Source of the DNA: an uncultured Erysipelotrichaceae bacterium
GTDB lineage: Bacteria > Bacillota_I > Bacilli_A > Erysipelotrichales > Erysipelotrichaceae
Assembly (NCBI GenBank): GCA_944325685.1
Contig: CALVBC010000002.1
Location: 1 to 64,000, forward strand
Direction: 5' to 3'
DNA length: 64,000 nt
Program-made: the position numbers and the translations under genes
Shown here: positions 1 to 64,000 of the stretch, one piece after another
Layout of the letters: every line of letters starts with the position of its first letter
Numbering within the stretch: position 1 is the first letter of the stretch
The notes under the pieces: generated by a model
Told to the model about the DNA's origin: nothing
What the model saw: only the letters and a program-made list of their open reading frames with translations
The model's database searches: none

Positions 1-1334
1 GTAAATGGTTCGATAAAGCCTAGGATGATCATCTGCGTCGCATCCTCTTTGGAGATACCACGACTCATGAGATAGAATAGTTGTTCCTCAGATATCTTGG
101 ATACCGTGGCTTCATGTTCAATGGTCGAGGTGTTATTGTCGGTGATATTGGTCGGCATCGTATCGCTTGTCGATATATCATCTAAGATCAATGTATCACA
201 TTCAACTTTAGCTTTTGAGCCCGTGGCATTTTTACCGATCTTTACAAGACCTCTATAATTGACATAGCCACCATTTCTGGATAATGACTTAGAGATGATA
301 TTACTTGAAGTGTGTTTACCTAAGTGGATCATCTTCGCCCCAGCATCTTGTTTTTGGTCACTAGTGGCAACAGCGATCGAGATACAGATGCCCTTAGCGT
401 AGTCTTCTGCTAAGACACAAGCCGGATACTTCATATTGATATGAGAGCCGACATTACCATCGATCCATTCCATAAGGCCATTCTCTTTGACATAGGCCCT
501 TTTAGTGACGAGGTTCAAGATATTATTGGACCAGTTTTGCACTGTTGAATAGCGACACTTGGCATTCTTTCCAACAAATATCTCAACGATTGCCGCATGA
601 AGTGAATCCTTAGAATAACGTGGCGCTGTACAACCTTCGATATAGTGGACATCCGCGTCATCATCGACGATGATGAGCGTCCTTTCAAATTGGCCCATCT
701 GCTCGGAGTTGATCCTGAAGTATGATTGTAGTGGCTTATCTAAATGCACCCCTTTAGGGACATAGATAAACGAACCACCTGACCAAACAGCGGTATTTAG
801 CGCGGCAAACTTATTGTCAGCATAGGATACGATCGTCCCAAAGTACTTTTTGACGATCTCTGGATATAGCTTTAAAGCGGTGTCAGTATCAAAGAATAAG
901 ACACCGGCATCCGTCGCCTCTTTGAGCATATTGTGATAGACGACCTCTGACTCGTATTGTGTAGAGACACCAGCTAAAAACTTCTGTTCAGCCTCAGGGA
1001 TCTTTAATTTATCAAAGGTGTTTTTGATCGTCTCCGGGACTTCACTCCAATCACTGCCGACCTTATCCGATGGCTTGATATAGTAGGTGAAATCCTGAAA
1101 GTCGATGTCACTTAGATCAGGACCAAAGTTAGGCATAGGCATCTCCATGAATCTATGATAAGCCTTTAGCCTTAGCTCTAACATCCACTCAGGTTCCCCT
1201 TTGATCTTAGAGATCTCTCTGACGACTTCTTCACTTAGGCCTCTTTTGGTCTTATAGACACTGACATCTTCATCTTTGAAGTCGTATTTGTATTCATCTT
1301 GACTATTGATGATATCTTGATTCTTATTTGTCAT
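1..1334 (-). CDS. sufB: Fe-S cluster scaffold SufB (C-terminus off the left edge)
   Basis: SufB is the core scaffold subunit of the SufBCD complex, on which Fe-S clusters are assembled in the cytosol. About 444 codons are present, starting at ATG 1332-1334 ([12 protein letters not shown]). The usual length is about 465, so roughly 20-25 C-terminal residues lie beyond position 1. The translation shows family blocks such as [42 protein letters not shown] and, near the edge, [20 protein letters not shown], the conserved SufB/SufD terminal region. It is the last gene of sufC-sufD-sufS-sufU-sufB, and its start overlaps the end of sufU by 11 bases, which suggests translational coupling. Identification is firm; only the missing end limits the call. 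Confidence 0.96.
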
Positions 1335-1752
1335 AGTTTTCTAATATTTCCTTCATCCCTTTGATACCGATAAGACCACAACTGATACGGTTAGCTTGCT
1401 TGCTGAGGGTATCAAACGCATTGGCTTCTTCAAGCAGATCCTCTTCGTAGCTGTCTTCACTTAGCATCTTTTCATATTCATCGATGATATGAAGTGCTTC
1501 TTTGACGGTCTTGCCTTTGATGAGCTCGGTCATGATCGAAGTCGAGGCCGTTGATATCGTACAACCGACACCATCAAAGCTGACATCAACGATCTTATCA
1601 CCATCAAATTTGATATAGATGGTGATATCATCGATACAAGAGTCAGCTGCCATGTGTTTCTTTAAATAATCATCGCTTTGTGGTGTCCTTTTATTGCGTG
1701 GGGTCTCATAGTGATCCATGATGATGTCACGCTTTAAATTGCTGTCCATCAT
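1324..1752 (-). CDS. sufU: SufU zinc-dependent sulfurtransferase partner of SufS
   Basis: SufU takes persulfide sulfur from SufS and passes it toward SufBCD in Gram-positive bacteria. I chose ATG 1750-1752 because GGAG lies eight bases upstream and this start overlaps the sufS stop (ATGA). An upstream in-frame ATG at 1770 would lie inside sufS without a ribosome site. The next codon (1747-1749) is also ATG. The protein is about 142 residues. Putative zinc ligands by family alignment are Cys39, Asp41, Cys64 and Cys125; the usual C-G-D triplet reads C-I-D here, keeping the acidic ligand. The block [20 protein letters not shown] is typical. The family is certain; the exact choice between the two adjacent ATGs is open. 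Confidence 0.93.
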
Positions 1753-2987
1753 AATATCGCTCCGATACACTTTTCTAGTGTCGTCTCTTTTAATACTTCG
1801 ATGACCCTATCGATCTCTTCTTTGGTGTTATACAGATATAAACTAGCTCTGATGGTCTCTGATACGCCGATGACGTTGAGTAAGATCTTAGCACAGTGCG
1901 TACCTGATCTTACCGCGATGCCTTGACTATTGAGATAGCCAGCGGCATCTTGGGCAAAGATGCCCTTGACATTGAAAGTCACGATCGAAGTCTCGCTTTT
2001 GGGATTATATACTTCGACATTGTCAAGCTCTAGCATCCTTTTCATAAAGTAGTCATGGAGCTCTTTACCTTCCTCTTCGACATTTTCCATACCGATAGCC
2101 ATCAAGTACTTTAATGCTTCGCCAAAACCTAAGACCCCTTCAACACAAGGTGTCCCCGCTTCAAACTTGAACGGTGGCTCTTTTAATAGGATGTTGCCAC
2201 AGATATCAAAGCGAGCATTTGACCCACCACCTAACATAAATGGATCCATCTTTTCAAGTAGCTCATATTTACCATATAGGACGCCAACACCACTTGGTCC
2301 TAGCATCTTATGGGAGCTAAAGCACAAGAAATCGATATCAAGATCTCTTACATCAGTCTTGATATGTGGCACTGATTGAGCCCCATCGACAACGACGACA
2401 GCACCTACTTTATGTGCTTCTTCAATTATCTCCTTTAAAGGCACGATATTACCTAAGACATTGGCGACATGGGCTAAGGTGATGACCTTGACCTTATCAC
2501 CGAGTTCATTTAGTAATCTCTTATAGCCTTCCATATCGAAGATCCCTTCTTTATCAAGGGGGATGTATTCGATCTTAGCACCGGTGACCTCTTGGACCTT
2601 GAACCAAGGCAAGATATTAGAAGCGTGTTCGGCTTCCGTGGAAAGGATGATATCACCTTCCTTTAAAAACTTTTGGCCATAACCATAGGCGACAAGGTTC
2701 AAAGAAGATGAGGCGCCATTGGTGAAGATGATCTCTCTTTCACTATCGGCATTTAAAAACTTAGCACAAAGTTTACGGACTTCTTCGTATTCACTTGATA
2801 CTTGATATGATAGATCATAGTCACCACGGTGGATATTGGCATTTTCCTTGGTGTAATAATCCATGACCTTGTCGATGACACACTGTGGTTTAAAAGAGGT
2901 CGCAGCACTGTCTAAGTAGATCCTACCTTTAGCTTCTTCGCTTTTGATCATCGGGAAATCATCTCTGATCTTATTTCTATCCAACAT
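1749..2987 (-). CDS. sufS: Cysteine desulfurase SufS (group II, PLP-dependent)
   Basis: SufS removes sulfur from L-cysteine as an enzyme-bound persulfide and yields alanine, supplying sulfur for Fe-S cluster assembly. The 412-residue length is normal. The PLP lysine is Lys227 in SSHKMLGPSG, the pyridine-stacking region is around AEHASN (119-124), and the catalytic cysteine is Cys365 in VRSGTHCAKIL. The group II pattern in Bacillus is usually RAGHHCAQP, so this copy is slightly divergent around the Cys but keeps it. The ATG at 2985-2987 overlaps the sufD tail by 11 bases, and the stop overlaps sufU. The direct pairing with sufU supports SufS rather than NifS/IscS. Confidence 0.96.
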   Translation of the reverse strand: MLDRNKIRDDFPMIKSEEAKGRIYLDSAATSFKPQCVIDKVMDYYTKENANIHRGDYDLSYQVSSEYEEVRKLCAKFLNADSEREIIFTNGASSSLNLVAYGYGQKFLKEGDIILSTEAEHASNILPWFKVQEVTGAKIEYIPLDKEGIFDMEGYKRLLNELGDKVKVITLAHVANVLGNIVPLKEIIEEAHKVGAVVVVDGAQSVPHIKTDVRDLDIDFLCFSSHKMLGPSGVGVLYGKYELLEKMDPFMLGGGSNARFDICGNILLKEPPFKFEAGTPCVEGVLGFGEALKYLMAIGMENVEEEGKELHDYFMKRMLELDNVEVYNPKSETSIVTFNVKGIFAQDAAGYLNSQGIAVRSGTHCAKILLNVIGVSETIRASLYLYNTKEEIDRVIEVLKETTLEKCIGAIL

Positions 2988-3723
2988 TCTCTTCTAACCC
3001 CCTTTGTAAGATACTTAAGATATTATCCTTTTCTTCAAGGTCCTTGATAAGCTCTTCATCGCATTTGAGATATGAATCGATGAGAAGCCTTAAGGCATCC
3101 ACTTTATCGATACCACGACTGTTCAGATAGTATAGGACATCATCATCGATGGTACCACTACTTAATGCATGGCTTGCCTCAACATCGCTCTCTTCGATCA
3201 GTAGTATCGGTCTTATATCGACATGTTTTGGATCACCATAGACTAGTGATCTGCTCTTTTGATGGGATATCGATCTTTTCGCATCCTTGATGATCTTACC
3301 GGTACAGGTAAGCTCTATATGGCCATCATCTAAGATGACGGCACTGTTATCGATATTGACCTCGGTATCTTTGGTCATATTGATACAATCGATCGTGATA
3401 TCCTTATCTTTAGTGACCAGATACTTATTGATCATATCGAGTTTGGCCCCATCAAATACTTTGATGACACTTTTGATATGCACATCAGCTTTTGATAGGT
3501 CAAACAGGCAAGATGTCACATGACCCCCACTTATATGACCTTCTTCTTTAAGATCGATGAATTGATCATTTAAGATGATATAGAAGATCTTGACTTCACT
3601 GTCTTTGATATCATAAGTGATATCGGCTGTTTCATCATCGAGATAGATGATGAGATTGGTATCCTTATTATATATATCGAGTTTTAACTCGTTTTTTTCG
3701 CTTGTATGATAGATCCTATCCAT
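2977..3723 (-). CDS. sufD: SufD, short form (SufBCD complex subunit)
   Basis: SufD pairs with SufB and SufC in the Fe-S scaffold complex and is linked to iron entry. Start ATG 3721-3723 (MDRIYHTSEK) is preferred: AAGGAG sits five bases upstream, overlapping the sufC stop. An earlier in-frame ATG at 3756 lies inside sufC with no ribosome site. The product is 248 residues against about 430 in well-studied SufD proteins. What remains is part of the beta-helix core and the conserved C-terminal helical block, with HALSSGTIDDDVLYYLNSRG. It looks N-terminally reduced rather than broken, as the frame is intact and coupled to both neighbours. Whether such short forms are the rule in this lineage cannot be told from one genome. 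Confidence 0.88.
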   Translation of the reverse strand: MDRIYHTSEKNELKLDIYNKDTNLIIYLDDETADITYDIKDSEVKIFYIILNDQFIDLKEEGHISGGHVTSCLFDLSKADVHIKSVIKVFDGAKLDMINKYLVTKDKDITIDCINMTKDTEVNIDNSAVILDDGHIELTCTGKIIKDAKRSISHQKSRSLVYGDPKHVDIRPILLIEESDVEASHALSSGTIDDDVLYYLNSRGIDKVDALRLLIDSYLKCDEELIKDLEEKDNILSILQRGLEENVG

Positions 3724-3724
3724 T

Positions 3725-4543
3725 TTAGCTCCTTGGATTAAGGGCACAAGTGCCAAGTGAGAAGACTAGTGGTTTTTCCTCGACGCGAGGATGGATCTGT
3801 AATTCTTGGTATAGCCAATCATAACCATCGCTGTCGATCTTTTCAACGAGCTCGTTGTCACCTTCAACGACGATCTTGCCATCGACGATGACATGGGCGT
3901 GGGTCGGTTTGATGATCGAGAAGAAACGGTCGTAATGTGATACGATGATAAGACCCATATTCTCCTTCTCTTTCGCCTCTAAGATACTATCAGCGACAAG
4001 CTTGATCGCATCGACATCAAGACCGGAGTCGATCTCATCTAACATCGCGATCTTTGGCTTTAGGACCATCATCTGTAAGATCTCATTGCGCTTTTTCTCA
4101 CCACCGGAGAAACCATCATTCACAAAACGATGTGCTAGATCATCTTTCATCTTTAACTTCTTGATATTACCTTCCATCTCCTTATAGAAGGCAAATAGTG
4201 ATATCGGTGTCTCGCGTCTGGCGTTGATCGCTGCCTTAAGGAAATCACTATTAGTAACACCACTTATCTCCTGTGGGTTTTGCATGCCTAAGAAAAGACC
4301 GACTTTAGCCCTTTGGTCGACGGTCATCGCTAAAACATCCTGATCATTGAAGTAGATCGAGCCTTTAGTGACGATGTATTTTGGATGGCCCATGATGGTC
4401 TGCAGTAGTGTGCTTTTACCATTACCATTAGGCCCCATCAGAGCATGGACTTCCCCTTCATTTACGATAAGTGAGACGCCTTTTAATATCTCTTTATCAT
4501 CAACGCTTACATGTAGATCTTTTATCTTTAAAGTATTTGCCAC
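3725..4543 (-). CDS. sufC: SufC, ATPase of the SufBCD Fe-S assembly complex
   Basis: SufC is the soluble ABC-type ATPase that drives SufBCD. I chose the GTG at 4541-4543 (MANTLKIKDLHV): AAGGAGG lies seven to eight bases upstream at 4551-4558, while the longer frame to 4579 runs back over the ribosome site and the promoter. All ABC motifs are present: Walker A GPNGNGKST (37-45), signature FSGGEKKRNEI, Walker B KIAMLDEIDSGLD and the switch histidine in IIVSHYDRF. The 272-residue length is close to the usual 250-260, with a slightly longer C-terminus. It is the first gene of the suf operon and is followed after one base by sufD. Confidence 0.96.
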   Translation of the reverse strand: MANTLKIKDLHVSVDDKEILKGVSLIVNEGEVHALMGPNGNGKSTLLQTIMGHPKYIVTKGSIYFNDQDVLAMTVDQRAKVGLFLGMQNPQEISGVTNSDFLKAAINARRETPISLFAFYKEMEGNIKKLKMKDDLAHRFVNDGFSGGEKKRNEILQMMVLKPKIAMLDEIDSGLDVDAIKLVADSILEAKEKENMGLIIVSHYDRFFSIIKPTHAHVIVDGKIVVEGDNELVEKIDSDGYDWLYQELQIHPRVEEKPLVFSLGTCALNPRS

Positions 4544-4567
4544 GTACTTTTCCTCCTTAACGCTAAG

Positions 4568-4599
4568 ATTATAGCACAATCATCTCAAAGTACTGTCAA
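4568..4599 (-). promoter_or_regulatory. Promoter of the suf operon
   Basis: Reading the minus strand, TTGACA (4594-4599) and TATAAT (4568-4573) are both perfect but 20 bases apart, longer than the usual 17. The -10 is of the extended type (TGCTATAAT), which can make up for a poor -35 spacing. The predicted start point is near 4561, just ahead of the sufC ribosome site. No binding site for a known Fe-S regulator was recognised. Confidence 0.65.
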
Positions 4600-4675
4600 T
4601 AACGATCTCTCCTGCGTTTAAGGGATGATTAAGGTTATTTTCTGAAGAGACGTGGCATTAGAAAGGTGATTAGTA

Positions 4676-4681
4676 TATAAT
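4676..4681 (+). promoter_or_regulatory. Possible -10 element for the foldase operon
   Basis: TATAAT at 4676-4681 precedes the foldase gene by 29 bases, with AGGAGG at 4701-4706 between. No good -35 was seen at 16-18 bases. The site lies in the region divergent to the suf promoter. Confidence 0.45.
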
Positions 4682-4710
4682 AAGTTGGCGTTTTTAATTA
4701 AGGAGGTTTT

Positions 4711-5802
4711 ATGGACACAAAAGAGATCTTAAAGAAATTCTGGTTTGTCGGACTCATTGCGATCTTATTTGTTGGGTTTATCGTCATATATATCGTGCAA
4801 ATGATCCAAAATCAACCAGTGGTCAAAAGTCCAAAAGAAGTAGATGGTAATTATGTCATCTACAGTATCAATGGTGAAGATTACACCGCCGATGAATTCT
4901 ATAGTGATCTATATGATCAATATGGTGTATCAACAGCATATGACCGCTATGAACGTTATATCTGTGAAGAGGCAATTGAAACAACTAGCGATATGGAAAC
5001 GATCGCCACCAACAATGCCGCTATCCTCTTAGAACAATATGGCGAAGAAGGATTAGCTGAACAAATGCGCTCTTTAGGTTATGAAGATGCTGATGATGCC
5101 TATGACTACTACATCTACCTACAAAAGTCGATGAAGTTAAGAAGTGACTACCTATTAGAACACGAAGATGATATCCTCACACCTTTCGTTGAGGCTAATC
5201 ACCCAAAGCAGATATCACATATCCTCATCACCGTCGAAGACATCACTTCAGAGACAACTGATGGTGTAACGACTTATACCGCAAACCCAACCGATGAGGA
5301 ACAAGCTAAACTCGATGCCGTCTTAGCTGCTTTAGATGAAGGTCAAGCTTTCGCTGATGTCGCTACTGAATACAGTGATGATTCAAGCGCCTCAAGCGGT
5401 GGCTATCTTGGCTACTTCGATGACGATAACACAAGCTATGTGACCGTGTTTGCTGATATGGCAAGGACATTAACCGGTGGTCAAGTATCAGAAGTCATCA
5501 CTAGCCAATATGGTTGGCATATCATCTATTGTGATACCGATGAACCATCAGAGATGATGGATGACACTGATTTCTTAAATGCGATCTTCGCTGAATATCC
5601 AAGTGCTTACTATCAACCACTTCTTGATGCCGCAAGCGAATTAGGCATTGAGATCAGTGATGCTGATCTGAAGGCAGCGATCGATGAAGATATCCAAAGT
5701 GCGATGAGCACAGAAGAAGAATCTGAAACTGGATCAACAACAGATCCAGAGACAACGACCGATCCAGAAACGACTTCTGGTACAGAAAGTGAGGCTCAAT
5801 AA
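4711..5802 (+). CDS. Membrane-anchored parvulin-type peptidyl-prolyl isomerase
   Basis: The protein is predicted to help secreted proteins fold outside the membrane by cis-trans isomerisation of X-Pro bonds, like PrsA. It is 363 residues long. Residues 1-10 are cytosolic, and about 12-32 form a membrane anchor (FWFVGLIAILFVGFIVIYIV). A SurA/PrsA-like helical region follows. The parvulin domain runs from about 165 to 270, with the hallmarks QISHILITVED, YSDDSSASSGGYLGYF and SQYGWHIIYCD. The C-terminus is a Ser/Thr/Glu/Pro tail with a TTDPE repeat. Unlike PrsA it has no lipobox. The start has AGGAGG (4701-4706), and the stop overlaps the next gene by one base (TAATG). The specific substrate is unknown. 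Confidence 0.88.
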   Translation: MDTKEILKKFWFVGLIAILFVGFIVIYIVQMIQNQPVVKSPKEVDGNYVIYSINGEDYTADEFYSDLYDQYGVSTAYDRYERYICEEAIETTSDMETIATNNAAILLEQYGEEGLAEQMRSLGYEDADDAYDYYIYLQKSMKLRSDYLLEHEDDILTPFVEANHPKQISHILITVEDITSETTDGVTTYTANPTDEEQAKLDAVLAALDEGQAFADVATEYSDDSSASSGGYLGYFDDDNTSYVTVFADMARTLTGGQVSEVITSQYGWHIIYCDTDEPSEMMDDTDFLNAIFAEYPSAYYQPLLDAASELGIEISDADLKAAIDEDIQSAMSTEEESETGSTTDPETTTDPETTSGTESEAQ

Positions 5803-6671
5803 TGAAAAAAGTATTAGCGCTATTATGTGCCCTTGTATTACTAGCTGGATGTTCATCAGATGCTAAGACTCTAGTATCTGATCCTGATACTGTCATCATT
5901 AGTGGTGATGGCATCACCTATACCAAACAAGATCTCTTCGATGATCTTAAAAAGAACGATATCAGTGGTGTCTTAAGAGCTGATCTTACCGAAAGGATCG
6001 CTAGCTTTGAAGGCGTCGATATGACTGAGATCGAGACCGATGTCAGCTCATACTTTGAAGAGCTAAGGACCCAATATGCTGATAGCTATGAGACGATGAT
6101 GGATTACTATGGTGGCGAAGAGAGCTTCCGTGATACGATCAGATCAAGCTATACACTAGATGCTTTAGTCAGAAAGTATTGTGACTATAATATCGATGAA
6201 CTACTAACTGATTACTCACCGGTATTAGCTAGGATGCAATCATTCAGCACGCAAGAAGAAGCTCAAGCCTTCATCGACAATGTGAATGGTGGTATGACTT
6301 TTGATGAAGCTTGTGAAGCTGCTGGTGTCGAAACGATCCCAACGGAAACAGTTTATCTATCAACTAGCGATATCGATAGTGCTTTGATCGATTATCTAAG
6401 CACTAGTGAAGTCGGTATCTCTGAATATCCAGTCGTCGTCTTAAATGACAACACTGATGACGATGGTGAAGTCACAACGACTGAAACTTACTATGCGATC
6501 GAGACTGTATCTCGTGATGTCGAAGAATTCAAAGATCAATTCTATAGCACAGTTGGTTCAAAGATCGATACGACTGATGTCTTCAATTACTTCTTCAACA
6601 AATACAACGTCGAAGTATTTGATCAAGACGTCTATGAAACACTGAGCAGTGAATACGAAGGTATCTACTAA
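5802..6671 (+). CDS. Lipoprotein, PrsA/SurA-like without a clear isomerase domain
   Basis: This is a 289-residue secreted lipoprotein. Residues 1-18 form a signal peptide with the lipobox LLAGC, so the mature protein should be lipid-anchored through Cys18. The helical middle part (FEELRTQYADSYETMMDYY...) resembles the chaperone region of SurA/PrsA. The part after about 145 (SFSTQEEAQAFIDNVNGGMTFDEAC) is in the place of a parvulin domain but lacks its motifs. A chaperone role next to the isomerase is likely but is inferred from context and weak resemblance. It overlaps both neighbours by one base (TAATG), so the three genes are probably translated from one mRNA. Confidence 0.75.
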   Translation: MKKVLALLCALVLLAGCSSDAKTLVSDPDTVIISGDGITYTKQDLFDDLKKNDISGVLRADLTERIASFEGVDMTEIETDVSSYFEELRTQYADSYETMMDYYGGEESFRDTIRSSYTLDALVRKYCDYNIDELLTDYSPVLARMQSFSTQEEAQAFIDNVNGGMTFDEACEAAGVETIPTETVYLSTSDIDSALIDYLSTSEVGISEYPVVVLNDNTDDDGEVTTTETYYAIETVSRDVEEFKDQFYSTVGSKIDTTDVFNYFFNKYNVEVFDQDVYETLSSEYEGIY

Positions 6672-7063
6672 TGTGCATCTTCTGTAAGATCATTAATAAA
6701 GAGATCCCTTCTAATATCGTCTATGAGGATGATCAAGTCCTAGCGATCTTAGATCTAGCGCAAACGACTAAAGGTCATACGCTAGTGATGCCTAAAAAGC
6801 ACTACGCTGATATCACCGAGATCCCTGATGATGAATTAGCTTATCTCATGAAAGTGGTAAAAAGCTTAGCACAAAAGATCACGGTAAATCTTGGTGCAAG
6901 TGGCTTCAATATCCTTGTCAACACCAAGGAAGTAGCTGGCCAAAGCGTCATGCATCTACATGTGCACATCATCCCAAGATATGATGAAGAAGACACGATC
7001 AAGATCGAATTCAGCGAAAACAAATTCGATATGCAAGCGATCTTAGATATGATCAATAGGTAA
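6671..7063 (+). CDS. HIT family nucleotide hydrolase
   Basis: Members of the histidine-triad family hydrolyse nucleoside phosphoramidates or dinucleotides such as AMP-lysine and Ap4A; the true substrate here is unknown. The 130-residue length is typical. The start block CIFCKIINKEIPSNIVYED and the middle block GHTLVMPKKHYADI are family signatures, and the active-site triad is HLHVHIIPRY at about 97-106. It is the last gene of the foldase transcription unit, overlaps the lipoprotein gene by one base and is followed at once by a terminator. In Bacillus, hit is also located close to prsA, so the neighbourhood is meaningful even if the functional link is not understood. Confidence 0.93.
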   Translation: MCIFCKIINKEIPSNIVYEDDQVLAILDLAQTTKGHTLVMPKKHYADITEIPDDELAYLMKVVKSLAQKITVNLGASGFNILVNTKEVAGQSVMHLHVHIIPRYDEEDTIKIEFSENKFDMQAILDMINR

Positions 7064-7065
7064 AA

Positions 7066-7092
7066 TTAAAACGAGCGCTCGCTCGTTTTTCT
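7066..7092. terminator. Bidirectional intrinsic terminator between hit and the glycolipid operon
   Basis: AAAACGAGCG (7068-7077) pairs with CGCTCGTTTT (7080-7089). The A-run before and T-run after allow it to end transcription from both sides, for the converging HIT gene and the minus-strand glycosyltransferase. Confidence 0.85.
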
Positions 7093-8310
7093 TTATTCGA
7101 AGAAAGGATCATCATCATCCTTTCTTTTTTTAGATGCTTTCTTCTCTTTTTTAGCTTGCCGCATCGCACTTCCTTCGCGAAGGATCTTACTGTAGACTTC
7201 CTTCCACATCGCGGCGATATGCTCTCTAGCGTAGTAGTCACTACCCTTTTTCGCCTTCCTTTTAGCTTCTAGATAATAGTCTTTATCATCTTTGAGCTTT
7301 TGTAGTTCCCTCTTAAAGCCCTCATTATCATCGGCTTTAAGATAGAAATCAAAGAGGATATCAGGATAGATATCTAAGTCTCTTATGAGGATCGGTCTTT
7401 CCGCACTCATCGCTTCTAGGATCGACATCGGGAATAATTCGGCATATGATGGCAAAAACATCACATCGCCCATATTGTAGATGTCGTTCATCTTCTCGCG
7501 GTCGACGATACCGATGAATTTGAGATTGGCTGGCGGATCTTCGGTTAGCTTTTTGATCTCATCATGACCTGCGGATATTAGGCCAAATGAGAAGCCACCG
7601 GCCCAGACAAACTGGATATCCGGCATCGCTTTAGCGATCTCATAGAAATCAGTGACCCCTTTTCTGGTCTGTAATTGACCAACACCTAAGACGGTAAAGC
7701 GATCAGGATCTAAGCCATAGCTTTCTTTGATCGCTTTGACTCTTTCTTCTTCTAGTGGTCTAAAGGTCTCGTGATTTACAAAGTTCGGTATATAGAAGAT
7801 ATTCTCGCGGTCAATACCATAGCTTACTAAAGGCTCGATAAAACACGGATTGACGACGACAAGATAATCCATCAATTTATAAAACTGGATCGTATAGAAA
7901 TCATAGATATCACGGATAAAGTTGGGAAGATCTAATGATTCATCAACGGTTTCCGGTAAAAAATGGACATAGCCTAGAGTAAAGCTCTCTAATTTCTTAT
8001 TCGCTAATCCAACAAGGAATTCAGGATTATAGGTATGATAATGGACGATATCCGCTTTCGCACTGGCGTTTATCAGTACATCATAATCATCGGCCAATAA
8101 TTCCTTGACTAAAGCCACCTGTTCTTCATAGACAGCTAAAACGCCCTGTCCTTTGACCATATCAGCCCTTGACATCATATTGATGATGGGCTTAGTCGAT
8201 AGGCTTTCTTTGTGTTCTTTGACAACTTGTTTATTAGCGATCCTATCAGCTTGATGGCTCTCTTTTTTCTTGATCAAATCTTTGATCTTTTCTTCGGCGC
8301 TTTTTTCCAT
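7093..8310 (-). CDS. GT4 glycosyltransferase, likely second sugar of a glyco-diacylglycerol (CpoA/BgsA/DGS-like)
   Basis: It probably adds a second sugar to monoglucosyl-diacylglycerol, making the membrane diglycosyl lipid that can anchor lipoteichoic acid. The 405-residue protein has a basic N-terminal extension (1-40), then INMMSRADMVKGQGVLAVYEEQ, which resembles the start of streptococcal CpoA and enterococcal BgsA as I remember them. The Rossmann donor domain follows (VLGVGQLQTRKGVTDFYEIA), with the EX7E motif in ELFPMSILEAM. The C-terminus (from about 380) is a Lys-rich tail, likely membrane-surface binding. The start at ATG 8308-8310 has AGGTGAT upstream. It is the last gene of an operon with a first-sugar transferase, which is the main reason for the assignment; the sugar itself is not known. 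Confidence 0.8.
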   Translation of the reverse strand: MEKSAEEKIKDLIKKKESHQADRIANKQVVKEHKESLSTKPIINMMSRADMVKGQGVLAVYEEQVALVKELLADDYDVLINASAKADIVHYHTYNPEFLVGLANKKLESFTLGYVHFLPETVDESLDLPNFIRDIYDFYTIQFYKLMDYLVVVNPCFIEPLVSYGIDRENIFYIPNFVNHETFRPLEEERVKAIKESYGLDPDRFTVLGVGQLQTRKGVTDFYEIAKAMPDIQFVWAGGFSFGLISAGHDEIKKLTEDPPANLKFIGIVDREKMNDIYNMGDVMFLPSYAELFPMSILEAMSAERPILIRDLDIYPDILFDFYLKADDNEGFKRELQKLKDDKDYYLEAKRKAKKGSDYYAREHIAAMWKEVYSKILREGSAMRQAKKEKKASKKRKDDDDPFFE

Positions 8311-8317
8311 AGATCAC

Positions 8318-9256
8318 CTACTTCTTATACTTGTAGAATTGACGATTGTCAAGCGCAAATAGCTTCGGTGTGAATTCACCTGGTCCGATATTCTCTAATG
8401 CCTTAGAGATCGTATTGATCCTGGCATCGATATTATCGACAAGATATAATAGCTCTGCTTCTAGAGTCATCGGTCTTACTGGTGAGCCATATTCAAGTTG
8501 ACCATGATGTGATAAGACCATATGCCTTAAGATCAAGAATTCTTCGGTATCCTCTAATTTTAGCTCTTTAGCAACTTCGTATAAGCGACCCTGTAAGATC
8601 GAGATATGGCCTAAGAGCTTCCCTTCGGTAGTATATTCAGTGACAATCGGCGATGATAGCTCTTCGATCTTACCGAGATCGTGGATTATTATGCCAGCGA
8701 CAAGATAGTCCTTATCAACACTAGGATAGTACTCCGCTAAAGCTAAGCCCACTTTTAGCATCCCTAAGACATGCGTAGCCAGACCACCCATAAAGGAATG
8801 GTGGATCTTACTAGCAGCTGGATATTCATAAAATGATTCACTGTAGTGATTTAATAAAGCGACCACGAATTTAGCGATATTCTCATTTTGGATGCGATTG
8901 ATCACATCCTGTAGTTCATGGCGCATCTCATCTTTAGCGATCGGTGATTTAAAGATGAAGTCTTCCTTATTGATCTCCGATTGGATCAAAGGAAAGACCT
9001 TGACGATCTTGAGTTGGAGATTATTGCGATAATTGATCACATCAAATTCAAATTGATAGACCTTACCAACTTCAAGTTCCTTTTCGATCTCAGGTTTTAC
9101 ATCCCAGACCTTAGCTTCGATACTCTTGGAATCATCTTGTAAAGACAAGGTCAAATATGGTGAACCAGAATTGGTCGCTCCTTTTGTAATACTTGTAACA
9201 AGTAGTGGGAGATCTAAATGTTCTCCTTCTTTATAATCGATAACTTTTTTACTCAT
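8318..9256 (-). CDS. yhaM: YhaM-type 3'-5' exoribonuclease (OB fold plus HD domain)
   Basis: YhaM is a metal-dependent 3'-5' exonuclease acting on RNA ends and single-stranded DNA in Firmicutes. The start is set at ATG 9254-9256 (MSKKVIDYKEGEHL), with GGAG nine bases upstream; a longer frame to 9295 lies within the previous gene. The 312-residue length fits. The N-terminal OB fold is seen at about 10-95 (SPYLTLSLQDDSKSIEAKVWDV). The HD phosphohydrolase domain follows, with HHSFMGGLATHVLGM, the metal-binding pair in IIIHDLGKIEEL and LSHHGQLEYGSP. It overlaps the glycosyltransferase-RecX gene by eight bases and is seven bases ahead of the GT4 gene, so a nuclease sits inside a glycolipid operon. 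Confidence 0.9.
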   Translation of the reverse strand: MSKKVIDYKEGEHLDLPLLVTSITKGATNSGSPYLTLSLQDDSKSIEAKVWDVKPEIEKELEVGKVYQFEFDVINYRNNLQLKIVKVFPLIQSEINKEDFIFKSPIAKDEMRHELQDVINRIQNENIAKFVVALLNHYSESFYEYPAASKIHHSFMGGLATHVLGMLKVGLALAEYYPSVDKDYLVAGIIIHDLGKIEELSSPIVTEYTTEGKLLGHISILQGRLYEVAKELKLEDTEEFLILRHMVLSHHGQLEYGSPVRPMTLEAELLYLVDNIDARINTISKALENIGPGEFTPKLFALDNRQFYKYKK

Positions 9257-11234
9257 CTTTCCACTCCATTTCATTGATGATAGCATATATATCATCGTAA
9301 TTAAATCCTTTAGCAGCTAATGAACGGAAGACCCTGTTCCTAAGTTCTGTGCCACTGTATTTGCGCATATAGTGTTTCTTTTGTTTAAGGGCTTCTTTGC
9401 GTAAGGTGATATCTTCACGCAAGATATCTTCACTCATATCCAAGCTTTCGATCGCTCTTTTGACGATGTCGCTACTAAAGCCATCAGTCAACAGTTTACG
9501 ATAGATAGCATCTTTTTTGGCTTTTAGTGACTTGCCTTTGATCGTGCTTTGATAGTAATAAGCCCTTTTTAAAGCCTTCTTATATTCTTCATCGCCATCA
9601 TCGCTTATGACCTTAGCGATGATCTCATCAGCGATATGGACCTTTTTGAGATTAGATATCATCTTATTGCGTGAGAAGAATTTCGAAGAGAATAAGGATA
9701 TCTTGGAGATAGCATATTGATAATCATCTAATAGGCCCTTTTCGATGAGCTTGCTTATGATCTCATCTTGTTTAGTATCGATGATCATAAATTTATCCTT
9801 AAGATACTCGCGCATCTCATAGATACTGTAATCACGACTGGCAAGTCTTGCCAAACAAGCCCGATAGGCCTTCGTATCCATTTCTTTTTCCTTTAATTCC
9901 TTGACGACTTCTTCTTTGATCTTGGTGTTTTTTCTAAGGCCCATATTATAGAAATTATCTAAGGAAACGATGACTTCTTCACTTTCCTTGTTGCCTTTTT
10001 CTAAAGTTACGATGACATAGTCGCTTTTGAGCTTAGTCTCTTTTAAAGTAAAGTAGTGACTATACTCTTCGATCGCTTCATCATATACCTTTAAGATCTT
10101 GTCGCAAAAGACGTCGGCATCATATTCACTGGCGATCTTTTCACCCACATCTGCCATCTTTTTTCTGGTATCTTTATCTAACACATGGAAGGCAAGTAGC
10201 TTATCAGCTAATTCACTTGCCCCATCAAAGTAAAAACCATTTTCACCTTCTTGGATAAGGTCTTCCGTTGATTCATCATGTCTAGCAAAAACGACAAGGC
10301 CTGAAGCCATGGCTTCAACATAGGTCATGCCCTGTGTTTCACTGGTCGATGCGCTTACAAAGGCATCGGCACTGTGATAGTAATGAGGAACGAGATCAAA
10401 TGGCCTCTTATTACCAAAGTAGATATAGTCTTCTAGATCTTGTGTTTTAACGCTTTGGACTAATTCATCAAGTTGAGGTCCACCACCGATGATGACAAGC
10501 TTCATCGGTGCCTTCTTCTCTTTTAAGATCTTAAAGGCCTCAATGAGCATCTCTAAAGACTTCTCTTGGGCGATCCGACCGACATAAAGGATGAGCTCTT
10601 GGCCTTCCTTTAAGCCGACTTCCTCTTTGACCTTTTGGATATCTTCTTCTGTTGAAGTCTCCTTTTTAAAGCGATAGAGCTCAGTCCCGGTTGGGATGAT
10701 GGCAATATCGGTCTTTACCCCATAGCGCAATAACATCTCCTTGGTCTTTTTACTAGGAGATATCATCTTTGTCGCTCGATCAGCAAAGACCTTGGTAAGA
10801 CTAGCGACGAGCTTTTTAGCATAGCTATCGATCACATCGAGGTCTAAGAAATTGACATAGTGCGTATAGTCTTCATAGGTCGTATGATAAGTCCTGACGA
10901 CTGGTAGATCAAACTTCGCCGCACACATCTCGGCAAAGATCCCTACCCCGAATTCCGTATGCACATGGATAAGATCGAGGCCGAGCTTTTCGATATCTTC
11001 ATATAGTAAAGGATGTAATGGTGTCGTTACAGCATAGCCATATAATTTCTTGATCTCAAGGCCTGGTAATCTGATGATATTACCTTCCTTTACGACCTTT
11101 AAGACACCAGGATATGTACAGATGACATATACATCATGCCCTCTTTCCTCTAGTTTTTTACGTAATAGTTCAACGGATGTCACAACTCCGTTGATATCTG
11201 GTAGATATGTATCTGAAAATAGACCGATCCTCAT
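9249..11234 (-). CDS. Diacylglycerol glucosyltransferase (GT4) fused to RecX
   Basis: One intact 661-residue frame carries two unrelated proteins. Residues 1-395 are a GT4 enzyme of the 1,2-diacylglycerol 3-glucosyltransferase type (alMGS/BgsB/LafA group): MRIGLFSDTYLPDINGVVTS, LIHVHTEFGVGIFAE, VVRTYHTTYEDYTHY, YVGRIAQEKSLEMLI and the EX7E pair Glu299/Glu307 in SETQGMTYVEAM. Residues about 402-661 match a full-length RecX, the modulator of RecA filaments. It has a short beta region (DYVIVTLEKG...SLDNFYNMGLRKNTKI) and three-helix repeats such as LARLASRDYSIYEMREYL, LIEKGLLDDYQYA and KGFNYDDIYAIINE. No internal ribosome site was evident near residue 400, but separate production of RecX cannot be excluded. 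The start overlaps the upstream gene by ATGA. Confidence 0.88.
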   Translation of the reverse strand: MRIGLFSDTYLPDINGVVTSVELLRKKLEERGHDVYVICTYPGVLKVVKEGNIIRLPGLEIKKLYGYAVTTPLHPLLYEDIEKLGLDLIHVHTEFGVGIFAEMCAAKFDLPVVRTYHTTYEDYTHYVNFLDLDVIDSYAKKLVASLTKVFADRATKMISPSKKTKEMLLRYGVKTDIAIIPTGTELYRFKKETSTEEDIQKVKEEVGLKEGQELILYVGRIAQEKSLEMLIEAFKILKEKKAPMKLVIIGGGPQLDELVQSVKTQDLEDYIYFGNKRPFDLVPHYYHSADAFVSASTSETQGMTYVEAMASGLVVFARHDESTEDLIQEGENGFYFDGASELADKLLAFHVLDKDTRKKMADVGEKIASEYDADVFCDKILKVYDEAIEEYSHYFTLKETKLKSDYVIVTLEKGNKESEEVIVSLDNFYNMGLRKNTKIKEEVVKELKEKEMDTKAYRACLARLASRDYSIYEMREYLKDKFMIIDTKQDEIISKLIEKGLLDDYQYAISKISLFSSKFFSRNKMISNLKKVHIADEIIAKVISDDGDEEYKKALKRAYYYQSTIKGKSLKAKKDAIYRKLLTDGFSSDIVKRAIESLDMSEDILREDITLRKEALKQKKHYMRKYSGTELRNRVFRSLAAKGFNYDDIYAIINEMEWKDE

Positions 11235-12271
11235 TCTTTCACCTTCTTTAATTTAATGTATAAAAATAGTACAGCACCGATCGCCATGACGAGATAATAA
11301 GTCACAAACCGCCACAGCAACATACCAGCACTGGCAACTGTCTGACCAAAGAGATTACCAAACATAAGGACAAAGATCATCTCTGTCCCACCACTGGCCC
11401 CTGGTATCGGGATCATACTGGAAGTGATCGCGACAAAACTGCCCATCGCGATACAATCGATCAGTATGCCAAGATCGACATCTTGACCCATCGCCACAAA
11501 GACAAAGAAAGGCACCGAATAATAGATGAGTAAGCGCAAGATATTCATAAAGAACGCTAAGACGATCTTGCCTTTATGATCTTTAAAATTACCGACTTCA
11601 TTTCTAAAACGCTCTAGTTGGACTTCGATATTCTGGATGGCCTTTTCTGGGTCTTTGACGACATGTAATTTGACACCGATATAGACACCTTTATTTTTGA
11701 TCCAATCATGGAGCTTTTTGAATTTCGCTAAAGCGATCAAGAAAGCGATGACTGAGCCGTTGATGATAAAGCCTAAGATGACAAATAGGAATAAACTGGA
11801 ATAGTTGGAATAGAAGTCATTGAATCTGATGATGATAAAGAAGGCACTGATAAAGGTCAGAGTGATCTGATAGATGATGAATTCGATCCATAAGATACTA
11901 CCAGCATCACCTGTATCGACTTTTTGCTTTTTAAAGACGTAGAATTGCGCGATCTGACCACCGCTTGCCGATGGAGTGATCCCATGGAACAAGGCAGCTA
12001 CTAAGACGTTGATATAGCCATCGATGACCTTATACTTAGGATGAGAGATCCTAGTTAAGACTACTAAGATCAGACCGATCACAAATTGCCACAATAAGAC
12101 GATAAAGATGACCAAGATGATATCCGTTATATCGATCATTTTCAAGACATCGACGATCCCTTCGCCTCCTATACCAAACGATAAGGCGATCATCAAAACA
12201 CCGATCAAGATGATAAAGATCGCATTGACGAGGTAATTACTGAAGATGCTCTTTTTCTGTTTCTCTGCCAT
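11231..12271 (-). CDS. UPF0104 / flippase-like integral membrane protein
   Basis: This is a 346-residue protein with about eight membrane segments, belonging to the family that includes the membrane part of lysylphosphatidylglycerol synthase (MprF) but without the catalytic domain. Features include the N-terminal segment FIILIGVLMIALSFGIGGEG, the family block FHGITPSASGGQIAQFYVFKK (about 93-113) and PIPGASGGTEMIFV (about 287-300). A role in moving lipids across the membrane is plausible because the gene sits directly before the glucosyl-diacylglycerol synthase, overlapping it by four bases (ATGA), but that role is inferred. Similar neighbours occur around glycolipid genes in other Firmicutes. 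The start overlaps the upstream stop by one base. Confidence 0.82.
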   Translation of the reverse strand: MAEKQKKSIFSNYLVNAIFIILIGVLMIALSFGIGGEGIVDVLKMIDITDIILVIFIVLLWQFVIGLILVVLTRISHPKYKVIDGYINVLVAALFHGITPSASGGQIAQFYVFKKQKVDTGDAGSILWIEFIIYQITLTFISAFFIIIRFNDFYSNYSSLFLFVILGFIINGSVIAFLIALAKFKKLHDWIKNKGVYIGVKLHVVKDPEKAIQNIEVQLERFRNEVGNFKDHKGKIVLAFFMNILRLLIYYSVPFFVFVAMGQDVDLGILIDCIAMGSFVAITSSMIPIPGASGGTEMIFVLMFGNLFGQTVASAGMLLWRFVTYYLVMAIGAVLFLYIKLKKVKE

Positions 12272-12798
12272 TATCTAAAAGACTCCATCACATCTTGATA
12301 TATCGAGATAAGTCGATCATCATCATTGGCGTTATATTCGTGTTCTAATAGACCAATATGATAATTACCGATACGACCGTTTTCAATGCTCACTAGCATC
12401 GGCATATATAATACCTTCTGTCCTTTTTCATCACTTTCAAGGACATCATATAATATCTCGATGATCTCATCATCGTATTCGACAAATGGATAAAGATTAC
12501 TTGATGTATCGATATAGTAGACAGTTAAGCCATATTCACTAGCTGCTTCATTTATAAGGGGTAAGGCTATATCACAATATGTACAATCATCTCCACCAAA
12601 TAAAAAGATACCTGATCCACCTTGATCATATACCGATACGAATTCTCTTGGTGTCGTTTGTACGATATTATTAAAGCCACTTACCTTTTCACTATCTTCA
12701 ACGATGGTACTTACAGTACTTACTACATGGACTCTCGTTTCGTCAAAACAACCACCTAGTATCAATAATAATATCACTAAGAGTATCAGTTTTTTCAT
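12271..12798 (-). CDS. Thioredoxin-like lipoprotein
   Basis: I take the start as ATG 12796-12798, giving MKKLILLVILLLILGGC, a textbook signal peptide with lipobox LGGC. A longer frame to 12912 would run over the promoter and the terminator of the neighbouring gene. The mature part has a thioredoxin-like region with the redox motif CTYC in FGGDDCTYCDIALPLINEA, followed by a beta strand (LTVYYIDT) and YMPMLVSIENGRI, which can hold the cis-proline site. It is likely an extracellular disulfide oxidoreductase; the partner is unknown. It is first in the glycolipid operon. There is no ribosome site: a TATAAT box lies exactly six bases before the ATG, so the mRNA is probably leaderless. Confidence 0.8.
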   Translation of the reverse strand: MKKLILLVILLLILGGCFDETRVHVVSTVSTIVEDSEKVSGFNNIVQTTPREFVSVYDQGGSGIFLFGGDDCTYCDIALPLINEAASEYGLTVYYIDTSSNLYPFVEYDDEIIEILYDVLESDEKGQKVLYMPMLVSIENGRIGNYHIGLLEHEYNANDDDRLISIYQDVMESFR

Positions 12799-12804
12799 GT
12801 CTTG

Positions 12805-12813
12805 ATTATACCA
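12805..12813 (-). promoter_or_regulatory. Extended -10 promoter giving a leaderless mRNA
   Basis: On the minus strand TGGTATAAT is followed by CAAGAC and then the ATG of the thioredoxin-like lipoprotein. With normal spacing, transcription would begin at the A of the ATG. No good -35 at 16-18 bases; the extended TGn motif fits that. Confidence 0.6.
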
Positions 12814-12859
12814 TAATATTCGCTTAACAAGAATTACACTTATGTAATGATAGAGTAAG

Positions 12860-12887
12860 ATATAGGAGACCAAACGGTCTCCTATAT
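12860..12887 (-). terminator. Hairpin after the surface-protein gene
   Basis: A perfect 12-base stem (ATATAGGAGACC with GGTCTCCTATAT) and a four-base loop begin five bases after the stop codon. The sequence after it on the minus strand is only moderately T-rich, so termination may be partial. Confidence 0.6.
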
Positions 12888-12892
12888 ATGAA

Positions 12893-15800
12893 TTACTTAG
12901 CTTTAGTATCAACGATCATGAATTTATAAACACAAGCACCTAACTCTTCAGAATATATTACATCCTTGCTGAATTCCTTTTGACACTCAGCGGTATTAGA
13001 TGGTTCATCTTCTTCGTCCTTTACAGGTGGATTAGGCTTTGATGGATCAGGTGTATCAGATGGACTTGAGATTTTAACAAATCTAACTTCGATAGTATGG
13101 TCTTTGTCGACGTTTTCTATCTTATATGAAGATACAGCACCTACTGACTTGCCATCCAACAATACATCAGAAATCTTATATCCTGAATCTGCACTCATAG
13201 TGAATTCTATATCGCCACCTTCTGTCACTGTAACGCTTCCACTTGGGGATATCGTGCCACCTTCACTTGCTTTAGCGGTTATTGTATAAGCTTTAGACTC
13301 CCATACGATCGCAAATGGACTAAATCCAGCGCGATCAACATCGAATTTGATATAGTTATCGGTAAATTCAACTGTCATTTCTTCGATTTCACATTTTGCT
13401 ATAGCTTCCTCTACTTTATCTTGACCTGAAATACCGTATTCACGATGCAAACCTTTATAATGAAGTACCTTCATATCTACACTTTTAGCTTCTTCTTTTG
13501 TCATTCCATTAGGATATGGTAAATATACTGTCATTCCATATTCGGCGGATACCCAAGCATTCCCGTTATGTGCGTCTACTAGGTCCAAATAGTGGAAATC
13601 AAAAGAATACTCTTTACATTCTTCTGCTTTACCCAATATATCGATTGCTTTTTGTTCTAGTAGCTCTTGACGGTTATCACCTTCATTAACTAAAAGGCTA
13701 TCATCTAAAATCTGGATACCTGATGGATCGGCAACACGATCCTCATCATTATTAATATAGAATTCAGGGTCAGTTGTTCCAGAATACCCGCCTTTTTTAG
13801 CCATTGCGTATGTTGCTGGTTCCGTTGGTTCTTCTAGAATATGTGTTATATCACAGTTTTTTGCATCTTCGATGTCTTTTATATATCTAACAATGAGTTT
13901 TCCGCCATCACCTAAGATGACCTCATTCCCATTGATTCGTATATCACTACTTTTAATTCCATCTATCCACGAAAATGTCGCAACATACTCACCAGGGGAA
14001 GCATCATTGTCTACGATGTTACCATTTAATTCATAAGTTACATCTAATAATTCTAATAGTTGATCTTGAAGAGTTTTATCTTCAGTGACTTTTTTATCTT
14101 CCCCTCTGACAGTTAGACTAGTAATTTGATCAACACAATTATATAAAGTTACCTTAGGAAAACCTCCACTTTCATAATTCTCACTTCCTTGTCCACCACC
14201 TGTGTAGATTGTTATATCATCTGGATTTAAGGTATATTCATTGTTATTAACAAACATAAAAGCATACGCTGTTCCGTCTTCCAAATCACGAAGTGTAATA
14301 TCTAATATCTCTTGATTATTTACTTCCTCGAGATTGATAAGCTTTGCATCGGGATCGATTGAGCCGTCATCATTTACTGGTATATATGCAATAAATAAAC
14401 CTGTTTTTTTAGCATTCTCTGGTCTAGTTACTTGAAAATGATATTCGTCCGAATTCGTTTTGATCCAATAAGCATCTTCACCTATTACTTTCCAATCAGG
14501 ATGTCTCTCTGATATCCTTTCTTGAATAACATATGCTGCATCTGGATTTTTAGCGTAAGCAATAGCTACTTCCTCATGATTATCATCTAGAGTTATTGTT
14601 CCTAAAGTGCGATTTAGAGGTATCACCCCTAATAAAGAGTCATATCCACGTTCAACTAGGATTGTATTTTCCCCTAATTTAACTTCATCACCAATTAATA
14701 AAAAATCATTTTTATTGTCCGGATATACATTCGGGGAATCCCCAAAGTCATTATAAACGTGTAACTGAGCTGTATCATTTCCATAAATAGATCCACCTAA
14801 TAATTGAACACTAGAATCTCCCCCTATCGCATAATCAACACCAAAAGCACCATTATCTGCGATTGTTCCTCCATTCATAATAAATGTTGCATTTACACTG
14901 TTAGTTTTACCGCTTACTTGAATTCCACTTCCTTTATTTCTGGATATCTCACCTCCGTTCATAGTAAGAAGAGAGCCATTATTAACTCGAAACGCTAGAC
15001 TTTTATTGTCAACGATGTGGGCTGTAACTTCAATAGTAGCTTGCGGTTGACCACCACCTTGGTTAGCTAAATATACAATACCTTTAAACGCGCTGTTGTT
15101 ACATATCGTTCCAGCAAATGTATAATGAGAACCGTTATTAGAATAAATAAGGCCCCCGGCATTACTGGAAGAACAATTTTTAATTATACTATTTTTCCCA
15201 AATGTTACTTGACCATACCACGATCTAATTAACCATGCGGAATCACTTTTACAATCGCGAATCACCCCATCAAATAACACTTCATGTGAGTAATCATTCC
15301 CTAAATCATCAAAATATAATAAGGGTACTCTGTTCACGTCTGATATTTCTGAATCTTTTTGCGCAGTAAAATTACAAAATTGGGTCCAAATAGCACTTTT
15401 TTCATGATTGTTACTTGTGATGCTAGTTATTTTCCCACTTGATAGCAGAGTTGCCTCACCACCGCCACGTAAATGAATAGCTATGCCGTCTTGTCCCTGC
15501 CACATTGCATCAGAACCTTTTATATTTTGAATTGTTCCACCGAGATTAGCTTCCCCATTATCAATATAAACTGCTCGTCCATTCATTGTTACACCATCAG
15601 CAGCGCCAATTATTCCTCCGTTCATAGTGACAATTCCACTTTGCACCCATATAGCTCCGGCAGGACCAAAATTACCAGTCTCACCCTTAATACGTTCCCA
15701 TTCATTTGTATCTACGATTTGGCTTCCTTTTTCCATGATTAGTTCACCACCTGATATCCGAATAGCCGACATACCACCATAATCCTTTAGTACAGCTCCG

Positions 15801-16639
15801 TCGCCTAAAGTTATCTTACCAGTGCCATTGTATGTAGCAATCATCGCATCTTGAACAATGTCAGCATTATTCACTGTATATGATTTTTCTACATCTTTAC
15901 CGTTCTCTTTTTCAGTATATGTAATCGTTGTTTGTCCATCACCTTCAGAATCTGCTTGAACAAAGTGTGTTCCTACTTTTTTAAACCCATCATCTAAAGT
16001 TATATTTTCTAAACGCAAAGATGCCACTATTCCTTGATTTGTAGTTCCTCCAACTTCTATCATTGCCGGATTGTAGACTTTTCTAGCTGGATCACTTGAT
16101 GTATTAAAATTATCAGCACGACTGACTATATGTCCATTGCCATTTACTGTTATATGCTTATTCCATACACCAATTTTAGTGCTGAGAGTAATATCAGACA
16201 ATAAATATATCATTCCATTATTTTCAACCTCTCCTATTGCTTTATCTAATGTTTGAAAAGGCTGATCTTCACTTCCTGTATTCTCATCGTTGCCTTCACT
16301 TGAAACATAAACGACGCTATGATCCTGACTCAATAGAGCTACTTCATTTTCTAGTGATGTAATCTCTTGTACTTCTTCCGGTATTGGCTCATCGGTAGTA
16401 ATCGTATCTGTGGTTTCGCTCGGCTTTATCTCTTCACCCTCTGTATCATCAACAATTTCTTTATCAGTCTCATCTTCAGAAGTGTCCTCTGTTATTTCAG
16501 TTTCGGTAACATCTTCAGTTTCTTCGGTCGTAATGATCTCTTCAGTCGTTTCATCGCCCTCGTCAGCTAGTGTTGATATTGGAAATGATCCAACAAGTAA
16601 CAATAATGATAATGTTGAAATAAAGAATCTTTTGAACAT
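12893..16639 (-). CDS. Large secreted beta-helix surface protein
   Basis: This 1248-residue exported protein has unknown function; adhesion or host interaction is a guess. The order is: signal peptide (1-25, cleaved near STLADE); a Thr/Glu/Asp-rich stalk (27-105); a right-handed beta-helix region (about 108-650) beginning VVYVSSEGNDENTGSEDQPF and full of MNGGEI/MNGGTI turns; linker modules; an InlB-B-like repeat (YTITAKASEGGTISPSG...HTIEVRF); a Pro/Asp linker; and a C-terminal Cys pair (TAECQKEF...ELGACVYKFMIVDTKAK). There is no LPXTG motif or membrane anchor, so the mode of cell attachment is unclear; the Cys-containing tail may matter. Base composition differs: GATC occurs twice in 14401-15000 against twelve times in 36781-37380, hinting at recent acquisition. 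AGAGGGG lies six bases before the ATG. Expression may depend on read-through of the terminator just upstream. Confidence 0.85.
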   Translation of the reverse strand: MFKRFFISTLSLLLLVGSFPISTLADEGDETTEEIITTEETEDVTETEITEDTSEDETDKEIVDDTEGEEIKPSETTDTITTDEPIPEEVQEITSLENEVALLSQDHSVVYVSSEGNDENTGSEDQPFQTLDKAIGEVENNGMIYLLSDITLSTKIGVWNKHITVNGNGHIVSRADNFNTSSDPARKVYNPAMIEVGGTTNQGIVASLRLENITLDDGFKKVGTHFVQADSEGDGQTTITYTEKENGKDVEKSYTVNNADIVQDAMIATYNGTGKITLGDGAVLKDYGGMSAIRISGGELIMEKGSQIVDTNEWERIKGETGNFGPAGAIWVQSGIVTMNGGIIGAADGVTMNGRAVYIDNGEANLGGTIQNIKGSDAMWQGQDGIAIHLRGGGEATLLSSGKITSITSNNHEKSAIWTQFCNFTAQKDSEISDVNRVPLLYFDDLGNDYSHEVLFDGVIRDCKSDSAWLIRSWYGQVTFGKNSIIKNCSSSNAGGLIYSNNGSHYTFAGTICNNSAFKGIVYLANQGGGQPQATIEVTAHIVDNKSLAFRVNNGSLLTMNGGEISRNKGSGIQVSGKTNSVNATFIMNGGTIADNGAFGVDYAIGGDSSVQLLGGSIYGNDTAQLHVYNDFGDSPNVYPDNKNDFLLIGDEVKLGENTILVERGYDSLLGVIPLNRTLGTITLDDNHEEVAIAYAKNPDAAYVIQERISERHPDWKVIGEDAYWIKTNSDEYHFQVTRPENAKKTGLFIAYIPVNDDGSIDPDAKLINLEEVNNQEILDITLRDLEDGTAYAFMFVNNNEYTLNPDDITIYTGGGQGSENYESGGFPKVTLYNCVDQITSLTVRGEDKKVTEDKTLQDQLLELLDVTYELNGNIVDNDASPGEYVATFSWIDGIKSSDIRINGNEVILGDGGKLIVRYIKDIEDAKNCDITHILEEPTEPATYAMAKKGGYSGTTDPEFYINNDEDRVADPSGIQILDDSLLVNEGDNRQELLEQKAIDILGKAEECKEYSFDFHYLDLVDAHNGNAWVSAEYGMTVYLPYPNGMTKEEAKSVDMKVLHYKGLHREYGISGQDKVEEAIAKCEIEEMTVEFTDNYIKFDVDRAGFSPFAIVWESKAYTITAKASEGGTISPSGSVTVTEGGDIEFTMSADSGYKISDVLLDGKSVGAVSSYKIENVDKDHTIEVRFVKISSPSDTPDPSKPNPPVKDEEDEPSNTAECQKEFSKDVIYSEELGACVYKFMIVDTKAK

Positions 16640-16663
16640 AGTATTCCCCTCTCTTTAGATTAT

Positions 16664-16701
16664 AAAAAAGCACCTATGGCAGTAGATCCACCACAAGTGC
16701 T
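16664..16701 (-). terminator. Intrinsic terminator in the leader of the surface-protein gene
   Basis: On the minus strand AGCACTTGTGG (16701-16691) pairs over 11 bases (two G-U) with CCATAGGTGCT (16679-16669), followed by six T. It lies 24 bases before the surface-protein ATG. There is no complete minus-strand gene just upstream except the short repeat ORF, so it acts as a possible attenuator. The T-run merges with TATAAT (16659-16664), which lacks any -35. Confidence 0.75.
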
Positions 16702-16733
16702 CGCTTAAAAGTATTCTCTTTGGAATTTGTTAT

Positions 16734-16859
<126 letters not shown>

Positions 16860-16865
16860 GATCAA

Positions 16866-16874
16866 ATAATAGCA
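16866..16874 (-). promoter_or_regulatory. Extended -10 promoter for the repeat ORF
   Basis: TGCTATTAT on the minus strand ends six bases before the ATG of the repeat ORF; TTATTA is found 17 bases further upstream. This is the same layout as at 12805-12813. It would drive the repeat ORF and, past the terminator, the surface protein. Confidence 0.45.
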
Positions 16875-17117
16875 TATTTGAAGTGATTTAATAAAGTAGA
16901 AACTGATCAATGATAAATATACAGTGCGATCTAATGTGCTATACATACATATATTCAAATATCGACAAGAAAATGAAGGTCTATCAACAAGAATAAGCCT
17001 TATCATTCGATCACATCGATCAAGATCACAGACTTTTTGACACTTGATCGTTTTTGCCAAATGACAGATGGTGAATTCTTTGTGTATCATATCCTTATAA
17101 AGAGGAGTGTTATACAA
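16875..17117. other. Intergenic stretch between the surface-protein leader and the plsY-like fragment
   Basis: No convincing gene was seen here on either strand. A perfect TTGACA at 17037-17042 (plus) has no matching -10 at the right distance. A ribosome site (GAGGAG, 17102-17107) belongs to the plsY-like fragment. Confidence 0.5.
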
Positions 17118-17330
17118 GTGATTAAGACGATCGCCTTTACGATACTTGGCTATTTATCTGGAAGTATCATGTTTGCAAGACTATTTGGCAAGCTCTTTCA
17201 TAAAGATATCACCAAAGACAGTGATGATAAAAATCCTGGTACTTTTAATGCCTTTAAATACGATGGTCCAGTATGTGGCATCCTCACCTTATGTGGTGAT
17301 CTTATCATGCGGTACTGGTGGCGGTCATAA
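17118..17330 (+). pseudogene. Truncated plsY-like glycerol-3-phosphate acyltransferase
   Basis: From GTG 17118 (GAGGAG upstream at 17102-17107) the frame encodes 70 residues. MIKTIAFTILGYLSGSIMFARLFGKLF is a PlsY-like first membrane segment, then DDKNPGTFNAFKYDGPVCGILTLCGDLIM corresponds to the conserved glycine-rich loop and the start of the next helix. It then breaks off in a short unrelated tail (RYWWRS) and stops at TAA 17328-17330, exactly where the GT28 gene begins in another frame. PlsY proteins are about 200 residues with five or more membrane segments, so two thirds are missing. A deletion joining this gene to the next is the simplest reading. An assembly error is possible. Confidence 0.65.
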
Positions 17331-18396
17331 CGCAGCGGCATCAGCGATCTATGATGAGCTTAAAAGCCGTGGCCATCAAGTGACATTTATGGATCCTTAT
17401 GATCTAGTGTCTAAACGACTTACCGATCACGTTGATGACCTATATATCAAGATCGTCCAAACATCACCAAAAGCCTTTGGTTTTTTATATGACCTTGGTG
17501 AGATGCACAGAAAACTACCGATCCATTCACCTGTATATTGGATCAATGGGAAGATAGCTGATCTGATGGAAGGATATTTAAGATCTCATTACTTTGACTA
17601 TATCGTCATGACGCATATGTATCCAGCCCATATCCTAGCCCATCTAAAGAATAAGATCATACTACCTAAGACCATCCTTATCGCGACTGACTATACCTGT
17701 ATCCCTTTTATGGAAGAGACCGATTGCGACCAATATATCATCCCTTCCTCAGATCTTATATCAGAGTTCAGTAAAAGAGGTATCCCTAGCGATAAACTGA
17801 TACCCCTTGGTATACCAGTGCGAAGAGGTTTTACTTTGCCCTATGATAAAAAAGAAGTAAGGGATTCACTTGGTCTTTCTAATGATCACAAATATATCCT
17901 ACTAGCTGGTGGTAGTATCGGCGCTGGTAAACTTGAAGATACCATCGAGAGTTTAGTGCCTTATCTATTCGACAACAATGATCATCTGATCGTCATATGT
18001 GGCAATAATGATGAGCTTTATGAAGATCTAATGATGGAATACGCCGATGATATGATCAAGATCATCAAAAGCACTGATAAGATGGCTGATCTGATGAAAG
18101 CTTGTGACCTTTTCATCAGTAAACCTGGTGGTCTTTCATCTACAGAAGCCGCTGTCGTCAATATACCGCTTATCCATATATCACCGATACCGGGTTGTGA
18201 GACATATAATGCCAAATACTTTAAAGATCGTAAGATGAGTATCCTTGTGGAGGATCCTAAAGAGGAACTCATCGACAAACTAAAAACATTGGATAAAGAT
18301 ACGATCGCTATGATGATCGATGCTCAAAGACGCTATATCGATAAAGATAGCACCACGAAGATCTGTGATCTTATGGAAGCTACGATCACTTATTAA
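17293..18396 (+). CDS. GT28 glycolipid glycosyltransferase (UgtP/MGDG-synthase type)
   Basis: The family transfers glucose or galactose from a UDP-sugar to diacylglycerol. The true protein begins at VVILSCGTGGGHNAAASAIYD, the usual N-terminus of the family, so I place the start at GTG 17293 (or GTG 17296). The frame continues upstream to 17146 but that part is the plsY-like fragment read out of frame. Family features include HMYPAHILAH, ILIATDYTCIPF and the donor domain with AGGSIGAGKLED and SKPGGLSSTEAAV near the C-terminus. The length of about 368 residues is normal. No good ribosome site precedes the GTG, because the original start region seems lost at the deletion junction. The catalytic body is intact, but expression is uncertain. 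Confidence 0.78.
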   Translation: MVILSCGTGGGHNAAASAIYDELKSRGHQVTFMDPYDLVSKRLTDHVDDLYIKIVQTSPKAFGFLYDLGEMHRKLPIHSPVYWINGKIADLMEGYLRSHYFDYIVMTHMYPAHILAHLKNKIILPKTILIATDYTCIPFMEETDCDQYIIPSSDLISEFSKRGIPSDKLIPLGIPVRRGFTLPYDKKEVRDSLGLSNDHKYILLAGGSIGAGKLEDTIESLVPYLFDNNDHLIVICGNNDELYEDLMMEYADDMIKIIKSTDKMADLMKACDLFISKPGGLSSTEAAVVNIPLIHISPIPGCETYNAKYFKDRKMSILVEDPKEELIDKLKTLDKDTIAMMIDAQRRYIDKDSTTKICDLMEATITY

Positions 18397-18637
18397 GTTT
18401 TGATCGTATCTATACATTTCTATCAATTAATTTGCACAGCTATTGCATAATATTAGCACATATAATAGTAAGATATTCCACGATCAAGATCGATGGCAAA
18501 TTCTTCAAATCAACCTATGATCAAAAGGCTATGATGATCGGTATTCATACGATAGATCACGATCGTGTATTTACGTTTAGCCCAAAATAAAAGGGATACC
18601 CTTTAGGATATCCCTCTATTTAGTGAATTGACGTTAA
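18397..18637. other. Intergenic region with a possible gene tail
   Basis: The plus strand has an open tail of about 36 codons ending at TAA 18588-18590 (IKIDGKFFKSTYDQKAMMIG...VFTFSPK). It has no start codon or ribosome site and no family I recognise; it may be a relic. A TATAAT at 18461-18466 stands alone. The right part holds the nifJ terminator. Confidence 0.3.
18582..18615 (-). terminator. Intrinsic terminator of nifJ
   Basis: On the minus strand AGGGATA and TATCCCT (18592-18598 / 18609-18615) form the stem with further pairs inside, followed by TTTTATTTT. It lies 22 bases after the nifJ stop. Confidence 0.8.
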
Positions 18638-21600
18638 TTAGTCAGCGTCGTACTCTTTTTTAAGAGCTACTAAACGATGGTAACGTTTCTTCGCATCAGC
18701 TAATGTCTTGTCGAACATTTCATTAGCTTTTTCTTCACCCTTTAACTTGATCAATTGGTTATAACGGTTTTCCGCTAATAGGAATGGCTTGAATGCTTCC
18801 CAGTTAGGTTCCTTAGAATCGATCGTTAATGGATGTTCTTTACGTGGATCGAAGCGGTATAGTGTGACATAACCACATGCGACAGCTTCTTTCTCAACTA
18901 CTTGATGTGTAGCTAAGCCCTTCTTGATACCATGCTCTGCACATGGGCAGTAAGCGATGATGAGTGATGGACCATTGTAGCTTTCAGCTTCTTTGATCGC
19001 ATTGAGTGTTTGTTGGCGATTAGCACCCATCGAGATCGATGCGACATAGACATGACCATATGCCATAGCGATCTGACCGAGGTCTTTCTTCGATGTAGCT
19101 TTACCACCAGCAGCAAACTTAGCGATAGAAGATGCTTGTGATGACTTAGATGATTGACCACCTGTATTTGAATATACTTCGGTATCAAGGACTAAGACAT
19201 TGACATTCATATCGTTAGCTAAGACATGGTCTAAGCCTCCATATCCGATATCATATGCCCAACCGTCACCACCGACGATCCAGACTGACTTAGATACTAA
19301 GTCTCTTTCATAGTCGAGCAATTCTTTGACAGCTTCATTTGAGCTAGCTTTGACTGCTTTGATGACATCGTCTTTGACAGCTCTTTGTGCATCACGATCA
19401 TCACCACAAGCGATGTATCTTTCAAATACTTCCTTGCAATCACTGTCCATATTGTCTTCCATGATCTTTAGGATACGATGTTGCTTGTAGTTTTGAGCGA
19501 TAGCCATACCGAAGCCATATTCAGCGTTGTCTTCAAATAATGAGTTAGCCCATGCAACACCTTCACCGTTCTTATCATTGACAAATGGTGATGATGGCGT
19601 ACTTGAACAGTAGATCATTGAACAGCCAGTCGCGTTAGCTACTAACATATCACGACCGAATAATTGTGATACTAACTTGTAGTATGGTGTTTCACCACAA
19701 CCTGGGCAAGCACCTGATACTTCAAAGTAAGGCATTAGGAATTGTGAACCCTTGACAGTATCTGTTGGGAAGTATTCTGTCTTGTAGTCAACTTCCTTGA
19801 ATAGGTAATCAGCAAGTGGCTCTTGATCGAGTTTTTCATTGATGTCGACCATTTCAAGAGCTTTCTTACCGCCCTTACCTGGACATTCAGTAACACATAG
19901 ACCACAACCAACACAGTTAGCTGGTGATACTTGGATACGGAACTTCATATTCTCGACGCCTTTGCCCATCGCTGGGATCGTCTTGAATTCCATTGGAGCA
20001 TTAGCAACTTCTTCATCAGTTAATAAGAATGGTCTGATCGTAGCATGTGGACATACAAAGCTACAGAAGTTACATTGGATACAGTTGTCTGGATTCCATG
20101 TAGGAACTTGGACAGCGATCGTTCTCTTTTCGTTATAAGCGACGTTGTTTCTGATCGAACCATCTTCTAAGCCCCACTTTGTGAAGTTAGATACTGGTAG
20201 GTCATAACCTTCTAGTGAGTTGATACCTTCAACATGGATGTCGAAGTAATCATCACCAGTTGATTTACGTGCTGTGTCATATGGTAATTCAGCCCATGCT
20301 TGATCAACAGTGATCTCAACAAGACCTTCTTTACCTGAGTCGATAGCCTTGTAGTTGAGTTGGACGATCTCATCACCCTTCTTAGAGTATGACTTCTTAG
20401 CCATGTATTTCATAAGATCTAATGCTTTATCATAAGGCATGATCTGTTCATTTAAAGCGAAGAAAGCTGATTGTAAGATCGTATTAGTCCTTCTACCCAT
20501 ACCGATGCGTTGAGCGATCTCCGTCGCATCGATGATATAGAACTTCGCATGTTTCTTAGCTAAGCTAGCGAGTAATCTATTTGGTAAGTGTTCAACGATC
20601 TCATCCTTAGAGAATGTCGTATTTAATAAGAATGTACCACCGTCTTTTAGATTTCTGATCATGTCATATTTGAAGCAGTATGCATCAAGTGAACATGAGA
20701 TGAAATCAGCATTGTCGATGTAGTATGTTGATCTGATTGGTGAAGGACCAAAACGCAAGTGTGATCTTGTGACACCACCAGCTTTTTTCGAGTCATATTG
20801 GAAATAAGCTTGAGCGTATTGATCAGTATTATCACCAATGATCTTGATCGATGACTTATTAGCGGAGACAGTACCATCTGAACCTAGACCATAGAATAAG
20901 CATGTCGTGTAGTCAGCATCGTTATGGAAGTTAGGATCAAGTGGTAAGCTTAGATGTGTGACATCATCTTCAACACCGATCGTGAACTCCTCTTTTGGTT
21001 CATCTTTCTTTAGTTCATCATAAACAGCCTTGATCTGGTTAGGAGCTGTATCACGTGAACTTAGACCATAACGACCACCGATGATCTTGATATCAGTATC
21101 TTTTAATACACTTAGGACATCTAAGTATAGAGGTTCTCTTGTACCTGATTCTTTTGTACGGTCAAGTACAGCGATCTTCTTAACCGTCTTAGGTAATACT
21201 TTTAAGAGATACTTAGCGCTGAATGGACGATATAGGTGGACTTTGATAAGACCGACTTTTTCACCCTTAGCGACTAATGTATCGATCGTCTCTTTGATCG
21301 TCTCAGTAACTGAACCCATCGCGATGATGATATTTTCAGCATCTTCAGCACCATAGTATGTGAATGGAGCATAGTGACGACCTGTATGTTCAGAGATCTT
21401 TTCCATGTAGTAGTTGACGATATCTGGGATCGCATCATAGTATCCGTTTTGTGCCTCTCTTGCCGCAAAGTAGATATCATCGTTTTCAGCACCACCTCTA
21501 GTTACTGGGTTTGTATGTGGGTTAAGTGCTTTTTCTTTGAAGCGTTTGACCGCATCCATATCGACAAGGCTCTTTAAGAACTCTTGATCCATGACTTCGA

Positions 21601-22147
21601 TCTTTTGGATCTCATGTGATGTCCTGAAGCCATCGAAGAAGTGGATGAAAGGTAATGAACCTTTGATCGCTGCTAAGTGAGCAACACCAGCTAAGTCCAT
21701 ACATTCTTGGACTGAGTGTGATGCAAGCATGCAAGCGCCTGTTTGACGGCAAGCATAGATATCTTGGTGATCACCAAAGATCGATAATGCACGACCTGCT
21801 AAAGCTCTTGCAGCGACGTGGATGACACCTGGTAATAATTCACCAGCCATCTTGTAGATGTTTGGGATCATTAATAATAGACCTTGTGAAGCGGTAAATG
21901 TCGAAGCTAATGTACCACCTTGTAGAGCACCGTGGACAGCACCAGCAGCACCACCTTCAGATTGCATTTCAACGACTTTTACGACCTCGTCAAAAATGTT
22001 CTTTCTTCCCTGCGATGCCCAGCTATCGATCACTTCGGCCATCGGTGATGATGGAGTGATAGGATAGATACCGGCTACTTCAGTAAAGGCATACGCACAA
22101 TGGGCAGTGGCATTATTACCATCCATTGAAATAAATGTTTTAGCCAT
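18638..22147 (-). CDS. nifJ: Pyruvate:ferredoxin (flavodoxin) oxidoreductase, single-chain
   Basis: The enzyme oxidises pyruvate with CoA to acetyl-CoA and CO2 and reduces ferredoxin or flavodoxin, the central step of fermentation in strict anaerobes. The 1169-residue chain holds all domains in the usual order: N-terminal domain starting GNNATAHCAYAFTEVAGIYP, with PITPSSPMAE; the gamma-type domain; the two-cluster ferredoxin domain with CIQCNFCSFVCP (about 690) and CVGCGLCVTECPGKG (about 745); a third cluster from GACPGCGETPY with GCSMIYCSS; and thiamine diphosphate binding in GGDGWAYDIGYGGLDHVL and YSNTGGQSSKSS. It stands alone, with AGGAGG before the ATG, its own promoter and a terminator. 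It implies oxygen-sensitive metabolism. Confidence 0.97.
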   Translation of the reverse strand: MAKTFISMDGNNATAHCAYAFTEVAGIYPITPSSPMAEVIDSWASQGRKNIFDEVVKVVEMQSEGGAAGAVHGALQGGTLASTFTASQGLLLMIPNIYKMAGELLPGVIHVAARALAGRALSIFGDHQDIYACRQTGACMLASHSVQECMDLAGVAHLAAIKGSLPFIHFFDGFRTSHEIQKIEVMDQEFLKSLVDMDAVKRFKEKALNPHTNPVTRGGAENDDIYFAAREAQNGYYDAIPDIVNYYMEKISEHTGRHYAPFTYYGAEDAENIIIAMGSVTETIKETIDTLVAKGEKVGLIKVHLYRPFSAKYLLKVLPKTVKKIAVLDRTKESGTREPLYLDVLSVLKDTDIKIIGGRYGLSSRDTAPNQIKAVYDELKKDEPKEEFTIGVEDDVTHLSLPLDPNFHNDADYTTCLFYGLGSDGTVSANKSSIKIIGDNTDQYAQAYFQYDSKKAGGVTRSHLRFGPSPIRSTYYIDNADFISCSLDAYCFKYDMIRNLKDGGTFLLNTTFSKDEIVEHLPNRLLASLAKKHAKFYIIDATEIAQRIGMGRRTNTILQSAFFALNEQIMPYDKALDLMKYMAKKSYSKKGDEIVQLNYKAIDSGKEGLVEITVDQAWAELPYDTARKSTGDDYFDIHVEGINSLEGYDLPVSNFTKWGLEDGSIRNNVAYNEKRTIAVQVPTWNPDNCIQCNFCSFVCPHATIRPFLLTDEEVANAPMEFKTIPAMGKGVENMKFRIQVSPANCVGCGLCVTECPGKGGKKALEMVDINEKLDQEPLADYLFKEVDYKTEYFPTDTVKGSQFLMPYFEVSGACPGCGETPYYKLVSQLFGRDMLVANATGCSMIYCSSTPSSPFVNDKNGEGVAWANSLFEDNAEYGFGMAIAQNYKQHRILKIMEDNMDSDCKEVFERYIACGDDRDAQRAVKDDVIKAVKASSNEAVKELLDYERDLVSKSVWIVGGDGWAYDIGYGGLDHVLANDMNVNVLVLDTEVYSNTGGQSSKSSQASSIAKFAAGGKATSKKDLGQIAMAYGHVYVASISMGANRQQTLNAIKEAESYNGPSLIIAYCPCAEHGIKKGLATHQVVEKEAVACGYVTLYRFDPRKEHPLTIDSKEPNWEAFKPFLLAENRYNQLIKLKGEEKANEMFDKTLADAKKRYHRLVALKKEYDAD

Positions 22148-22169
22148 AATTTCCTCCTAATTCCCTAAT

Positions 22170-22175
22170 ATTATA
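22170..22175 (-). promoter_or_regulatory. -10 element of the nifJ promoter
   Basis: TATAAT on the minus strand, 22 bases before the ATG. The nearest -35-like hexamer is TTGTTT at a spacing of about 19, so only the -10 is clear. Confidence 0.5.
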
Positions 22176-22249
22176 ACTCAAGTCATCACTATATAAACAA
22201 GCTTTTTTACCTATTTATCACTTTTTTTAACAAGCCCAAATTTAGCTTA

Positions 22250-22705
22250 CTAACTATATACTTCGATCAAGACTTCCCCATTCATAAGACCGATAAGATC
22301 TTCCCCATCTATCGCTTCACCTAAGGCATATAAAGCGCTGTTTTCGTGATATTCGCCATAGAAGAAGACGACATCACCCCATGGCGCATAATAAGCCAGT
22401 ATGCCTGGACCACCGCTCGCCAAAGGCGCATCGCTTGTATCAAGTGTATTTTCCGGATAAAAGATCTTCTCATTATCACTATAATCTTCGATCATGACAG
22501 TGATCGGTAAAGCATCATATAACCCTTTAGCCGCTAGGCTATCATTTAGCTCATAGATGACTTCATGGTCATCCCAAGCGACCCTGATCTTTAAGCTATC
22601 GCTATTTTCCCTGATCATCGGATCATCTACCTTTAAAACGGTCTCTTCATTACTTTGACAACCAGCTAATAAGATACATAAACCCGTCAATAATATCTTC
22701 TTCAT
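22250..22705 (-). CDS. Cyclophilin-like fold lipoprotein
   Basis: This 151-residue lipoprotein has a signal peptide ending in lipobox LLAGC (Cys16). The mature part fits the small cyclophilin-like domain family (Cyclophil_like2 type): a strand IRVAWDDHEVIYELND, LAAKGLYDALPITVMIEDYSD, and the C-terminal blocks YYAPWGDVVFFYG and LYALGEAIDG. Such proteins share the fold of cyclophilins but usually lack the isomerase residues; the function is unknown. GGAGG is placed well before the ATG. It lies upstream of nifJ on the same strand with about 100 bases between, and nifJ has its own -10. Confidence 0.8.
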   Translation of the reverse strand: MKKILLTGLCILLAGCQSNEETVLKVDDPMIRENSDSLKIRVAWDDHEVIYELNDSLAAKGLYDALPITVMIEDYSDNEKIFYPENTLDTSDAPLASGGPGILAYYAPWGDVVFFYGEYHENSALYALGEAIDGEDLIGLMNGEVLIEVYS

Positions 22706-22853
22706 ACGATACCTCCATATGCTTATCTTATAAATAATGTCTAGGGAAGTCTAATACTTATCGTGTATACTCGGTCATAGCTAAAATAGATGATGATGTT
22801 TAAACACGAAAAGATGAAGTCTATGTTAATATAGATCAAAGGAGATAAAGACC

Positions 22854-23315
22854 GTGAAAATACTAAAGACCATTATCATCGGCTTGATGTCATTAAGCTT
22901 AGTGGCTTGCTCAAATAATACAGCTACCACGACCACGACGCCAACACCAACACCGACCCCAACTAGTGAAACTAGGATCATCGAAGTAAAAGCTAGTTTT
23001 GAAGCGACGATCGATGATATCATCGTCGATAAAAACACCAACGAAAAGACGCTAGCGATCGTCAGTCAATTCCAATCGCCGTCGTTCTTTGTCGACCTAG
23101 CTGGTATCGATCTCAGCGAAGTCAATATCGGTGATCGCTATCTATTTAAGACCAATAAAGTACGCGTCGAGACGACACTTGATGAAGATGAGATCAAACT
23201 GTTTGATGATCCTGTCATCTATTTAGAGTTCTTCGATCTTAAAGTCACTTCGATCGAACCATCGACTAATACTGGCTTTACTAGTAACGACCTAGAAGTC
23301 GAATTCTTAAACTAG
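22854..23315 (+). CDS. Small lipoprotein of unknown function
   Basis: The frame starts at GTG 22854 with GGAG at 22841-22844. The 153-residue product has a signal peptide with lipobox SLVAC, then a low-complexity Thr/Pro linker (TTTTTPTPTPTPT), then one compact domain of about 110 residues rich in beta strands (EATIDDIIVDKNTNEKTLAI...VNIGDRYLFKTNK). I do not recognise the family; a small beta-barrel domain of OB type is possible from the pattern. It is a single-gene unit, divergent from the cyclophilin-like lipoprotein, ending in a terminator shared with the converging PASTA gene. Confidence 0.7.
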   Translation: MKILKTIIIGLMSLSLVACSNNTATTTTTPTPTPTPTSETRIIEVKASFEATIDDIIVDKNTNEKTLAIVSQFQSPSFFVDLAGIDLSEVNIGDRYLFKTNKVRVETTLDEDEIKLFDDPVIYLEFFDLKVTSIEPSTNTGFTSNDLEVEFLN

Positions 23316-23342
23316 ATCATCAATTCGCTATTAAGCAATATA

Positions 23343-23386
23343 AAAAGAGGATGTGATAAGTGATCAGCTTATTCATATCCTCTTTT
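23343..23386. terminator. Bidirectional intrinsic terminator
   Basis: AAAAGAGGAT (23343-23352) pairs with ATCCTCTTTT (23377-23386), and the inner bases pair further (ATAAG/CTTAT). It ends the plus-strand lipoprotein gene and the minus-strand PASTA gene. Confidence 0.85.
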
Positions 23387-23395
23387 GTTAATGCA

Positions 23396-25048
23396 TTAAT
23401 CCATGCCTTTAGAGATGACGATCTCAATGACTGTTGAGCCGGTATCGAAGTTACCTGATGAGAAGCTCTTACCGTTGACCTTGATCGATAGGACCGTACC
23501 AGCATTTGATGGATCGGCTTTTTCGGTGATATAGACATTTTCAAAATCGCCTAACATATAACCGATGATTCTTCTTGTGCTTTCGATCGATAGTGGATCG
23601 CCTTCATATTGCTTCTTGACGTTAGATACCCATGCCGTATCACCACTACTTTCGGTATTGCCACCACTTGCACCAGTTGATAGCTTACAGGTGATAGTCT
23701 TACCATTTGATGATACATAGCATCCAAATAAGACATCTTCAGCATATGTGGTCGATTGGGTCTCATTGAACTTTAGGTTGATATCAGCGCCCATATCGTT
23801 GACCTTTTTGACTAGTGCTTGCGCATCACTTAGGCTTGAATCATTGAAGTCATCTTCATCGATCTCATATCGTCCAAGTGACAGTGCATAGTGGACGCCT
23901 TGGGCGACGACGACTTCACCATTTGTATTATAAGCGACTGTTCCCTCATCCGCATCATCACTATAGACCGCTGAATCCTTATTAGCTTTGATGCCAAGGT
24001 CTTCAAGATGTGCAAGTAATGCGCTTTCCGATTCACCAGTATAGTCGTTGACGGTTACTTTCTTACTATTTGGATCGATACCTTGTGATACCGTGATCGT
24101 TAGGGTATCACCCTTTGCCAACATACCACCCTTGCTTGGTGATGAAGAGATGATAAGCCCTTCTTTAATGCTATCAGAATAAGCGTATTGCGTATTGAGT
24201 TTGAAGCCATTCTCACTAGCGTAGGTCTTAGCTTGGTCAACTGATTTATTCATTAGATCGGCGATCGTGATACCTTTACCTTTAGATACTGTGACACTGA
24301 TCTCTGAGCCACCTTTTATCACTTCACCCTCTTTGATCGATTGCGACATGACCTTGCCTTGCGCTTGGCTATTAGAGAAGACATATTCGAATTTGACGTT
24401 GATACTGTAGCTTGATGCCCATTTTTGGATCTCATCAACAGACATCGTCGTCATATTTGGAACTTTGACTTCGATGAGGTCAGCATCGCCACCAGCTGAT
24501 AAGGTAACTAAGATCGCTTCACTTCGCTTTACCCGTCCTGACTTATTGACGGCTAAAACATCATCCTTTTTATTCTCATCACCTTCGATGACCTTATATT
24601 CATAGGTGACATTGGTGAAACCATTCTCTTCAAAGTAGGCTTCGATCTTTTCTTTGTTATAACCTTCTTCAACGAAGTTTGGTAATTCAAAGGTCTTATC
24701 TGGATCTTGGCCTTTGGAGATGGTGATGACTAAGCCTGTATCGAGATTGATGACAGTGCCCTCTTTAGGATCTTGTTTGATGAAGTCACCTTTTTCGATC
24801 TTTTCATCATATACTTCCACAAAGCTTAGACCATTGGTGGTATCAAAGATATTTTGATACCATTCTCTTATCTCATCTTCTTTTAGACCACTGAGATCGA
24901 TGACTTCGACTTCAGGGCTACTTCTGAAGATCGATTCAGTCGCTTTGACAGCGATCAAAGATCCTGAGACACCAACGATCAGTAGTAAGATCACCGACAA
25001 GCTGAGTAGTAGCTTATCAGAGACGATCATCTTGAATAATTTCTTCAT
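23396..25048 (-). CDS. Membrane-anchored PASTA-repeat protein without a kinase
   Basis: This 550-residue protein has one N-terminal membrane segment (LLLSLSVILLLIVGVSGSLI, about 12-35) and an outside part made of at least five PASTA-like repeats of 65-70 residues (about 45-110, 117-187, 195-262, 264-330 and 331-395). Each has the pattern of a helix followed by a strand ending in ITVSKG or similar. A further region follows (about 395-550). PASTA repeats bind muropeptides or unlinked peptidoglycan, normally as sensors of PrkC-type kinases or in PBP2x. Here no kinase or transpeptidase domain is present, so it may act as a cell-wall adaptor. It is downstream of a glucosaminidase with a gap of ten bases, and AAGGAGG is before the ATG. 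Confidence 0.85.
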   Translation of the reverse strand: MKKLFKMIVSDKLLLSLSVILLLIVGVSGSLIAVKATESIFRSSPEVEVIDLSGLKEDEIREWYQNIFDTTNGLSFVEVYDEKIEKGDFIKQDPKEGTVINLDTGLVITISKGQDPDKTFELPNFVEEGYNKEKIEAYFEENGFTNVTYEYKVIEGDENKKDDVLAVNKSGRVKRSEAILVTLSAGGDADLIEVKVPNMTTMSVDEIQKWASSYSINVKFEYVFSNSQAQGKVMSQSIKEGEVIKGGSEISVTVSKGKGITIADLMNKSVDQAKTYASENGFKLNTQYAYSDSIKEGLIISSSPSKGGMLAKGDTLTITVSQGIDPNSKKVTVNDYTGESESALLAHLEDLGIKANKDSAVYSDDADEGTVAYNTNGEVVVAQGVHYALSLGRYEIDEDDFNDSSLSDAQALVKKVNDMGADINLKFNETQSTTYAEDVLFGCYVSSNGKTITCKLSTGASGGNTESSGDTAWVSNVKKQYEGDPLSIESTRRIIGYMLGDFENVYITEKADPSNAGTVLSIKVNGKSFSSGNFDTGSTVIEIVISKGMD

Positions 25049-25058
25049 ATAGCCCTCC

Positions 25059-27584
25059 TTAGTCGACTATTAGGATAACTTCACCATCACTATTGGTCGT
25101 GATCTCGAAGTTATAGTTATTGATACTCATCGTATATGATGGTTCAGAGTAATCCGTTAATGGGATGAAATCGAAGTAATCACCATTGTCGATCGATAGA
25201 TAGAGGACATATTCGCCCTTTTCGATCGTCTTGAGATCGATCCTTCCATCATAGAAGATGTTTTCATAGGTATTAGAATAGACGTTGTCGTTTCTATCGA
25301 CGAGGTCTTCGTTGTAAGTACCATCGCCCATATCTAGTAAGTAGTAGTGATCTTCGGAGATCATGTAGATCTGATATTTCGTGGTCCTTGAATTTAGGAA
25401 GTCAGTATAGAAGATCCAACCATTACCATTTACATATAGATCTTGATCATCAAAGCTGACGACACTGTCATTGACACTAGCTCTTTGGGCTGGCTTTTCG
25501 ATCTTGCTTAGCCATAAATCTGGGATACGATAATCCATCGGCAAGATATCAAGCTCGATCCGACCGTTGTAGCTAGTATTTGACGAGATGATCGTATTGA
25601 AGGTACCGGTACGTGTGAATGATGAATCCGTGATCGCAAATGGTTCTAGACCATCAACGCTGATCATGAGGTAGTAATTACCAGCATCGAGTTTACTTAA
25701 GTCGATCGTTGCACGATAACCGATATAGTCATAGACATGACCATCGTTATAATTTAGTGGCTCTTCATAGGTCTCTGTTTCAACCGACATGACTTCTTTA
25801 TTAGTATCGGCATCATAGATGAGCACTTCATGAGTCGTTGGGCTTTCATAGTCATAGCCGATCGTGAAGGCCAGACCATCGATGCGCATCGTTTGATCAT
25901 TAGTGGTGATCCTATTGACGATACTCTTATTGGTACCAGTGACATCAGGTCTTTCATCTGGTCTATCATCAGGTCTTTCGTTATAGTCACCATCATTGAC
26001 CATCGTGATCGCTTCACTGTCGATATAGATGACCGATTCATCAAAGTCATATGGATAGACATCATTGACGAGCCTTGTTGGTCCATCACCAACGCCTTGC
26101 CCTTTATAGGTTATGATGACTTCACCATCTTCGATCGGGTTTGGACTTTGAACGATCGTCTGACCACCGCTTTGACCTAAAACGATGACGGTAAAACACT
26201 CTTGATAATATGGACCATAGGCAGAAGAGAAGTAGAAGGTACCATCTTCACCATAGAATTCAGCATTGAATTCACTGACGACACCTAGGTCATACTTATT
26301 GTAGTCCTTTAAGCCGCTTTCCTTATCGATCTCATAAGCGATCGCCGCGATGCTCATGCCCCAATAAGGATCTGATGCATACTTGACATTGAAACCTGAT
26401 CCTTTATTACCGACGTGACTGCCAAAGAACATCGAACTATAGATATCCGTATATCTCCTTAAGTTATAACCGGCATGTTCATTGACGGCTTGGGCGATCG
26501 ATGGGAAACTCGATGCTTGGTTAGGATCAGAGTCGATCGCATTCCAACCAAAGAGGTTATTCCGATTGATCGCAAAACTAGATGTACCCCAGGCACTTTC
26601 ATGAGCGGCCATCGCATATAGTAATAAGGCATTGATACCATATTCCTCTTGCGCTTCGATGAAGGTATCACCTTCATCTTCCATCTTGGATGTACGGGCT
26701 GTACCAGCGATCGCATAGAATGCTTCATCTAATTCAGCGCCGGTGATATTGGTCTCACTCCTTAAAGGCAGATATTGATAGTAAGGATAATAAGTGAGGG
26801 CATATTCTGTTTCTTGCGAGTCGTAATAGAAGATATGGCCAGTTGAAGAATAATAACGGGTATTAGCCATAAAGCCCTCTGGTGATGGTCCTAATACTAA
26901 GGTATATTCTGAATCATAACCATTGTTGTTAGGATAAGCATAGTGATGTCTAAAGATCAGTTCATCATCGACGATCGTATAGTAGTTACGTCTTAAGGTG
27001 ATCCGATAGACATTTTCGTTATAATAACCACTCGCATTACCACCAAGATAGATCGGTAGTTCTTCATCTAAGAATTTATCTGGCACAAGGTCGGTGTATT
27101 CAAGATCAGTATAACCTTCAAAACCGTTGATGGTCACTTGGATCATCCCATTGCCATTGCCGAGATATCTTTCCGTCGCTTCGTATTTCATCTCATAGTG
27201 GGCAGCGATATAGGTCTGCTTATAGTAGATGTCATAAGTCGATGGATGCTCGTAGATATTCATTGTTACTCTACCACCGCGATATGGATAGCTATAGGCA
27301 TTACCGCTGTTCATCGCTATGATCATCGTCGGTGACTTTCCATTGTAGTCTCTGACGACATAGTCATCATCTTCACGCATCTCTTCAAGCGCATCGCTAT
27401 ATGACCTGTGACAGCTTACCATCTCAAAGTCACCATCATCAGTGATATGTGATACTTCATATTCACCAATTTCACAATAGAAGTCATAGTAATCATTACC
27501 TATAGCACTTACTTCTTGCACATTGATCGAGATGATGGTCGTCATCATCAAGAGGATCATAAATAAATTCAGTATCTTCTTCAT
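25059..27584 (-). CDS. Secreted N-acetylglucosaminidase (GH73-type), cell-wall hydrolase
   Basis: The protein is predicted to cut the N-acetylglucosaminyl linkage in peptidoglycan. It is 841 residues long with a signal peptide (1-27, MKKILNLFMILLMMTTIISINVQEVSA). The catalytic domain lies at about 285-435, with the GH73-like block EEYGINALLLYAMAAHESAW, in which the Glu of HESAW is the expected general acid. NRNNLFGWNA and VKYASDPYWGMSIAAIAYEID follow. A second half has repeated modules of about 110 residues (SLDAGNYYLMISVDG, TIEKGEYVLYLSIDNGD). The N-terminal 280 residues are of unknown fold. It overlaps the upstream membrane protein gene by one base (TGATG) and belongs with the PASTA gene in a cell-wall operon. 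Confidence 0.85.
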   Translation of the reverse strand: MKKILNLFMILLMMTTIISINVQEVSAIGNDYYDFYCEIGEYEVSHITDDGDFEMVSCHRSYSDALEEMREDDDYVVRDYNGKSPTMIIAMNSGNAYSYPYRGGRVTMNIYEHPSTYDIYYKQTYIAAHYEMKYEATERYLGNGNGMIQVTINGFEGYTDLEYTDLVPDKFLDEELPIYLGGNASGYYNENVYRITLRRNYYTIVDDELIFRHHYAYPNNNGYDSEYTLVLGPSPEGFMANTRYYSSTGHIFYYDSQETEYALTYYPYYQYLPLRSETNITGAELDEAFYAIAGTARTSKMEDEGDTFIEAQEEYGINALLLYAMAAHESAWGTSSFAINRNNLFGWNAIDSDPNQASSFPSIAQAVNEHAGYNLRRYTDIYSSMFFGSHVGNKGSGFNVKYASDPYWGMSIAAIAYEIDKESGLKDYNKYDLGVVSEFNAEFYGEDGTFYFSSAYGPYYQECFTVIVLGQSGGQTIVQSPNPIEDGEVIITYKGQGVGDGPTRLVNDVYPYDFDESVIYIDSEAITMVNDGDYNERPDDRPDERPDVTGTNKSIVNRITTNDQTMRIDGLAFTIGYDYESPTTHEVLIYDADTNKEVMSVETETYEEPLNYNDGHVYDYIGYRATIDLSKLDAGNYYLMISVDGLEPFAITDSSFTRTGTFNTIISSNTSYNGRIELDILPMDYRIPDLWLSKIEKPAQRASVNDSVVSFDDQDLYVNGNGWIFYTDFLNSRTTKYQIYMISEDHYYLLDMGDGTYNEDLVDRNDNVYSNTYENIFYDGRIDLKTIEKGEYVLYLSIDNGDYFDFIPLTDYSEPSYTMSINNYNFEITTNSDGEVILIVD

Positions 27585-28537
27585 CAGTTCATCTCCGTTT
27601 CTATCGATAACCAGTTGTCACTATTTGAGAACTTCAAACGGAGCGTACCGGAGTAGCTGATCCCTGCATCATGAGGGCTGTACATCTCAAAGAATAGAGC
27701 CCCATGATCACCTTCTGAAACAGTTCGTGACATAAAGTTATTTATCTTCATCGACATGATCGATGCATCTAAAGCGTGGATCTCTTCATTTGATCCACTT
27801 GGCACAAAGACGGCATCTTCTAAGGTCAATGATTCATCATTTAATTCGATGACATCTAAGACAAAGGCATAGATCTGGACTGTCGATGGATATGTATATG
27901 TACTGCCATCTTGGACTAAGGAAGTCTCGATATAGGCATTAGATACACTGATCACATAGTCATCAGTCGAGATCGGACTATCGGTACCTGTTGAATACTT
28001 GAGTTCATTTGGATCACCGATATTCTTGTTTAAGTCGATCTTTAATTGCGCTTTGCTGACCGCATCATAGATCGTCAAGCTTTCCTTTTCTTTGTCTTCG
28101 ATCGGGATAAAGACGGTGAAGGTATCAGTCGTCTTGTCACTGGTCAATGTGTAGTCGACACCTTTTGCCCCGACATAATAGCCAACACTGTCTAAGGCAT
28201 CGATATACTTTTGATAATCATTGACTTCGACCGTCTTTTCATCGGTATATAGTGAGCCAAGGGAATAGTTGATCGCTTCACTGTCACCGACTTTGATATC
28301 GACTAAGGCAAAATTGAAGTCGACATCTTCGATCTTGAAGACCTCATAGTCGACAAGTTCGATGGTGAATTCATCATAGACCTCTGTCGGCTCGGAGATG
28401 ATCGGATCTGGTGTCTTGGTCGGTTCTTCATTATTGAACATGCTTAAGATCCACATCGTCAATAAGACGATGATCCCGACGATCAAGATAAAGCCAGCGA
28501 TCAAGATGATGACACGAGATATCTTAACTTTTCTCAT
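27584..28537 (-). CDS. Single-pass membrane protein of unknown function
   Basis: It is 317 residues. A short basic N-terminus is followed by one membrane helix (VIILIAGFILIVGIIVLLTMWIL, about 9-31). The rest is exported and acidic, rich in Thr, Ser and Asp, with predicted beta structure and no motif that I recognise. A region such as KSIEDKEKESLTIYDAVSK might be part of a binding domain, but that is only an impression. The gene is tied to its neighbours by one-base overlaps on both sides (the Phd antitoxin before, the glucosaminidase after), so it probably works with the cell-wall proteins. Confidence 0.65.
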   Translation of the reverse strand: MRKVKISRVIILIAGFILIVGIIVLLTMWILSMFNNEEPTKTPDPIISEPTEVYDEFTIELVDYEVFKIEDVDFNFALVDIKVGDSEAINYSLGSLYTDEKTVEVNDYQKYIDALDSVGYYVGAKGVDYTLTSDKTTDTFTVFIPIEDKEKESLTIYDAVSKAQLKIDLNKNIGDPNELKYSTGTDSPISTDDYVISVSNAYIETSLVQDGSTYTYPSTVQIYAFVLDVIELNDESLTLEDAVFVPSGSNEEIHALDASIMSMKINNFMSRTVSEGDHGALFFEMYSPHDAGISYSGTLRLKFSNSDNWLSIETEMN

Positions 28538-28758
28538 TACTCTTCCCCCTTCTCTAATTCTTTTAGGCGATTTTCGGCGATGATCAGATCATTCAAGCGA
28601 TCAACGGACAAAATAGCCGCGATAGGCTCATTGTTTTTGATCACGATCTTGATGTCATCGCCATGTAGTTCCGATATGATCTTGGCCGCTTTGCCTTGGT
28701 TTAGATTCGATATCGAAACGAGCGAGTCCAATGTAACTTCTAAAGCACACTTTTTCAT
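28537..28758 (-). CDS. Phd/YefM-family antitoxin-like repressor without a toxin
   Basis: The 73-residue product (MKKCALEVTLDSLVSISNLNQ...) has the pattern of Phd/YefM antitoxins: an N-terminal strand-helix with SNLNQGKAAKIISEL, then IKIVIKNNEPIAAILSVDRLNDLI. The start is ATG 28756-28758, since the earlier in-frame ATG (28788) lies inside the promoter. GGAG is 11 bases upstream. In known systems the protein binds its own operator and neutralises a partner toxin encoded next to it. No RelE/Doc-type toxin is adjacent; the gene instead leads a cell-wall operon. A role as autoregulator of that operon is suggested by palindromes within its promoter. Confidence 0.78.
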   Translation of the reverse strand: MKKCALEVTLDSLVSISNLNQGKAAKIISELHGDDIKIVIKNNEPIAAILSVDRLNDLIIAENRLKELEKGEE

Positions 28759-28779
28759 GACAAATTTAACTCCATAATT

Positions 28780-28840
28780 AGTATACAATTTATCGATAAA
28801 TTTATCAATGTTTTTATATATAAATTTATAGATAAATTTA
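28780..28840 (-). promoter_or_regulatory. Promoter with palindromic operators for the Phd cell-wall operon
   Basis: On the minus strand TTGATA (28803-28808), a 17-base spacer and TATACT (28780-28785) form a good promoter. The palindrome TTTATCGATAAA (28789-28800) fills the spacer, and TTTATAGATAAA (28825-28836) lies 36 bases upstream. The core ATAAATTTAT recurs at 28796, 28820 and, with one base fewer, 28832. This is what an autoregulated Phd-type operator would look like. Confidence 0.7.
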
Positions 28841-28901
28841 CTGATATTTTTGTCGTGAATTTAAGTGTGCTTTTCTAATTAAGATTTATTATTTTATTTT
28901 A

Positions 28902-29921
28902 CTATCGGTTTTTTTGATCTTCTAGGTTGTGGATCATATAGTTATAAGAGTCTCTGCACATCTCATCGATCCCTAGTTCTACTTCAAAGCCCAATAGTTC
29001 TTTCGCCTTTTGAGTATCAGCGTAGCTTGTTGCGATATCACCAGGTCTTCTATCGTGGATCTCATATTTTAATGTTTTACCACAGGCTTTCTCATAAGCG
29101 TGTAGTACTTCAAGGACACTATAGCCCTTACCTGAGCCGACATTGATCACTTCTGCCCCTTTGTGCTTGCATGCATATTCAACGGCTTTTAAGTGGGCTT
29201 TAGCTAAGTCAACGACATGGATGTAATCTCTGACACCAGTACCATCGATCGTATCATAATCATCACCAAAGACGTTGAGATGATCAAGTTCACCAGTAGC
29301 GACCTTAGCGATATATGGGACTAGGTTATTAGGGATGCCCTTTGGATCTTCCCCTAATAGACCACTTGGGTGAGCGCCGATCGGATTGAAGTAGCGCAAG
29401 TTGACAACGCTGATATCCTTATTCGCCAAGGCGAAGTCACTTAAGATGATCTCATTGAACTTCTTGGTCGTGCCATAAGGGTTAGTGGTATCACCTTGAC
29501 CATATTCCTCTTTGAATGGGACTTCAAAGTTATCACCATAGACTGTGGCACTACTTGAGAAGACGATATTGTCGACATGGTATTTATCCATCATCTCATA
29601 GAGGTTGATCGATCCGGAAATGTTGTTTTTGTAATAGGTAAGTGGGATCCTAACTGATTCACCGACGGCTTTATAACCAGCGAAGTGGATGATCGCTTCA
29701 AAGTGATTCTCTTTAAAAGCTCTTTCTAATCCTTCACGGTCTAAGATATCGACCTCATAGAATTTAGGTCTGACACCTGTCAGCTTTTCGATCCGGTCTA
29801 AAACGTCGATATTGGCGTTATAGAGATTGTCTAAGATGATGACCTCATGACCGCTTTGGATGAGTTCAACGACTGTATGGGAGCCGATATAGCCCATACC
29901 ACCTGTTACTAAGATCTGCAT
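28902..29921 (-). CDS. galE: UDP-glucose 4-epimerase
   Basis: GalE interconverts UDP-glucose and UDP-galactose for galactose use and for sugar-containing envelope polymers. The 339-residue length is standard. NAD binding is shown by GGMGYIGSHTVVEL (7-20). The catalytic residues are in FSSSATVYGD (about 121-130) and Tyr/Lys in NPYGTTKKFNE (about 148-158). YFNPIGAHPSGLLGEDP and GTGVRDYIHVVDLAKAH are typical of GalE rather than of related epimerases. GGGGG lies ahead of the ATG. It follows rseP by 13 bases on the same strand, so it is at the end of the rpsB operon. The UDP-glucose pool it controls would also supply the glycolipid transferases of this window. Confidence 0.95.
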   Translation of the reverse strand: MQILVTGGMGYIGSHTVVELIQSGHEVIILDNLYNANIDVLDRIEKLTGVRPKFYEVDILDREGLERAFKENHFEAIIHFAGYKAVGESVRIPLTYYKNNISGSINLYEMMDKYHVDNIVFSSSATVYGDNFEVPFKEEYGQGDTTNPYGTTKKFNEIILSDFALANKDISVVNLRYFNPIGAHPSGLLGEDPKGIPNNLVPYIAKVATGELDHLNVFGDDYDTIDGTGVRDYIHVVDLAKAHLKAVEYACKHKGAEVINVGSGKGYSVLEVLHAYEKACGKTLKYEIHDRRPGDIATSYADTQKAKELLGFEVELGIDEMCRDSYNYMIHNLEDQKNR

Positions 29922-29934
29922 AATTTTCCCCCTT

Positions 29935-31014
29935 TTAGAATAATCTTAAGATATCTTGGAACGTCACAAAGACGAATAATCCTAATATGATGAATAAGCT
30001 GATATACATGAGGATATTGATCGCTTTTTCACTTAGTGGTCGTCTGATGATCGCCTCGATCAGTAGGATAAGTACTCGACCTCCATCTAAGATCGGTAAA
30101 GGCAAGGCATTAAAGATACCGACATTTAGCGATATAAGCGCGACAAGTAAAAGATATGACTCAAAGCCTTGGGATACCGCTTGTTCGGTTACAGTGAAGA
30201 CACCGATCGGACCACTTAGGTTTTCTAAGCCTTGGCCGACAAATAACTGCCCTAAAGCCATAAAGATCGTCCGTGTTGCATAGGCCAAATAATCAAAACC
30301 ATATATCCAACAGTTGAAGAAGTTGACATCGACCACCTGTGTCTCATCAGCGTAGATACCGAATTGGACCGCATCGACTTCAGCGACATATTCCTTCTTC
30401 ATCGAGGTCTCATACGTTTGCCCATCTCTTTCATAGACGACCGTTAAGACATCTTCATCATGACCTTGGGTAAAGGTGATGAAGTCTTCAAACGTCTCAG
30501 GACTATAGCTGATATTGAGCTCATCATAGCGTACTTCTAATATCTCATCACCAGCTTGAAGACCTGCTCTTTCAGCAGGACTATTCGCCATGACTTCCCC
30601 AACTCTGGCATCAGGCGCGATCGCATAGCTACCATTATAGAGGATGATCATTGAACAGATGACTAAAGCCAAGATGCAATTCATGAAGATACCGGCCATC
30701 ATGATGATGATCCGCTTCCACTTAGCGATACCTGGTAAAGTCCTTTCATAAGGGATATCCGTTGTATCGACCTTGGTCTCAAGGTCATTATCGGTATCAC
30801 CAGCCATTGCGACAAAGCCACCAAAAGGCAAAGCCCTTAAAGACACCTCGGTCTCTTTACCTTTATGCGACCAGATCTTTGGCCCCATCCCGATCGAAAA
30901 CTCTTGGCAATAAACGCCGAAGATCTTCGCAGCGATGAGATGACCAAACTCATGGATGATGATGATCACCGATAGTAATATGACAAATAAAATAATCGTT
31001 AAAATAAGCGACAT
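29935..31014 (-). CDS. rseP: Site-2 intramembrane metalloprotease RseP/RasP
   Basis: This membrane zinc protease cuts anti-sigma factors and remnant signal peptides inside the membrane. The 359-residue length is normal for single-PDZ Firmicutes forms. The zinc motif is HEFGH (21-25) in the first membrane segment. The PDZ domain is at about 130-200 (VMANSPAERAGLQAGDEIL). The third zinc ligand is in NALPLPILDGGRVL near the C-terminus, followed by a last membrane helix. AAGGAAG lies before the ATG 31012-31014. It lies in the isoprenoid/phospholipid operon, normally directly after dxr, but here dxs comes between. Confidence 0.95.
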   Translation of the reverse strand: MSLILTIILFVILLSVIIIIHEFGHLIAAKIFGVYCQEFSIGMGPKIWSHKGKETEVSLRALPFGGFVAMAGDTDNDLETKVDTTDIPYERTLPGIAKWKRIIIMMAGIFMNCILALVICSMIILYNGSYAIAPDARVGEVMANSPAERAGLQAGDEILEVRYDELNISYSPETFEDFITFTQGHDEDVLTVVYERDGQTYETSMKKEYVAEVDAVQFGIYADETQVVDVNFFNCWIYGFDYLAYATRTIFMALGQLFVGQGLENLSGPIGVFTVTEQAVSQGFESYLLLVALISLNVGIFNALPLPILDGGRVLILLIEAIIRRPLSEKAINILMYISLFIILGLFVFVTFQDILRLF

Positions 31015-31047
31015 CTATAATCTTCCTTTCAACTTTATAAGTATACC

Positions 31048-32919
31048 CTAGCTTTGAAAACTTTTAAATATCTCGCTTTCAATACTTTCAGTATCTAGAC
31101 CATATCTTCTTTCAACATCTTTAGTATCACCTTGCGCGATAAAGGCATCGGGATAGCCAAAGTGTAAGACCTTTTTTGTGATCTTATTTTGAACTAATGA
31201 TTGATCAACAGTATCCTTTAAGCCACCGACCAGTGTCTCATCTTCGATGGTGACGATCATGTCATGACTTTGGATAAGCGCTAAGATCGTCTTTTCATCA
31301 AAAGGTTTAAGATATGATACATTGATGATACTAGGATCGATATTGTGATCAACTTTTAGCTTATCAGCTACCTCTTTAGCTCTAGCTACCATCTTACCGA
31401 TCGCGATGATAAGGATATCTGAACCTTTATTTATGATCTCCGCTTTTTTAGCTTTTAAGCGTTTGGTCTGATCTTTAATATCAAAATGATAAGCTTCTTG
31501 ACCTCTTGGATATCTGATCACCACCGGTCCATCGAGATCTTCGATCGCCACTTTGAGCATATCCTCGAGTTCTTGATAGTCCTTAGGGGCTAAGATCGTG
31601 ATATCAGGGACGACCTTTAAAAAGCCAAGGTCATATAAACCATTATGGGTCTCACCATCTTTACCGACAAGACCTGCCCGATCTAAACAGATGACGACAT
31701 GGGTGCCTTGTAAGGCGATATCGTGGATGAGTTGATCATAAGCCCTTTGTAAGAATGATGAATAGATGGCGACCACCGGTATCATCCCACCGACCGCTAA
31801 GCCACTGGCCATCGTGAGGGCGTGTTGTTCAGCGATCTGGACATCGAAAAAGCGCTCAGGGAATTTCTCTTTAAAATATGTCAAACCTGTACCTGAAGTC
31901 ATCGCTGCCGTGATCGCGACGATCTTGTCGTTGGTAGCAGCTAATTCAGCGAGCTTTTTGCCAAAGATACTGGAATAATCATCGCTCTTACTTTTGACTA
32001 CCCCTTTATCAAGATCAAATGGTGATACCCCATGATAAAGATCAGGGTTTTCTTCGGCTGGCTTATAGCCTTTGCCTTTTTTTGTCAAGCAATGGATGAG
32101 GACTGGCCCTTTGAGATCTCTAGCACGATATAACATCGATTCCAGTTTATCGAGATCATGACCATCGACCGGTCCTAAATATGTAAAGCCCATATCCTCG
32201 AATAACATATTCGGGATGAACAGTTGTTTCAAAGTATGTTTGATCCGTCTTACTACTTTGACGATCCACTCACCGATATAAGGAATCTTTAAGACGAATT
32301 TTTTGATGATGCGGTTAGAATTGGTATAAAGCGGTTTAGTTCTGGCTTTAGATAAAGCTTGGGCTAAGCCACCATCGGTCTTTTCGATACTCATCTCGTT
32401 GTCATTCAAGATGACGATGATATCAGTCTTACTGCTGGCGGCGTCAGCTAAGGCTTCAAAAGCCATCCCTGCCGTCATCGAGCCATCACCGATCACGGCG
32501 ACGATCCGGTTTTTCTCATGCCTTAGATCACGCGCTCTGGCTAGACCTAAAGCCGCTGAGATCGAAGTTGAGCTATGGCCAGTATCAAAGACATCGTATT
32601 CTGATTCCCGTCTTTTAGGAAAGCCTGATAGACCGTCGAGCTCTCTTAAGGTATCCATCTGATCTTTTCTTCCGGTCAAGATCTTATGGACATAGGTCTG
32701 ATGACCGACATCGAAGATGATCTTATCGATCGGCGTATTAAAGACCGTGTGGATGGCGATCGTCAGTTCGACCACGCCTAAATTAGAAGAAAGGTGGCCT
32801 CCCTTCTTAGCGACATCTTGTAGTAATTCTTCTCTCAATTCATCAGCCAGCTTTTTTTGATCAGCTATCGATAGCTTACGGACATCAGCTGGTGAATCGA
32901 TCTTATCTAATATCTTCAT
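31048..32919 (-). CDS. dxs: 1-deoxy-D-xylulose-5-phosphate synthase
   Basis: Dxs condenses pyruvate and glyceraldehyde 3-phosphate, the first step of the non-mevalonate isoprenoid pathway. The 623-residue chain carries the thiamine diphosphate motif GDGSMTAGMAFEAL...NDNEMSI (about 143-177), FDVGHQTYVHKILTGR and FDTGHSSTSISAALGLA in the N-terminal domain, DVQIAEQHALTMASGLA in the pyrimidine-binding domain and a C-terminal transketolase-like domain. The start overlaps dxr by 17 bases. Dxs directly followed by rseP and preceded by dxr, the second enzyme of the same pathway, is not the textbook Firmicutes order, in which dxs is elsewhere near xseA/ispA. It places both first pathway steps together with UppS, which uses the end products. 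Confidence 0.96.
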   Translation of the reverse strand: MKILDKIDSPADVRKLSIADQKKLADELREELLQDVAKKGGHLSSNLGVVELTIAIHTVFNTPIDKIIFDVGHQTYVHKILTGRKDQMDTLRELDGLSGFPKRRESEYDVFDTGHSSTSISAALGLARARDLRHEKNRIVAVIGDGSMTAGMAFEALADAASSKTDIIVILNDNEMSIEKTDGGLAQALSKARTKPLYTNSNRIIKKFVLKIPYIGEWIVKVVRRIKHTLKQLFIPNMLFEDMGFTYLGPVDGHDLDKLESMLYRARDLKGPVLIHCLTKKGKGYKPAEENPDLYHGVSPFDLDKGVVKSKSDDYSSIFGKKLAELAATNDKIVAITAAMTSGTGLTYFKEKFPERFFDVQIAEQHALTMASGLAVGGMIPVVAIYSSFLQRAYDQLIHDIALQGTHVVICLDRAGLVGKDGETHNGLYDLGFLKVVPDITILAPKDYQELEDMLKVAIEDLDGPVVIRYPRGQEAYHFDIKDQTKRLKAKKAEIINKGSDILIIAIGKMVARAKEVADKLKVDHNIDPSIINVSYLKPFDEKTILALIQSHDMIVTIEDETLVGGLKDTVDQSLVQNKITKKVLHFGYPDAFIAQGDTKDVERRYGLDTESIESEIFKSFQS

Positions 32920-34042
32920 TTATATAACTATAAACTAAATCACACGCATGATGATATGCTTGATCAATGTCATTTATATCGACTTCTTTTTTATAATAAG
33001 CATCTTTTAATACTCTTAAGATCATCTCTTCGATCTTTAAAAAACTGATCTTATCATTTAAAAATAAGGATACTGCTGTATCATTGGCCCCATTTAAATA
33101 GGCTGCTAGATTACCACCTAACTTTCCTACCGCTTTAGCGATCTTTACAAGTGGGAAACGATCATCATCAAGTGGTAAAAAGGTCAGTGGTGATCTTAAT
33201 AAGTCTAAGGTCTTAGCACCATCAAATGCTTGATGTTTATCAAATAATGCATAACTTATCGGTAAGCGCATATCTGGCTCACTTAGTTGTGCTAAGATCG
33301 AGGCATCACTAAATTCAACTAATGAATGGACGATGCTTTCCTTGTGGATGACGACATCGATCTTGTCAAAGTCGATATCGAATAAGTGATGGGCTTCGAT
33401 GACTTCAAAGCCCTTATTCATCATCGTCGCTGAATCGATCGTGATCTTAGCGCCCATCGACCATGTTGGATGAGCTAAAGCCTCGGCTTTAGTGACATTT
33501 ATAAGTTCATTTCGTTTCTTATCGCGAAAAGCGCCACCGCTTGCTGTGATGATGAGCCTTTTGATCTCATCGTGATCTGAACCTTTTAAGGCTTGATAGA
33601 TAGCTGAGTGTTCTGAATCGATCGGATATAGCTTAGCGCCAGTCTTTTGCATCATCGCTTTGATGATGTCACCACCGACGACCAAGCTCTCCTTATTAGC
33701 TAAAGCGACATCTTTACCTTCTGATATGGCCTTATAGGTCGGTTTAAAACCGACATAGCCGACTAAGGCATTGATGACTAGGTCATATTCAACAGCTTCC
33801 ATCATCTTTAAGATGCCATCATCACCATCAAAAAAGTTGATCTCAGGATAGCGATCATAAAAACCACTAGCATCCTTCATATAGACGGCTTTGATATTTT
33901 GATCTTTTAGTAGCTCATCTAATATGTCGCTATGTTCATAGACCGATACAGCGACTAAGACGATATCATCCTGACCTTTTAAGATATCGATCGTCTGTTT
34001 ACCGATCGAGCCACTAGCGCCAAGTAAGATCGCTCTTCTCAT
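32903..34042 (-). CDS. dxr: 1-deoxy-D-xylulose-5-phosphate reductoisomerase
   Basis: Dxr converts 1-deoxy-D-xylulose 5-phosphate to 2-C-methyl-D-erythritol 4-phosphate with NADPH, the committed step of the pathway. The 379-residue product shows the NADPH site GASGSIGKQTIDIL (8-21), ALANKESLVVGG (about 114), the metal and substrate site in LYPIDSEHSAIYQAL, and MNKGFEVIEAHHLF. It lies between cdsA (four-base overlap, ATGA) and dxs (17-base overlap). Confidence 0.96.
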   Translation of the reverse strand: MRRAILLGASGSIGKQTIDILKGQDDIVLVAVSVYEHSDILDELLKDQNIKAVYMKDASGFYDRYPEINFFDGDDGILKMMEAVEYDLVINALVGYVGFKPTYKAISEGKDVALANKESLVVGGDIIKAMMQKTGAKLYPIDSEHSAIYQALKGSDHDEIKRLIITASGGAFRDKKRNELINVTKAEALAHPTWSMGAKITIDSATMMNKGFEVIEAHHLFDIDFDKIDVVIHKESIVHSLVEFSDASILAQLSEPDMRLPISYALFDKHQAFDGAKTLDLLRSPLTFLPLDDDRFPLVKIAKAVGKLGGNLAAYLNGANDTAVSLFLNDKISFLKIEEMILRVLKDAYYKKEVDINDIDQAYHHACDLVYSYINEDIR

Positions 34043-34806
34043 AGAAACATCTCACCCATCGAGACACAGAAGATCAAACAGAATAAGAGCGAATCGACAC
34101 GGTCTAAGACACCACCGTGTCCTGGTATCAAAGAACCGAAGTCCTTAACGCCATAATTGCGCTTGATCAAACTAAATGATAGGTCACCGATCTGTGATAC
34201 GATCGGTAAGACTAATGACATGATCAAAAAATATGGGAAGAACGCTTCTTTTAAAAAGAAGAAAGCGAATATCCCTGATAATAAAGCGCCGAAAAACCAA
34301 CCACCGATCGCTCCTTCTACGGTCTTCTTCGGTGATACCCTTTCATTGAGCTTGTGTTTTCCAAATAACATGCCAGTAAATAAAGCGGCGATATCACAAC
34401 CAAAGCTCGCGATAAGGACATAGATCATCATAAGGCTACCGTTATCGCGATCATACATCCGTAAGATCGAGTAAGCGGCGATCCCTAAGATCACACTCAT
34501 CATAAAGACGGCAGCGATATCATCTAAGGTGATATCGGCAAATAAGATAGCGATAAAAAAGAGGTAGATGATATAGAAGATCGTGAGACCGACTTGCATG
34601 TGCGGCAAGACATTGATGGCCAAGATATATAGGACCATCGATATATAAAGGAGCACATTTAAGCGCTTTTCACGGATACTACAAAACTCATAACAAGCGA
34701 TCAAGACGATCGCTGCTACTAAGATATCAGTAAAGATCCCACCTAATAGTAAAGTCGGGATACAGATCGCTGCTAAGATAACAGCACTAATCACTCGCGT
34801 TTTCAT
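34039..34806 (-). CDS. cdsA: Phosphatidate cytidylyltransferase
   Basis: CdsA makes CDP-diacylglycerol from phosphatidate and CTP, the branch point of phospholipid synthesis. The 255-residue membrane protein has about seven to eight membrane segments and the family signature SQIGDLSFSLIKRNYGVKDF...LIPGHGGVLDRVDSLL (about 200-240), preceded by KKTVEGAIGGWFFGALLSG. It overlaps uppS by 20 bases and dxr by four, so translation is tightly coupled. Confidence 0.95.
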   Translation of the reverse strand: MKTRVISAVILAAICIPTLLLGGIFTDILVAAIVLIACYEFCSIREKRLNVLLYISMVLYILAINVLPHMQVGLTIFYIIYLFFIAILFADITLDDIAAVFMMSVILGIAAYSILRMYDRDNGSLMMIYVLIASFGCDIAALFTGMLFGKHKLNERVSPKKTVEGAIGGWFFGALLSGIFAFFFLKEAFFPYFLIMSLVLPIVSQIGDLSFSLIKRNYGVKDFGSLIPGHGGVLDRVDSLLFCLIFCVSMGEMFL

Positions 34807-35503
34807 CTAAGCCTCCAAAACGGCGATGACGCCCTTTATATTCCTCGATACATTTATCGAATTCTTCCCTAGTAAAATCTGGCCATAGTGTATCGGTAAA
34901 GATAAGTTCACTATAAGCGATCTGCCACAAAAGGAAATTCGAGATCCGCTTTTCACCACTGGTACGGATCATCAGATCGACATCAGGCATGCCTTTAGTG
35001 AAAAGAAGATCACTGAATTTTTCTTCATCAAGATCATCTTCTCTTCCTTCTTTTACTTCCTTGGCATATTCCTTACAAGCCCTGATGATCTCATCACGAG
35101 AACCATAGTTGACCGCAAAAGCTAAGACCATGCCTTTATTGTCTTTGGTCTTTAAGATGGCATCTTTAAAGATGTCTCTAGCGACTGCTGGGATCCTATC
35201 CATCTCACCTAACATCATGACCTTGATGTCATTTTCCATCAGCTCTTTTAAGTAAGCGGCAAAGAAGATCTTTGGTAAAGACATGATATAATCGACCTCA
35301 TCCTGTGGCCTTTTCCAATTTTCGGTCGAAAATGCATAAAGCGTCAAGTATTTGACGCCTTTGGCACTGGCATGGATCGCGATATCACGGACTCTTTGGA
35401 CCCCGATGTAGTGTCCTTCATAGCGCAATTTGCCCTTGGCTTTCGCCCAACGGCCATTACCGTCCATGATGATCGCTACATGCTTCAAAGTAGTATCTGT
35501 CAT
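34787..35503 (-). CDS. uppS: Undecaprenyl diphosphate synthase (cis-prenyltransferase)
   Basis: UppS lengthens farnesyl diphosphate to undecaprenyl diphosphate, the lipid carrier for cell-wall building blocks. The 238-residue protein has the diphosphate-binding start IIMDGNGRWAKAKGK (11-25, catalytic Asp in MDG), LYAFSTENWKRP (about 71), and the C-terminal signature LMIRTSGEKRISNFLLWQ with SELIFTDTLWPDF. The start lies one base from the frr stop with no ribosome site of its own, which suggests re-initiation by ribosomes leaving frr. Confidence 0.96.
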   Translation of the reverse strand: MTDTTLKHVAIIMDGNGRWAKAKGKLRYEGHYIGVQRVRDIAIHASAKGVKYLTLYAFSTENWKRPQDEVDYIMSLPKIFFAAYLKELMENDIKVMMLGEMDRIPAVARDIFKDAILKTKDNKGMVLAFAVNYGSRDEIIRACKEYAKEVKEGREDDLDEEKFSDLLFTKGMPDVDLMIRTSGEKRISNFLLWQIAYSELIFTDTLWPDFTREEFDKCIEEYKGRHRRFGGLDENASD

Positions 35504-35504
35504 A

Positions 35505-36053
35505 CTAGATCGTCATGATCTCTTTTTCTTTTTTACTAGCGATCGCGTCGATGTCTTTGATGTATTTGTCAGTATCCTTTTGAACTTGGTCTAATAGATC
35601 CTTTTGCGTATCCTCAGGGATCGTCTTGTCCTTTTTGAGTTGATCATTCATCTCACGGCGGACATTGCGGATCTGGACCTTAGCTTCTTCGGCGAATTTT
35701 GAGACTTCCTTGCAATATTGTTTACGTGTCTCTTCTGTGAGTTGAGGAACGGTGATCCTTACAACGGTGCCGTCATTGCTTGGCGGAAGACCAAGATCGG
35801 ATTTATTGATCGCCTTTTCGATGTCCTTTAAACTTGAAGCGTCATAAGGCTTGATAACTAAAGTCTTACCCTCAGCAACTGAGATCGAAGCCATTTGGTT
35901 GATCGGTGTCATAGCCCCATAGTATTCTACCTCGATGTGATCTAATAACATCGGGTTAGCCCTACCAGTCCTGACACTTGTCAAGCGGCTTTCAAATTGG
36001 TCGATGACCTTGCTCATCTTGTCTGAGCATGTGTTGATAATATCTTCAAACAT
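35505..36053 (-). CDS. frr: Ribosome recycling factor
   Basis: RRF splits the post-termination ribosome together with EF-G. The 182-residue length and sequence are typical: LTSVRTGRANPMLLDHIEVEYYG (25-47), LPPSNDGTVVRITVPQLTEETRK (about 93-115) and the C-terminal helices of domain I (KYIKDIDAIASKKEKEIMTI). An AGGAG site lies upstream. It keeps the common order pyrH-frr-uppS. Confidence 0.97.
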   Translation of the reverse strand: MFEDIINTCSDKMSKVIDQFESRLTSVRTGRANPMLLDHIEVEYYGAMTPINQMASISVAEGKTLVIKPYDASSLKDIEKAINKSDLGLPPSNDGTVVRITVPQLTEETRKQYCKEVSKFAEEAKVQIRNVRREMNDQLKKDKTIPEDTQKDLLDQVQKDTDKYIKDIDAIASKKEKEIMTI

Positions 36054-36069
36054 ATTGATAGTTCTCCTT

Positions 36070-36768
36070 TTATCTAATTATAGTACCAATCGAGCTATCA
36101 TTTATAGCTTTTTTGATATTTCCTTTTTGATTCATATTGAAGACTAGGCATTCTTTTCGATATTCCTTAGCCATCGCTGCAGCTGTGAGATCGATGACCT
36201 TCAAGCCCTTCTCTAATAGTTCATCATAGCTGATCTCTTGGTATTTCTTAGCGTCTTTATTGATACTAGGATCACTATCATAGACGCCATCGGTGCCGTT
36301 TTTGGCCATCAAGATGACATCACACTTGTTTTCGATCGCCCTTAAGACGGCTGTTGAATCAGTGGAGAAATAAGGTTGTGATACACCGCCACCGAAGATC
36401 GTGACGATCCCTTCACTTAGATAATTCCGTGACTTGATCGGATCGTATTTCTTACATCCTTCGATATCTAAAGCGCTTAAAGCTTTGGCTTTGACATGAT
36501 GATCTAATAAAACGTTCTCTAAAGCGATCGCATTCATGACCGTTGACATCATGCCCATCTTGTCGGCTGCGATACGATCAAAACCTAATTCTTCAAAGAT
36601 CCTGCCTCTGATGAGATTACCACCACCGACGACGATCGCGACACTGACACCACTAGCGACGATGTCCTTGATCTCTTCGGCTAGGCCTTCTAAATATTCT
36701 GGATCATAGATGCCCTTGCCATTACCAAGAGCTTCACCACTGAGTTTGAGTAAGACTCGTTTGTACAT
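36070..36768 (-). CDS. pyrH: UMP kinase
   Basis: PyrH phosphorylates UMP to UDP in pyrimidine nucleotide synthesis, and is a hexameric enzyme of the amino-acid kinase fold. The 232-residue protein has LLKLSGEALG (6-15), VVGGGNLIRG (about 45), MGMMSTVMNAIALE and DSTAVLRAIENKCDVILMAKNGTDGVY. An AGGAGG site lies before the ATG. A terminator stands between tsf and pyrH, so its level may be lower than that of the two translation genes upstream. Confidence 0.97.
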   Translation of the reverse strand: MYKRVLLKLSGEALGNGKGIYDPEYLEGLAEEIKDIVASGVSVAIVVGGGNLIRGRIFEELGFDRIAADKMGMMSTVMNAIALENVLLDHHVKAKALSALDIEGCKKYDPIKSRNYLSEGIVTIFGGGVSQPYFSTDSTAVLRAIENKCDVILMAKNGTDGVYDSDPSINKDAKKYQEISYDELLEKGLKVIDLTAAAMAKEYRKECLVFNMNQKGNIKKAINDSSIGTIIR

Positions 36769-36780
36769 TTTTGCCTCCTA

Positions 36781-36811
36781 AAAATAAAGGGGAAAAGAAC
36801 TTTTCCCCCTT
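36781..36811 (-). terminator. Internal terminator between tsf and pyrH
   Basis: Minus-strand GGGGAAAAG (36808-36800) pairs with CTTTTCCCC (36797-36789), followed by TTTATTTTT. It lies 16 bases after the tsf stop and just before the pyrH ribosome site, so it would lower, not end, expression of the downstream genes. Confidence 0.75.
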
Positions 36812-36826
36812 GATCTTTCGATTATA

Positions 36827-37714
36827 TTAACCGATCTGCTTAGCAACTTCTTCGGCAAAGTTCTCTTCTCTTTTCTCAAGACCTTCACCGACTAAGTATC
36901 TGACAAATGTCGTAACTTCGGTGTTGTGTTCTTTGAGATATTGACCACACTTCTTATCTGGTTCTAAGAAGTATACTTGATCAACTAAGCACATATCTTG
37001 TAAGTTCTTTGAGACCTTACCTTCGATGATACCAGCTAAGACCTTTTCTGGCTTGCTAGCAAGTGCTGGATCGTTTTTGACGATCTCGGTTTGGATCTGT
37101 CTTTCATGTGCGACGACATCTTCAGGCATATCATTGCGTGAAACATATGTCGGTGCCATCGATGCGATCTGCATAGCCATATGCTTAGCTACTTCTTCAT
37201 CGCTTGAACCCTTTAGTACTAAGCAAACACTGATACTACCACCATTGTGCATATATGTACCGAAGGTATCACTGTCACCCTTTTCAAGGATCGTGAAGCG
37301 ACGTAGTGTGATCTTTTCACCGATCGTTGAGATCGCTTCGATGAATAGATCATTCAATGTCTTACCATCGACTGTTAAAGCTAAAGCTTCTTCATTGGTC
37401 TTGGCATCGCTATTTAAGATCGTATTAGCTGTCATATCTAATAACTTTAAGAAGTGATCATTCTTAGATACGAAGTCAGTCTCAGTATTGATCTCGACGA
37501 CACATGCCTTATTACCGTTTGTGACGACTTTAGATAGACCTTCAGCAGCAATACGTGATTCTTTCTTAGCTGCCTTAGCGATACCCTTTTCTCTTAACCA
37601 GTCGATCGCTTTTTCGATGTCGCCATCGCATTCAGTCAAGGCTTTCTTGCAATCCATCATACCAGCGCCGGTACGTTCTCTAAGATCTTTTACTTGTTGA
37701 GCTGTGATCGCCAT
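36827..37714 (-). CDS. tsf: Elongation factor Ts
   Basis: EF-Ts is the nucleotide exchange factor of EF-Tu. The 295-residue protein starts with the UBA-like domain (VKDLRERTGAGMMDCKKALTE, 8-28; AIDWLREKGIAKAAKK). The core blocks EINTETDFVSKNDHFLKL and HMAMQIASMAPTYVSRNDMP match. The ATG overlaps the rpsB stop by one base and has an AAGGAG site. Confidence 0.97.
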   Translation of the reverse strand: MAITAQQVKDLRERTGAGMMDCKKALTECDGDIEKAIDWLREKGIAKAAKKESRIAAEGLSKVVTNGNKACVVEINTETDFVSKNDHFLKLLDMTANTILNSDAKTNEEALALTVDGKTLNDLFIEAISTIGEKITLRRFTILEKGDSDTFGTYMHNGGSISVCLVLKGSSDEEVAKHMAMQIASMAPTYVSRNDMPEDVVAHERQIQTEIVKNDPALASKPEKVLAGIIEGKVSKNLQDMCLVDQVYFLEPDKKCGQYLKEHNTEVTTFVRYLVGEGLEKREENFAEEVAKQIG

Positions 37715-38676
37715 TATTCTTCTCCTTTTTCTTCTGTTGCAGTAGCTTCTGCTTCTGGTTGTGCTTCTGCTTTTACCTCTTCTTTAACTTCTTCTTTTGG
37801 TTCTTCTTTTTTACCGATGAAGCGTTTTTCTGAGTTGAAACGGCGTTGACCGTTATTTCTTTGACGTTTTTCTTCGTTTCTTTGGCGACGGCGTTTTTCT
37901 TGTTCTTCAGCGTGTTTTTCAACATTGATGATGACATCTTCCATCGTGATGTCTTGGACATCGTCACCTTCTTGGTAAGCATCTTGTAAGATACCACCCT
38001 TTGTTTCGATGATCGCATCAGCTAATAATGACATCATGAGCTTGATCGATTTGATCGCATCGTCATTAGCTGGGATCGCATAGTCTAGTTTATTAGGATC
38101 GCAATTGGTATCACATAGGCCAAATACAGGGATACCTAACTTACGAGCTTCTAATACCGCATTGTATTCTTCCGTTGGGTCAACTACGACTAGGGCATCA
38201 GGAAGTTTCTTCATCTCTTTGATACCACCTAAGAAGTTTTCAAGTCTAGCTGCTTCCTTACGGATCTGCGCGATCTCTTTTTTAGGATAGACGTTGATCG
38301 TACCTGAATTCTCTAATTCTTCGATCTCAAGTAGACGTTTGATACGTTTTTGGATCGTGCGGAAGTTAGTTAATGTACCACCTAACCATCTTTGGTTGAC
38401 ATAGAAGCTACCACTTCTTAGTGCTTCATCTAAGATGATCTGTTGAGCTTGTTTCTTTGTACCGACAAAGAGTACTTTACCGCCCTTTTCAGCGATCTCT
38501 TTCATCTTGTCATAAGCAACTTGGACTTTGTCTAGTGTCTTTTCCAAATTGATGATGTAGATACCATTCTTCGCTGTGTAGATGAATGGTTTACATTTTG
38601 GGTCCCATCTTCTAGTTTGATGACCGAAGTGGACACCGTTTTCTAGAAGCTTGCGCATCGTTACTAATTGTGTCAA
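37714..38676 (-). CDS. rpsB: Ribosomal protein S2
   Basis: S2 is a late-binding protein of the small subunit. The frame begins with a rare TTG start at 38674-38676 ([24 protein letters not shown]), with AGAGG upstream. The conserved body is 1-235. The C-terminus is extended by about 80 residues, first basic ([16 protein letters not shown]), then acidic and Ala/Glu-rich ([20 protein letters not shown]). The length of 320 compares with about 240-260 in Bacillus. The extension is low-complexity and probably flexible. Confidence 0.96.
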
Positions 38677-38781
38677 TTTAATATTCCTCTCTTTCCGTTA
38701 CTCCGCCACTATTTCGAACACCGATGACCACATAGGCACGGAATCGGTGCATCCATAGTGTGTGTATTCGCGCTAAAGCGC
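38677..38781 (-). promoter_or_regulatory. Structured 5' leader of rpsB
   Basis: Between the predicted start point and the TTG start are about 105 bases with a small hairpin (AGCGC TTTA GCGC-like) and a larger one closed by CACCGAT/ATCGGTG (38743-38749 and 38719-38725). Leaders binding S2 to control rpsB-tsf are known in other bacteria. That this is one is an inference. Confidence 0.45.
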
Positions 38782-38787
38782 TTATGT

Positions 38788-38815
38788 ATTATAGCAAAAC
38801 CATCGCCTGTTTCAA
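38788..38815 (-). promoter_or_regulatory. Promoter of the rpsB operon
   Basis: TTGAAA (38810-38815), a 16-base spacer and TATAAT (38788-38793) with TGC before it (extended -10). The -35 lies within the terminator hairpin of the upstream RHH gene, so the two signals overlap. Confidence 0.8.
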
Positions 38816-38845
38816 ATAGGAAATGCCTATTTTAGTGGCGATGGT
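38796..38845 (-). terminator. Terminator of the SPFH-RHH unit, overlapping the rpsB promoter
   Basis: ACCATCGCC/GGCGATGGT (38837-38845 with 38799-38807) and an inner AAATAGG/CCTATTT stem, followed by TTTT on the minus strand. It begins nine bases after the RHH gene stop. Confidence 0.7.
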
Positions 38846-38853
38846 CGCATATT

Positions 38854-39051
38854 TTATCTGATATCGATATCAAATGGCTTGTCGATGTCCTCACCGACGT
38901 ATTTGCCATCCTTCTTTCTTTGTCTTACACACTCCGAAAGGAGATATTCGATCTGCCCGTTGATCGAGCGAAAATCATCTTCAGCCCAAGCAGCGATCTG
39001 ATCATACAGCTTAGCTGATAGACGAAGTGGCACTTGTTTTTTTTCGGCCAT
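38854..39051 (-). CDS. Arc/MetJ-type ribbon-helix-helix protein
   Basis: This is a 65-residue predicted DNA-binding protein (MAEKKQVPLRLSAKLYDQIA...). The strand KQVPLRLSAKLYDQIAAWAE and helix SINGQIEYLLSECVRQRKK fit the Arc-like ribbon-helix-helix fold with VPLRL as the DNA-contact strand. I set the start at ATG 39049-39051, which overlaps the SPFH stop by one base (TGATG); a TTG one codon earlier is possible. It could repress the promoter of the pair, which carries GATATCA repeats. Confidence 0.75.
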   Translation of the reverse strand: MAEKKQVPLRLSAKLYDQIAAWAEDDFRSINGQIEYLLSECVRQRKKDGKYVGEDIDKPFDIDIR

Positions 39052-40052
39052 CAATACAGTGATCCTGAATTGACGATCGGTTGAGCATCTTTATTGCCAC
39101 ATAAGACGACAAGTAAGTTTGATACCATCGCTGCCTTGCGTTCATCATCAAGATCGACGATCTTCTCTTCACTCAACTTCTCTAAGGCCATCTGGACCAT
39201 ACCGACTGCACCATCGACGATCATCTTACGAGCATCGATGATCGCTGATGCCTGTTGTCTTTGTAACATCGCTGCCGCGATCTCTGGCGCATAAGCTAGA
39301 TAGGTGATCCTAGCATCGATGACTTCGATCCCGGCATCATTGACGCTATCTTGGATCTTCTCTTTGATCCTTTGGGCGACAACGGTACTTGAGCCCCGTA
39401 AACTGCCATCATCAGCCTTACCATCACCAGTGGTATCGATATTCTCCGCGACATCATATGGATAGATCCTGACGATATCCCTTAAAGCGGTATCACACAT
39501 CAAGGACAAGAATTCCTTGTAGTTATCGACATTGAAGACCGCTTTAGCGGTATCGACGACACGCCAAGTGACCGCGATCCCGATCTCGACTGGATTGCCT
39601 AAGACATCATTGATCTTTTGGCGGGCGTTGTTTAAAGTCATGACCTTAAGTGAGATCCGATTTCCTGTCGTTTCGATATCGATACTTTGATTGCCTAAGA
39701 CCTGTGATAGTGATTTGCCATTTTTGACATCACCACTTTGCGACAAAGATGTATTCTTAGCTGGATTTAAAGCTGTACAAAATGGATTGACATAAAAGAA
39801 GCCTGGACCTTTTAATGTCCCGACATAATCACCGAATAAGGTAAGCACTAAAGCCTCTTGTGGTCTCAAGACCTTAAGTCCGGCATACATAATGATCGTG
39901 ACCACAAAGACGATCATCGATAAGATCGATAAAAAGATGCTATCACTAACTATCGCATAAACAAAAGCCGCGATCGATAATAGCGTCAAGATGATCAATC
40001 CCAAAAGCATTACCATCCCATATTTTCTACCTTCTAGTACTTTCTCTTGCAT
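39051..40052 (-). CDS. SPFH/Band 7 domain membrane protein
   Basis: Start at ATG 40050-40052 (MQEKVLEGRKYG), with GGAGG five bases upstream. An in-frame start further up lies in the promoter. The 333-residue protein has two close membrane helices (GMVMLLGLIILTLLSIAAFVYAI and FLSILSMIVFVVTIIMYAGL, about 12-62), then the SPFH domain (VLRPQEALVLTLFGDYVGTLKGPGFFYVNP ... IGIAVTWRVVDTAKAVF) and a helical C-terminus with QRQQASAIIDARKMIVDGAVG. SPFH proteins form ring-like scaffolds in membranes. The pairing with a small RHH regulator is seen in several Gram-positive groups as far as I recall. The function is unknown. Confidence 0.85.
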   Translation of the reverse strand: MQEKVLEGRKYGMVMLLGLIILTLLSIAAFVYAIVSDSIFLSILSMIVFVVTIIMYAGLKVLRPQEALVLTLFGDYVGTLKGPGFFYVNPFCTALNPAKNTSLSQSGDVKNGKSLSQVLGNQSIDIETTGNRISLKVMTLNNARQKINDVLGNPVEIGIAVTWRVVDTAKAVFNVDNYKEFLSLMCDTALRDIVRIYPYDVAENIDTTGDGKADDGSLRGSSTVVAQRIKEKIQDSVNDAGIEVIDARITYLAYAPEIAAAMLQRQQASAIIDARKMIVDGAVGMVQMALEKLSEEKIVDLDDERKAAMVSNLLVVLCGNKDAQPIVNSGSLY

Positions 40053-40075
40053 AAACACCTCCATTTGATATCTAT

Positions 40076-40103
40076 ATGATATCATTTTAATATCAGGTGT
40101 CAA
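40076..40103 (-). promoter_or_regulatory. Promoter of the SPFH-RHH pair with GATATCA repeats
   Basis: TTGACA (40098-40103), a 16-base spacer and TATCAT (40076-40081). TGATAT, TGATATCA and GATATCA occur close together between 40065 and 40095, a possible operator for the RHH protein. Confidence 0.65.
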
Positions 40104-40112
40104 TAAGCAAAG

Positions 40113-41738
40113 TTAATTCCCTAATCTTTCAGCGATCGCTGGGATGAGCTGTTGTTTGCGGGACATGATATGGTGATCATAGCCAGAGTGCTCATCAAAG
40201 GTGGTCTCGATGATATCAGGCATGATATTAGCTAATTTGCCATAATACAAAAACATCGTCCCTTCCGCTAAGACGTGGGTGAACATCATGACGATAAGAT
40301 CTAGATCACGGTCTTTAGCTGTATCTTCTAATGCCTTGGTGAATTCCTTAAGGCGAAGTTGGATATCTTCATAGTCTTGATAGTTGGTCTGGCCAACAGC
40401 GATATGGTTATCTTTGAAGTGATATTGTTTTAGGTCACTGGTCAAAAGTTCTTTGACATCACCATCTTTGAGATTGACCGATGAAGCTAAAAATTCCTTG
40501 GCATACTCATCAAGATCGACACGAGCGATCGCACTTAAGGCTTTAGCGGCACTGATGTCTTTTGGCGTCGTGGTCTCAGAGTGGAAGTATAAGGTATCTG
40601 ATATGATCGCACTTAACATCATCCCAGCGACTTTTCTATCTGGCACAAGACCATTCTCTAAATACAAGCTATAGATGATCGTCGATGTACAACCACAACA
40701 CTCATTACGATAGTAGATCGGTCGATCAGTCTCGATATTGCCGATGTGGTGATGATCGATGATCTCCTTGATCTCCGCTTTATCGATATTGTCGATCGTT
40801 TGCACCTTGGAGCTGTGATCGACCAAGATGAATTTCTTCTTTGGATATCTAAATAAGTGGAAGCGCGATAAAGAAGCGACGACCATGCCCTTATCATCGA
40901 TGATCGGATAGGCACGAAAGCGCGTATTGGCGACCTTAGTGGCGACATCATCAGCGTATTCATCGATACTGTAGGTGATCGGGTCAGTAGTCATGATAAG
41001 GCTTAACGGGATCGTCTCATAGATGATACGGATCATCTCAAGTGGTGACAAACTCGATGAGATGATGGCAACATCTTCTTTTTTAGCTAATTCAATGATC
41101 TCTTCACTTGGCAACTTACCAAAGCCGATGATGATGACCATCGCTTTAGCTTCGATCGTCTTTCTTTGGACTTCGATATTATCAGTGACGATCGCGATCG
41201 TATCCTTGATCTTTTCCATCTGCTCTTCGATCGAGGTCTTAGTGACCATATTGATAAGACCATTCGATAGACGCTTGGTGTCATTTAAGATCGTGCCCTT
41301 TAAGTCACTGGCGAGGTTTTTCGTCGTTGTATAGCGCATATATTCTTGCCGCTTACTGTGATCAGCTAATCGTAAGCTCGCAAGATCGCCCATCGATACG
41401 ATGCCTTTAAAGATGCCCTTATCATCGACGACAAAAAGGGTCTTGGTGTTGGTGTTGAGGACTTTTTGATAAGCCTCATTACAGGTCGCATCTTCCTTTA
41501 TAAAGACCGGTACATCGAGTTTGATGTCTTTTAAAGTGGTCCTTGCATCATTTAAGATAAGTGGTGCTTCGACATCAAAAAAACGCGTCGCAAATTTCGT
41601 CTCTTCATTCAATGTTCCAAGACGACAAGCGATCGCGTCATATCCTAGACGCTTTTTGAGTTCAGCATAAGCGTAGCTGCTGGCGATCGAATCCGTATCC
41701 GGATTCTTATGCCCTATGACATATAATCTCTCTTCCAT
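40113..41738 (-). CDS. Family II inorganic pyrophosphatase with CBS and DRTGG domains
   Basis: The enzyme hydrolyses pyrophosphate with manganese or cobalt and is regulated by adenine nucleotides through the CBS pair. The 541-residue length is usual for the CBS-DRTGG form. The N-terminal metal site is in YVIGHKNPDTDSIASS (6-21). CBS1 (VFIKEDATCNEAYQKVL...FKGIVSMGDLAS), a DRTGG region and CBS2 (DPITYSIDEYADDVATKV...MVVASLSRF) are inserted. The DHH site IDHHHIGNIETDRPI follows, and the DHHA2 domain closes the protein. There is no ribosome site. TATAAT lies six bases before the ATG, so the mRNA is probably leaderless. Confidence 0.92.
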   Translation of the reverse strand: MEERLYVIGHKNPDTDSIASSYAYAELKKRLGYDAIACRLGTLNEETKFATRFFDVEAPLILNDARTTLKDIKLDVPVFIKEDATCNEAYQKVLNTNTKTLFVVDDKGIFKGIVSMGDLASLRLADHSKRQEYMRYTTTKNLASDLKGTILNDTKRLSNGLINMVTKTSIEEQMEKIKDTIAIVTDNIEVQRKTIEAKAMVIIIGFGKLPSEEIIELAKKEDVAIISSSLSPLEMIRIIYETIPLSLIMTTDPITYSIDEYADDVATKVANTRFRAYPIIDDKGMVVASLSRFHLFRYPKKKFILVDHSSKVQTIDNIDKAEIKEIIDHHHIGNIETDRPIYYRNECCGCTSTIIYSLYLENGLVPDRKVAGMMLSAIISDTLYFHSETTTPKDISAAKALSAIARVDLDEYAKEFLASSVNLKDGDVKELLTSDLKQYHFKDNHIAVGQTNYQDYEDIQLRLKEFTKALEDTAKDRDLDLIVMMFTHVLAEGTMFLYYGKLANIMPDIIETTFDEHSGYDHHIMSRKQQLIPAIAERLGN

Positions 41739-41744
41739 GTATCA

Positions 41745-41750
41745 ATTATA
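41745..41750 (-). promoter_or_regulatory. -10 element, leaderless start of the pyrophosphatase gene
   Basis: Minus-strand TATAAT, six bases (TGATAC), then ATG. It lies in the short gap after xerC. No -35 of quality was seen. Confidence 0.55.
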
Positions 41751-41756
41751 CACGAA

Positions 41757-42659
41757 CTAGCGATGCGGATGGGCTTTTTTGATCGTTTCCTTTAAGCGTT
41801 CAGTGGTGAGATGGGTGTAGATCTGAGTGGTCGATAGGTTCTCATGCCCTAATAGCTCTTGGACGACCCTAAGATCAGCTCCATTATCTAAAAGATGAGT
41901 GGCAAAAGAATGCCTTAAACTATGGGGATGGACATTGCCTTTTAGACCTGCTTGTTTACTTCTTTTAGCTAGGATATCTTCGATCGACCTTGTCGATATC
42001 CTACCCCCTCTTTTATTGATGAATAAAGCGACCTCATCTTTTTTGAAAAGATCACGATATCCATATATATAATCGATCAATAATTCCTTTAAACGAGAGT
42101 AAAACGGTACGATCCGCTCTTTATCCCCTTTACCGGTGACCCTTAAGATCATACTATCAAGATCGATATCATCGATATCGATATTAGCGCATTCCGATAC
42201 CCGTAGGCCACAAGCGTAGATCATCTCTAAGATCGTCCGATCCCTGAGGTCGATCGGATCATCGAGATCAAAGACGGCAAGTAACCTTTCGATCTCATCG
42301 AAGCTCAAGACATCCGGTAAGCTCTTTTTGATCTTGGTCCCTTTATAGCTTTTAAATGGATCATCCTCACTTATCCCCATCATATTCAAATAGCGATAAA
42401 AGGAGCGCAAAGCTGATATCGCCCTTTGAAAACTACGATCAGAGATGATACCTTTTGTGAGCTTGCCACTCCTTAAGACCTCGATATAATCAAAGACCAC
42501 CGCTTTATCGACCTTGTCAAGATCTAATTCTCTATCCTTTAAAAAAGCCAAAAAGCGTCCGATATCGCGCCTATAGGCACTACTTGTATGGACGCTTCCA
42601 CTTTTGGTCTGTTTTAAATAGCTGATATAGCTATCTAAGATCTCATCCATCGATAACAT
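41757..42659 (-). CDS. xerC: Tyrosine recombinase XerC/D
   Basis: The enzyme resolves chromosome dimers at dif. The 300-residue protein has an N-terminal SAM-like core-binding domain (about 1-95) and a catalytic domain with the Arg in MIYACGLRVSECAN, the Lys in VTGKGDKERIVPF, HSLRHSFATHLLDNGADLRV and LGHENLSTTQIYTH with the nucleophile Tyr. The position right after trmFO and topA is that of xerC (codV) in Bacillus, so I prefer XerC to XerD. It overlaps trmFO by 17 bases. Confidence 0.92.
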   Translation of the reverse strand: MLSMDEILDSYISYLKQTKSGSVHTSSAYRRDIGRFLAFLKDRELDLDKVDKAVVFDYIEVLRSGKLTKGIISDRSFQRAISALRSFYRYLNMMGISEDDPFKSYKGTKIKKSLPDVLSFDEIERLLAVFDLDDPIDLRDRTILEMIYACGLRVSECANIDIDDIDLDSMILRVTGKGDKERIVPFYSRLKELLIDYIYGYRDLFKKDEVALFINKRGGRISTRSIEDILAKRSKQAGLKGNVHPHSLRHSFATHLLDNGADLRVVQELLGHENLSTTQIYTHLTTERLKETIKKAHPHR

Positions 42660-43941
42660 CTTTATACCTTTCGATATTTTCTAAAGCTACCCTTACAAAG
42701 ACCTCGCGTTTGTCTTTTTTAGTATAAGGGGCATCTGTTTTAAAGATCCCGAAATTAGCATTCATCGGGACTAGTTTATCGATAGCTGGATCAGAGATGT
42801 AATTAGCCATCGCACCGATCATCGTATCAGCCTTGAGGTCAGTGATATCTTTGTCGTTTAGATACTGATACATCGCTAAAGCCCCATAAAGGCCACTGGC
42901 AGCACTTTCGACATAGCCCTCAACACCAGCGATCTGGCCGACGATGAAGGTGTTAGGATATTTGATGAATTGATAGTGTTTATTGATGGTCCTTGGTGCA
43001 TTGATATAGGTATTACGATGCATGACCCCATAGCGAACGATCTTAGCATTTTTTAAAGCCGGGATCTTACTTAAGACCTCCTTTTGGGCTCCATAAGTTA
43101 AATGCGTTTGGAAGCCGACGATATTGTAAAGCGACTTGATCGCATTATCTTGGCGTAATTGAACGACGGCATATGGTCTTTTGCCATCATGTTCTAGACC
43201 GACTGGTTTCATCGGTCCGAATAATAAGGTGTCACGACCTCTTTTCGCCATCACCTCAAAAGGCATGCATCCTTCAAAGTAGATCTCCTTATCCATCTCT
43301 TTGACATCGATACAAGGCGCTTTGATCAGTGTCATATAGAAGTCATCAAATTCCTCTTTTGTCAAAGGACAATTGATATAATCAGCCTCCCCTTTATCAT
43401 AGCGCGACTTATAGTAGGCACTACTAAAGTCGATCGAATCCTTTTCGATGATCGGTGATATCGCATCATAGAAGTAAAGATAATCTTTATCGCAAAGTTT
43501 AGCGATCGCCTTTGACAAGGCCCCTTCACATAGTGGGCCACTGGCGATGATCGTCGGTGTATCAAGGTCGATATCTTCAACGATCTCATCGATCACTTCG
43601 ATATTAGGATGCTCTAAGATCTTTTTGGTGATATATTCACTAAAGCCGATCCTATCACATGCCAAAGATGAACCAGCTTCAACACGAGTCTTATCGGCTG
43701 CCTCTAAGATCAAGGAGTCAAGATGGCGCATCTCTTCCTTCAGTAAGCCGACGGCATTATAGATATCATTTGATCTTAAAGAATTAGAACAGATGAGCTC
43801 AGCAAAGAGATCAGTCTTAAAAGCCGGATGTCTTTCGATCTTCTTTTTTTCATATAATTTGACTTTGATGCCTCTTTTAGCGAGCTGATAAGCCGCTTCT
43901 GAGCCAGCTAAGCCAGCCCCGATGACGATCACTTCTTTCAT
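42643..43941 (-). CDS. trmFO: Folate/FAD-dependent tRNA (uracil-54-C5)-methyltransferase
   Basis: TrmFO makes ribothymidine at tRNA position 54 using methylene-tetrahydrofolate and FADH2. The 432-residue protein begins with the FAD Rossmann motif VIVIGAGLAGSEAAYQLAKRG (4-24) and continues with FAELICSNSLRSND, CPLTKEEFDDFYM, MPFEVMAKRGRDTLLFGPMKPVGLEH and GQIAGVEGYVESAASGL, all family hallmarks. It overlaps topA by four bases (ATGA). Confidence 0.96.
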   Translation of the reverse strand: MKEVIVIGAGLAGSEAAYQLAKRGIKVKLYEKKKIERHPAFKTDLFAELICSNSLRSNDIYNAVGLLKEEMRHLDSLILEAADKTRVEAGSSLACDRIGFSEYITKKILEHPNIEVIDEIVEDIDLDTPTIIASGPLCEGALSKAIAKLCDKDYLYFYDAISPIIEKDSIDFSSAYYKSRYDKGEADYINCPLTKEEFDDFYMTLIKAPCIDVKEMDKEIYFEGCMPFEVMAKRGRDTLLFGPMKPVGLEHDGKRPYAVVQLRQDNAIKSLYNIVGFQTHLTYGAQKEVLSKIPALKNAKIVRYGVMHRNTYINAPRTINKHYQFIKYPNTFIVGQIAGVEGYVESAASGLYGALAMYQYLNDKDITDLKADTMIGAMANYISDPAIDKLVPMNANFGIFKTDAPYTKKDKREVFVRVALENIERYKDVIDG

Positions 43942-45953
43942 TTTACCTTCTTCCTTCGATAGAACTTCGGCTTTTCACCATCGATATTTTCGATATGCTT
44001 ACACTTAGGGAAGTTACTGCAACCTAAAAAGTAAGTCCCATAACGTGATTTGCGCTTTAATAATTCCCCACCACAATCCGGACAGATAAGACCAGTATGT
44101 TCTGGTTCTTCCTTTTCCTTGGTCTCGATATTTTCATGGTACTTGCACTTAGGATAATTGCTGCAACTGATGAATTTACCATAGCGTGATGTCCGATAGA
44201 CTAACTCACCACCGCATTCAGGACAGGTCCTACCGACATATTCCGGTGCTTTTTTATCCATATTCTGATAGGCATTATCGACAAGTGGGGCAAATTCATC
44301 ATAGAAGCGTTTTAAAGCTTCATCGCCCTTTTCTTTACCCGAAGCGATCTCATCGAGTTCCTTTTCCATCTCGGCGGTATATTTGACATTGATGATGGAT
44401 AAAAAATACTCTCTTAATTTCTGATCGGTGAGTTCACCTTGTTCTGTTGGATAAAAGTATTTGGTCTTACCATTATCACCGTTTTTCTTAAGCTCGACGT
44501 AGCCTCTAGCGATGATCGTATCGATGATCGTCGCATAGGTAGATGGACGACCAACACCTTCTTCTTCAAGGGCTTTGATGAGCCTAGCTTCTGTATAGCG
44601 AAGTGGTGGTTCGGTGAAGTGCTGTTCGATATGTTTGGCGATACTATTTAAAGACATGCCTTCTTCTAGGCTTGGTAAAAGCGTATCCTTAGAACTATCA
44701 TAATCACCATAGACCTTTAAAAAGCCATCAAAGACAAGGACCGAACCATTGCTTTGAAGGGTCAGGTCATCCTTGATAAAGGTATAGGTCGTCGCTTCAT
44801 TTTGCGCATCAGCCATAAGTGAAGCTAAGGCACGATAGTAGATGAAACGATATAGCTTATATTGATCATTAGTCAGATACTCTTTGATCTTTTCCGGTTC
44901 ATTTTTGAGATCAGTCGGTCTGATCGCTTCGTGAGCATCTTGTGCTCCTTCATCGTTTTTGACTCGGTAGTGACCGACATACTTCTTACCATAAGCGTCC
45001 TTGATATGACCTAAAGCCGTCCCGATGAATTCCTTGGAAAGCCTTGTCGAGTCAGTACGCATATAGGTGATAAGACCTTGTGGGCCATTACCGATATCGA
45101 TACCCTCGTATAGCATCTGCGCCAACATCATCGTCTTCTTGGCACCGAAACCGAGCTTGGTGGATGCTTCTTGTTGGAGGGTGGAAGTTATAAAAGGTAG
45201 GCGTGGTTGCCTTTTTTTGATCTGTTTAGTGACCTCTTTTAAAGTATAAGGATCAGTGAGCTTTTGATCGATCTTGTCAGCTTCTTCTTTATTTTTGATC
45301 TTGGCTTTTTTACTAGCGATCTTTACAAGTTCGGCGCTGAATTCCTTACCATCTTCTTTAAAGTCGACTTTAGCTGTCCAGTACTCTTCTGGCTTAAAGT
45401 CACGGATCTCCTTTTCCCGGTCACAGATCATCCTCAAAGCGATCGATTGGACACGACCAGCGCTCTTTGATTTGATCTTGGATTGTAATAACTTGGATAA
45501 TTTAAAGCCGATGATCCGATCTAAGATCCGCCTTGTCTCTTGTGAGTGGACAAGGTCCATATCGATCTGTCGCGGCTCATTCAAAGCATTCAAGATCGCA
45601 TTTTTGGTGATCTCATTGAAGACGATCCGATCCTTGGCCTCAAGGTCAAGGTCTAACACTTGAGCTAAATGCCAAGAGATCGCCTCTCCTTCACGGTCCG
45701 GGTCGGTCGCAAGATAGACATGGTCAGCTTTTTTAGCTGCCGCCTTTAATTCTTTGACAACATCTGCTTTATCTTTAGAAATGACATAATTTGGTTCAAA
45801 GTTATTCTCGACATCAACACCAAGACCATCCTTGCCCTTGATCGCTAGGTCTCTGATATGACCTTTTGATGAAAGGACCTTATAGTCTTTACCGAGGTAT
45901 TTTTCGATCGTCTTGGATTTAGATGGTGACTCTACTATCACTAAATTTTTCAT
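43938..45953 (-). CDS. topA: DNA topoisomerase I
   Basis: TopA relaxes negatively supercoiled DNA. The 671-residue protein has the Toprim domain (LVIVESPSKSKTIEKYLG, 4-21; YLATDPDREGEAISWHL), the catalytic Tyr in GLITYMRTDSTRLS (about 305) and two C-terminal zinc-ribbon modules (CPECGGELVYRTSRYGKFISC and CPDCGGELLKRKSRYGTYFLGC, shortened here) followed by a basic tail. Bacillus TopA has more such modules, so this is a slightly short form. The ATG has AAGGAGA upstream. Confidence 0.96.
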   Translation of the reverse strand: MKNLVIVESPSKSKTIEKYLGKDYKVLSSKGHIRDLAIKGKDGLGVDVENNFEPNYVISKDKADVVKELKAAAKKADHVYLATDPDREGEAISWHLAQVLDLDLEAKDRIVFNEITKNAILNALNEPRQIDMDLVHSQETRRILDRIIGFKLSKLLQSKIKSKSAGRVQSIALRMICDREKEIRDFKPEEYWTAKVDFKEDGKEFSAELVKIASKKAKIKNKEEADKIDQKLTDPYTLKEVTKQIKKRQPRLPFITSTLQQEASTKLGFGAKKTMMLAQMLYEGIDIGNGPQGLITYMRTDSTRLSKEFIGTALGHIKDAYGKKYVGHYRVKNDEGAQDAHEAIRPTDLKNEPEKIKEYLTNDQYKLYRFIYYRALASLMADAQNEATTYTFIKDDLTLQSNGSVLVFDGFLKVYGDYDSSKDTLLPSLEEGMSLNSIAKHIEQHFTEPPLRYTEARLIKALEEEGVGRPSTYATIIDTIIARGYVELKKNGDNGKTKYFYPTEQGELTDQKLREYFLSIINVKYTAEMEKELDEIASGKEKGDEALKRFYDEFAPLVDNAYQNMDKKAPEYVGRTCPECGGELVYRTSRYGKFISCSNYPKCKYHENIETKEKEEPEHTGLICPDCGGELLKRKSRYGTYFLGCSNFPKCKHIENIDGEKPKFYRRKKVK

Positions 45954-45975
45954 GGTCTCTCCTTAAACTTTTATA

Positions 45976-46004
45976 ATGATAATCATCTGGTAGGTAAAAT
46001 GCAA
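45976..46004 (-). promoter_or_regulatory. Possible promoter before topA
   Basis: TTGCAT (45999-46004), a 17-base spacer and TATCAT (45976-45981) in the gap between dprA and topA. Confidence 0.4.
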
Positions 46005-46009
46005 ATAAG

Positions 46010-46735
46010 TCAATACATTTCGATATCTTCTTTGATGATCATATTAGCCCCTTCCCTGATCAAGTGATTAGTCCCTTCACCTTTCATATCATAGATATCA
46101 AAAGGCAAGGCATAGATATCTCTATTGAGCTCTAAGGCTTGATCAACGGTTATCAATGTCCCGCTTTTCTTATTCGCCTGCATCACAAAGAGCTTTTTGC
46201 TTAAGGCGGCTATGAGGCGATTGCGGAATGGGAAGTGATGGGCTAAAGGGGTGACATCAAAGGGATATTCTGAGATGATCAGATGATCTTTTTTCATCTT
46301 AGCATATAACTCTTTATTACATGCAGGATATACTCTATCGATCCCACAACCTAAAACACCGATCGTCTGATGCGATAAAGCCTCTAAATGTGCCATCGCA
46401 TCTAGACCTTTAGCTAAGCCTGATATGATGACATACTTCTCTTTAAGCTTATTACATAGATCTTTTGTCGCTCTTAAGGCATAATCACAAGGGCTTCGTG
46501 ATCCGATGATACCGACGATATCACGCTTTAAAAGATCGATATCGCCATGATAAAAAAGGACTAATGGTGGTAATTTCAGATCCCAAAAAGCCTTAGGATA
46601 GTCATCATCTAAGATCGTCAAAGCCTTGATATCATAGACACCTTGGATATCTTCGTCGTTTTTGATCGCTTGATAGACCTTTTTGTAGTCACCTTGGTAT
46701 TTGATCGCTAAAGCGATGAGCTTATATCTGTCCAT
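46010..46735 (-). CDS. dprA: DprA/Smf DNA-processing protein, short form
   Basis: DprA loads RecA onto incoming single-stranded DNA in transformation. The 241-residue form consists mainly of the Rossmann-like domain: VGIIGSRSPCDYALRATKDL, YVIISGLAKGLDAMAHLEAL, IGVLGCGIDRVYPACN, IISEYPFDVTPLAHHFPFRNRLIAAL and SGTLITVDQALELNRDIYALP. The N-terminal SAM domain is reduced and the C-terminal winged helix is absent. No other competence gene is in view. The ATG lacks a ribosome site; TATATA occurs five or seven bases upstream, so a leaderless start is possible. Confidence 0.93.
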   Translation of the reverse strand: MDRYKLIALAIKYQGDYKKVYQAIKNDEDIQGVYDIKALTILDDDYPKAFWDLKLPPLVLFYHGDIDLLKRDIVGIIGSRSPCDYALRATKDLCNKLKEKYVIISGLAKGLDAMAHLEALSHQTIGVLGCGIDRVYPACNKELYAKMKKDHLIISEYPFDVTPLAHHFPFRNRLIAALSKKLFVMQANKKSGTLITVDQALELNRDIYALPFDIYDMKGEGTNHLIREGANMIIKEDIEMY

Positions 46736-46761
46736 ACACTTATATATAAGGACAGTTTTTC

Positions 46762-47373
46762 CTATTTTCCTTGATCTTTTTTATAAAGATTACTAGGAGC
46801 GAAGGAAAAACGGTAAAAATCCTTGCTGCCATACTTGATCAGAGCCTCTTTGTGGGCTTTTGTATAGTAACCTTGATGTTTTTTATAACCATATTCAGGA
46901 TACATGAGATCATAGCCCTTCATGATATGATCTCTTGTGACCTTAGCTAAGATACTAGCAGCAGCGATATTGATGCTTTTGGTATCACCTTTGATCAGTG
47001 GTATCACTTCTTTATCGATATCTAAAGCCATGGCATCAGTTAGGATGACATCACAATCATAGCTTAAAGCCAGTTTTTCCATCGCTTTTTTAGTCGCCAT
47101 ATAGATATTATCTGCATCGATCTTCTTATTTGAGACTACTTCGATCTGATAGTAGGTGGCATCATTGATGATCGTCGTATATAGCTCTTCGCGTTTTTTA
47201 GGTGTCACTTTTTTCGAGTCGTAGATCGTATCATTTTGATAGTTTATAGGCATAATACAGCAGGCCACGACTAAAGGACCACAGATCGGTCCACGGCCTG
47301 CTTCATCGATGCCCATGATATATTCGCCCTTGGGCCAATAGATCTTCTCGTAAATGTCTTCTGTCCTATTCAT
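46762..47373 (-). CDS. rnhB: Ribonuclease HII
   Basis: RNase HII removes ribonucleotides from DNA-RNA hybrids. The 203-residue protein has the active-site block IMGIDEAGRGPICGPLVVAC (20-39, Asp and Glu ligands), TDAMALD (third Asp), and SINIAAASILAKVTRDHIM. It overlaps rbgA by eight bases. Confidence 0.96.
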   Translation of the reverse strand: MNRTEDIYEKIYWPKGEYIMGIDEAGRGPICGPLVVACCIMPINYQNDTIYDSKKVTPKKREELYTTIINDATYYQIEVVSNKKIDADNIYMATKKAMEKLALSYDCDVILTDAMALDIDKEVIPLIKGDTKSINIAAASILAKVTRDHIMKGYDLMYPEYGYKKHQGYYTKAHKEALIKYGSKDFYRFSFAPSNLYKKDQGK

Positions 47374-48244
47374 CAGGTCTTTCTAAGCTGATCGCTTTTA
47401 GATTGTCATTGCGGATATCACTCAAGATAAAATCCTGGGTCCGCAAGATATCGACTTCATCACCACTTTTATAGAAATTCATCGCTTTAGCGATATCCTT
47501 TAATAAGATACGATCATCTTCATCGATGACACTTATATGATAGCGCTCCTTTAAGGTATCAGGATAATAGACCCTCAAGATATCGAGCGCATGATCGACG
47601 ACACTGTCTTTATTGACGACTTCATCCTTGATCGAACCGATCAGGACGAGTTTCTTAGCAGCATCTTGATCTTCAAATTTAGGCCACAAGACACCTGGTG
47701 TATCTAATAGTTCCAGGTCTTCATCAAGCTTGATCCAAGTCAAAGAGCGGGTGACACCAGGTCTATTTTCCACCTTGGCCACTCTTTTTTTGACGATGGC
47801 ATTGATGAAGGTGGATTTACCGACATTAGGGATCCCACAGACCATCGCCCTTAAGACCTTCTTACGGATACCACGGGCTTTAGCCCTTTCTAGCTTATCC
47901 TTACAGATCTCTTTAGCTACTTTCGGGATCAGTCTTTTAAGGTCATCATGACCTGCATTGACCGCTAAGACATAGATGCCCTGTGTTTTGAAATATGCTA
48001 GCCATTTATCTAATACGATAGGATCAGCCATATCCTTTTTAGTCAAGACTAAAAGACGCTTTTTTTCACCGATCAAACGCTCGATCAGTGGATTGGCGCT
48101 CGCTAAAGGCGCCCTAGCATCCCTGAGTTCGATCACAAGATCTACGAGCTTAAGATTCTCTTGCATCTGGCGACGGGCCTTTTCCATATGCCCTGGATAC
48201 CAGTTGATCACACTTTTGTGTTGAATATTCTCTCTATTTTCCAT
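47366..48244 (-). CDS. rbgA: Ribosome biogenesis GTPase RbgA (YlqF)
   Basis: RbgA is needed for late assembly of the 50S subunit. The start is placed at ATG 48242-48244 (MENRENIQHKSVINWYPGHM), because AGGTG lies at the right distance; a longer frame to 48289 has no ribosome site. The circularly permuted GTPase order is clear: G4 LLVLTKKDMAD, then G1 GIPNVGKSTFINAI, G3 DTPGVLWPKF. The YPGHMEKARRQM start is a family mark. The C-terminal ANTAR-like helices are present. The length is about 292. Confidence 0.95.
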   Translation of the reverse strand: MENRENIQHKSVINWYPGHMEKARRQMQENLKLVDLVIELRDARAPLASANPLIERLIGEKKRLLVLTKKDMADPIVLDKWLAYFKTQGIYVLAVNAGHDDLKRLIPKVAKEICKDKLERAKARGIRKKVLRAMVCGIPNVGKSTFINAIVKKRVAKVENRPGVTRSLTWIKLDEDLELLDTPGVLWPKFEDQDAAKKLVLIGSIKDEVVNKDSVVDHALDILRVYYPDTLKERYHISVIDEDDRILLKDIAKAMNFYKSGDEVDILRTQDFILSDIRNDNLKAISLERPDE

Positions 48245-48257
48245 TCCCATCACCTTT

Positions 48258-48488
48258 TTAATACTTATTGATAACTTTATCTTTTTCAAGTTGTTTTTTA
48301 AAGTGTACAGATCTAAACACTTTAAAATTATAATGTATTTCTATTGCACGACCACCTTCTTATAACATCAGTCGCTGTGGATCATCGCTTTTGACCTTTA
48401 CGATATCAAAAATGTAAATATAGTCTTTTTCATTTAGATCTGTAACTTTTATTTGATCCATATCACTTCCACTTTTATAAATGATCAT
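48258..48488 (-). pseudogene. Small unknown gene split by an in-frame stop
   Basis: From ATG 48486-48488 (AAGAG upstream) a frame reads MIIYKSGSDMDQIKVTDLNE...DDPQRLML, then TAA (48360-48362), then continues in the same frame for another 33 codons (EGGRAIEIHYNFKVFRSVHF...KVINKY) to TAA 48258-48260. Both halves have ordinary protein-like composition and together would give a 75-residue protein, ending 13 bases before rbgA. The first half alone (42 residues) may be the true gene. I do not recognise it. A point mutation making the TAA is the simplest reading. Confidence 0.45.
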
Positions 48489-48496
48489 CAATACTC

Positions 48497-49534
48497 TTAC
48501 AAAGATATCTTTACTAACACAGCTTTTTTCTTTTGACCATCTTTTGATATATCAAAGTAATGATCGATGATAAAGCCATTATCCATAAAAGCTTCTAACA
48601 CATGACCACGATCACATTCAAAGCTATCATATAGCTCCTTGATACCTGCTTCTTTGGCTTTTTCTAATAGAAGATACAACGCCTTATCAAAGTAACCTTG
48701 ATGACGATATGCATCCTTGATGATGATATCAAGGGCATAGTGATCATCATCCTTATAATAAGCGACGATCCCGATATAAGTCTCTAAGCGATCTTCTTTG
48801 ATATAGTACAGTTTATCATCATTTATTTGCCTTTTATGATAGCGAGCATATAGATCATCTTTACTAAGAAAGATCTGCCCTGTATCTCGATCATAATTCG
48901 CTTTATCGATATCATAGCCTTTATTGTAGGCCATCGTCTTTTCATCACTATAAAGCTCTATCTCAAAGTCATCATCGATCTTTGGCTCATATAAACTTAA
49001 TGCCTTATACAGATGGCAATCCTTATCATGATCGCAAAAGACACCGATGGCCTCAAGATAGGCAAAGATGATCTTGGGACCGATAAAGCTCATGCCTTTC
49101 TTCTTGAGATCTTTACTGATATCTATCGATATATCGTCATATGTAAGGCCTTCATAGAAGTACTTACGACCCTTAGTGAAGATCTTTAGATAATCATAAA
49201 AACTACCATATTCCTCTATGATCTTTTTAAAGACCTTGGCATTTTGGATGCTGGCTTTTATCTTAGCCTCATTGTGGATGATATTAGGTGTCTCAAGTAG
49301 ACGCTTGACATCCCTTTGGTCATATCTTATGACCTTTTCGATAGCAAAACCATCATAGGCTTCAAAAAAGAAAGCGCGTTTATCAAGGATACACTTCCAA
49401 GATAAGCCCGCTTGAAAAGACTCTAGTATGAGCATCATGAAGAGATAGTGGTCATCGGTATTTAGCCTTCCCCACTCTTCTTCATGATATTTGACGTAAA
49501 TGGGATCATTTATATCTAGCCACTTACAGTACAT
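48497..49534 (-). CDS. tag: 3-methyladenine DNA glycosylase I fused to a GNAT acetyltransferase
   Basis: The 345-residue protein joins two domains. Residues 1-185 are Tag, which removes 3-methyladenine from DNA: Cys3, His17, His169 and Cys173 are the zinc ligands by alignment, Glu38 in LILESFQAGLSW is the catalytic acid, and KDLKKKGMSFIGPKIIFAYLEAIG is the family block. Residues about 200-345 resemble a GNAT N-acetyltransferase, with the acetyl-CoA motif in IIIKDAYRHQGYFDKALYLLL and a closing strand (AVLVKISL). The target of the second domain is unknown. The start lies two bases from the lepB stop and has no clear ribosome site, so it is probably coupled to lepB. Confidence 0.85.
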   Translation of the reverse strand: MYCKWLDINDPIYVKYHEEEWGRLNTDDHYLFMMLILESFQAGLSWKCILDKRAFFFEAYDGFAIEKVIRYDQRDVKRLLETPNIIHNEAKIKASIQNAKVFKKIIEEYGSFYDYLKIFTKGRKYFYEGLTYDDISIDISKDLKKKGMSFIGPKIIFAYLEAIGVFCDHDKDCHLYKALSLYEPKIDDDFEIELYSDEKTMAYNKGYDIDKANYDRDTGQIFLSKDDLYARYHKRQINDDKLYYIKEDRLETYIGIVAYYKDDDHYALDIIIKDAYRHQGYFDKALYLLLEKAKEAGIKELYDSFECDRGHVLEAFMDNGFIIDHYFDISKDGQKKKAVLVKISL

Positions 49535-49536
49535 GA

Positions 49537-50130
49537 CTAATCAAAACCGATATCGGATAATGGCCACAAGGTCAGGACCCCTAAAGCCATGACATCATCA
49601 GCGGTAAAAGGACCATAATAACGGGAATCCCTAGAGACATTACGGTTGTCCCCCAACATGAAGTACTCATCATCCTCTAAGGTGATGGTGAAATCCTCGG
49701 TATAGACCTCATCACTCAAGAAAGGTTCTTCAACGTATTCACCGTTTATATAGAGCTTATTATCACGATATTCCACAGTCTCACATGGTAAGCCGATGAC
49801 CCTTTTGACGATGCGATCATCGGTCTTTGGACTATCGATGACGACGACTTCAAAACGGTCGATACCAAACCACTTAGTAAAGATACCACTGAAACCAAAA
49901 TCACCGTCATGTAGGTTAGGATACATACTTGAGCCACTGACCCTGACTGGAATGGCGACAAAGTTGATCAAGATGACGATGATGATCAAACTCACAAGGA
50001 TATCCTTGAGCAGATCAAATAGAAAATCACCGTTGTCTTTTTTTGGTTCCTTTTTAGGATCATCAGGGATCAGGGGTGTGATCTCTGGGGCCTTGTATTC
50101 TTTTGTTTTTTCTAGATTGTTTTCTTCCAT
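49537..50130 (-). CDS. lepB: Signal peptidase I
   Basis: The enzyme cleaves signal peptides of exported proteins at the outer face of the membrane. The 197-residue Gram-positive form has a Pro/Lys-rich cytosolic start (1-38), one membrane helix (about 43-62), the catalytic Ser68 in SGSSMYPNL, the catalytic Lys109 in DDRIVKRVIGLP and the late box GDNRNVSRDSRYYGP. It is located between rplS and the tag fusion; the rplS terminator stands before it. Confidence 0.96.
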   Translation of the reverse strand: MEENNLEKTKEYKAPEITPLIPDDPKKEPKKDNGDFLFDLLKDILVSLIIIVILINFVAIPVRVSGSSMYPNLHDGDFGFSGIFTKWFGIDRFEVVVIDSPKTDDRIVKRVIGLPCETVEYRDNKLYINGEYVEEPFLSDEVYTEDFTITLEDDEYFMLGDNRNVSRDSRYYGPFTADDVMALGVLTLWPLSDIGFD

Positions 50131-50141
50131 GGATCACCTCT

Positions 50142-50171
50142 AATAAAATAAGGTCGCGCTTAGGCGACCTT
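50142..50171 (-). terminator. Intrinsic terminator of rplS
   Basis: AAGGTCGC (minus 50171-50164) and GCGACCTT (50157-50150) with a six-base loop, followed by ATTTTATT. It lies only 12 bases before the lepB ATG, so lepB depends on read-through or another promoter. Confidence 0.75.
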
Positions 50172-50177
50172 GGCATT

Positions 50178-50525
50178 TTAGCGAACTTCTTTGAGTCTCG
50201 CAGCTTTTCCTGTGCGTCCTCTTAAGTAATATAGACGTGCTCTTCTTACTTTACCCTTACGGATAACTGTTACGTTTTCAACGATCGGTGAATGCATTGG
50301 GAATGTTCTTTCAACACCGACACCACTTGATACCTTACGGACAGTGAATGTCTCACCAATACCACTACCTTGGACCCTGATGACAGTGCCTTCGAATGCT
50401 TGGACACGTGACTTGTTACCTTCTTGGATCCTTACATCTACTCTTACCAAGTAGCCAGGACGAACTTCCGGACGATCTGCCTTTAGTTGACCCTTTGTAA
50501 CTTCTTCAACTAATCTTAAATTCAT
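50178..50525 (-). CDS. rplS: Ribosomal protein L19
   Basis: L19 lies at the interface of the ribosomal subunits. The 115-residue sequence is typical: [63 protein letters not shown] and [16 protein letters not shown]. It keeps its usual place after trmD, though a divergent gene is inserted between them here. AAGGAG lies upstream of the ATG. Confidence 0.97.
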
Positions 50526-50599
50526 ACATACTCCTTTATCAATATATCAATGCTCATATGAAGACCTCAAAGCGGAACATTGATCGCCTAAGCTTTGAA
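50526..50599 (-). promoter_or_regulatory. Leader of rplS
   Basis: About 70 bases of leader contain the inverted pair ATCAATG/CATTGAT around a CTTTGAGG region, resembling the autoregulatory L19 leaders known in Firmicutes. No match to a defined family was made. Confidence 0.4.
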
Positions 50600-50629
50600 A
50601 TTATACAATAACCACCACTTTATGTGCAA
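50600..50629 (-). promoter_or_regulatory. Promoter of rplS
   Basis: TTGCAC (50624-50629), an 18-base spacer and TATAAT (50600-50605). Confidence 0.65.
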
Positions 50630-50648
50630 GGTTTTTAAAGATTTCGTC

Positions 50649-50654
50649 TATAAT
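50649..50654 (+). promoter_or_regulatory. -10 element, leaderless start of the Imm5-like gene
   Basis: TATAAT, six bases (AACTTC), then ATG 50661. No ribosome site and no good -35. Confidence 0.55.
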
Positions 50655-50660
50655 AACTTC

Positions 50661-51182
50661 ATGGATATTAATGAAGAGATCAAAAGAAATAAGAAACGCC
50701 ATCGTAAGATCTTGATCGATAAGGATTCACCATATCTCGATGATCTTCGTATGTATCTTGATACCAAAGACCACAAGACCCTCATCACTTGGGGCTTAAA
50801 ACTAGCTAGTGAAAGTATCATCATCTACGAAGACAAATATCACGATGATACACCGCGTATCGCCTATGATCTTGTCTATAAATGGGCTAAGGGCGATATC
50901 AAGATGAAGGAAGCTAAAAGGGCGATCTTAGATTGTCACGCTATAGCTAAAACGATAGATGATCAAGCCGATATCGCTTTGGTCCATGCGATAGGACAGG
51001 CTTTATCGATCACGCATACTAGAGGTCATGCCTTAGGTTATCCCATCTATGATCTCACTTATCAAGTCCTTAAAAATGACGGTGATGATATTAAGCCGAT
51101 CTTAGATCAAAGGATGGCTCATTACTTTCAGATATTTGATACCTTAGTGATCGATGATAAATGGGCAAGCTTTATCCTTTGA
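50661..51182 (+). CDS. Imm5-like putative immunity protein
   Basis: The product is 173 residues, all helical, from ATG 50661 (MDINEEIKRNKKRHRK). The middle part DDTPRIAYDLVYKWAKGDIK ... AKRAILDCHAIAK and IGQALSITHTRGHALGYPIYDL fits the Imm-5 family as I know it, proteins often found in polymorphic-toxin loci. No toxin gene is adjacent, and the context (inside the rpsP-rplS region) is housekeeping, so the real job may differ. It is divergent from rplS and its end overlaps the converging trmD by 11 bases, with no terminator between. TATAAT six bases upstream and no ribosome site suggest a leaderless mRNA. Confidence 0.7.
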   Translation: MDINEEIKRNKKRHRKILIDKDSPYLDDLRMYLDTKDHKTLITWGLKLASESIIIYEDKYHDDTPRIAYDLVYKWAKGDIKMKEAKRAILDCHAIAKTIDDQADIALVHAIGQALSITHTRGHALGYPIYDLTYQVLKNDGDDIKPILDQRMAHYFQIFDTLVIDDKWASFIL

Positions 51183-51894
51183 GTTCTTGAACTAATTCCT
51201 TTAATAATCCCTTTTCTTCATCGGTGAACTTTCTTCCTTTTAGTAAGTCACGACGATATTTGATGGTCTCATATAAGGCCATCTTTTTACGGTAGCGAGC
51301 GATCTTTTGATGATCACCACTGAGTAAGATATCCGGCACCTTTAAGCCGTTATAGTCATAGGGCTTGGTGTATTGGGGATATTCCAATAGACCATCATCA
51401 TACGATTCTTCATCTAAAGAGTCAGGATTGATGACTTCTTTTTTTAAGCGGATGATCGAATCAGCGACGACCATACTGGCTAGTTCACCACCGGTCAAGA
51501 TAAAATCACCGAGCGAGATATTCTCATCGACTAAAGTCGCGACCCTTTCATCAACGCCTTCATAGTGACCACAGATGATGGCGATGTGGTCCTTTTTAGC
51601 TAGCTCCCTAGCTTTAGCTTGCGTATATGGCTTGGCTTTGGGTGAAGTCAGTAAAACATAAGGATCACCAGCGATACTTTTAAGAGCCCTATCGATCGGT
51701 CCGATCTGCATCAGCATCCCTGCGCCACCGCCATATGGCGTATCATCGACATGGCGGAATTTGTTGTCAGAAAAATCGCGGATATCGATGACTTCGATCT
51801 CGATGAGGTCTAAAGCGAGTGCTCTTTTGATGATCGATGTATCTAAAAACCCTTCAAACATCTTCGGGAATAAGGTCAAGATCGATATCTTCAT
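51172..51894 (-). CDS. trmD: tRNA (guanine-37-N1)-methyltransferase
   Basis: TrmD methylates G37 of tRNAs reading CNN codons and so keeps the reading frame. Start ATG 51892-51894 (MKISILTLFPKMFEGF) has GAGGG six bases upstream; a frame to 51927 would lie in rimM. The 240-residue protein has the knotted SAM site YVLLTSPKAKPYTQ, ICGHYEGVDERV and ISLGDFILTGGELASMVVAD. The start overlaps the rimM stop by four bases. Confidence 0.96.
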   Translation of the reverse strand: MKISILTLFPKMFEGFLDTSIIKRALALDLIEIEVIDIRDFSDNKFRHVDDTPYGGGAGMLMQIGPIDRALKSIAGDPYVLLTSPKAKPYTQAKARELAKKDHIAIICGHYEGVDERVATLVDENISLGDFILTGGELASMVVADSIIRLKKEVINPDSLDEESYDDGLLEYPQYTKPYDYNGLKVPDILLSGDHQKIARYRKKMALYETIKYRRDLLKGRKFTDEEKGLLKELVQELKG

Positions 51895-52394
51895 AGTAGA
51901 CCCTCGATCACTTTGATCTTGATACAACCTTTTTTTAAATCGACATCTTCGATGAAGTTATCGATAAAAGGCACAAGATTTGTCTTACCATCTTCCCTTT
52001 TGATCTTGATGAAGTTATAAGCTGGTCCTTCGATCACTTCGATCACCTTGCCGATCTTAAGATCTTTATCATATACATCAAGTCCTACAAGGTCACTAAA
52101 GTAGTATTCTCCCTTCTTTAAAGGCTTGATATCCTCTTTGGCTTTATAGATATCATGACCTTTATACATCTCGATATCATTGATATCATCGATATCTAAA
52201 AACTTTACGATGAGATCACCCTTATATTCGCGATATCTTTCAACTATAAATGGATGATAGATATCATCCTTTAAGATATAGACCTTAGAGCCTTTTTTAT
52301 AACGCTCTTTGATGAAGTCGGTATCGATGCTGACTTTGATCTCCCCTTTTAGGGCATAAGTATTAAAAAATCTTCCGATATATACGTATTCCAT
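51891..52394 (-). CDS. rimM: 16S rRNA processing protein RimM
   Basis: RimM assists maturation of the head of the 30S subunit. Start at ATG 52392-52394 (MEYVYIGRFFNTYALKGEIKV). The 167-residue protein has the N-terminal barrel (YIGRFFNTYALKGEIKVSID) and the PRC-barrel (GEYYFSDLVGLDVYDKDLKIGKVIEV...PFIDNFIEDVDLKKGCI). The gene has a private promoter: TATAAT lies seven bases before the ATG and there is no ribosome site, so the mRNA is likely leaderless or nearly so. Confidence 0.95.
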   Translation of the reverse strand: MEYVYIGRFFNTYALKGEIKVSIDTDFIKERYKKGSKVYILKDDIYHPFIVERYREYKGDLIVKFLDIDDINDIEMYKGHDIYKAKEDIKPLKKGEYYFSDLVGLDVYDKDLKIGKVIEVIEGPAYNFIKIKREDGKTNLVPFIDNFIEDVDLKKGCIKIKVIEGLL

Positions 52395-52401
52395 GGCTAG
52401 C

Positions 52402-52407
52402 ATTATA
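52402..52407 (-). promoter_or_regulatory. -10 element of the rimM-trmD unit
   Basis: Minus-strand TATAAT, seven bases (GCTAGCC), then ATG, directly after the khpA terminator. Confidence 0.5.
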
Positions 52408-52410
52408 TAC

Positions 52411-52434
52411 TAAAAAAGGTGCTTATCACACCTT
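52411..52434 (-). terminator. Intrinsic terminator of rpsP-khpA
   Basis: AAGGTG (minus 52434-52429) and CACCTT (52421-52416), seven-base loop, followed by a run of six T including the stem end. The khpA stop codon is part of the stem. Confidence 0.8.
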
Positions 52435-52678
52435 AAAGAGCTTCAAATTTGATATTGATGTGCTTTTTACCATGTGGTAAAGCTTGCATCATCGTCCTTA
52501 AGCTTTGGGCCATGACCCCTTTGCGACCGATCAAACGCGATAAGTCATTCTCAGGAGCGTAGACATAGATGACGATCTCTCTTTCATCTAAGCTAGGCAT
52601 CTCTTTAACGACGACACTATCTGGATCTGTACATAGTGGTCTAACAAGTCCTAAGAGGACTTCTTCGATGTTGGCCAT
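52433..52678 (-). CDS. khpA: KH-domain RNA-binding protein KhpA
   Basis: KhpA is a small RNA-binding protein that acts with KhpB in cell-size and cell-wall control in streptococci. The 81-residue protein has a single KH domain with the GxxG loop in LSRLIGRKGVMAQSLRTMMQA (about 45-65). It overlaps rpsP by one base and keeps the normal rpsP-khpA order. Confidence 0.93.
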   Translation of the reverse strand: MANIEEVLLGLVRPLCTDPDSVVVKEMPSLDEREIVIYVYAPENDLSRLIGRKGVMAQSLRTMMQALPHGKKHINIKFEAL

Positions 52679-52944
52679 TACTTTTTACCTTCGAGATATT
52701 TAGCCATGATACCTTCTTTTTTGAAGATACTCTTGACTGTATCTGATGGGATAGCACCTTGGTTCAACCATTTAAGAGCCTTTTCTTCATCGATCTCGAT
52801 GATAGCTGGATCTTTAGTTGGGTTATATGTACCGACGACTTCGATATTGCGACCATCACGACGAGCACGTGAATCAGCAGCAACAATACGGTAGAATGGC
52901 GCTTTCTTTGCACCCATACGTAAACATCTTAATTTAACTGCCAT
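52678..52944 (-). CDS. rpsP: Ribosomal protein S16
   Basis: S16 is a primary assembly protein of the 30S subunit. The 88-residue protein [20 protein letters not shown] with [22 protein letters not shown] is typical. AAGGAGG lies upstream, and the promoter is a nearly perfect one. Confidence 0.97.
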
Positions 52945-52974
52945 AAATAAAAACCTCCTTTTTCAAACGTTAGT

Positions 52975-53003
52975 ATCATACGCAAATAAAGATATGATGT
53001 CAA
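52975..53003 (-). promoter_or_regulatory. Promoter of rpsP-khpA
   Basis: TTGACA (52998-53003), a 17-base spacer and TATGAT (52975-52980). Confidence 0.85.
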
Positions 53004-53081
53004 GTATTTTTACTTAACTAATAGATAAGAACTGAGCTATTTTATATCGATATGACCATAGCTAAATAAAGAAATAATGAT

Positions 53082-53087
53082 TATAAT
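53082..53087 (+). promoter_or_regulatory. -10 element before the GT4 gene
   Basis: TATAAT, 30 bases before ATG 53118, with AAGGA (53105-53109) between. No good -35. Confidence 0.45.
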
Positions 53088-53117
53088 TAGGTGCTAGATA
53101 TGGCGAAGGATTAGGGT

Positions 53118-54182
53118 ATGGTCAAGAAAACGACTAGTAATGAAATAAAAGTGTTTATATATAAAGGCGGTTCCTCTGTCGTTAAGAAAAGTGGTATCGG
53201 TATGGCGATCAACCATCAGGGTTCGATGCTAGAAAAAAACGACATCGTGCAGAGTTTAGATTGGAAGGATGCAGATATCATCCATTTCAATACCGTCTTG
53301 CCTGATTCATTTTTAATGGCGGTATTAGCGAAGCTTAAAGGAAAATATGTGATCTATTTTGGTCATTCGACAAAGGAAGATTTTAAAAATTCCTTTATCG
53401 GTTCTAATATAGTGGCTGGCTTATTCAAAAAATGGATATGCATATGTTATGGGATTGGTGATATCATCATCACACCTACGCCTTATTCAAAAAAACTTCT
53501 TGAAGGTTATAAGATCAAAAGACCTATCTATGCCTTAACAAACGGTGTCGATACCGATTATTTTTATAAGGATCATGAAGCTGGGAGAAGATTTAGACAA
53601 AAATATCACCTTTCTGATGATCAGAAAGTCGTTATATCCGTTGGCCTATTGATCAAAAGAAAAGGGATCTTAGATTTTATCGAAGTCGCAAAAACGATGC
53701 CTGATGTATGCTTTGTATGGTTTGGTGATAATGATATGAAGATCTTACCCGAAGATATCAAAGAAGCAATAAAGAATAGCCCTAAAAATATCATCTACGC
53801 TGGCTATGTCGATCAGTCAGAACTAAGAGATGCCTATTGTGGTGCTGATGCTTTCACGTTTTTTAGCTATGAAGAGACCGAAGGTATCGTCGTTCTTGAA
53901 GCACTGGCTTGTGAGATACCAGTCGTTTTAAGAGATATCCCGGTTTATGCCGATTGGCTCAAAGATGGCATCGATGTCCATAAAGCAAGCGATAATGAAG
54001 GTTTTAAAGAAAAGCTTGGCTTTATCTTCACTAATGATCACAGCGAGATGAAAAAAGCCGAGCGAACTTTAGCCGAAAGATATAGCCTTTATCAGACTGG
54101 CAAGACCCTAAAAGAGATCTACGGCAGCTTGATAAAGGCTAAGGTAAAAGTCAAAAGCGAAGATAGATCATTTGAATCATGA
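53118..54182 (+). CDS. GT4 glycosyltransferase, glycolipid type
   Basis: The 354-residue enzyme resembles the second-sugar transferase at 7093-8310. The acceptor domain starts IKVFIYKGGSSVVKKSGIGM, with DADIIHFNTVLP and YVIYFGHSTKEDF. The donor domain has VVISVGLLIKRKGILDFIEV and FVWFGDN, and the EX7E pair is in YEETEGIVVLEAL. A basic tail (about 340-354) may bind membrane. It probably uses a nucleotide sugar and a lipid acceptor; neither is known. It is a single gene, divergent from rpsP. Confidence 0.82.
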   Translation: MVKKTTSNEIKVFIYKGGSSVVKKSGIGMAINHQGSMLEKNDIVQSLDWKDADIIHFNTVLPDSFLMAVLAKLKGKYVIYFGHSTKEDFKNSFIGSNIVAGLFKKWICICYGIGDIIITPTPYSKKLLEGYKIKRPIYALTNGVDTDYFYKDHEAGRRFRQKYHLSDDQKVVISVGLLIKRKGILDFIEVAKTMPDVCFVWFGDNDMKILPEDIKEAIKNSPKNIIYAGYVDQSELRDAYCGADAFTFFSYEETEGIVVLEALACEIPVVLRDIPVYADWLKDGIDVHKASDNEGFKEKLGFIFTNDHSEMKKAERTLAERYSLYQTGKTLKEIYGSLIKAKVKVKSEDRSFES

Positions 54183-54198
54183 TCTTTTTGATCTAAAG

Positions 54199-55899
54199 CT
54201 AATAGCTGAAATCAGCTAAGACATATTCATATAATAAATCGATCGGCATCGGACCATGGGACAAGATCGCGGTGTGGAATTCCATATCTGAAATGGTCTT
54301 ACCAGCCACTTCATCCACTTCATCATGAAGGTCTTTTATTTGCGCACCACAGATGTAATACTTGATAAAGATACCTGGTGATAATTGTAGTTGACGAAGT
54401 AGTGGTGATATGAGTTCACTGTCATCACCAACGCCGATCATATCGACAAGGTCTTCTTTACCATCTTCCCCAAGATAGTGCATCTTGTAGTCACTTAAGA
54501 CGCAATTAAGGGTGAGATATGTCTCTAGGTCTTTATTGTATGAAGCTAGTATCGGCTCATCAGCATACTTAGCACTATACTCTTCGACATAATTGGCATA
54601 ACCTTCAGTGTAGCCAGCGATATTCAAGATCCTTACGATATCAGGTGTCTTATTGATCGTGGCATCATAGATATTCTGATACATATGGCCAGGATAGCCT
54701 TCATGGGCGATCGTTAAGAAGTCGCTATCACTATAATCACCGACCAAGGTCAATTTCTGATCGCCTAATGGATCATCTAAAGCCGCTAAGACATAGAAGG
54801 CTGATGTCGCCCCTAATAGATCAGCTAATGGCTCAGGGGCGATGATCATCTTATAGTCAACATCTTCGATCTGAGGAAAATCGTTTGTCATCGCCGTTTT
54901 GATATGGTCGATAACGGCATTTGGATCATCGCTATCATAGATCGGACCTGTGGGGATATCTGTATAGGAAGCTATCTTTTGGGCATATTCATCTATCAGT
55001 GATTCAACATAAGCCACATAAGCATCCATATCTTCATAGCCTGTGTATTCAAAGACCATCTGCTCATAATATTCTCTACCGTATGGCACATCAAAAAGCG
55101 TCGCCCCTTCACTTTGTCTTATCTCAAGCTCATTTAGACCATCGCGGATGATCGTATAAAAACCATCGATATTCTCTTTTGTATCACCTTCAACTTGCGT
55201 GATATAGGCATCTTTAGTCGATCTTTCAAGGTCCGTATCTTCGATCTTCTCTTTAAAGCTATCGACTAAAAAATCATAGTCGCCACTTCTTAAGACGCTG
55301 TTCACATTGTTTAGGGTCATCGCTACTTCTTCCGGTGGCATCCCATAGCCTTTTTCTTGTCTTAGCTCTTCAAAAGCGATGAGATCATAAGCGAAGTCAT
55401 CCAAGGTATCTAATAGATATATGTAGTTATCGACATCTTGTCGATCGTTTATATTGAAATAGTAAAAGGTGATAAAGACACTTGATAAGATGCCGGTATA
55501 TGAACCTAAGACATTATTGCTGATGAGATAGAAAGCTTCTTGATACTCTTCATTTATCGGTGTTAGTGCCCAATTTAAGACATCATATGATGCCTTTAAG
55601 TCATCATCGAGTTTTTCACGGCCAAACTCACTGAGCTCTGCATATAGCTCTAAAGTTACTTCATTAGCCTTGGCGTTAGCTTCTAAAGAATACTCTGGCC
55701 AAGTGACCCTGACCTTATCGATACCTTTAGCACTAGGATCTAGATATAGTTGATTAAAACCGGTATCACTAGGCTCTAAGATCTTAAAGACACTTTCATC
55801 CATCCATGTCCTAAAAGCCTCATTTTCATCAACGCTTTGACAAGCGACTAAACTAAGGCTCAATAATAGACTAAGGATAAGAGATATAACTTTCTTCAT
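54199..55899 (-). CDS. DUF885 lipoprotein, predicted metallopeptidase-like
   Basis: The 566-residue protein has a signal peptide with lipobox SLVAC (about 20). The DUF885 fold resembles zinc metallopeptidases, and the metal motif is present: FLTIAHEGYPGHMYQ at about 400, with a downstream Glu in YTEGYANYVEEYS. QLQLSPGIFIKYYICG and a final HGPMPIDLLYEYV complete the family pattern. A peptidase role at the outer face of the membrane is likely but has not been shown for most members. The ATG has GGAG seven bases upstream, two bases after the transglycosylase stop. Confidence 0.87.
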   Translation of the reverse strand: MKKVISLILSLLLSLSLVACQSVDENEAFRTWMDESVFKILEPSDTGFNQLYLDPSAKGIDKVRVTWPEYSLEANAKANEVTLELYAELSEFGREKLDDDLKASYDVLNWALTPINEEYQEAFYLISNNVLGSYTGILSSVFITFYYFNINDRQDVDNYIYLLDTLDDFAYDLIAFEELRQEKGYGMPPEEVAMTLNNVNSVLRSGDYDFLVDSFKEKIEDTDLERSTKDAYITQVEGDTKENIDGFYTIIRDGLNELEIRQSEGATLFDVPYGREYYEQMVFEYTGYEDMDAYVAYVESLIDEYAQKIASYTDIPTGPIYDSDDPNAVIDHIKTAMTNDFPQIEDVDYKMIIAPEPLADLLGATSAFYVLAALDDPLGDQKLTLVGDYSDSDFLTIAHEGYPGHMYQNIYDATINKTPDIVRILNIAGYTEGYANYVEEYSAKYADEPILASYNKDLETYLTLNCVLSDYKMHYLGEDGKEDLVDMIGVGDDSELISPLLRQLQLSPGIFIKYYICGAQIKDLHDEVDEVAGKTISDMEFHTAILSHGPMPIDLLYEYVLADFSY

Positions 55900-55900
55900 A

Positions 55901-56608
55901 TCAGTACTCCGGTTGTAAGGATAAAGCTTCTTGATATTCTGTTTCGCTTATATATCCTTCTAATAACATGCACTCTAAGACATGTCTTTGACGTTTATAG
56001 GTATTGGGATTCTCATTGGATAATTGATAATTAGCCGGGCTATTAGGGATACCAGCTAATAGTGAGGCTTCATAGACCGTCAGATCATCTGGTGTCTTTT
56101 CAAAATAGCCCATCGAAGCATCATAGACATTGAAATAGCCATCACCGTAGTTGATATCATTGATATACATCTCTAATATCTCATCCTTAGTATAGACATC
56201 TTCAAAGTCATAGATAAAGAAATACTCTGATAGCTTGGCAAAAAAGCCTCGGTCATAACCAAAGTAGACGTTTTTGACTAATTGTTGGGTGATCGTTGAG
56301 CCACCTTCTTGCATCGAACCACTGACGATATTAGTAAAGATCGCTCGAAATAGCGCGATGAAATCGATGCCTTCCCTTTCATAGAAACGGCGATCTTCAA
56401 CAGCGACAAAGGCATCCCTTAGATCTTCATCGATATCATCAAAGTAGGTATAGTCTTCGATCCCATTTATCACTTCACTATACACTTCTTCAACAGGCAA
56501 CTTCTCTTTAGCATCCACATAGATATAATAGGCGATGCCAAAGACACTGGTAGCTAAGATCATGATGATCAAAAGGACCATCAGTAATAGTTTTCTAAAG
56601 ATCTTCAT
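55901..56608 (-). CDS. Monofunctional peptidoglycan glycosyltransferase (GT51)
   Basis: It polymerises lipid II into glycan strands. The start is ATG 56606-56608 (MKIFRKLLLMVLL); a GTG four codons upstream lies in a terminator stem. The 235-residue protein has a membrane anchor (about 7-25), the catalytic Glu in FVAVEDRRFYEREGID, GGSTITQQLVKNVYFG, KDEILEMYINDINYGDGYFNVYDAS and ASLLAGIPNSPANY. There is no transpeptidase domain. No ribosome site precedes the ATG, which stands right after the T-run of the yneF terminator. Confidence 0.9.
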   Translation of the reverse strand: MKIFRKLLLMVLLIIMILATSVFGIAYYIYVDAKEKLPVEEVYSEVINGIEDYTYFDDIDEDLRDAFVAVEDRRFYEREGIDFIALFRAIFTNIVSGSMQEGGSTITQQLVKNVYFGYDRGFFAKLSEYFFIYDFEDVYTKDEILEMYINDINYGDGYFNVYDASMGYFEKTPDDLTVYEASLLAGIPNSPANYQLSNENPNTYKRQRHVLECMLLEGYISETEYQEALSLQPEY

Positions 56609-56634
56609 AAAGAAAAACACGAATCATTCGTGTT
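56609..56634 (-). terminator. Terminator between yneF and the transglycosylase
   Basis: AACACGAA/TTCGTGTT with a three-base loop (56616-56634) followed by TTTTTCTTT on the minus strand, two bases after the yneF stop and directly ahead of the transglycosylase ATG. Confidence 0.75.
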
Positions 56635-56636
56635 CA

Positions 56637-56852
56637 CTATTTCTGATTCATCGATTTCATGACCGCACGGATCTGTGCTTCACTTGGTTTTCTACCCATC
56701 TGCATGAACATCGCTCTGATCATCTTCTCATTGATCGGTGGATTTTTCTCTAATTGCTTTTGGAAGTAATGCCTTGCGATAAAGAAACCTGCTACACCGC
56801 CGATGACGATACCGACAAGAAGATAAATAAATGTCGTTAGACCGAATCCCAT
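56637..56852 (-). CDS. yneF: UPF0154 (YneF-like) membrane protein
   Basis: This is a 71-residue protein of unknown function with one N-terminal membrane helix (TTFIYLLVGIVIGGVAGFFIA) and the family block ARHYFQKQLEKNPPINEKMIRAMFMQMGRKPSEAQI. GGAGGAG lies three bases before the ATG. It follows the structured RNA on the same strand. Confidence 0.88.
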   Translation of the reverse strand: MGFGLTTFIYLLVGIVIGGVAGFFIARHYFQKQLEKNPPINEKMIRAMFMQMGRKPSEAQIRAVMKSMNQK

Positions 56853-56872
56853 AATTCTCCTCCATATTTATA

Positions 56873-57018
56873 GCCTAAGGGGGTAGTAAAATTTCCCGGA
56901 CGACCAGGTGGGTGTCCTGTATAGGTCTTTAGGATTCCACAATGTGGCATTCTACACCGAACTATAACGCCGGACTCCCTAATTTTACATGTAGGAATTT
57001 TATCATGGCCCCTTAGGC
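56873..57018 (-). ncRNA. Structured RNA, possibly 6S-like, or a long leader of yneF
   Basis: A predicted transcript of about 146 bases starts near 57018 and is closed by a 12-base perfect stem (56871-56882 with 57009-57020). Inside, GTAAAATT can pair with AATTTTAC. TAAAATT occurs twice on the 5' side and could compete for the same partner. Further inside, CCACATTGTGG makes a small hairpin, and an AGGACACCCACCTGG stretch follows. A long closed rod with a central bubble and no ORF fits 6S RNA, the RNA polymerase-binding regulator; I have no alignment to prove it. It has no terminator of its own, and its end is ten bases from the yneF ribosome site, so a regulatory leader is the main alternative. 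Confidence 0.55.
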
Positions 57019-57024
57019 TAACTC

Positions 57025-57033
57025 ATTATAACA
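57025..57033 (-). promoter_or_regulatory. Extended -10 promoter of the structured RNA
   Basis: TGTTATAAT on the minus strand with TTAAAG 17 bases upstream. The predicted start is the first base of the closing stem. Confidence 0.65.
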
Positions 57034-57053
57034 AACTTTTCGCTTATCTTTAA

Positions 57054-60000
57054 CTAATGTTTAAAGAAACCGTGTTTTGTATTGACTTTGTCGACGGCTA
57101 ACTTATAGTCATCGAGGATCTTACGATACTCTGCTTTGAATTTGGCTGCGCTTTTGATATAGCCATCCTTAGCGCTATTGTAGGCTTCCTTAGCCTTTAA
57201 GATATCCTCATTGATCTTTCTAGCGCGCTCTGTGAGCTCTTCACGCTCTTTAGTGAGCTTAGATATCTTCTCTTCACTTTCCTTCTTGTAGCGCTCGATC
57301 TTAGCTTCTTCATTTTTGATCAGATCAGCGACCTTTCGCTTATGATCATCTTCAAGGGCTTTGAGATCATCACGCTTAGAAGCTAACTCTTTATTGAGGT
57401 CATCATTGAGCTTAGCGATATCGATCTGACGGTCACTATTCTTATCTTCTTCGATCTTGACTAAGGCATCATAGTCGTTTTGTAAGCTAGTGCGCCTATT
57501 TTCGATCATGACCTTTTGATCATTGAAGTAAGTCATGAGCTCTTCGACCTTGTTCTTATAAGCATCCTTGATGACATTTTCTTGGTCTAAGATCTTTAAG
57601 ACCATCTGATCAAGGCTATCGGTGTATTCCTTGACCTTGTCTTCATGTTCTTTGCGCTTTTTGGCGATATCTTCATCATGATCGACCTTGGCCTTTTTAA
57701 GGGCTTTTTTGTGTTCACTAGTAAAGCTTTCCTTTTGATGGTCGAGCTCTTCGATCGCTTTATAGACACTGTCGATCTTAGCGCTATGGTCAGCTTTTAA
57801 AGCGCTGATCAAACGCTCACAATCATCAAGCTCGCTTTGATAAGCGGTCTTACTTTTTTCGATCTGGCGTTTGACGACTTCTAGATCATTAGCGAGATCT
57901 TCAAGGTCTTTCTTATAACTTGCATCAGCTAGGTCATGGTCCTCTTCAAGCTTAGTGATATCATCGCGAAGCATCGCATTGTGATCACTTAAGGCTTTGA
58001 TCCGATCAGCTGTTGACTTCCTTAATTCAGCGAGCTCGTTTTGGTAGCGACGTCTAGTATCTAAGAAGTCCGCATCGAGTTCCCTGTGCTTTTGATCATA
58101 ACGGTCTTTTAGTTCATTTAATTCCTTGGTCATCTTTTCATCAAGGTCACGATATTGATGATCAAGGTCGCTATTTAAACGTTTGAGGTCGAATAAGCGC
58201 TCTTCAAGGTCCTTGCGCAAGCGCTCATTAGCGTCATTGAGCTTACTTATATCAGCATTGACCTTTGCCTCTTTAGCCTTGTATTCGATAAAGAGGTCCT
58301 CTTCTTTTTGGCTAAGGCTTGCTTCATGGTCATTTTTCTTCTTTTCGATATCCTGTAATAAGATGAAACGGGCATCGTTATTCGTAGCGATGACTTCTTG
58401 AAGATCTTTCGTATATAAGACCTTTTGTGCCTTCAGCTCTTCATTGAGCTTAGCGATATAAGCCTGATATTCTTGATTTTGTTCATCGGCTTTTTCTTCG
58501 ATCTTCTTATAAGCTTCTTCTAGCTCTTTAGCGACCATCTCTTTTTCACTTAGCTTAGAAGCGATCTTTTGATCGTATTCCTTATCTAAGAGCTCTTTTT
58601 CGTGATCAGCTTTAGCGATGTCCTCTTTTTTAGCCCTGATCTTGGCATCAAAGTCGGAGATAAGCCTTGTATAAGCTAATCGCTTATCTTCAATGGCCTT
58701 GGATAATTCTTTGAGGGTATTATCTTCATCTTCCTTGTCTTTAGCTTCCTTAGCTTTTAGGTCTTCAGTATCTTTGATGAAGTCATCTTTGAGAGCTTTG
58801 ATCTTAGCGTCGTAGTCACTTATCATCGCTTGCAGTTTATCATCGACATCTTTGATCTTAGCTTCGCTTTCTTCCTTGAGCTTAGCTAATTCCGTCTTTT
58901 TATCTTCATTGATCTTTAAAAGCTCAGCGTATTCCTTTTGGTGCTCTCGATCGATCGCTTCGCGCTCCTCTTTTAAGCGCTCTTCGTCCTTAGCGAACTC
59001 TTCATCCTTTAAGACTAGACGATCTTCGTGTTCTTTGATGACACTCGCAAAGACTTCATCACGGGCACTGATCTTTTCACTTAAGTCTTTTTCGATCGCT
59101 AGACGCTCTTTTTCATAGCTTGCGTTTAATTCATCAATGGCTTTTTGATGATCAGCTTCTAGCTCTGCTAAATCCTTATCATGAGCTGTTTTAGCTGCAT
59201 CCTTTTTATTAGCTAGCTCATTTTCCGCTTCTTGGGCTTCGCTTTCTGCTTGTTCGATCTTGCCTTTGGTCGCTTCGATCTCCGCTTGGATATTAGCTAA
59301 TACCTCTTCGTGGTTTTTCGCTCTTGTATCCTTAGCTTCTTTTAAAGCGGCAAGTTGTGCTTCAAAAGTCGCAAGTTCCCTAGTATAGTAGAGATCTTTC
59401 ATCTCGACTTCCTTAGCTAAAGCGATATTTTCACCATTTAAAGCTTCCCGGTCTTTTTCAAAGGCGTCACGATGTTCGATCGTCGCCTTTTTGATCGCTT
59501 CGATCTTCGCGTCATATTCTTCCTTGAGCTTTTGGATCGTGCGCTTGTAGTTGAAATCTTCATCAGTCAGACGTTGGTTCAGTGACATCATCTTGATCTC
59601 ATGCTTTTGCATATCTGAATCGATCTCATCTTGTAAGATCATATTGGCTTTACGAAGGCTCGATAACTTGTCTTGGTATTCACCCTTTAAGGCATCATAG
59701 TGTGATCTGATCTCCTTGGTCTTAGTGAGGTAGCGTCTTTGGTTCATCCGGTAGTCAGCATTTAACCTTGAGATCTCTTTTTCCTTGTCGACAACTAAGG
59801 AATCCTTCATCTCTGTATATCTTTCACGCATCTCTTCTAAAGCTTGCCTTAGGGTCGATTCTTCACTAGCTTTGCCCGCTTCATGTTTAGCGATGACATC
59901 TTGTTTCTTGTTGGCTAATGCACTAGCTAGATCATCGAGCTCTTTTTGGGCATTGATCTTATAGGATGCTAGTTCATTTTCTTTTTTCGCCAAGATGTCT

Positions 60001-60983
60001 TTTAAAGTGGTCAATTCATCATTGGCCTTTTTTTCCATTTCCTGTAGTTGTTTATTTTCAAGTTCGATGACTTCATTTTCCTGGTCGTATTTCTTATTGA
60101 GAGAATCTTTGGCTTTTTCAAAATCACTAAGGGCATTATTGTAGGAGTTAGTAAGCTCCGTCTTGCGCTTAGTGAGTTCTAGTAATTCGCTCTTTTGTCT
60201 TTCTAATTCGTTATCAAATTCTCTCTTCATCTTTTCGTATTCCTCATCCAGGTCATTTTTAAGCTTTTCGATCGCTTGATCTTGATCGCTCATCTGCTCA
60301 TCGAGCTTAGAAGTTATCGCTTCTTCTTTCGTGCGGTGACTTTCTCTGATCGTCGTGCTCTTACTTGTCAAAGCATCCTTGCGCACGCTTTCTTCATCGA
60401 TGAGCTTGTTGTAGTTATCGATCATCTGTGCTTCTTCGCTTTTGACTTCTTCTTCGATCTTCTTATATTCACCATTCAGCCGTTTGAGATTGCCTTCGAT
60501 CATATCGAGGGTCTTTTTAGCCTCGGCTAAGATCTTGGCTTCCTCTTCATCGTAGCTTTCCTTTAAAGCGGTGGTCTTTTCATCAAAGTCCTTCTTTAAG
60601 GCGACGATCTCTTTGTCATTGCTTCCTTTGATCTTAGCTAGCTCTTGGTCGGCTTTTCTTTCAATATCCGCTTTGATAGAAGCGATACGCTTTTTCTCCT
60701 CGTCAAGCTCTTTATTGATCACTTCGATCGCTTTTTTGAGCTCATCGCTTTCTTTATGCAAGGCACTTACTTCATCTTTGATTATGACCTTGTCATCTTC
60801 AAGATATACTCTGGCTTCATCAATACTGGTCTTGCGCTTTTTCTCATAAGCCTCTTTTTTCATATCAAAAGATGCCAAGTCGTTTTCTAACTTGGCTATC
60901 TCAAGCTTTAGGCTATCGATATTCGCATTTATCTCATCAGCACTGAGCTTATCGATCTTTTTCTTATATAGAAAATCTAACAT
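57054..60983 (-). CDS. Giant cytosolic coiled-coil protein
   Basis: The 1309-residue protein is almost wholly charged coiled coil, with heptads of Leu/Ile/Ala between Lys, Glu and Asp from about 10 to 1290 (for example NLKRLNGEYKKIEEEVKSEE, DADFLDTRRRYQNELAELRK). There is no signal peptide, no membrane helix, and no Walker motif or hinge, so it is not an SMC ATPase. The ends are short non-coil pieces (MLDFLYKKKIDKLSADEIN and KVNTKHGFFKH). If extended as a two-chain coil it could be near 190 nm (1280 residues at about 0.15 nm each). A filament, scaffold or spacer role is a guess. It is a single gene with GGAGG before the ATG. Confidence 0.85.
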   Translation of the reverse strand: MLDFLYKKKIDKLSADEINANIDSLKLEIAKLENDLASFDMKKEAYEKKRKTSIDEARVYLEDDKVIIKDEVSALHKESDELKKAIEVINKELDEEKKRIASIKADIERKADQELAKIKGSNDKEIVALKKDFDEKTTALKESYDEEEAKILAEAKKTLDMIEGNLKRLNGEYKKIEEEVKSEEAQMIDNYNKLIDEESVRKDALTSKSTTIRESHRTKEEAITSKLDEQMSDQDQAIEKLKNDLDEEYEKMKREFDNELERQKSELLELTKRKTELTNSYNNALSDFEKAKDSLNKKYDQENEVIELENKQLQEMEKKANDELTTLKDILAKKENELASYKINAQKELDDLASALANKKQDVIAKHEAGKASEESTLRQALEEMRERYTEMKDSLVVDKEKEISRLNADYRMNQRRYLTKTKEIRSHYDALKGEYQDKLSSLRKANMILQDEIDSDMQKHEIKMMSLNQRLTDEDFNYKRTIQKLKEEYDAKIEAIKKATIEHRDAFEKDREALNGENIALAKEVEMKDLYYTRELATFEAQLAALKEAKDTRAKNHEEVLANIQAEIEATKGKIEQAESEAQEAENELANKKDAAKTAHDKDLAELEADHQKAIDELNASYEKERLAIEKDLSEKISARDEVFASVIKEHEDRLVLKDEEFAKDEERLKEEREAIDREHQKEYAELLKINEDKKTELAKLKEESEAKIKDVDDKLQAMISDYDAKIKALKDDFIKDTEDLKAKEAKDKEDEDNTLKELSKAIEDKRLAYTRLISDFDAKIRAKKEDIAKADHEKELLDKEYDQKIASKLSEKEMVAKELEEAYKKIEEKADEQNQEYQAYIAKLNEELKAQKVLYTKDLQEVIATNNDARFILLQDIEKKKNDHEASLSQKEEDLFIEYKAKEAKVNADISKLNDANERLRKDLEERLFDLKRLNSDLDHQYRDLDEKMTKELNELKDRYDQKHRELDADFLDTRRRYQNELAELRKSTADRIKALSDHNAMLRDDITKLEEDHDLADASYKKDLEDLANDLEVVKRQIEKSKTAYQSELDDCERLISALKADHSAKIDSVYKAIEELDHQKESFTSEHKKALKKAKVDHDEDIAKKRKEHEDKVKEYTDSLDQMVLKILDQENVIKDAYKNKVEELMTYFNDQKVMIENRRTSLQNDYDALVKIEEDKNSDRQIDIAKLNDDLNKELASKRDDLKALEDDHKRKVADLIKNEEAKIERYKKESEEKISKLTKEREELTERARKINEDILKAKEAYNSAKDGYIKSAAKFKAEYRKILDDYKLAVDKVNTKHGFFKH

Positions 60984-61004
60984 GGACCTCCATTACACAA
61001 ATAT

Positions 61005-61076
61005 ATCGGTCACTTATATCATCTTTTTCACGTTTTTTCAACAGTTTTAAGATATTTGACCGAGGGCATTATAACA
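61005..61076 (-). promoter_or_regulatory. Promoter and hairpin leader of the coiled-coil gene
   Basis: TGTTATAAT (61068-61076, extended -10) without a clear -35. The leader of about 80 bases has an imperfect inverted repeat, GGTCA..ATATC with GATAT..TGACC (about 61008-61061). Confidence 0.5.
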
Positions 61077-61127
61077 CACAAGGACCTTGATTACCACTGT
61101 GCTAAAGACATGAATAATACGTAGATT

Positions 61128-61160
61128 AAAAAAGCTGATACCTATCTCTAAGCATCAGCT
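61128..61160 (-). terminator. Intrinsic terminator of hisS-aspS
   Basis: AGCTGAT (minus 61160-61154) and ATCAGCT (61139-61133) followed by TTTTTT, eight bases after the aspS stop. Confidence 0.85.
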
Positions 61161-61167
61161 ATAACTG

Positions 61168-62910
61168 TTATTCGGCGATCTTGATCTTTAGATCATCGAG
61201 TTGGGCTGGATCGACGGTATTTGGTGCTTCTGACATCAGACACATCGCACTCGCTGTTTTTGGGAAAGCGACGACATCTTTGATATTATCGGTACCACAT
61301 AGGATCATGATCAGTCTTTCAACACCGATACCGACACCTAAGTGTGGTGGTGCACCATATTCGAAGGCTTCAAGGAAGAAGCCGAACTTATCTTGAGCTT
61401 GCTCTTTGGTGAGACCTAGAGCTTCAAAGACTTTCTCTTGCATCGCTTGGTCATGGATCCTGACTGAACCTGATAATAGTTCATAGCCATTTAATACCAA
61501 GTCATATGCCCTTGAATAGCAATTCCCCTTATCCGTTAGTAACTTATCGACATCTTCATCATGAGGCGCGGTAAATGGATGGTGACATGCGACATAGGTA
61601 TTTGACTCTTTAGAATATTCAAACATCGGGAAGTCAGTGATCCAAGCGAATTTGAAACTGCTCTCATCGATGATCCCTAAGTCATGGGCAACTTTGACCC
61701 TTAGAGCACCCATAGCGACATTTGCGATACTCTTTTCATCAGCGACGATAAGGATGAGGTCACCATTTTCGATATCCATCTCCTTTTTAAGCGCTTCTTT
61801 TTCTTCATCACTTAAGAATTTAGCGATCGAGCCAGTGAATTCACCTTCACTGTATTTGACATAAGCTAAAGCCTTAGCCTTATAGATCTTGACAAATTCC
61901 GTTAAGTGATCAAGGTCTTTACGCGAATACTTACTAGCTGCCCCTTTGGCATTGATAGCTTTGATAAGACCACCATTTTCAATGACCGAGCTAAAGACGC
62001 TGAATGAAGTAGCTTTAAAGACCTCATTTAGATCATGCAAGCGCATATCGAAGCGTAGGTCTGGTTTATCACTGCCATAGTAGCGCATCGCATCATCGTA
62101 CTTGATCCTTTCAAAGTGCTCTTCTAGATCAACATCTTTGATCTCTTTAAAGATCCTTTGCATCAGTCCTTCAACGACTTTGAAGATATCCTCTTCATCC
62201 GCAAAGCTCATCTCGATATCGATCTGATCGAACTCTGGTTGACGATCAGCCCTTAAATCTTCATCGCGGAAACAACGCGCGATCTGGAAATATCGGTCCA
62301 TACCTGCGATCATAAGCAGTTGCTTATAGATCTGTGGTGATTGTGGTAAGGCATAGAATTTGCCCTTGTATAGACGTGATGGGACAAGGTAGTCACGTGC
62401 CCCTTCTGGTGTCGATTTTGATAAGATCGGTGTCTCAACTTCAACGAAATTCAAACTGTGTAAGTAATTACGAGTGATCATCGTGACCTTATCTCTGATT
62501 AGTAAATTGGTATATAAAGGCTTACGACGTAAGTCAAGATAGCGGTATTTTAATCTTACATCTTCAAGCGCATCAGTCTTATCAGCGATGATCATCGGTG
62601 TCGTCTTAGCCGTATTCAAGATCTTGAAGCTTTCAACTTGGACTTCGATCTCACCTGTTTCGAGGTTTTTGTTTGGGACCTCTTTGACCGCTACAGTACC
62701 TGTGACCTCTAAGACATATTCATTGCGGATATCCTTGATCGCTTCTTGAAAGCTCTCGTTGAAAGTAACTTGGGTAATACCATAGCGATCTCTAAGATCG
62801 ATAAAGCAGATCGCGCCGAGGTTACGCCTTTTAGCGACCCAACCACAAAGCGTCACTCTTTTACCAGCATCCTCTTTCCTTAATTCCCCATTAGTATGTG
62901 TCCTATTCAT
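61168..62910 (-). CDS. aspS: Aspartyl-tRNA synthetase
   Basis: AspRS, class II. The start is taken at ATG 62908-62910 (MNRTHTNGELRKED), with GGAGGG seven bases upstream; an ATG two codons earlier is too close to it. The 580-residue protein has the OB-fold anticodon domain (VTLCGWVAKRRNLGAICFIDLRD), motif 2 FRDEDLRADRQPEFDQIDIEMS, the bacterial GAD insert (about 280-405) and motif 3 GIGVERLIMILCGTDNIKDV. It overlaps hisS by eight bases, the usual Firmicutes pair. Confidence 0.96.
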   Translation of the reverse strand: MNRTHTNGELRKEDAGKRVTLCGWVAKRRNLGAICFIDLRDRYGITQVTFNESFQEAIKDIRNEYVLEVTGTVAVKEVPNKNLETGEIEVQVESFKILNTAKTTPMIIADKTDALEDVRLKYRYLDLRRKPLYTNLLIRDKVTMITRNYLHSLNFVEVETPILSKSTPEGARDYLVPSRLYKGKFYALPQSPQIYKQLLMIAGMDRYFQIARCFRDEDLRADRQPEFDQIDIEMSFADEEDIFKVVEGLMQRIFKEIKDVDLEEHFERIKYDDAMRYYGSDKPDLRFDMRLHDLNEVFKATSFSVFSSVIENGGLIKAINAKGAASKYSRKDLDHLTEFVKIYKAKALAYVKYSEGEFTGSIAKFLSDEEKEALKKEMDIENGDLILIVADEKSIANVAMGALRVKVAHDLGIIDESSFKFAWITDFPMFEYSKESNTYVACHHPFTAPHDEDVDKLLTDKGNCYSRAYDLVLNGYELLSGSVRIHDQAMQEKVFEALGLTKEQAQDKFGFFLEAFEYGAPPHLGVGIGVERLIMILCGTDNIKDVVAFPKTASAMCLMSEAPNTVDPAQLDDLKIKIAE

Positions 62911-64000
62911 CTTCATTCCCTCCTAGTTTTTGATCAAGATAACTGACAAGATCTTCTGACTTGACGACCTCTTGGACCTTGGTCATGTTATCTTTGATAT
63001 TGACTTTATCTTCTTTGATCTCATCTTCACCGATGATGATCGTATATTTAGCTTTATAACGGTCGACTGACTTAAATTGTGACTTTAATGAGCGCTTGTA
63101 ATAATTGACCATGACACTAAAGCCATTGCGCCTTAACATCTCTGCTACCTTAAGCGTATATGGATCACTATCGCTCAGATCGATGATATAGACATCAGGC
63201 ACGATCGCAAGATCTGGGAAAGCTTGGGCTTGCTCGATCGCCATGATCAGACGTTCTTCTCCGATCGCAAAGCCGATCCCTGACATCTCAGGTCCACCCA
63301 TTTCCTTTACGAGGTTATCATATCGGCCACCACCGAAGATGGTGCTCTGTGACCCTGCTTCTTTATTGGTGCTGATGACTTCAAAGACGGTATCGGTATA
63401 GTAATCTAGACCTCTTACCATATGCTCATCGATCGTATATGGGATCTCTAAGGCATCGAGATACTTTAAGACATCATTAAAGTATGCACTAGCTTCTTCA
63501 TCGAGGTACTCTTTGATCGTCGGTGCTTTTTGGATCACTTCTAATTCATGATCGACCTTACAATCTAAGATCCTTAAAGGATTTTTCTCTAAGCGCATCT
63601 TACAATCAGCGCATAGCTCATCACTGTGTGGTCTAAAGTAGTCTTTTAGAGCTTCGATATAACGCGCTCTTGAAACGTTATTGCCTAAGGTATTGATATG
63701 GACTTCGATATCATTTATCCCTAATGTCCTTAAAAAGGTATAGCCTAAAGCGATGACTTCCGCATCGATCATCGCTGACTTTTCCCCTAATACTTCGATA
63801 CCGAGTTGGTTGAATTGCCTTTGACGACCCTTTTGTGGTCTTTCATAGCGGAACATCTCTTCGATATAAGCGAGCTTGACTGGCGCTTCTTGCGCATACA
63901 TCTTGTGTTGGATATAGGAGCGGATCACCCCAGCTGTACCCTCAGGTCTTAGCGTCAGAGAATCCTTGCCATTGATACTAAAGGTAAACATCTCCTTAGT
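62903..64000 (-). CDS. hisS: Histidyl-tRNA synthetase (N-terminus off the right edge)
   Basis: HisRS, class II. 365 residues are present, starting in frame at the window edge (TKEMFTFSINGKDSLTLRPEGTAG); about 55-60 N-terminal residues, including motif 1, are missing. The methionine at 63989-63991 is internal. Visible are motif 2 EEMFRYERPQKGRQRQFNQLG, the histidine loop MVRGLDYYTDTVFEV, GGGRYDNLV, motif 3 GIGFAIGEERL and the anticodon domain. CADCK...LDCK is a Cys set common in the family. Confidence 0.96.
   Translation of the reverse strand, partial: TKEMFTFSINGKDSLTLRPEGTAGVIRSYIQHKMYAQEAPVKLAYIEEMFRYERPQKGRQRQFNQLGIEVLGEKSAMIDAEVIALGYTFLRTLGINDIEVHINTLGNNVSRARYIEALKDYFRPHSDELCADCKMRLEKNPLRILDCKVDHELEVIQKAPTIKEYLDEEASAYFNDVLKYLDALEIPYTIDEHMVRGLDYYTDTVFEVISTNKEAGSQSTIFGGGRYDNLVKEMGGPEMSGIGFAIGEERLIMAIEQAQAFPDLAIVPDVYIIDLSDSDPYTLKVAEMLRRNGFSVMVNYYKRSLKSQFKSVDRYKAKYTIIIGEDEIKEDKVNIKDNMTKVQEVVKSEDLVSYLDQKLGGNEDE

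Follow-up and report, generated by a model that had tools for sequence, protein, structure and literature searches.

The window, a stretch of 64,000 nucleotides from an uncultured Erysipelotrichaceae bacterium, carries on its minus strand a single intact ATG-to-stop frame of 661 codons (9249-11234) that joins a glycosyltransferase (GT) of family GT4 to RecX, as a first-pass annotation had proposed. The gene and its neighbors are as follows.

7093-8310, minus strand: second GT4 glycosyltransferase, closest to the LTA glycolipid-anchor IagA/BgsA family (146.9 bits, cut-off 460)
8318-9295, minus strand: yhaM, 3'-5' exoribonuclease family (open reading frame; NF010007)
9249-11234, minus strand: fused gene, GT4 glycolipid synthase plus RecX, 661 aa (Pfam, NCBIfam, AlphaFold)
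9252-10055, minus strand: RecX domain, residues 394-661, an N-terminal beta subdomain (394-440) followed by helical repeats (profiles, AlphaFold, structure alignment)
10041-10073, minus strand: junction, residues 388-398, where GT helix 373-392 passes into RecX strand 394-402 (model; ribosome-site scan)
10059-11234, minus strand: GT4 domain with GT-B fold, residues 1-392 (Pfam, structure comparison, residue conservation)
11231-12271, minus strand: flippase-like membrane protein (TIGR00374 / PF03706), directly upstream, a conserved neighbor (Pfam, NCBIfam, locus comparison)

The longest yhaM open reading frame overlaps the fused gene by 47 nt, and alignment to NF010007 (from residue 14) places the likely yhaM start near 9256, for an 8-nt overlap with the fusion stop. 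The two frames overlap, and yhaM directly follows the fused gene as first described. Further upstream, a 1248-aa surface-type protein (12893-16639, minus strand) has only a weak InlB B-repeat match.

A domain search, which the first-pass annotation had called for, found GT4 domains in the N-terminal half of the protein and RecX_HTH1 and RecX_HTH3 in the C-terminal half. The GT4 domains lie at residues 14-186 and 199-364 (PF13439, 96.2 bits; PF00534, 112.8 bits). D8, H117, R220, K225, E299 and E307 do not vary across the 37 fused proteins compared, and we take E299, E307, R220 and K225 to be active-site residues on the pattern of the E-x7-E type motif; both GT4 domains and the E-x7-E type residues that mark GT4 membership are present. 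In structure comparison, residues 1-392 aligned with the GT-B enzymes MshA (Z 34.2), PimB' (Z 33.1) and PimA (Z 31.8), the last two of which are phospholipid mannosyltransferases, and a structure search of a viral structure library returned almost nothing except glycosyltransferases. The closest named relative is the alpha-monoglucosyl-diacylglycerol synthase of the Acholeplasma laidlawii MGS type, also GT4, which the protein resembles over residues 1-394, in its GT-B fold and in having a flippase-like gene and a second GT adjoining. It differs from that enzyme in bearing RecX at its C-terminus and in scoring 277.5 bits over residues 1-394 with NCBIfam NF049988 (MGlcDAG synthase), below the curated cut-off of 400. 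At this score, the original name, diacylglycerol glucosyltransferase, describes a family resemblance and goes too far in fixing sugar and acceptor.

In the C-terminal half, RecX_HTH1 (residues 456-481, 26.3 bits) and RecX_HTH3 (615-653, 33.8 bits) both passed the Pfam cut-off of 26. Pfam gave no HTH2 match in this protein, while the profile alignment to RecX structure 3e3v spans that region and Pfam did find HTH2 in a relative (L241). NCBIfam NF010733 (RecX) matched residues 409-657 at profile positions 19-264 of 267 with 94 bits; as this is below the cut-off of 240, we file the half as a RecX-family domain rather than as an NF010733 equivalog. Profile matches to RecX structures were strong (3e3v, E 1.2e-29; 3d5l, 2.2e-24; 3c1d, 1.4e-11). 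When the last 269 residues were modeled alone with AlphaFold (pLDDT 92.4), the model had a RecX fold, aligning to 3d5l with Z 16.1 and 3.8 A over 199 residues, and to 3e3v, 3c1d and 3dfg with Z 13.9, 11.7 and 11.3. The C-terminal part therefore matches RecX by both profile and fold. Since the 3d5l alignment begins at model residue 2, RecX is complete, including its N-terminal part, and the domain boundaries first drawn around a full-length RecX are supported by Pfam, NCBIfam and structural alignment. This RecX shares its completeness and its N-terminal beta subdomain with the RecX of Firmicutes (NF010733; Bacillus subtilis RecX, 264 aa), but unlike them it is not free-standing, falls below the NF010733 cut-off and is joined to a membrane-lipid enzyme.

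The whole-protein AlphaFold model (mean pLDDT 86.8, pTM 0.64) consists of two soundly predicted domains whose mutual orientation the model does not fix. The last GT helix (373-392) runs almost straight into the first RecX strand (394-402), which leaves hardly any linker in the model. The genome, 1.36 Mb in 31 contigs and with a completeness rating of 100%, also encodes RecA. A search of this assembly for a separate recX returned no second copy, the one other match (E 0.018) having an internal stop, so the fused copy is its only RecX.

We looked for the same fusion in relatives. Of 60 genomes from the organism's own lineage, genus, family and order, 53 matched along almost the whole query; the exceptions were G012, G014, G023, G024, G031, G034 and G057, and in G057 a contig edge truncates the locus. 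These counts bear on whether a sequencing or assembly error had simply joined two adjacent genes. Sister lineages do have two overlapping genes at this place. However, the frame is open in 53 of 60 genomes and also in named isolates, among them Dielma fastidiosa, Holdemanella biformis, Bulleidia extructa and Erysipelothrix, which excludes a sequencing join. The fusion is real and, rather than an isolated oddity, is an architecture fixed in most of an order of bacteria from the gut and from animals.

RecX was detected in 153 of 157 genomes of that order. Of the 150 RecX rows listed for them, 136 sit in a frame of 654-794 aa and 10 have RecX by itself; the remaining 4 fall in between: two at contig edges (G057, G148), one with a frame broken in the GT (G085) and one behind a GT stump (G102). 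In a draw of 392 genomes across the phylum, the full-length fusion occurs, among the matches listed, in 52 of the 56 listed order members and in none of the 336 other genomes, 95 of which match over the GT alone. In 198 class genomes, RecX outside the order is a protein of its own, with frames of about 150-320 aa; the one long frame, of 881 aa in G307, contains a 257-aa start-to-stop RecX. Other named carriers are Longicatena caecimuris, Amedibacillus dolichus, Erysipelothrix tonsillarum, E. inopinata, Thomasclavelia saccharogumia and Sharpea azabuensis, and from the named carriers the order is probably Erysipelotrichales. When a contig collection was scanned, the single protein as query gave no matches and alignment A1 as query gave 80 loci. 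A literature search at title and abstract level, with few subscription journals, returned no report of a RecX-glycosyltransferase fusion, and the accessible portions of PMC11676981, PMC3814617, PMC4968806 and PMC8865564 do not mention one. The protein is a lasting union of two known families, old, widely fixed and not met in the literature searched.

The unfused comparison set was drawn from the rest of the class, beyond the order, and comprised 80 RecX loci. At seven of these, from families f8, f10 and f19 (L151, L169, L176, L184, L193, L204 and L212), a strong GT lies directly upstream of recX and overlaps it, the pair being flanked as in the window by a flippase-like gene upstream and yhaM downstream; L158, whose upstream GT is weak (67 bits), was left out of the strong pairs. 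Coordinates compared by eye revealed the same adjacency in more f8 genomes (e.g., G226, G316, G322, G328). The same gene order occurs at L110, on contig CAMBSI010000002.1, which is labeled Staphylococcus epidermidis; it groups with the sister lineages in the GT tree, and the label looks wrong. These sister operons have the same genes, in the same order and with overlapping frames, and differ in encoding two proteins, with recX having its own start.

How that start is placed suggests how the fusion may have arisen. Relative to the GT gene, recX occupies the +1 frame in 9 of 10 unfused pairs compared. Six of the seven unfused operons have a GTG start with a ribosome site, while L212 uses another start. 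In the GTG-type pairs (those six plus L110), recX starts inside the last GT codons, just after E-V-Y, and the GTG is preceded by GAGG in 7 of 7 and by GGAGG in 4 of 7. We considered whether the fused genes still have an internal translation start at the junction and rejected it: a five-base ribosome site with a start was found there in none of 107 distinct fused genes, against 0.56% of 535 control windows, and a four-base site occurred in 9 of 107, which is chance level (9.2% of controls). From sequence, the second half thus appears to have no independent start, as expected of a true fusion that is made as a single polypeptide. In the ancestor, recX, in the +1 frame, would have begun within the 3' end of the GT gene, at a GTG with a GGAGG-like site before it. 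A small indel where the two genes overlapped, in the ancestor of the order, may then have brought both into one frame, and subsequent loss of the internal start and its ribosome site would have left one polypeptide.

A GT tree built from 22 selected order rows and 8 rows of unfused operons placed the two sets on opposite sides with support 95/92, and its four state changes read as one fusion and three reversals (L103, L112, L245). L105, L106, L109, L244 and L246, which are distant, long-branched or of uncertain place, were omitted, and an earlier 70-row GT tree had counted contig-edge fragments (such as L102, L107, L248 and L249) as unfused. The RecX tree contains no single fused clade; it has nine changes, of which starred branches force at least two. 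That tree, built from a thinned and sampled 108 of 204 RecX sequences, is too noisy to speak for a single origin, as RecX evolves fast and several of its end branches are long.

Both halves are under purifying selection, judging from sequence comparison with the nearest relative, G003 (85% identity), where dN was 0.093 in the GT half and 0.101 in the RecX half, with dS of at least 2. We also considered relaxed constraint on the fused RecX and did not see it. Using 131 fused loci with copies kept and 9 unfused operons (36 pairs), including L230, a re-split within the order, we found that RecX divergence per GT divergence was no greater in fused than in unfused genes. At a GT identity of 0.40-0.45, RecX identity was 0.251 fused and 0.252 unfused, and at 0.50-0.55 it was 0.351 and 0.292, with few unfused pairs; when GT identity is matched, conservation of the fused RecX equals or exceeds that of the unfused one. 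With low dN and conservation equal to that of unfused RecX, neither half looks like a passenger.

The halves are nonetheless separable, since each has been lost alone in some descendants. RecX is kept without a close GT in parts of genus g3 and in G031, G034, G118 and G146, a GT is kept with no RecX match in G125, and the two have been re-split at L103 and L112. In G023, an intact RecX sits behind a shortened GT that has lost the catalytic C-domain but still matches the GT N-domain over residues 68-141 (E 7.9e-9). Less surely, G102 has RecX behind a GT stump (8.5 bits, where the best of 1000 shuffles scored 4.9); stumps were scored by profile against shuffles because global alignment was uninformative. 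Other arrangements of these genes were also seen. At L234 in G085, a single 2.9 Mb contig, the GT part is split into two frames and RecX is still open. G141 has a free-standing RecX and a 612-aa GT relative with a C-terminal VTT (DedA-like) domain (L244:4350-6188, minus strand; PF09335, 72.1 bits). Two 650-aa proteins from f8 (L254:3191-5143 and L255:5647-7599, both minus strand) carry the same kind of GT behind about 255 residues of weakly hydrolase-like sequence (Hydrolase_4, E 0.0023). G218 has a flippase-recX-yhaM locus without a GT.

Collectively, the conserved single frame, the unfused overlapping sister state, the lack of an internal start signal, purifying selection, intact predicted folds and secondary losses point to an ancient fusion of two glycolipid-operon neighbors that became fixed in one order, with any regulatory meaning secondary to operon history, and we give this a probability of roughly 0.8. 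Against it stand the RecX tree, which has no single fused clade; the possibility that a protease parts the halves after translation; and the count of only 7 of 80 class loci that keep a GT beside recX, so that the ancestral linkage rests on few families. Most likely, the protein is bifunctional by inheritance, an inner-face glycolipid synthase that has borne RecX since the genes merged, and both halves would keep their family work, inner-face glycolipid synthesis and RecA-filament trimming. Membrane placement is expected because a family member, the A. laidlawii enzyme related to the GT half, is monotopic with an amphipathic helix, according to the accessible part of PMC6506492; RecX would accordingly be carried on a membrane-surface enzyme.

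This placement raises the question of whether the fusion was selected for. The first-pass annotation held that a membrane-lipid enzyme and a RecA regulator have no known link, which is too strong: GT, recX and yhaM are old operon neighbors in sister lineages, and RecA storage structures and bundles of Escherichia coli associate with anionic phospholipids of the inner membrane, as described in the part of PMC6363387 available. The GT could tether RecX to the inner face, where membrane-bound RecA would be disassembled or lipid state tied to recombination. Retention in most of an order, the E. coli RecA structures, the monotopic relative and the intact RecX behind stumps without the catalytic C-domain in G023 and, more weakly, G102 all fit a tether. 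However, ten order members among the 150 rows listed have RecX without the GT, G125 has the GT without RecX, and the stumps may just be decaying. In B. subtilis, RecX-YFP is dispersed and, after damage, is found on the nucleoid with RecA threads (seen in part of PMC3527212), so membrane tethering would break clearly with that pattern. Re-splitting and the loss of one half or the other argue against an obligate GT-RecX link, while order-wide retention and the stumps leave room for one; on balance, we consider selection for a tether unlikely. It is equally doubtful that the order's only RecX is membrane-anchored and acts on lipid-held RecA, in which case glycolipid synthesis and recombination control would share a polypeptide and the stumps would be the anchor.

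Less probable still is that the RecX half is inactive on RecA and has become an accessory domain to the glycolipid synthase. It is less conserved than the GT half (43% versus 60% mean column identity), and its second HTH escaped Pfam in the window protein. Yet for a given GT divergence it has changed no faster than unfused RecX, it is the sole RecX of a genome with RecA, and several lineages have shed the GT and kept RecX.

With an ancient operon fusion as the preferred reading, the locus documents how genes fuse and come apart again, from overlapping unfused relatives through a fused order to re-splits and stumps. An annotation that names one half of the protein misses the other in these genomes. 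In these common gut bacteria, a RecA regulator has been joined naturally to a membrane-lipid enzyme across an order, and the fusion offers a direct handle on whether the reported membrane association of RecA has a regulatory side.
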